From a virus, in IMG/VR virus record IMGVR_UViG_3300021197_001149, positions 1 through 21,473 of that record: 21,473 nucleotides of DNA, one strand, 5' to 3'. A program made the translations under genes and the position numbers. Shown one piece after another: positions 1-21,473 of the stretch; positions within the stretch are counted from its first letter, which is position 1; every line of letters begins with the position of its first letter. The notes under the pieces are model-generated. The model did no database searches. It was given only the letters and a program-made list of their open reading frames with translations, and was not told the DNA's origin.

Positions 1-114
1 ACCGTACCATGATTTACGGACTACGAAGTTCTTACGTTCGATTGGTGGGAAGATTTCATTTAGTTCTTCTTTAGATAGTTTTGAAATTGCTTCGTTTAAT
101 TTAGAATTTGACAT
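1..114 (-). CDS. Small hypothetical protein, leftward, cut by window edge
   Basis: An open frame on the minus strand starts with ATG at 114 and runs without a stop to base 1, giving 38 residues that begin MSNSKLNEAISKLSKEEL. The rest lies outside the window. The visible part is a short charged amphipathic stretch (KLSKEELNEIF) followed by a basic segment (IERKNFVVRKSW). I do not recognise a family. The start is preceded by a very A/T-rich leader (bases 115-149), and upstream of that lies a copy of the CGATAATATAAATG element (150-163), which supports real leftward transcription. The reading frame uses many C-ending codons (ATC, TTC, AAC). It belongs to the same leftward group as the three small genes to its right. 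Confidence 0.7.
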   Translation of the reverse strand, partial: MSNSKLNEAISKLSKEELNEIFPPIERKNFVVRKSWYG

Positions 115-149
115 AATTTAATTTATTTATTATTATTATTATTTATTTA

Positions 150-163
150 CATTTATATTATCG
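150..163 (-). promoter_or_regulatory. Leftward promoter-like element, copy 1
   Basis: The minus strand reads CGATAATATAAATG, identical to the copy at 513-526 and one base different from the copy at 713-726. It sits 35 bases upstream of the ATG at 114. It contains GATAAT (close to a -10 box) and TATAAATG (close to the T4-type late promoter core TATAAATA). No conserved -35 box is visible. Function is inferred from position and repetition only. Confidence 0.5.
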
Positions 164-195
164 AATACCATTCGTATTCAGTTTGTAAGTTTGAC

Positions 196-315
196 TTAGT
201 AGAAGTCGTAATAGATATCCATGACTTCAGACTTCTGTTCGTCTGTTAGATCTGGCCAGTTGAGCCCGAAGCGTCTCCAGCTGATCTTTAATAGTGTATA
301 TGATTTAGTTGACAT
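196..315 (-). CDS. Small hypothetical protein, 39 aa, leftward
   Basis: A complete minus-strand frame runs from ATG at 315 to TAA at 196 and encodes 39 residues: MSTKSYTLLKISWRRFGL at the start, PDLTDEQKSEVMDIYYDFY at the end. The composition (basic aromatic first half, acidic helical second half) looks like a real small phage protein, but I recognise no family. It is the second of four same-strand mini-genes. Unlike its neighbours it has no copy of the 14-base promoter-like element directly upstream; the gap to the next gene (316-346) is only 31 bases, so it is probably co-transcribed with the gene starting at 499. Leader bases upstream are A/T-rich with no Shine-Dalgarno. Confidence 0.65.
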   Translation of the reverse strand: MSTKSYTLLKISWRRFGLNWPDLTDEQKSEVMDIYYDFY

Positions 316-346
316 AGTTAATTGATTTAAGGTTTAAAGGAATCGT

Positions 347-499
347 TTACCCGTAGATTCCGAATGACGTTGGCGCTCCGTGCTGGATCATATGCACAAT
401 GACTGAGAGTAGTGCTGTGATGATGAATCCTGTTGTTCCGATGACCAGTGCTTGACCAGCATACTTTAGTATGACTTTGTGGTTGAATTTGTATTTCAT
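347..499 (-). CDS. Small single-pass membrane protein, 50 aa, leftward
   Basis: A complete minus-strand frame from ATG at 499 to TAA at 347 gives 50 residues. A basic N-terminus (MKYKFNHKVILKY) precedes a hydrophobic stretch of about 21 residues (about 17-37: ALVIGTTGFIITALLSVIV), then a short tail ending GAPTSFGIYG. This is a plausible inner-membrane protein with the positive N-terminus inside. No family is recognised; small membrane proteins near phage early genes are often host-takeover or superinfection factors, but nothing here shows that. A perfect copy of the CGATAATATAAATG element lies 13 bases upstream of the start. Confidence 0.7.
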   Translation of the reverse strand: MKYKFNHKVILKYAGQALVIGTTGFIITALLSVIVHMIQHGAPTSFGIYG

Positions 500-512
500 A
501 TTATTCGTTTTA

Positions 513-526
513 CATTTATATTATCG
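513..526 (-). promoter_or_regulatory. Leftward promoter-like element, copy 2
   Basis: The minus strand reads CGATAATATAAATG, a perfect match to the copy at 150-163, and lies 13 bases before the ATG at 499. If TATAAATG is the -10 core, the transcript would have only a few leader bases, which fits a host that does not rely on Shine-Dalgarno pairing. It lies in the gap between two leftward genes. Confidence 0.55.
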
Positions 527-539
527 TTTACGTTCCGTG

Positions 540-695
540 TTAGCTTTGCATAGTTGAGATGCCGATGATCTTGCTGTAGCTCTCGTTGCTGTAACATTTG
601 CTGAGGTAGTTGTCCAGATGCTGTTGGTTCTGGAACTGTTTAACAGTGCTGTTGTAATTCCCTAACCAGTTCTTTGTATCTATTCTAACTAACAT
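540..695 (-). CDS. Small hypothetical protein, 51 aa, leftward
   Basis: A complete minus-strand frame from ATG at 695 to TAA at 540 encodes 51 residues, starting MLVRIDTKNWLGNYNSTV and ending SKIIGISTMQS. It is rich in N, Q, S and Y with one cysteine and has no membrane segment. No family is recognised. It is the first gene of the leftward group, next to the divergent region, and a variant of the 14-base promoter-like element sits 17 bases upstream of its start. Coding status rests on the consistent frame, the upstream element and the placement in a run of similar mini-genes. Confidence 0.65.
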   Translation of the reverse strand: MLVRIDTKNWLGNYNSTVKQFQNQQHLDNYLSKCYSNESYSKIIGISTMQS

Positions 696-712
696 ATCTT
701 TTATTTTGTATT

Positions 713-726
713 CATATATATTATCG
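713..726 (-). promoter_or_regulatory. Leftward promoter-like element, copy 3 (variant)
   Basis: The minus strand reads CGATAATATATATG, one base different from the two perfect copies. It lies 17 bases before the ATG at 695. Upstream minus-strand bases are GGTTAA, similar to the GTAAA before copy 2, so the conserved unit may be slightly longer than 14 bases. Confidence 0.5.
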
Positions 727-766
727 TTAACCGATCGTATTAAGTATGTAAATGCTATACATAGAT

Positions 767-870
767 CCTGTATCCTGGACCTGGGAAAGCGTAAATCCTG
801 GCCGGGATCCTGTGTGCTGTGGCGGCTGGGACCTGGCAGCTGATCCTGGAAACGTGATCCTGAAACCTGG
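767..870 (+). repeat. GC-rich cluster of CCTG/CCTGG words, all in one orientation
   Basis: Nine CCTG words begin at 767, 774, 780, 797, 809, 832, 845, 859 and 866. Four are in GATCCTG (764-770, 806-812, 842-848, 856-862) and three in ACCTGG (779-784, 831-836, 865-870). No CCAGG is present on the plus strand here, so these are direct, not inverted, repeats, with irregular spacing of 6 to 23 bases. The stretch is far more GC-rich than its surroundings. One small hairpin is possible at 795-808 (ATCCT, loop GGCC, GGGAT). It could be an array of protein-binding sites (origin, packaging or control site); which is unknown. Confidence 0.65.
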
Positions 871-974
871 AAACGATACGGGGGCTGGCAAAAAGAAACG
901 GATTTTACTTTTTATGGTTTTTAATTATTTTATAGTAGCAACCCAAAACCTCCACATATCTAACTATTTTTAAA

Positions 975-1005
975 TATAATGTGACATTAGGTAGTTATAT
1001 ATAAT
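975..1005 (+). promoter_or_regulatory. Candidate rightward promoter region for the late genes
   Basis: Two perfect TATAAT words occur at 975-980 and 1000-1005, 80 and 55 bases before the first rightward gene. Neither has a convincing -35 box at the usual spacing (GTGACA at 981-986 is only 13 bases from the second box). Both lie in AT-rich DNA where such words arise easily, so this is a weak call based mainly on position in the divergent gap. Confidence 0.3.
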
Positions 1006-1060
1006 AGTAGCAGGCAACTGTCGCATTAAGAACTCAGAAAACAGCGTAATCATACACAGT

Positions 1061-1303
1061 ATGACACAAAAACTATCTCCGGCAGCAAGAAGAGCTAAGC
1101 GTGCACGGGACAAAGCATACGCTATGACACCTGATCGGAGAAGAAAAAAAGCACATTCCCAGCGAGAGCGCAGGAAAAAGCCCTGCCCTGACGGTTATGA
1201 CTACGATCACAAGAGACAAAAGTGCGTACCAATGGCATCCAATAGAGGAAACGAGGGCGAAGGGACTAAAAAAGAAAGTGGTAAAAACTACAACACAAAA
1301 TAA
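1061..1303 (+). CDS. Small basic hypothetical protein with a two-cysteine motif
   Basis: Encodes 80 residues. The first 40 are strongly basic (SPAARRAKRARDKAYAM, then DRRRKKAHSQRERRKK), followed by CPDGYDYDHKRQKC, in which two cysteines flank an aromatic loop, then a polar tail. The basic part could bind DNA or RNA, or sit inside the capsid; the cysteine loop could bind a metal or form a disulfide. I recall similar small proteins in uncultured marine phages but know no function. It is the first rightward gene after the divergent region and ends 2 bases before the tail-fibre start at 1306. Its DNA is somewhat richer in G and C than the genes that follow. Confidence 0.8.
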   Translation: MTQKLSPAARRAKRARDKAYAMTPDRRRKKAHSQRERRKKPCPDGYDYDHKRQKCVPMASNRGNEGEGTKKESGKNYNTK

Positions 1304-1305
1304 AC

Positions 1306-4300
1306 ATGGCTAGAATACATAGATATACAAAAGGTAATGTAACATTATCAGATACATTAGTAGGAACTGATGTAGAAAATCAAAAGGCTACGGTAAATAT
1401 ACCGATTGCGGCTATTGTTGACCTAGCTATTGATTACTTTTCAGTAAATGGTAACGGTGATGGCATAAATCAGAGTCTTCTGGACATCACAACAAGCGTA
1501 GATGGGGCTATAACTTCCATTGCCACATATCAAAACATAGTAAACACTCTTACAAACGAATTTACGTCTATTGTAAATCGTACAGAAACGCTAGAATCTG
1601 TATTTAATACAAATATTGATGGTACGGTGACGCTTTCTACGTCAAATATTACTAATTTCTACGAAACTATCGCCTCCGAGGGGTTTGCTTCTGCTACATC
1701 GCTAAATTCTTTATCTTCACAAGTCCAGCAAATAGTAGATGGTGTCCTTGTAATAGACACATACGCTACAATTGATCAGTTGGCTAACGTAACTTCTACT
1801 TTAACTGGTTCGATTGCTACATTAGAAGACACTTTGACTACTGCTTACAGGGCTTATACCGATGGTATACTTACAACAGACGCTTTTGCGTCAGCAGTAT
1901 CAGGACTTGTAACACAATCGACTGATACTTTTGCATCTTCTACTGAATACACCAACCTTAAGGCTAATTTTGGTACATTTGACGCAAATGGCAACCTATT
2001 AACACTAGCAAGCTCTTTTGCAAACAATGTTGTGAGTGCATATACAGATGACACATTAGCTACAGCCTCAGATATAAGTACTTTAGACGCATCTTTAAGG
2101 ACATTCGTAAGCGACTCAATATCTACTGCATCGAATGCGGGTATCACTTCTAGCTATTTAACTACAGTTTTAGCAAATTATGCAACAGCACAAGCATTAC
2201 TAGACTTGCAATCATCGATAGGAACGTATGATGCTAATGGAAACATCACTGCACTATCAAGTGCTTTTGCTAATCAAGTTACTTCAGCGATTTCAACAAA
2301 CACATTTGCGCAAGTAACAGATTTAAATGAACTAAAGGCTGAGATTGGTACTTTCGACGCAAACGGAAACCTAACAGGTTTATCGACCGCGTTTTCAACT
2401 GAATTAACAGATATTATTGCTAATGAAAACTTGGCGAGCGCCCAAAGCGTTACAGATCTTACAGCTACAGTAACGCAAAACAACACTACACTATCCGCTG
2501 GCGTTTCTACTAATCAATCAGCTATTGCCTCAGTCGATGGGAAGTTAACTGCTTCTTACGGTTTAAATGTAACAGCGGGGAATGCAATTTCGGGTATGAC
2601 TCTGTTAGCGGATGGAACTACTAATCTTTCTGAAATTAAATTTGTAGCCGACAAGTTTTCAATAGAACAGCCTAATGGTAATTCTATTGCTCCTTTCGTT
2701 CTTAATAATGACGGCTCTATATCATTAAACGGAGCGGTAACATTTTCAAATTCGTCGTCTGGTACAGGGATTAGCCAAACCGATTTACAAAACTATTTAA
2801 CAAATAACAATTACACTACAACAAGTGACTTACCCACTGAGTTCACTACTACAGACCTGCAGAATTATTTAGATGCACAGGGTTATGAATCAGGTGGTAT
2901 TGATGCCACGCAGTTGGCGACTTATCTTTCTAATGGCGGTTATATAACTGATCAAACCACAATCAACGGAGGAAAAATTGAAACAGGTATTATAGCTAGT
3001 CAAAATTTTGCGATGCCCACGAATTCTTTAACATCGGGTTTTTCAATTGACGGTATGGGTATAAACCTAGACAATAATTCTATACACGCTAAACAGTTCT
3101 ACATTAATGCAGACGGATCCGCGAACTTTGGTGGTTCCCATACAGCTGGGTCAGTAGGCGCTTGGGTTGTAGATTCAGGAGGTGCTTTAAAATCTTCAGC
3201 GTCATCTCCTGCAATAGTATTATCGCCAGGGTCCTATACAGAAGGGACAAGTGAAAAAATAATTATATCAGGTGTTAACTTACCTGCAATATCCCCTTCC
3301 GCAGGCGTAAACTTAGATTTTCAATTTGCGGGTGGTTGGCAAGGTGTTACGCCTATAATCCCCCAAGCTTATCATGTCTGGGCAGGTTTTCCTCATAATG
3401 TGAACAACGCAACGCCGGCTCATAATTTAACTGGGGCTAATGGGTATTTCACCACACCGAATGATATAGCTACAACGCAAACTGCTTTTGGGGAAAGCAA
3501 CAACCTAGGATACGCACACCCCGGAGGCCCCTTAGAGTTTTCGATGCCCTACGCAGCAGGAACCTCTCAGGCTGTTTTTGATGCTACGGTTCAAGAACAA
3601 TTTTTATATGAATGGGGCGCTAGGTTTAGCACTGACCCTGACATGGTTACAAGGAGTAGAACAAATCCCCAGCTTAATAAAACAGGTATAGTAGAATTTG
3701 ATTATAGCGTAAAACTTGTAACCAAGATGTACAGAGGCAGTAGTAGTGATACAGCAACTACTGTCCAATCGGCAACTTTAGAACAAACTTTTACTAAAAC
3801 TTTAGACAGCGGGTCAAAGCTTGTTGATTTAAATAATTTTATTCAAATCACCAACCAAACTACAGATAATACATTTCCGTACCCTAACATGAACACAGCC
3901 GATGCTAACGGTGATTTCGTTATTGATACAATATATTATTCTGCGGAAATTGGTTTTGGCAATTGGAATGAAGGCACTCAAACGCAGGGTGCGGCTCCTA
4001 TAAATATTAGTGCTGGTAACATATTTTTAATATCTAGTCTTGAATACAAAATAGAAGATATTCGCTTTTGGAAATCAACTAGTTTTAGCGGTTCAGGCTA
4101 TGCTAGCGGCGGGAGATTCTTTGCTTCTTTATTTGAATTTGGAGCGTGGTATAGTAGCAGCGGCGGTAACATTGCTTCAGCAACAGCATTAACGCAAGTT
4201 TTATTTAAAGGGGGTGATCCCAAAATAAATATAGGTTTAAATGGTACGCAGGTAAGAGGAAAAGAAGGTTATGTGGCTTTAGGTGATATTACATCAACCG

Positions 4301-4692
4301 ACTCTATTGCGCAATTTTGGGGAGATACCGAGGTTATAGGTACAATTACAACAAACTCTACCGCTACATTTTCAGATGAAAGATTAAAGCAAAATATTAC
4401 ACCTATAAAAAATTCAATAGAAACAATTAAATTATTAAACCCGGTTACATATAAATGGAATAGAGGCAAAATTAATGTATCTGGAACTAAGCACGGTTTT
4501 ATAGCGCAAGAAGTAAGAGATATTATGCCGTCGACTGTTTTAGGCGGCGGTCAGATCGCTGATGTAGAAGACGCTTTATCTGTGGAGTATAATAATTTTA
4601 TAGCAATCAATACATCTGCAATTAAAAAGCTTATAGAAAAAATAGAGGCTTTAGAAGCTGAAATAGAAACATTAAAAGAAAACAATGGCTAG
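1306..4692 (+). CDS. Tail fibre/spike protein with C-terminal S74 intramolecular chaperone
   Basis: This 1,128-residue protein is a likely trimeric receptor-binding fibre. Residues 1-22 (MARIHRYTKG...LVGTD) match the N-terminus of the next gene and probably anchor the fibre to the tail. Residues about 125-390 hold repeated short units, and three GTFDANGN or GTYDANGN words begin at 223, 306 and 348 (spacings 83 and 42, so roughly a 42-residue period). The region about 690-1000 is rich in aromatic and G/S/T residues and is the likely receptor-binding part. The C-terminus is an endosialidase-type chaperone domain (Peptidase S74): SDERLKQNI begins at S1023, with K1028 five residues later, the spacing of the Ser-Lys pair known for self-cleavage in this family. 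The last 25 residues form a coiled coil. It overlaps the next gene by 8 bases (ATGGCTAG). Confidence 0.9.
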   Translation: MARIHRYTKGNVTLSDTLVGTDVENQKATVNIPIAAIVDLAIDYFSVNGNGDGINQSLLDITTSVDGAITSIATYQNIVNTLTNEFTSIVNRTETLESVFNTNIDGTVTLSTSNITNFYETIASEGFASATSLNSLSSQVQQIVDGVLVIDTYATIDQLANVTSTLTGSIATLEDTLTTAYRAYTDGILTTDAFASAVSGLVTQSTDTFASSTEYTNLKANFGTFDANGNLLTLASSFANNVVSAYTDDTLATASDISTLDASLRTFVSDSISTASNAGITSSYLTTVLANYATAQALLDLQSSIGTYDANGNITALSSAFANQVTSAISTNTFAQVTDLNELKAEIGTFDANGNLTGLSTAFSTELTDIIANENLASAQSVTDLTATVTQNNTTLSAGVSTNQSAIASVDGKLTASYGLNVTAGNAISGMTLLADGTTNLSEIKFVADKFSIEQPNGNSIAPFVLNNDGSISLNGAVTFSNSSSGTGISQTDLQNYLTNNNYTTTSDLPTEFTTTDLQNYLDAQGYESGGIDATQLATYLSNGGYITDQTTINGGKIETGIIASQNFAMPTNSLTSGFSIDGMGINLDNNSIHAKQFYINADGSANFGGSHTAGSVGAWVVDSGGALKSSASSPAIVLSPGSYTEGTSEKIIISGVNLPAISPSAGVNLDFQFAGGWQGVTPIIPQAYHVWAGFPHNVNNATPAHNLTGANGYFTTPNDIATTQTAFGESNNLGYAHPGGPLEFSMPYAAGTSQAVFDATVQEQFLYEWGARFSTDPDMVTRSRTNPQLNKTGIVEFDYSVKLVTKMYRGSSSDTATTVQSATLEQTFTKTLDSGSKLVDLNNFIQITNQTTDNTFPYPNMNTADANGDFVIDTIYYSAEIGFGNWNEGTQTQGAAPINISAGNIFLISSLEYKIEDIRFWKSTSFSGSGYASGGRFFASLFEFGAWYSSSGGNIASATALTQVLFKGGDPKINIGLNGTQVRGKEGYVALGDITSTDSIAQFWGDTEVIGTITTNSTATFSDERLKQNITPIKNSIETIKLLNPVTYKWNRGKINVSGTKHGFIAQEVRDIMPSTVLGGGQIADVEDALSVEYNNFIAINTSAIKKLIEKIEALEAEIETLKENNG
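1681..2472 (+). repeat. Degenerate protein-level repeats in the fibre shaft
   Basis: Within the first fibre (residues about 126-389), units of the form aromatic/N-x-A-[ST]-x-x-x-L-x-x-L-x-x-x-[IVL] recur: FASATSLNSLSSQV, YATIDQLANVTSTL, FASSTEYTNLKANF, LATASDISTLDASL, YATAQALLDLQSSI, FAQVTDLNELKAEI and LASAQSVTDLTATV. They look like short coiled-coil segments between beta-rich linkers and suggest growth of the shaft by duplication. The DNA has drifted, so the repeat is clear only in protein. Confidence 0.7.
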
Positions 4693-6934
4693 AATACCTA
4701 CTTATCAAAAAGATACATACATATCCGATCTTGACCGTTTAATCGGTACAGATGGAGATACTAACGAGCTAGTAACTAAAAACTTTTTTCTAGGCAATAT
4801 TGCAGAATATGTAATTGATAAGTTTATAGACCCCGATGCGGTTAGTTTTACGATACCAGTATTAAGAGACACTCAAGACACGCTGGGTTCGAATGCAACA
4901 CGCATAACAGGCTCTATTATGTCACAGGATATAAACCCTGACGGAACAAAAATTACTATAGCTGGTGATTTAGAAGTCAATGGCACTGCTCAAATAGACT
5001 CGCTTACTAGCGGGTTTTTACCTTATGTTAACCCTGCTGGCATATTGGCGGATTCGATTATATACCAAGATGCGGAAGGTCATGTAGGTATAGGTGTAGT
5101 TGGAACTCCTCCGAACCCTGAGCATAAATTTGAAGTATACGATTTACGTGACGAAAATAATGCGCTTGATTACTCTATGATAGTATCATCCGACGTAAAT
5201 ACTACCGGTTTAGGCGCTGGCGGTATAAAAAATCAATTATCTTTAGATGGTGGCGTTACTTATCCTTATGCAATTTCTCTTGTAACAGGTACAACTTCTT
5301 CAGAAGTAATGGCCACAGGAAAGTTAGCTTTTTATTCTAATTCAGATTTAAATACAGCAAGTGGAACAGGTTTTTCTGGGTTTGTTACTCATGATGGGAC
5401 TGACACACATTGGCAATTAGGTGGAAATGGGACTGATGCAGCCCCAATCACAACGCTTAAAGTTGTGGGCACTGGTGAATTTACAGATCAATTAACAATC
5501 CCTGAAACCCCTATAGCTGGTACAGACGCAGCATCTAAGGCTTATGTTGATTTACAAAACACTGGTCAGGTATCAGGTACTGGCACAACTAACACCTTGC
5601 CAATATGGTCAGATGGACCTAATAGCGTTTTAGGTGATTCTATTATTTCTGAATTGGCAAACGAAATAACCATAGCCGGGGACTTAAAAGTAGGCCAAAA
5701 CAACACCACCCCTGGTCTTTATAGCGCAGCTATTGGCGAAGACAACAGGGTTTTAGGAAATACCGCTGCTGCTATTGGATTTAATAATGCAGTGGAAGGA
5801 AACAGGTGTGGAGCATTGGGCGCAAACAACATAGTGACTGGCGGTCAAGTGTGGGCAACGGGTGATGGTAACGACGTGGGTATTGACTTATTAAATGTAG
5901 GTGGTAACATTGTTGTCGCTGGTTTTAACAATACGGTTAAGTCAGGAAACTCATGTGCAGTAGGTTCTAATAATATTTTAACTAATACTTTAGAGGAAGA
6001 GACAGTAAAAACAAATTTTGCTTTAGGTTCTTCAAATACTATAAACGACACAACTAATGGCCTAGCTATTGGTTTTAATAATACTATAAACAATGATGAT
6101 GGCTGCATTTTAGGTAGAAGCAATACTACAAGCGCTAATGACACTTATGCTGTAGGTAGAAGTAACACGCTTAGCAGCGACGACGATTACGCGTTTGGGT
6201 TTAACAACACTCTTAGCGGTAGCGCTGATATTGCTATGGCTCTTGGGCATAATAACGTGTTATCAGGAAGTCAATCTTATGCTTTCGGTAGAAACCTACA
6301 AGATGGCGGTGAAGATAACACCGTTATAATTGGTCGCTACAACACAACGCCTACAGCTACTGGTAGAATTGTATTTGGAACAGGCTTCTCTGATACTGGT
6401 AGAAAAAATGCAATAGAAATACAAGCTGGCAATGGCACGCAATCTGGTTTATTGTTTCCAGCGCTTAGACTTTCTACCTCCTACAACAATGACGCAGAAG
6501 CGGAAGCCGCGGGTGTAGAAGAAGGAGAACTGTATAGATCTAACAACAGTGTTAAAATAAATTTAAATCAAAACGCACAAGACGCTAGAAATAATGAAGG
6601 GTTTGCATATCTAACGCCGCAATTACTAACAGCTAGTGCCGGCACGTCTAAAAATATTATTCCAAACTATAATTTAGTTTTATTGAGCTGGACGGGTGGT
6701 AATGGTGTTTTCACATTAAAACTTCCATTAGCGTCTACCAACACACATAGACTAATAAGAATTACAACAGACGGTAGCTTAGACGCTGGCGCTGCTGATA
6801 AAATAAACATTACGGCTGTTGGCAGCGAAACTATAGACGGCAATCCTTCTTTTCAAATATCAAAGCGATATGAAGGACTAGCTGTATTTTCCACAGGAAC
6901 TGAATGGATAATCGTACAAGCTAAAGCGCATTAA
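4685..6934 (+). CDS. Second tail fibre with YadA-like head repeats
   Basis: Encodes 749 residues. The N-terminus (MARIPTYQKDTYISDLDRLIGTD, with the key run MARI..Y and L[IV]GTD) is the same module as in the upstream fibre, followed by an IAEYVIDKF helix, so both fibres probably dock at the same tail site. The middle (about 50-340) is a G/T/D-rich beta region with a short S-K-A-Y-V-D unit near residue 285-290, common in phage fibres. Residues about 347-553 are a chain of AxGxxNxxxG-type repeats (AAIGEDN, AAIGFNN, CAVGSNN, LAIGFNN, YAVGRSN, YAFGFNN, MALGHNN), the pattern of YadA/Hia trimeric adhesin heads, which form a left-handed beta roll. The C-terminus is beta-rich with no S74 domain. Start codon lies inside the end of the previous gene, implying translational coupling. 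Confidence 0.88.
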   Translation: MARIPTYQKDTYISDLDRLIGTDGDTNELVTKNFFLGNIAEYVIDKFIDPDAVSFTIPVLRDTQDTLGSNATRITGSIMSQDINPDGTKITIAGDLEVNGTAQIDSLTSGFLPYVNPAGILADSIIYQDAEGHVGIGVVGTPPNPEHKFEVYDLRDENNALDYSMIVSSDVNTTGLGAGGIKNQLSLDGGVTYPYAISLVTGTTSSEVMATGKLAFYSNSDLNTASGTGFSGFVTHDGTDTHWQLGGNGTDAAPITTLKVVGTGEFTDQLTIPETPIAGTDAASKAYVDLQNTGQVSGTGTTNTLPIWSDGPNSVLGDSIISELANEITIAGDLKVGQNNTTPGLYSAAIGEDNRVLGNTAAAIGFNNAVEGNRCGALGANNIVTGGQVWATGDGNDVGIDLLNVGGNIVVAGFNNTVKSGNSCAVGSNNILTNTLEEETVKTNFALGSSNTINDTTNGLAIGFNNTINNDDGCILGRSNTTSANDTYAVGRSNTLSSDDDYAFGFNNTLSGSADIAMALGHNNVLSGSQSYAFGRNLQDGGEDNTVIIGRYNTTPTATGRIVFGTGFSDTGRKNAIEIQAGNGTQSGLLFPALRLSTSYNNDAEAEAAGVEEGELYRSNNSVKINLNQNAQDARNNEGFAYLTPQLLTASAGTSKNIIPNYNLVLLSWTGGNGVFTLKLPLASTNTHRLIRITTDGSLDAGAADKINITAVGSETIDGNPSFQISKRYEGLAVFSTGTEWIIVQAKAH
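5723..6343 (+). repeat. YadA-head-like repeat block in second fibre
   Basis: Residues about 347-553 of the second fibre contain about ten or more units with the core [AVI]-x-G-x-x-N-x-[VIL], usually 14-16 residues apart, with longer insertions near 395-410 (VWATGDGN) and 435-445 (LEEETVKTN). The pattern is the one known from trimeric autotransporter head domains. Copies differ in DNA sequence, so this is an old or purified repeat rather than a recent expansion. Confidence 0.75.
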
Positions 6935-6945
6935 TCAAGGTCAAG

Positions 6946-6970
6946 GTGGGTTAATGCCGTCATAAACCAC
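6946..6970 (+). terminator. Hairpin after the fibre genes (possible terminator or RNA-processing site)
   Basis: The sequence GTGGGTTAATG / CCGT / CATAAACCAC can fold into a stem with a CCGT loop: ATG pairs with CAT, one A-A mismatch, GGTT with AACC, a bulged G, and GT with AC. It lies 12 bases after the fibre stop and before a 66-base AT-rich gap. There is no U-run right after it, so classical termination is uncertain; it could instead stabilise the upstream mRNA 3' end. Confidence 0.4.
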
Positions 6971-7036
6971 GTAATATATAAAATATACCGGCTCGGGATA
7001 GAGCAACCAAATAGTAATAATTAAACCAAAACCAAA

Positions 7037-7330
7037 ATGACACTATTTTACCAGACTAATTCGTGGACTAGTCAACCACAACCAACAGAAAAAACCGTAG
7101 AAACTTGGAGGCATGCGTCTACCAAATCCAACTGGCGCATTGTCCAATTACCAAATGGATTCTACCAAACAGAAATCAAAGTACCAGATGACGACTCTTG
7201 GAAAGATATAACAAGACGAGAAACAATCGAAGGGGCCGAGGCGGCAATTGATGGATCAATACAATACTATCAAAAAAAGCTTGACTATATAGATGGCCCA
7301 AAAGTTATAAAGACTTTCGATAAAGAGTAA
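7037..7330 (+). CDS. Hypothetical protein, 97 aa, upstream of groEL
   Basis: Encodes 97 residues starting MTLFYQTNSWTSQPQP. The core HASTKSNWRIVQLPNGFYQTEI reads as a two- or three-stranded beta sheet, and the second half (RRETIEGAEAAIDGSIQYYQKKL) as an amphipathic helix, ending GPKVIKTFDKE. I recall similar proteins in marine phage genomes, but no function is known to me. It starts after a 102-base gap that contains a hairpin and an AT-rich TATATAAAATATA stretch at about 6973-6986, so it may open a new transcript. The leader is ACCAAAACCAAA, A-rich with no Shine-Dalgarno. The groEL start follows 21 bases after its stop. Confidence 0.8.
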   Translation: MTLFYQTNSWTSQPQPTEKTVETWRHASTKSNWRIVQLPNGFYQTEIKVPDDDSWKDITRRETIEGAEAAIDGSIQYYQKKLDYIDGPKVIKTFDKE

Positions 7331-7351
7331 CATAAACTAAAATTTAATTTA

Positions 7352-8905
7352 ATGGAATTTAATAACCCTAGTGAGATTGTAAAAACTCTCACATTTGGCC
7401 ATGAAGCCAAAGAACAAATAATGCAAGGTGTTGAGAAATTGTCAAACGCAGTAAAGAGCACATTAGGTGCGTCTGGAAAATGCGTGATATACGAAGATGC
7501 TCTTGGAAAACCGGTGATAACAAAAGATGGTGTAACCGTTGCGGAAAGCGTAGTCTTATTACATCCGGTTGAGAACATTGGCGCTACACTTATAAAGGAA
7601 GCGGCGAGTAATACAGTAAAAGAAGCCGGGGACGGAACGACAACATCAACTGTCCTCGCGCATTCTTTATTAAAAACAGTTAATCAGCATTTAGATGAAG
7701 AAAAAGTTAGAGAACTTAAAAGCGGCATTACTAGTGGCGCTGAAAAAGTTATGGTTTATCTTGATAAGGCCAGTATTGAAATTAAGGGTGACATGCTTAA
7801 GCAAGTTGCTAGTATTTCTTGTAACAATGACACAGGGCTTGGACGACAAATTGGACAAGCTTATGAGCAAGTTGGAAAAAATGGAGTCGTTCTAATGGAA
7901 GAGTCTGATACAAACGAAACTTATGTTGAGTTTGTTGACGGCGTACAATTTGATAGCGGTTTAAAATCCTCGCATTTATCTACGGATAAAAATAAAGGTA
8001 CAGCTACATTAGAAGATCCATATGTTCTTATAGTATCTTCACCGATACCTAATATAAGAAGAATACAAAATGTATTAGAATTTGTAATTAAAAATAAAAA
8101 GAGTTTGCTAATAGTAGCGGATATGGATCAACAGCCGTATCAAACATTATTAGCTAATAAAGTAAAAGGTAATATAAAAGTAAACATAGTTGATTTACCT
8201 GGGTTTGGCCCAACTAAACAACAAACACTTGAAGACCTAGCTATATTAACTGGAGCTCAAATCATAAACGAGGAGTTAGGAGACGATTTAGACTTCATAG
8301 AGCCTAATGTATTAGGAAAAGCTTTTAAAGCCGTTACGGACGATAAAAACACCGTTCTGCAAGTAGCTGAAGCAAATGAAGAAGTAGCTTTACGAATAAT
8401 GGATGTTGAAAAGCAAATAGCCGAAGAAACCAATCCATTTTTTAAGAAAAAATTAGAGCAGCGACTATCAATGCTAACTGGCCAAGTTGGTATAATTTAT
8501 GTTGGAGCAGATTCTAAGGTTGAGCTTAAAGAAAAGAAAGATCGTATTGAAGATGCGATATATGCGACAAAAGCCGCTTATAAAGAAGGTATAGTTCCTG
8601 GAGGCGGTGTTGCCTTGTTAAATGCCTCTACATTAGTAAAAGCTAAAAACAAAGGTGAAGAGATATTGCTAGAAGCAATAAGATCGCCATACGAAACCAT
8701 ATTAGAAAATGCAAATATGCCTGTTGTGTATCCTCAAATTAAAAACAGGGGTATAGATGTTAAAACAGGTAAAGATGTTAATATGATCAAAGCTGGAATT
8801 ATAGATCCCGTGTTGGTTACAAAAACAGCTTTAAAGAATGCAGTAAGTGTTGTTAACACAATTATATCTGCCGATTGTATAATCAGTAATAAACGATTAG
8901 CATGA
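7352..8905 (+). CDS. groL: Chaperonin GroEL (phage-encoded, short form)
   Basis: The 517-residue product is a full-length group I chaperonin subunit, expected to form a cytoplasmic ring that folds proteins using ATP. Nucleotide-site motifs are kept: TKDGVTVA (D59, matching E. coli D52), AGDGTTTST (D94, matching D87), RIEDA (D401, matching catalytic D398), PGGGVAL (G417-419) and GIIDPVLVT near the end. The apical domain is present, with FDSGLKSSHL, PNIRRIQNVLEFV and LPGFGPTKQQTLEDLAILTG. It is about 30 residues shorter than E. coli GroEL: the C-terminus stops at CIISNKRLA and lacks the Gly-Met-rich tail, and small loops in the final equatorial part are missing. Order is groEL then groES, opposite to most bacteria, with a 4-base overlap. 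The likely job is folding of virion proteins; clients are not shown by the sequence. Confidence 0.96.
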   Translation: MEFNNPSEIVKTLTFGHEAKEQIMQGVEKLSNAVKSTLGASGKCVIYEDALGKPVITKDGVTVAESVVLLHPVENIGATLIKEAASNTVKEAGDGTTTSTVLAHSLLKTVNQHLDEEKVRELKSGITSGAEKVMVYLDKASIEIKGDMLKQVASISCNNDTGLGRQIGQAYEQVGKNGVVLMEESDTNETYVEFVDGVQFDSGLKSSHLSTDKNKGTATLEDPYVLIVSSPIPNIRRIQNVLEFVIKNKKSLLIVADMDQQPYQTLLANKVKGNIKVNIVDLPGFGPTKQQTLEDLAILTGAQIINEELGDDLDFIEPNVLGKAFKAVTDDKNTVLQVAEANEEVALRIMDVEKQIAEETNPFFKKKLEQRLSMLTGQVGIIYVGADSKVELKEKKDRIEDAIYATKAAYKEGIVPGGGVALLNASTLVKAKNKGEEILLEAIRSPYETILENANMPVVYPQIKNRGIDVKTGKDVNMIKAGIIDPVLVTKTALKNAVSVVNTIISADCIISNKRLA

Positions 8906-9159
8906 AAGCAATAAATCACTTTGTAATTGTAGACAAGATAAAAGAAGAGCCATCGAAAGTTGGCGGACTCGAACTTACTGAAAAGCAAAATAAAGACGTA
9001 CGTTACGTTAAAGGCAGGGTAATTAGTATAGGCGATCAAATAGATATACTCAAAGGTGGTGACCTGGTTAGATATGATAAGCATGCAGGGCACGGTATCG
9101 AATGGAACGATCATTTGTATTACGTACTAAAAATATCAGATATAGTACTTATAGAATGA
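8902..9159 (+). CDS. groS: Co-chaperonin GroES (phage-encoded, 85 aa)
   Basis: A short GroES (85 residues against 97 in E. coli). It keeps the first strand (NHFVIVDKI), a mobile loop region (about 15-33) with GGLELT in the place of the GroEL-binding GGIVLT, then KGRVISIG, the GGDLVRYDKH strand pair, and the closing strand YYVLKISDIVLIE. The loop tripeptide is L-E-L rather than I-V-L. The roof region between ISIG and GGD is compact. The ATG overlaps the groEL stop (ATGA), so the two are translationally coupled and likely produced together as a matched pair. The stop codon in turn overlaps the start of the winged-helix gene. Confidence 0.92.
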   Translation: MKAINHFVIVDKIKEEPSKVGGLELTEKQNKDVRYVKGRVISIGDQIDILKGGDLVRYDKHAGHGIEWNDHLYYVLKISDIVLIE

Positions 9160-9596
9160 GGCTAACTGGTAAAGATCTGCAAGATATGAATTTGTTAAAG
9201 TATTACAGGCTTATCAGAAGGTGGGCCTGTAAAACTTACAACTTAAAAGATGCTGATTTAGAGCTCCTTATTTATTTAGATTGCAAAAAGCTTTTTACAC
9301 GTAATGATTTTATTAATGGAGTATATACCTACAGTTGGGATAAAAACCGGTGGGAAAGACTTCGCAGAGAAGGTTGGATAGATGTTTTTAAAGAACGAAA
9401 TAGAACAACCTCAAAGTATGCTGCATACAAGACATCTAATAAATGCAAGCTACTAATAAAAAGAATATACAGAATAATGTTGGCTGAAGAAGATTTACCA
9501 ACATCTGAAAGAAGTGCATTTTATAAAAACAAAACATATACTGATAAAGTCTTTAATAAAGCTATTGATGATATGATTAACGATAAAGAAAGATAA
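9156..9596 (+). CDS. Winged-helix (MarR-like) DNA-binding protein candidate
   Basis: I chose the ATG at 9156, which overlaps the groES stop as ATGA; an in-frame ATG at 9102 would lie deep inside groES. The product has 146 residues. Residues 31-95 fit a winged-helix pattern: a helix KDADLELLIYLDC, a segment FTRNDFINGV, a helix SWDKNRWERLRREGW, and a basic hairpin RNRTTSKYAAYKTS that would be the wing, then a helix CKLLIKRIYRIML. The overall charge is strongly basic. I recall homologous marine phage proteins labelled MarR-like. It could regulate late genes or be a virion or terminase-associated DNA-binding protein. The DNA-binding role is inferred from pattern only; no operator is identified. 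Confidence 0.8.
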   Translation: MRLTGKDLQDMNLLKYYRLIRRWACKTYNLKDADLELLIYLDCKKLFTRNDFINGVYTYSWDKNRWERLRREGWIDVFKERNRTTSKYAAYKTSNKCKLLIKRIYRIMLAEEDLPTSERSAFYKNKTYTDKVFNKAIDDMINDKER

Positions 9597-9597
9597 T

Positions 9598-9993
9598 ATG
9601 GGACTGGGACCAAAGGGAATAGGGCCAAATAAGCTTGGCGCACCAAAAGCAATGGCTAAGCAGACGGGCATACGCGACATAAGTAAAGCAATGGTTGCTG
9701 ATAAGCTAAAGCACATAGGTAAAGAAATTATTAATTCAGAACCAAGACCTACGTACAAGAAAGAATTAAAAAGGCTACCAATAAAACCTATTGAAGTACC
9801 AGCAAGCGCGGGCGTTGTTAGCACAGGGAATACTACGCCTACATCTAATGCTGATATAAGCTCTATTAAAACTAAAAATAATACTTCTGTTGATAAAAAA
9901 GAATTGCGTAAAGTTAAAAGAGGCCTTATAAAAGAGCAGCGTCAAAAATTTAAAGAAGCTAAAAAAGAAATTAAAAGCTACACTGATTACTAA
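9598..9993 (+). CDS. Hypothetical basic protein, 131 aa
   Basis: Encodes 131 residues. The N-terminus is Gly/Pro/Lys-rich (MGLGPKGIGPNKLGAPKAM), the middle has a low-complexity S/T/N linker (about 74-95), and the C-terminal 35 residues form a highly charged helix (KKELRKVKRGLIKEQRQKF). No membrane segment or catalytic motif is seen and I do not recognise the family. The length and composition suit a minor virion or head-tail joining protein, but that is guesswork. It starts one base after the previous stop and shares one base with the next start (TAATG), so it is part of the same transcript. Confidence 0.8.
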   Translation: MGLGPKGIGPNKLGAPKAMAKQTGIRDISKAMVADKLKHIGKEIINSEPRPTYKKELKRLPIKPIEVPASAGVVSTGNTTPTSNADISSIKTKNNTSVDKKELRKVKRGLIKEQRQKFKEAKKEIKSYTDY

Positions 9994-10364
9994 TGAGTTT
10001 TAAATTAAAGTCTAAAGGCGATCTTTTCGGTTACAACGAAGAATTATCTGAGTTTGGTACACCAGTATTTGAAAAAGATTTAGGCGATAATATTATAGCG
10101 GAAGCTAATCGTGATGGTACTATATTCGTAAATAAAAATGCAAGCGAAGAGCAAAAGCGTGGTTCCATGGAAGAGGAAAATAAACACCTTGATCAAATGA
10201 TGCAAGGTCGTTTGCAATACACAAATGAAGAAGTAACCTGGAAGAAAGATACAAAGTCACCAGCTAGAGTATATCAGCGAGTTGGCGGAAGAATAGTAAA
10301 TAAAACAACAAATGAGCCAGAAGGCGGTAACCTTGAATGGGAAGCTGAGGCTAAAAAAGCATAA
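9993..10364 (+). CDS. Hypothetical protein resembling a metallopeptidase-like fold with degenerate motif
   Basis: Encodes 123 residues. The layout suggests a minimal zinc-peptidase-like domain: beta segments with GDNIIAEANRDGTIFVNK (about 31-48), a helix with EEENKHLDQMMQG (about 60-72), then a QYTNEEVTWKK strand pair and a C-terminal LEWEAEA segment. In related marine phage proteins, as I recall them, the helix carries HExxHxxQ; here the first His is replaced (E-E-N-K-H-L-D-Q), so catalysis by the usual zinc site is unlikely. The resemblance is from memory and may be wrong; the safe call is a small conserved phage protein. It overlaps the previous stop by one base (TAATG) and is followed 2 bases later by the next start. 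Confidence 0.78.
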   Translation: MSFKLKSKGDLFGYNEELSEFGTPVFEKDLGDNIIAEANRDGTIFVNKNASEEQKRGSMEEENKHLDQMMQGRLQYTNEEVTWKKDTKSPARVYQRVGGRIVNKTTNEPEGGNLEWEAEAKKA

Positions 10365-10366
10365 TT

Positions 10367-11371
10367 ATGGCAAACCCAATTACAGCAATAGCGTCTCGCT
10401 CATGCGCGAAGAACTCTTTACTTAAACAAACCGGTACTCCTAAGGAAGATGACTTGTCTAGCGGATCATCTACTACACAGGTGTCTACTACATCTGATAT
10501 TCCAATTGCAACCGCAAGCGGATCTGATATTTACGGTAGTCAAACCGATACTACAGTAACTACCCCTGGATCGGAAGGAAGTACAACATATGCAACTGAA
10601 AATATAAGCGAAGCAACAGGTGGCCCGCAGGCTACGGATATGGACGCGTATTTTAAAGGGTTATATAAAAGATTTGGAAATAACGTTACAACACAAGAGT
10701 TAATAGATAAGAAATTTATAAGTGCTGATAAGGCGGCTGATTACGATAAAGCAACTGGTGGTCAAAACTTAGGTGTAGCCACTGTAACACCAGGCACACC
10801 GGGAGGTTCAGATACTGATTCAGAGGCAACTCCAGAGTACGAACCCGCTCAAGGTATGAGCACATTCGATACTCGTAAAGATTTCCGTAGACAAAAGATT
10901 GCGGAACGTTTATCCGGTAAATCAGAAAAACAAGCTAAAAGATACGCAAAAAGAGCGGAGCGTCTTACGAAAAGAGGTAAAACTGAAAAAGCTGGTATAT
11001 TTGATAGAAAAAGCAAACTAGCTAGCGATAGAGCTGAAAACCTAAGAGACAGGCTAGATCAATTTAGAGTACAACAAGACCAAGGCGGTAGCGGTACATC
11101 ATCTTATAAAACAACAAAGGTAAGAGAAAATCTTGATGCTGCTAAAGAAAGACTTAAAGATAATTCTACTGCTTTTACAGGAAATGATCCAACTGATTTT
11201 CAACAGGTTGGTAAAAATGTAGCAAAGATTGCTAAAGATGTTAAAGAAAAGGGATTAGGCGCTGCGCAAGACGTGGGGGATTTTGTAGGTAATATTTTAG
11301 GTCGTAAAAAACCACTTACGGGTGTTGCACTTAAAACAGGTCCTTTAAAGAGAAACTATTTTAATAAATAA
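10367..11371 (+). CDS. Hypothetical low-complexity protein with charged helical middle, 334 aa
   Basis: The N-terminal half (about 25-175) is rich in S, T, G and D with no obvious fold (for example DLSSGSSTTQVSTTSD), apart from one folded-looking patch at 91-130 (MDAYFKGLYKRFG, then LIDKKFISADKAADYDKATGG) resembling a small helical hairpin. Residues about 180-270 are a strongly charged helical region (EKQAKRYAKRAERLTKRGK, RAENLRDRLDQF). The C-terminus ends in GVALKTGPLKRNYFNK. Family unknown. It resembles the large, mostly disordered proteins that some phages package in the capsid or use as structural linkers. It sits between two small virion-type genes, 2 and 3 bases from them. Confidence 0.78.
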   Translation: MANPITAIASRSCAKNSLLKQTGTPKEDDLSSGSSTTQVSTTSDIPIATASGSDIYGSQTDTTVTTPGSEGSTTYATENISEATGGPQATDMDAYFKGLYKRFGNNVTTQELIDKKFISADKAADYDKATGGQNLGVATVTPGTPGGSDTDSEATPEYEPAQGMSTFDTRKDFRRQKIAERLSGKSEKQAKRYAKRAERLTKRGKTEKAGIFDRKSKLASDRAENLRDRLDQFRVQQDQGGSGTSSYKTTKVRENLDAAKERLKDNSTAFTGNDPTDFQQVGKNVAKIAKDVKEKGLGAAQDVGDFVGNILGRKKPLTGVALKTGPLKRNYFNK

Positions 11372-11374
11372 AAT

Positions 11375-11665
11375 ATGTATAATCAAGAACCAGCAAGCTC
11401 TATGGTGCAAAAGCTCCGTAAGACCACAAAAGGAAAAGGACGTCATTTCTTAACGGCTAAAGAAGGTGCTGGAATGACTGAAGCCGGGAGGAAAGCATAT
11501 AATAAAAAAACAGGTGGTAATCTTAAAGCCCCTCAGCCAGGTGGCGGTAAAAGACGAACGTCTTATTGCGCTAGATCTAAAGGTCAAATGAAAATGCACA
11601 GTATTAACTGTAGTAAGACACCTGAAAAAAGAATTTGCGCAGCAAGAAGGAGATGGAAATGTTAA
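11375..11665 (+). CDS. Small basic cysteine-containing protein (DUF6321-like)
   Basis: Encodes 96 residues, very basic. The order KGKGRHFLTAKEGAGMTEAG, a KKTGGNLKAPQPGG linker, then RRTSYCARSKGQMKMH and a final AARRRWKC matches a family I remember from cyanophage and marine phage genomes as DUF6321; the assignment is from memory. Four cysteines (in SYCARS, INCSK, RICAA and the terminal WKC) could bind a metal. The function of the family is unknown to me. The stop at 11663-11665 overlaps the start of the next mini-gene at 11659. Confidence 0.82.
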   Translation: MYNQEPASSMVQKLRKTTKGKGRHFLTAKEGAGMTEAGRKAYNKKTGGNLKAPQPGGGKRRTSYCARSKGQMKMHSINCSKTPEKRICAARRRWKC

Positions 11666-11787
11666 AACATATACTAGGAACCTGCGGGGAGGCTCACGTG
11701 AACTTAACACATATAGTTTTTACTGCATTAATAATTTTAGCTTATGGAATCAAAAGGGTTAGGCGATACAGTAGAGAAAATTACTAA
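11659..11787 (+). CDS. Mini membrane protein, 42 aa
   Basis: An ATG at 11659 inside the end of the previous gene opens a 42-residue frame ending with TAA at 11785-11787. The protein has a polar start (MLKHILGTCGEAHVN), one hydrophobic segment (about 15-30: LTHIVFTALIILAYGI) and a basic tail (KRVRRYSRENY), as expected for an inner-membrane protein with its C-terminus inside. An AAGGAG word lies just upstream (11645-11651), one of the few Shine-Dalgarno-like sites in the window. It overlaps the next gene by 44 bases in another frame. Holin-associated or spanin-like roles are possible, given the holin candidate 400 bases downstream, but nothing proves this. Confidence 0.65.
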   Translation: MLKHILGTCGEAHVNLTHIVFTALIILAYGIKRVRRYSRENY

Positions 11788-11899
11788 AGCTACAGGAATT
11801 AAAACTGTAGTCGATAGGGTATCCCAGGGTTTGAACATACCTTGTGGGTGTCAGCATCGTAAAGAAAAATTAAACAAAATGTTTCCTTATAAAAAATAA
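11744..11899 (+). CDS. Mini protein with CxC motif, 51 aa
   Basis: An ATG at 11744 within the mini membrane-protein gene opens a 51-residue frame that ends with TAA at 11897-11899. The protein starts MESKGLGDTVEKITKATGI, predicted helical, and contains NIPCGCQHRKEKLNKMFPY with cysteines at 34 and 36. The pattern G-L-G-D-T-V-x-K-x-T-K-A-T-G followed by CGC...LNK.FPY is one I recall from many phage late regions, which supports coding. The function is unknown; the CxC could bind metal together with the nearby His. It ends 4 bases before the next ATG. Confidence 0.72.
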   Translation: MESKGLGDTVEKITKATGIKTVVDRVSQGLNIPCGCQHRKEKLNKMFPYKK

Positions 11900-11903
11900 A
11901 ACA

Positions 11904-12194
11904 ATGGGATTTAATAAACCAATTACAGCAAGAATTCAACATTCCACAAATAAGGGAATGAAAGTACAAGAGCCTTTACTAGATATTGGATCTGCCGCAA
12001 AGCAAGTAGATTACGATGCAGATTCCAGTTTAATGACTGGCGCTGAAAACAGTAAGTTTGTAGATATAGCCAGCTCTATGCCAGGCGGCGAGGGTCCTGA
12101 TAATACCCGTAATCCAAAAAATTCTTCGGGCGATCCTGAGTCTTCGGAGAATGAAAATGATTCTTCGGACAATAAAGATAAGTCTCCTGAATGA
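11904..12194 (+). CDS. Hypothetical acidic protein with disordered tail, 96 aa
   Basis: Encodes 96 residues. The N-terminal 65 (MGFNKPITARIQHSTNKGMK, then a patch LLDIGSAAKQVDYD and FVDIASSMPGG) may be partly ordered. The last 30 residues are a polar acidic run of S, E, N, D and K in which the DNA word TCTTCGG recurs three times (about 12123, 12140 and 12163), giving SSG/SSE/SSD. No family recognised. The ATG of the holin gene overlaps its stop (ATGA at 12191-12194), so the pair is coupled; it might be a lysis or structural accessory protein. Confidence 0.75.
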   Translation: MGFNKPITARIQHSTNKGMKVQEPLLDIGSAAKQVDYDADSSLMTGAENSKFVDIASSMPGGEGPDNTRNPKNSSGDPESSENENDSSDNKDKSPE

Positions 12195-12589
12195 AAAAAA
12201 TATGGGAATGGCTTACCGGCGGTGTAATTAAAGAAGTCGGTGATGTCATTGATAAATTAACTACGACTAAAGAAGAAAAATTAGAAGCTCAGCGATTAAT
12301 AACTGAGATACTAGAAAAAGCAGATAAAGAAGCGCAAGAACAAGTAACGGCAAGGTGGGAAGCGGATATGAATTCAGATTCGTTTTTATCTAAAAACATA
12401 AGACCTATGGTTCTTATATATTTGACTGTTATATTTACAGCGTTATGTTTTTTTGATGGCAATATAGGGGAGTTTAAAATAGCAGAAGACTATATACCAA
12501 TTTTTCAATCTTTATTAATAACAGTTTACGGGGCGTATTTTGTTGGGCGTACCTGGGAAAAAGCAAAAAAATCCAGCAATAACAATTAA
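12191..12589 (+). CDS. Putative holin (3TM / GTA-holin type)
   Basis: This 132-residue protein has an N-terminal amphipathic part (MKKIWEWLTGGVIKEVGDVI), a charged helix (about 27-55), then the signature ARWEADMNSDSFLSKNIRP (54-72), followed by two hydrophobic segments (about 72-88, PMVLIYLTVIFTALCFF, and about 101-119, YIPIFQSLLITVYGAYFVG) and a basic tail. The W-x-x-D...W/F-L-S-K-x-x-R-P block before membrane helices is typical of the 3TM holin family found in gene transfer agents and many phages. The role would be to permeabilise the inner membrane at lysis. No endolysin is visible in the window, so the lysis genes are split or the endolysin is unrecognised. Confidence 0.72.
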   Translation: MKKIWEWLTGGVIKEVGDVIDKLTTTKEEKLEAQRLITEILEKADKEAQEQVTARWEADMNSDSFLSKNIRPMVLIYLTVIFTALCFFDGNIGEFKIAEDYIPIFQSLLITVYGAYFVGRTWEKAKKSSNNN

Positions 12590-12599
12590 ATTAAATTAA

Positions 12600-12842
12600 A
12601 TGGCAAAAACAGAAAAGTTAACAGCAGAAGAACTAGAAGTTCTAACAAACATTATCAAACAGTTAAATAGCGTTCAATCACAAATCGGTGGATTAGAGTT
12701 GCAGAAACATGAATTACTGCACACATTCGCTCAGGTTAAAACAAAGCTTGATACACAGCAAAAAGAGCTGCAGGATAAATACGGCGATAAAGTGATTAAT
12801 ATTAATACTGGTGAGTTAAATGAACCTGCTAAGGAAGATTAG
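12600..12842 (+). CDS. Small coiled-coil hypothetical protein, 80 aa
   Basis: Encodes 80 residues. Residues about 6-63 give a heptad pattern (LTAEELEVLTNIIKQLNSV, then QSQIGGLELQKHELLHTF, QVKTKLDTQQKELQDKYG) with a GG break, so it is probably a helical hairpin or coiled coil. The C-terminal 20 residues (VININTGELNEPAKED) form a short strand and tail. I recall similar proteins near terminase genes in marine phages, without a known function. Its leader is AATTAAATTAA, A/T only. The last 23 bases overlap the next gene in another frame. Confidence 0.8.
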   Translation: MAKTEKLTAEELEVLTNIIKQLNSVQSQIGGLELQKHELLHTFAQVKTKLDTQQKELQDKYGDKVININTGELNEPAKED

Positions 12843-13038
12843 TATAGGTAAAGACTATAAAAATGACGCCATGCACTATGCTGTTGGACAGGAAGTGTAT
12901 GGCGGTCATACTATAGTTAATATTATAGAGGAGGAAGAAAAGTACTCAATCTATATTCAAAAAGGCGAAGACGTTATACCTTGGAAAGATTTTAATAAAA
13001 ATATGGCAATAGCCATTGAATATAATATCGATTACTAA
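12820..13038 (+). CDS. Small hypothetical beta-rich protein, 72 aa
   Basis: Encodes 72 residues: MNLLRKISIGKDYKNDAMHY, VGQEVYGGHTIVNIIEEEE, then KYSIYIQKGEDVIPWKDF and AIAIEYNIDY. The alternating hydrophobic pattern suggests a small beta barrel or sheet. The start at 12820 lies inside the previous gene; it is kept because RKISIGKDYKNDAM is typical of what I remember of homologues. It shares one base with the next gene's ATG (TAATG at 13036-13040). Function unknown. Confidence 0.75.
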   Translation: MNLLRKISIGKDYKNDAMHYAVGQEVYGGHTIVNIIEEEEKYSIYIQKGEDVIPWKDFNKNMAIAIEYNIDY

Positions 13039-13637
13039 TGAATGGGGTTTTTGATTTTGTTGTAACGCCTAAAAATGATAGGTACACAAACACAAAAACA
13101 GTTGACGGCAAAGAGCTAATATTAAATACAGAATTACAAAACCATAACTTTGTTTCAAGAGTTGGTATTGTAATGGCCACGCCTAAGACAAATAACACTG
13201 GCGTATGCGTTGGCGATGAAGTTATACTACATCATAACGTTTTTAGATGCTTTAGAGATATAAGAGGCGTAGAAAAAAACAGTAAGAGTTTTTATAAAGA
13301 TAACATGTACTTCGTATCTCCCGATCAGATATTTGCATATAAGCATATAATAAAGTGGATTCCGCTAAATGGTTTTAATTTTGTAAAACCTATTAAAGAA
13401 GACAAAATGTTTTCTATTGATTTTGAAAAACCATTAATAGGTGTACTAAGGTATAAAGACCCTAGTTTAAAAGAAGCCGAAGAAGGTGACTTAATCGGGT
13501 TTAAGCCCGGTGCTGAATATGAGTTTTTAATTAATAAAGAAAAGTTATATCGTGTTCCAACCAATCTAATTACAATTAAATATGAATATCAAGGAAACGA
13601 AGAAGAGTATAATCCAAGCTGGGCACAAAGCAGTTGA
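13038..13637 (+). CDS. Tandem GroES-like protein (two co-chaperonin-like domains), putative
   Basis: Encodes 199 residues that read as two GroES-like beta domains. Domain 1 (about 5-101): FDFVVTPK matches the first strand (compare NHFVIVDK in this phage's GroES), a loop at 24-36 (GKELILNTELQNH) sits where the mobile loop should be, then RVGIVMATP, VGDEVILHHNV and a closing strand NMYFVSPDQIFAYK, aligning with KGRVISIG, GGDLVRYDKH and LYYVLKISDIVLI. Domain 2 (about 112-182): GFNFVKPI, IGVLRYKD, EGDLIGFKPG and KLYRVPTNLITIKY follow the same order but the mobile-loop position is short and acidic. Tandem GroES domains are known in chloroplast Cpn20. The tail ends EEEYNPSW. The GroES identity is my inference from strand order and motifs. 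It overlaps the next gene by 56 bases. Confidence 0.72.
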   Translation: MNGVFDFVVTPKNDRYTNTKTVDGKELILNTELQNHNFVSRVGIVMATPKTNNTGVCVGDEVILHHNVFRCFRDIRGVEKNSKSFYKDNMYFVSPDQIFAYKHIIKWIPLNGFNFVKPIKEDKMFSIDFEKPLIGVLRYKDPSLKEAEEGDLIGFKPGAEYEFLINKEKLYRVPTNLITIKYEYQGNEEEYNPSWAQSS

Positions 13638-13857
13638 AGAGTTGATTAAAGTGGCTAAAGAAGCTATTGTAGATTCAGACGATGATATATCAGCTGACAG
13701 ACTTAAGAATGCGGCTGCTACAAAAAAGCTAGCTATATTTGATGCGTTTGAAATATTAACGCGCATCCAGGAAGAAGAAGCTATACTTGACAACAAACCT
13801 AAAGAAGAGGAAAAAAAGAAAACTTTCTCTGGCTTTGCAGAAAAAAGATCTAAATAA
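13582..13857 (+). CDS. Terminase small subunit candidate
   Basis: Encodes 91 residues, nearly all helical: GHKAVEELIKVAKEAIV, then SADRLKNAAATKKLAIFDAF (about 37-56), EILTRIQEEEA and a Lys/Glu tail ending FAEKRSK. Its position directly before the large terminase gene, sharing one base with it (TAATG), and the small helical make-up fit a terminase small subunit that would recognise phage DNA, but no clear helix-turn-helix is visible. The start at 13582 overlaps the upstream gene by 56 bases; no later in-frame ATG occurs before the conserved-looking core, so the overlap is probably real. It could also be a terminase accessory protein. Confidence 0.65.
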   Translation: MNIKETKKSIIQAGHKAVEELIKVAKEAIVDSDDDISADRLKNAAATKKLAIFDAFEILTRIQEEEAILDNKPKEEEKKKTFSGFAEKRSK

Positions 13858-16067
13858 TGTATCAGCAAAGTTTATATAGTGTAGTGACGCCTATAAAGCA
13901 AACTACAATAACTAGGTTAAATAGAGGCAAAAAGTGGAAGTATGGTTATAACAAAGAGCATGACATTATTGTTATAAGCAAGACAGGGCAAATAGGAGAA
14001 ATTTATAATATACAAAATTTAAAAGTTGCTCTGCCAAAACCGCCTGCCAAAATAAATAAATCAAATGACAAATGGGTTGTTGAGGAATTGCCAAAAGAAT
14101 TAAAACGCATACAAAGTGTTTTTGAATGGCGCGATTATCCTGACGACTTTAAAGAAAAATGGGAACCATATATAGATGAACAGTTCAGACGCCGCGAAGA
14201 AGGCCATTGGTTCAATAATAAAGGTGTGGGTACTTACATTACTGGCACTCACTTTATGTACTTGCAATGGTCTAAAATTGACGTTGGGCACCCAGAATTT
14301 AGGGAAGCAAACAGATTATTCTTCATCTTTTGGGAGGCTTGCAAAGCAGACCAGAGATGCTACGGTATGTGTTATCTCAAGAACAGGCGTTCAGGATTTT
14401 CATTTATGGCAAGTGGAGAAACCGTTAATATGGCGACAATCTCAAGTGACGCAAGGTTTGGGATATTATCAAAGTCCGGTTCTGATGCAAAAAAAATGTT
14501 CACAGATAAAGTGGTTCCAATATCCGTTAATTACCCGTTCTTTTTCAAGCCAATACAGGACGGTATGGATAGACCAAAGACCGAGCTTGCCTATAGGATC
14601 CCAGCTTCCAGACTTACCAGAAAATCCATCCAAAATAAACAGGATCAGGAATTACTCGAAGGGCTTGACACCACGATCGACTGGAAGAACACCGGGGACA
14701 ACTCGTACGATGGTGAAAAATTAAAACTATTAGTTCACGATGAGTCGGGCAAATGGGAAAGACCAGATAACATATTAAATAACTGGCGTGTAACAAAAAC
14801 TACATTAAGGTTAGGTAGTAGAGTCATTGGAAAATGTATGATGGGATCAACATCAAACGCATTAGATAAAGGTGGTGAAAACTTTAAAAAACTATACAAT
14901 GATTCAGATGTTACCAAACGAAACCGCAATGGACAGACTAAGTCAGGATTATATTCTTTGTTCATTCCTATGGAATGGAATTACGAAGGATTCATTGACA
15001 ATTATGGAATGCCTGTATTCGAAGAGCCATCAGCAAATTGCGTTGGCCCACACGGAGACGCTATCGAAGTTGGCGTCATCGAACATTGGGATAATGAGGT
15101 AGAAGGATTAAAAGGTGACCAGGATGCTTTAAATGAGTTCTACAGGCAGTTTCCACGCACAGAAGAGCACGCGTTTAGGGATGAAACTAAAAATAGTATA
15201 TTTAATTTAGTTAAAATATACGAACAAATAGATTACAACGAAGATTTAAAAAGTACAGGTGTTGTAACAACGGGTAGTTTTAATTGGGAGCATGGAGTGA
15301 AGGACTCAAAAGTAATGTTTAGCCCAAACCCGAATGGAAGGTTTAAAGTTTCTTGGGTTCCAAAAGTTGGTTTGCAAAATAAACAGGTAATTAAAAATGG
15401 TATAAGGTATCCCGCAAATGATCACGTAGGTGCATTTGGCTGTGATAGTTACGATATATCAGGAACCACCGATGGCAAAGGATCTAAAGGAGCATTACAC
15501 GGGCTTACTACTTTCAGCATGGAAGATGCGCCGTCAAATACGTTTTTTTTAGAATATGTGGCAAGACCACAAACAGCTGAAATGTTTTTTGAAGATGTGC
15601 TTATGGCTTTAGTGTTTTACGGAATGCCTCTTCTTTGTGAAAACAATAAACCAAGATTATTGTATTATCTAAAGCGTAGAGGATATAGGGGTTACTCTAT
15701 GAATCGCCCTGATAAAACATATACAAAATTATCCGTTACAGAAAAAGAAATAGGCGGTATACCTAACTCTTCTGAGGATATAAAGCAAGCTCATGCAGCT
15801 GCTATTGAAACCTACATACAAAACCACGTTGGTATTACTAATGATGGACAATACGGTTCAATGTATTTTAGCCAAACCTTAAACGATTGGGCTAAGTTTG
15901 ATATAAACAAAAGAACAAAATTTGATGCGGCTATTAGTTCAGGGTTAGCGATAATGGCCTGTAATAGACATCTATACAGACCAAACCCCCAAGCACAAAA
16001 ACCTAAGTTAAATATACATATTGCAAAATATAAAAACGCCGGTTCAATATCGGAAATAATAAAATAA
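13857..16067 (+). CDS. terL: Terminase large subunit (ATPase and nuclease)
   Basis: The 736-residue product is the DNA-packaging motor. ATPase part: a P-loop region KNRRSGFSF (175-183), which lacks the textbook GK[ST] and uses the K/R-rich form seen in some phage terminases, and Walker B LLVHDE with D295-E296. Nuclease part (RNase H-like fold): GAFGCDSYD with D530 and D533, CENN with E595 after FYGMPLL, and KFDAAISSG with D690, matching the three acidic positions of terminase nucleases. It is longer than T4 gp17 (610), with an extended N-terminus of about 100 residues before FEWRDYPDDF. It shares one base with the small-subunit candidate and ends 6 bases before the portal gene. Part of the ATPase coding DNA (about 14340-14720) uses noticeably more C- and G-ending codons than the rest. 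Confidence 0.93.
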   Translation: MYQQSLYSVVTPIKQTTITRLNRGKKWKYGYNKEHDIIVISKTGQIGEIYNIQNLKVALPKPPAKINKSNDKWVVEELPKELKRIQSVFEWRDYPDDFKEKWEPYIDEQFRRREEGHWFNNKGVGTYITGTHFMYLQWSKIDVGHPEFREANRLFFIFWEACKADQRCYGMCYLKNRRSGFSFMASGETVNMATISSDARFGILSKSGSDAKKMFTDKVVPISVNYPFFFKPIQDGMDRPKTELAYRIPASRLTRKSIQNKQDQELLEGLDTTIDWKNTGDNSYDGEKLKLLVHDESGKWERPDNILNNWRVTKTTLRLGSRVIGKCMMGSTSNALDKGGENFKKLYNDSDVTKRNRNGQTKSGLYSLFIPMEWNYEGFIDNYGMPVFEEPSANCVGPHGDAIEVGVIEHWDNEVEGLKGDQDALNEFYRQFPRTEEHAFRDETKNSIFNLVKIYEQIDYNEDLKSTGVVTTGSFNWEHGVKDSKVMFSPNPNGRFKVSWVPKVGLQNKQVIKNGIRYPANDHVGAFGCDSYDISGTTDGKGSKGALHGLTTFSMEDAPSNTFFLEYVARPQTAEMFFEDVLMALVFYGMPLLCENNKPRLLYYLKRRGYRGYSMNRPDKTYTKLSVTEKEIGGIPNSSEDIKQAHAAAIETYIQNHVGITNDGQYGSMYFSQTLNDWAKFDINKRTKFDAAISSGLAIMACNRHLYRPNPQAQKPKLNIHIAKYKNAGSISEIIK

Positions 16068-16073
16068 ATATAT

Positions 16074-18500
16074 ATGGCTGAGTCAGTTATAAATAGTTTT
16101 TTTCCAAGCCAAGTTGCTAGCGATGCTGAAAAGCTTTCGCCTGAATACGGTTTAAGAGTTGGTAGAGCGATTCAAGATGAATGGTTTAAATCCGATTCTG
16201 GTACTAACAGATATAAAAGTAATCAAAATACATTTCATAGATTAAGATTATATGCTAGAGGTGAACAGTCTGTACAAAAGTATAAAGATGAGTTGTCTAT
16301 TAATGGCGATTTATCATATTTAAATATAGATTGGAAGCCAGTACCAATTATACCTAAGTTTGTAGATATAGTGGTTAATGGCATATCCGAAAGAGCATTT
16401 GATATAAAAGCATATTCGCAAGATCCTTATGGAGTAGCAAAGCGTACAGAATACTTAGCTAGTATAATTAGAGATATACAAACTAAAGAGTTGAACGATT
16501 TCGCTAAAGATAACTTTGGCGTTAACTTATACGAAAACCAACCCGAGACTCTACCAGAAACACAGGAAGAGTTAGACGTGCATATGCAGCTTACTTATAA
16601 GCAGGCTGTAGAAATTGCGGAAGAGCAAGCTATAAATGTATTGCTTGAGGGTAACCATTACGATTTAACAAAAAAACGTGTGGTATACGATTTAACCACC
16701 ATAGGTATTGGAGCTGTTAAAAATAGGTTTACAAAGTCAGAAGGCGTGGTAATAGATTATGTTGACCCTTCAAATTTAGTATGGTCTTATACGGACTCCC
16801 CGTTTTTTGATGATATTTACTATTGCGGTGAAGTAAGAGAAGTACATATTAATGAGCTTAAAAAACAATTTCCTGATTTAACAAATGAGGACTTAGAAAG
16901 AATATCTAAAACAGGTTACCAAAATAACGGCTTTTACGACAGGTCGTTGTCTAATTATAACGAGTCTGACTCTAACACTGTTCAAGTTTTGTATTTTAAT
17001 TACAAGACCTATATGAACGAAGTTTATAAAATTAAAGAAACTGCAACAGGAGCTTCTAAGGTATTAGTTAGAGATGATCAGTTTGATCCACCAGTTGAAG
17101 TATTAGAACAGCAGTTTGGGAAACTATCAAGATCGCTTGAGGTATTGTATGAAGGTGTTTTAATATTAGGCACTGATTATTTATTAAAATGGGAGCTAGC
17201 TAAAAACATGATGCGCCCAAAAAGCGATAGTTCAAAAGTATTATTGAATTACAGTATCAATGCGCCCAGAATGTACAAAGGTAGGATCGAATCATTAGTA
17301 AGCCGCATTACAGGGTTTGCGGATATGATACAGCTAACGCATTTAAAGTTACAGCAACTGCTATCAAGAATGGTACCTGATGGTGTTTACCTTGATGCTG
17401 ATGGATTGGCTGAAATAGATTTGGGTAATGGCACAAATTATAATCCGCAAGAAGCGTTAAACATGTTTTTCCAAACAGGTTCCGTAATCGGAAGATCATT
17501 TACGCAGGATGGCGATATGAACCCAGGCAAAGTACCTATACAAGAAATTACAAGCGGTAGTGGCGGCAACAAGTTAGGGGCGTTAATCAATACGTATAAC
17601 TATTATTTGCAAATGATCCGTGATGTAACGGGATTAAACGAGGCAAGAGATGGCAGCATGCCTGACGGTAAAGCTTTGGTTGGTATACAAAAGATAGCAG
17701 CGGCAAATTCAAATACCGCAACGAGGCACATAATGGAAGCTGGATTATTTATAACGGCTCACTTAGCAGAATGCCTGTCTCTTAGAATATCTGATATAAT
17801 TGAGTATTCGCCAGCAAGAGAATCGTTTATACAAAAGATAGGAGCACATAACGTGGCCACCCTTTCTGAAATGAATAATTTGCACTTATACGATTTTGGT
17901 ATATTTTTAACACTTATGCCAGATGAGGAAGAAAAGCAAATGCTTGAAAACAATATACAAACCGCATTGTCAGCTGGTTTAATAGACTTGGATGATGCTA
18001 TTGACATACGCCAAGTGCAAAATTTAAAGTTAGCAAATCAGCTACTAAAAATTAAGCGTAAGAAAAAACAAGAGCGTGATCAAGCTATTCAACAGCAAAA
18101 TATTCAAGCGCAAGCACAAGCGAACGCACAGGCTCAACAAGTCGCGGCGCAGGCTGAGGTGCAAAAGCAAGCTGCTATAACACAGCAAAAAGCGCAACTT
18201 AAACAATTAGAAGGGCAACTTGATTTACAAAAACTACAAGCTGAAGTCGAAGCTAAGAAAGCTTTAATGGCGCAGGAGTTTGATTATAACATGCAGCTTA
18301 AAAATATGGAAACTGAGCTTTATAAGCAACGTGAAAGCAAAAAAGAAGATCGCAAAGATGATCGTTCAAAAATGGAAGCATCGCAGCAAAGCGAATTAAT
18401 TGAGCAAAGAAAAAACAATACACCACCAAAAAACTTCGAATCCGGCGGAAACGATATAATTGGCGGAGGGTTTGACTTAGGAACCTTTGAACCTAAGTAA
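16074..18500 (+). CDS. Portal protein
   Basis: The 808-residue product is the head portal, the 12-fold ring through which DNA enters and to which the tail attaches. Evidence is position (immediately after terminase and before scaffold and capsid), size and pattern: an N-terminal clip/wing part with NTFHRLRLYARGEQ, PIIPKFVDIVVNGISERAF and the later DVTGLNEARDGSMPD and TATRHIMEAGLF segments are typical of large portals. From about 650 to 775 the protein is a long Q/A/K-rich coiled coil (QQQNIQAQAQANAQAQQ, then LKQLEGQLDLQKLQAEVEAK) likely to project as the barrel or crown. The last 30 residues are Gly-rich (GGNDIIGGGFDLG). No insertions or broken frames were seen. Confidence 0.85.
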   Translation: MAESVINSFFPSQVASDAEKLSPEYGLRVGRAIQDEWFKSDSGTNRYKSNQNTFHRLRLYARGEQSVQKYKDELSINGDLSYLNIDWKPVPIIPKFVDIVVNGISERAFDIKAYSQDPYGVAKRTEYLASIIRDIQTKELNDFAKDNFGVNLYENQPETLPETQEELDVHMQLTYKQAVEIAEEQAINVLLEGNHYDLTKKRVVYDLTTIGIGAVKNRFTKSEGVVIDYVDPSNLVWSYTDSPFFDDIYYCGEVREVHINELKKQFPDLTNEDLERISKTGYQNNGFYDRSLSNYNESDSNTVQVLYFNYKTYMNEVYKIKETATGASKVLVRDDQFDPPVEVLEQQFGKLSRSLEVLYEGVLILGTDYLLKWELAKNMMRPKSDSSKVLLNYSINAPRMYKGRIESLVSRITGFADMIQLTHLKLQQLLSRMVPDGVYLDADGLAEIDLGNGTNYNPQEALNMFFQTGSVIGRSFTQDGDMNPGKVPIQEITSGSGGNKLGALINTYNYYLQMIRDVTGLNEARDGSMPDGKALVGIQKIAAANSNTATRHIMEAGLFITAHLAECLSLRISDIIEYSPARESFIQKIGAHNVATLSEMNNLHLYDFGIFLTLMPDEEEKQMLENNIQTALSAGLIDLDDAIDIRQVQNLKLANQLLKIKRKKKQERDQAIQQQNIQAQAQANAQAQQVAAQAEVQKQAAITQQKAQLKQLEGQLDLQKLQAEVEAKKALMAQEFDYNMQLKNMETELYKQRESKKEDRKDDRSKMEASQQSELIEQRKNNTPPKNFESGGNDIIGGGFDLGTFEPK

Positions 18501-18513
18501 TAATAGTAATGTA

Positions 18514-18527
18514 TAATTATATAATAT
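18514..18527 (+). promoter_or_regulatory. AT-rich leader element upstream of scaffold gene
   Basis: TAATTATATAATAT lies in the 33-base gap before the scaffold gene and matches the element at 21241-21254 at 13 of 14 positions; both are followed by ATCATGTCA at the start codon. It contains TATAAT (18520-18525). It could be a late promoter box or a translation leader; distance to ATG is short. Confidence 0.4.
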
Positions 18528-18533
18528 TTTATC

Positions 18534-19745
18534 ATGTCAGAAAACACAGAAGAAGTTCTAGAGGTGCAAGAAGAAACCCAAGAACAAGCAACTCCTGAAA
18601 ATGAGGTTGTTGAAGAAAAGCCAGATACCGGTGCATCAGTCGCGGATGATGGCACTATTAAAATAGATTTAGGTAAACTTAATAAACCAAAAGAAGATGC
18701 CGTTCAAGAGCAAAGCGCAGATGACAGCGATGCTGTTGTCGGAGAATCCGAAGACACGCCAGACAGCGAAGAAGTGGTTGAAGAAATACGGGATACCCAA
18801 GAAGAAGAGGTAAGCGCATTAGAAGAAGTAATTGAGGAAGAGGTACAGGAGCAAGTAGAAGAATTGCAAGAAGCGGTTGAAGAAGAAATTCAACAAGCAC
18901 AAGACACTGGAAAACCCTTACCAGAAAATATTCAAAAAGTCGTGGAGTTTATGAACGACACAGGTGGAAGCCTTGAGGATTACGTAAAGTTAAACACAGA
19001 TTATTCTAAATTAAATGAAGCGCAGTTGATACGTGAGTTTTACGAAACAACCAAACCGCATTTAGATAAAGAAGATATTGAAGTTTTAATGGAAGACTTC
19101 TCGTACGACGAAGAGCTTGATGAACCTAAAGATATTAGAAAAGCAAAAATAGCTTTTAAAGAGGAAGCAGCAAAAGCTAAAAAACATCTTGAAAAGTTAA
19201 AAGCTAATTATTACGAAAACATTAAAGCTGGATCTAACTTAACTGAAGACCAGCAACAAGCTGTTGATTTTTTCAATCGCTATAGTAAAGAAAACGAGGA
19301 AGTGACAAAAGCCGCTGCCTCGCAAAAAGAAATATTTTTAAATAAAACTAGTAACGTTTTTAATAAGGATTTCAAAGGTTTTGATTATTCTGTTGGAGAC
19401 AAAAAGTATAGGTTTAAAATTAAAAATACTGAAGACGTAAAGGCAACCCAAAGCGATATTAATAACTTCGTCAAAAAGTTTTTGAACGATAAAAATGAAA
19501 TGTCAGATGCTAAGGGTTATCATAAATCTTTATTTACAGCTATGAATGCTGATTCCATTGCTAACCACTTTTACGAGCAAGGCAAGGCCGACGCTATAAA
19601 AGACAGCATGGCTCGAACCAAAAATGTTGATATGGACCCGAGAAGGGGACATGAAAAAGTAACAACACAAAATGGTTGGACTGTGCGTGCGGTACCAAGT
19701 GATGCAAATAGCACAAGTAGTTTTAAAATTAAAAAACGAAAATAA
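18534..19745 (+). CDS. Scaffold-like protein
   Basis: Encodes 403 residues between portal and capsid genes, the usual slot for a scaffold. The first 125 are extremely acidic and disordered (EEVLEVQEETQEQ, then EEVVEEIRDTQEEEV and EEEVQEQVEELQEAVEEE). The middle (about 125-310) is helical (LPENIQKVVEFMND, EAQLIREFYETT, KAKIAFKEEAAKAKKHLEKL). The last 60 are basic, ending SSFKIKKRK. An acidic N-terminus with a basic C-terminal tail that can touch the capsid protein is the common design of phage scaffolds. No protease motif was identified inside it, and it could also be a capsid-assembly or head-decoration protein. Leader AT-rich; capsid start follows after 21 bases. Confidence 0.7.
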   Translation: MSENTEEVLEVQEETQEQATPENEVVEEKPDTGASVADDGTIKIDLGKLNKPKEDAVQEQSADDSDAVVGESEDTPDSEEVVEEIRDTQEEEVSALEEVIEEEVQEQVEELQEAVEEEIQQAQDTGKPLPENIQKVVEFMNDTGGSLEDYVKLNTDYSKLNEAQLIREFYETTKPHLDKEDIEVLMEDFSYDEELDEPKDIRKAKIAFKEEAAKAKKHLEKLKANYYENIKAGSNLTEDQQQAVDFFNRYSKENEEVTKAAASQKEIFLNKTSNVFNKDFKGFDYSVGDKKYRFKIKNTEDVKATQSDINNFVKKFLNDKNEMSDAKGYHKSLFTAMNADSIANHFYEQGKADAIKDSMARTKNVDMDPRRGHEKVTTQNGWTVRAVPSDANSTSSFKIKKRK

Positions 19746-19766
19746 TAACCATTAAAAATTAAAAAA

Positions 19767-21176
19767 ATGGCTGGATCATTTACTGGGAGCGAATTAGCTC
19801 TCCAACATTTAACTCCACGACCAGTTAAGGGATTGTTTGGCGACAATTACTTAGCAGTCGGGGACCTAGACTTTACGCAACAATTTTTGCCTGAAGTTTA
19901 CGAAAAAGAAGTAGAACGATATGGAAATCGTACTATCTCTGGATTCCTACGTATGGTAGGTGCGGAAATGCCTATGGCATCTGACGTAATTACTTGGTCT
20001 GAACAAGGACGTTTACACATTGCTTATGACGACGCGGCTGTAGCATCGACTACTTCGCTAACATTGCCTGCTGGCCACTTGATTGGCAAAGGAATGACTA
20101 TTGTTGTTTCTAAAGGCTTTGATACTCAAAAAGCATATGTACAAGACGTAGTTGGTCAAACTGTAACTGTAGATACTTACGGCGAATTAGCAGGTCTTAC
20201 AATGACAGGCAGCGACGTAAAAGTATTTGTATACGGTTCTGAGTACGCTAAAGGAACAGAAAATGCTGGTAACTCAGTTGATGCTTCTTTCACAACTTTC
20301 AACAACAAACCAATTATTCTTAGAGATAAGTATAATGTAAATGGTTCTGATGTTGCTCAAATTGGTTGGGTAGAAGTAACTACTGAAGCTGGAACTTCTG
20401 GATACCTATGGTACCTAAAGTCTGAGCACGAAGCTCGTATCCGTTTCGAAGATCAACTTGAAATGGCTATGGTTGAAGCAGAAAAATCATTAAACACTGA
20501 TGGAACTACAAGAAATATTACAGCTGCTACTGGATTCGGTGGTGGTACTAGTATTACTGGTTCTGAAGGTTTATTTGCTGCACTAGAAGAAAGAGGATTA
20601 GTTTATGCTGACTCTGCATTCGGTGGTACTGATGGGCTTGCTGACTTTGATACTATTTTAGCTGAGCTAGATAAGCAAGGAGCTATTGAAGAGAACATGA
20701 TGTTCTTAGACCGTGGCACTTCCTTGGCTATCGATAACATGCTAGCTGCTCAAAACTCTTATGGAGCTGGAGGTACATCTTACGGTGTATTCGACAATTC
20801 AGAAGATATGGCACTAAACCTTGGTTTCTCAGGATTCCGAAGAGGTTCTTACGATTTCTACAAAACTGACTGGAAATATCTAAACGATTCTACAACTCGT
20901 GGACTTGTTGCAGATGTTGAAGGTGTGATTGTTCCTGCTGGAACTTCTACAGTTTACGATCAGCAACTCGGAAAGAACATCTCTCGACCATTCTTACACA
21001 TCCGCTACAGAGCTTCTGAAGCTGATGACCGTAGAATGAAGTCTTGGGTGACTGGATCAGTAGGAGGTAACTATACTTCTGACGCTGACGAAATGAACGT
21101 ACACTTCTTGTCAGAAAGAGCGTTGTGTGTTCAAGCTGCTAATAACTTCGTATTATTGAAGGCTATTTCAGCATAG
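19767..21176 (+). CDS. Major capsid protein
   Basis: The 469-residue product follows portal and scaffold and is the expected HK97-fold shell protein. The start MAGSFTGSELALQHLTPRPV, a long N-terminal helix region (FLPEVYEKEVERYGNRTISG), beta-rich middle (VDTYGELAGLTMTG, KVFVYGSEYAKG) and an E-loop/spine-like region with RIRFEDQLEMAMVEAEKS fit that class, but no motif alone proves it. The codons are visibly different from the neighbouring genes (more TTC, TAC, AAC, GGA/GGT, CGT), the mark of a highly expressed gene. The leader is AAAAATTAAAAAA, A-rich. A hairpin terminator follows 18 bases after the stop. Confidence 0.85.
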   Translation: MAGSFTGSELALQHLTPRPVKGLFGDNYLAVGDLDFTQQFLPEVYEKEVERYGNRTISGFLRMVGAEMPMASDVITWSEQGRLHIAYDDAAVASTTSLTLPAGHLIGKGMTIVVSKGFDTQKAYVQDVVGQTVTVDTYGELAGLTMTGSDVKVFVYGSEYAKGTENAGNSVDASFTTFNNKPIILRDKYNVNGSDVAQIGWVEVTTEAGTSGYLWYLKSEHEARIRFEDQLEMAMVEAEKSLNTDGTTRNITAATGFGGGTSITGSEGLFAALEERGLVYADSAFGGTDGLADFDTILAELDKQGAIEENMMFLDRGTSLAIDNMLAAQNSYGAGGTSYGVFDNSEDMALNLGFSGFRRGSYDFYKTDWKYLNDSTTRGLVADVEGVIVPAGTSTVYDQQLGKNISRPFLHIRYRASEADDRRMKSWVTGSVGGNYTSDADEMNVHFLSERALCVQAANNFVLLKAISA

Positions 21177-21193
21177 TAAATTAATGTAATTGT

Positions 21194-21218
21194 TACCCTC
21201 GTTGTATTAGCGGGGGTA
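21194..21218 (+). terminator. Hairpin terminator after the capsid gene
   Basis: TACCCTCG (21194-21201) pairs with CGGGGGTA (21211-21218) over 8 positions, one being T-G, around a 9-base loop TTGTATTAG. It lies 18 bases after the capsid stop and before the next gene. The downstream bases are only moderately T-rich (CTATTACTCTTATC), so termination may be partial, which would raise capsid mRNA over downstream genes. Confidence 0.65.
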
Positions 21219-21240
21219 GCTATTACTCTTATCAATTATT

Positions 21241-21254
21241 TAATTATATTATAT
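21241..21254 (+). promoter_or_regulatory. AT-rich leader element upstream of last gene
   Basis: TAATTATATTATAT immediately precedes C-ATG at 21256 and matches the element before the scaffold gene at 13 of 14 positions. It follows the capsid terminator, so it could restart transcription. It is less TATAAT-like than its partner. Confidence 0.35.
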
Positions 21255-21255
21255 C

Positions 21256-21473
21256 ATGTCAAAGAAAAAAGAATCCCCGGTTTTAGATAACTCTTGGGAA
21301 ATAAAAGATAGATTATATACGCTTAAAAATAACAAGCGTCCATTAGTATTCACAGTGCCATCTAAGCATACTGCAAAGAAGCCATTGCTTTATTTTGATA
21401 CAGAAAAAGGATACCAACGGGAATTAAAATATGCTACTAACCAACCATCTCCATTTGTTGAAGAACAAAAAGG
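21256..21473 (+). CDS. Hypothetical protein after the capsid gene, cut by window edge
   Basis: An open frame starting ATG at 21256 continues past the window end; 72 full codons are visible, beginning MSKKKESPVLDNSWEIKDRLY and continuing with PLVFTVPSKHTAKK and LLYFDTEKGYQREL. The mix of basic and aromatic residues and the position just after the capsid gene suggest a virion or head-completion protein, but I do not recognise it. The start is chosen because it is the first ATG after the terminator hairpin and is preceded by the AT-rich element shared with the scaffold gene. Confidence 0.75.
   Translation, partial: MSKKKESPVLDNSWEIKDRLYTLKNNKRPLVFTVPSKHTAKKPLLYFDTEKGYQRELKYATNQPSPFVEEQK

Follow-up and report, generated by a model that had tools for sequence, protein, structure and literature searches.

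Iterons are direct repeats of about 17–22 bp with a regular, helically phased spacing. The locus described here shares with the iteron and initiator-box origins of phages and plasmids a single-copy non-coding site, same-direction words, AT-rich DNA and flanking promoters, but its words are 4–7 bases long, irregularly spaced and variable among lineages, and an initiator was not recognised. In divergent control regions of tailed phages, such as those of lambda type and the A2/A3 region of phi29 (PMC3100819), a single gap separates early from late transcription, and the present gap appears to share this arrangement. A further likeness is an operator-like dyad common to the regulator operon and the late operon. 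The long, lineage-specific word array and the GGGGGCTGG core of the present locus are not known from such regions.

The DNA analysed, hereafter the window, spans the complete record of an uncultured virus (21,473 bases) and has an overall GC content of 0.374. Its terminase was nearest to that of the uncultured Manatee Spring podovirus MW202828.1 (63.5% identical), followed by those of Flavobacterium phage elemoE and the Cellulophaga phages phi46:3 and Calle_1 (37–45%). The podovirus likewise has a divergent gap, of 1.1 kb, and the array in it (GC 0.69) exceeds in GC every other 130-nt stretch of the 20.8-kb piece analysed; its words, however, are CGACG and CACACG, and the conserved core c and dyad e described below were not found in it by pattern. 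The gaps of elemoE, phi46:3 and Calle_1 are also divergent and largely non-coding (1.1–1.7 kb) but lack an outstanding GC-rich array, and c and e were not found there by pattern, one loose c-like match being present in the phi46:3 gap. Named phages gave no nucleotide match to positions 1–4700 of the window and no match to its first structural protein, and a tRNA/tmRNA search returned none. The hosts are most likely Bacteroidota; the contig of one relative was binned with a Sphingobacteriales MAG, that of another with a Desulfobacteraceae MAG. In the openly accessible literature searched, no account of this element and no transcription or replication map of these phages was found.

Layout of the divergent gap

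The rightward genes of the window encode a tail fibre (1306–4692), GroEL, the large terminase, the portal and a virion structural protein, and the leftward side holds short ORFs only, up to the record end. The features in and around the gap are as follows.

146–189, minus strand: candidate early promoter box of the leftward ORF that starts at 114 (motif family of 40 boxes in five relatives)
509–550, minus strand: candidate early promoter box for the leftward ORF 347–499 (motif match by eye)
711–752, minus strand: candidate early promoter box of the leftward ORF 540–695 and the closest one to the array (conserved in relatives)
753–760, plus strand: TGCTATAC box, flanking the array on its left (similarly placed in many relatives)
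764–870, plus strand: irregularly spaced word array with nine CCTG, four of them within GATCCTG and three within ACCTGG (composition and relatives)
783–810, plus strand: internal block b1, GGGAAAGC...CCTGGCCGGGATCC (alignment; seen by eye in several other lineages)
871–908, plus strand: core c, AAACGATACGGGGGCTGGCAAAAAGAAACGGATTTTAC, near-invariant and single-copy (48 distinct loci aligned; one match per genome in five of five near-full records)
935–964, plus strand: block d, GTAGCAACCC...CCACATATCTAAC, reading TATATTTG in some lineages (comparison of loci)
981–1024, plus strand: dyad e, GTGACATTAG-N24-CAACTGTCGC with TATATATAATA inside, candidate late promoter/operator (pattern in 47 of 48 loci)
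1061–1303, plus strand: 80-aa ORF that opens the structural operon (phrog_6437, unknown function)

Matches to the 80-aa first rightward ORF were obtained at 56 loci in viral contigs, and a profile of it yielded 210 loci, the best 80 of which were taken; dozens of related uncultured phage contigs share the divergent gap. In the 400 bases upstream in these relatives the parts followed in a fixed order, which runs from the candidate early promoter box, through a frequently present TGCTATAC box, to array, core c, d, e and first structural gene. The place, the flanking promoter-like boxes, core c and dyad e were kept across lineages, with the array words varying. The array occupies the middle of a putative control region, present in single copy, that separates the diverging early (leftward) and structural (rightward) blocks. 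A preliminary description of the locus had correctly placed it between leftward and rightward transcription units, here the small ORFs and the structural block respectively; it recognised the array itself but missed the conserved blocks on either side, and these matter more.

With 210 loci carrying the neighbouring gene, relatives are numerous in metagenomes, and their comparison yields a map on which are placed a putative early promoter family, a candidate late dyad common to the structural operon and an operon with HTH and sigma-like genes, and a single candidate origin. If the array words are recognition sites, their turnover would provide a natural series on the replacement of a replication or regulatory code.

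The word array among relatives

Positions 767–870 contain nine CCTG words on the plus strand and no CAGG, in agreement with the earlier count of nine same-direction words with none inverted, and their irregular spacing was likewise borne out (intervals of 7, 6, 17, 12, 23, 13, 14 and 7). The three ACCTGG stood, but the four reported GATCCTG were recovered only by including the copy that starts at 764, the interval itself holding three. The GC content of these 104 bases (0.596) was the maximum of the window; the statement that it was unlike anything else there was slightly strong, given a value of 0.558 for the 104 nt at 3469. Elsewhere, a scan of the whole window found at most three CCTG per 104 nt on either strand. 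Mononucleotide shuffling of 759–900 (20,000 shuffles) gave a mean of 0.47 CCTG and a maximum of 5, against the nine observed.

In the close group, consisting of the window and five other loci (L002, L003, L005, L051 and L054), the 131 bases up to the core aligned without gaps. Variable columns amounted to 5 of 36 within CCTG words vs. 31 of 95 outside them, the CCTG columns being defined on the window's own sequence, which somewhat favours their conservation. Absence from close relatives, a chimeric assembly and a host-derived insertion had been named as findings that would undo the preliminary interpretation. The gap occurs at the same place in close relatives and is ungapped over 131 nt in six aligned sequences, and the array is therefore neither a chimera nor a host insertion; the finding is real and conserved, and the array is part of a predicted phage control region. 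The comparison of CCTG words with their flanks that had been suggested showed less variable CCTG columns inside the close group and different words between lineages.

Other lineages showed ACAGG/CCAG words in the same interval (L018, L019, L020 and L031), or GACC/ACACC (L023), CTCTCC (L026), CCAGG (L127 and L129) and CAGGA (L179), and AT-rich sequence replaced the array in L033, L043 and L044. Because other lineages carry other words there, the conserved feature at this place is a word array or spacer and not CCTG itself. Of 42 testable arrays, 23 repeated words beyond dinucleotide shuffles (p ≤ 0.005) and the others did not clearly do so, some AT-rich stretches in the array's place showing no significant word repetition; the test judged 42 of 48 loci, the six without a left anchor being left out. 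On a protein tree of the next gene (45 proteins, 81 columns, many open forks) the word classes were clustered, with label cut-offs of our own choice, and the same tree indicated that gene and gap do not have one common history. The gap of the window is very like those of L051 and L054, but the next gene is far less alike, and gap and gene therefore appear to recombine separately.

Core c, dyad e and the candidate early promoter boxes

Core c consists of a near-invariant GGGGGCTGG followed by an A-rich tract, and marks the divergent point of all five near-full relatives (G001, G002, G004, G005 and G006) with one copy each. Like that for dyad e, its search pattern was written by hand from the upstream sequences of relatives; the alignment of 48 cores was made after five duplicate core sequences were dropped and that of L017 was added by hand. 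By pattern, core c was found within 900 bases in 49 of 57 loci, the window included. The remainder comprised a core c variant (L017), four loci that end before core c, and three in which upstream DNA is present but core c is not recognisable (L030, L046 and L052; 3 of the 53 loci with enough upstream DNA). In a wider set of 45 further loci, some of them cut off and some perhaps bearing variants that the pattern misses, core c was found in 23 and dyad e in 35. A DNA pattern scan for core c returned 23 stretches. Contigs of the existing set accounted for 13; the other ten included three true new loci (L070, L071 and L081), which joined the core alignment, and L063, L064, L066, L068, L076, L078 and L079 were judged chance matches in unrelated sequence.

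The TATATTTG form of block d resembles the consensus of the Bacteroidota −7 box. An AT-rich tract lies between d and e in the window and most other loci, and fits a promoter as well as an opening region. Between d and e, L018, L019, L020, L027 and L031 have a ATTCCTTCGGAAT hairpin next to a run of A, with the appearance of an intrinsic terminator for leftward transcription.

Dyad e recurs away from the gap. Three copies were detected by pattern in each of G001, G002 and G006, and none in G004 and G005. Inspection by eye placed e at or just before the start codon of a gene for an HTH protein in six of six genomes (L188–L193), in a diverged form in G005. In G001 this gene adjoins a sigma-like gene (phrog_351), and homologues of both are encoded in all six genomes; the HTH assignment is a Pfam match below cut-off, as is Sigma70_r2 for the sigma-like gene. 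Since the HTH-protein gene start also carries e in six of six genomes, e is most simply interpreted as a putative promoter/operator common to the regulator operon and the structural operon, which would place the array and core behind both divergent promoters. The overlap or abutment of e with the HTH-gene start codon suggests autoregulation, and perhaps near-leaderless expression.

On the leftward side, the GATAATATA box, read leftward, occurred in 40 copies in the left arms of the five near-full relatives, all 40 of them 9–90 bases upstream of a leftward ORF start (0.46 for random positions); the right arms held two sense and two antisense copies. Its consensus by eye is TTTACAAACT-n-AATACGAA-n-CGATAATATAAATG. 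This long box family, almost confined to the left arm, probably constitutes, by position, an early promoter family. As a test for a divergent early/late region, the motif positions, taken alone, fit leftward early-class promoters and a different, late-class element directed rightward.

Candidate roles of the array and the TGCTATAC box

Our tentative reading is that the array and core c form a cis-acting DNA site, most likely a replication origin and next an activator array for the early–late switch. Such a site would be bound by phage or host proteins behind both divergent promoters. The array words would serve as initiator-binding sites, the G-run/A-rich core c would be the fixed anchor of the origin, and opening would take place in the AT-rich tract that lies between d and e; in the alternative, second in likelihood, the array would act as the activator array of the early–late switch. 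The position, the presence in a single copy, the conserved anchors and the AT-rich DNA alongside are no more than suggestive of an origin. The classical iteron form of the origin put forward earlier does not fit, because the spacing is irregular and the words, of 4–7 bases, change between lineages. An origin or a regulator array at the DNA level remains, structured RNA not being supported. GC skew, which had been recommended as a check, changed sign at the gap and again at the convergent gene junction, not at the half-genome point; because of this second turn it follows transcription and lends no support to an origin. A DnaA C-terminal DNA-binding domain was found in none of six genomes and no replication initiator was recognised, a primase/helicase and the HTH protein being present.

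A regulator-binding array without a replication role, in which a phage or host protein would activate late promoter e and/or repress the early promoters, is possible but on the whole unlikely. It would account for the location directly behind both divergent promoter elements, for the relative conservation of CCTG columns, and for HTH and sigma-like proteins in phages whose dyad e is common to the HTH gene and the late operon. However, the visible shared operator is e rather than the array, and the words cluster nowhere else in the window and were not seen at the start of the HTH operon. Somewhat more doubtful is an origin or control element that keeps its position and anchors but has its repeated recognition word rewritten by lineage (CCTG, CAGG, GACC/ACACC, CGACG). 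Such rewriting, if true, would be expected from co-evolution of a word and its reader marking lineage identity, and lineage-specific words could, for example, bar co-infecting relatives from each other's origin or late switch. That the array is a low-complexity spacer, in which only length and flanking blocks matter and words arise by local duplication and drift, is improbable: the wide variation of word content and GC among lineages, AT-rich versions included, and significant repetition (p ≤ 0.005) in no more than 23 of 42 testable arrays would suit it, but the close-group array is ungapped over 131 nt with CCTG columns better conserved than their neighbours. Least probable is a packaging (pac) site or genome terminus. 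Contig ends did fall within 700 bp to the left of the first structural gene in 13 of 57 loci vs. 1.6 expected, within a pile-up spanning 0–1.5 kb on that side. The enrichment is nevertheless confined to the left, with the ends scattered, and the terminase gene is 13 kb away; headful pac sites often lie near terS. A fixed genome end (cos or terminus), one form of the packaging site suggested earlier, is disfavoured by near-full contigs, which cross the array and have their ends in unrelated places, though they leave room for a headful pac site. Breaks in assembly caused by strain variation account for the pile-up just as well, and we read it as such breaks at a variable, hypervariable or hard-to-assemble stretch rather than as a genome end.

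A structured leader RNA, transcribed from the rightward TGCTATAC box through to the structural genes, is very unlikely. In its favour, TGCTATAC, which resembles an extended −10, lies on the plus strand at the left edge of the array, and the close-group alignment from array to first ORF folded somewhat better than its column shuffles (z −2.2; −2.9 for the part around c). The values for array plus core and for the reverse strand were +0.15 and −0.44, and because the signal was lost (z +0.59) on adding two further members across a shorter stretch, it was not relied on. Against such a leader, an Rfam search of positions 1–2000 on both strands gave no match, the single-sequence fold of 759–900 had z −0.72 (plus) and +0.80 (minus), and neither the 48-sequence core alignment nor the 14-sequence wider alignment yielded a consensus structure. 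Covariation was borderline for a core c hairpin, which we do not claim (37 of 500 shuffles as high), and absent from dyad e, whose 40 distinct dyads, out of 47 found, had 343 of 400 cells paired, vs. a mean of 341.5 in partner shuffles (774 of 2000 as high); an RNA hairpin at e was accordingly rejected. With neither clear covariation nor a consensus structure in support of RNA, the region was read as DNA-level elements.

Among 8-mers seen 10 or more times on the left-arm (early/replication) sense strand of the five near-full relatives, TGCTATAC was the most over-represented by ratio, with 38 copies vs. 1.33 expected in 97 kb; the right arms had 5 sense copies vs. 2.98 expected, the convergent points that delimit the arms being placed by hand. 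The left-arm copies were mostly intragenic, in all three reading frames, about every 1–2.5 kb, and the copies near the gap are on the opposite strand to them. A promoter role was rejected for TGCTATAC, copies elsewhere in the genomes not being near gene starts, which also counts against the leader RNA. No description of this motif in phages was found in the openly accessible literature searched. A non-coding segment, GGAGTCTACTCTTCCG, recurs in G006, L028 and G005, where it lies some 1.0 and 2.4 kb to the left of the core and follows rightward TGCTATAC boxes; by eye it could form a hairpin, and it may be a small RNA.
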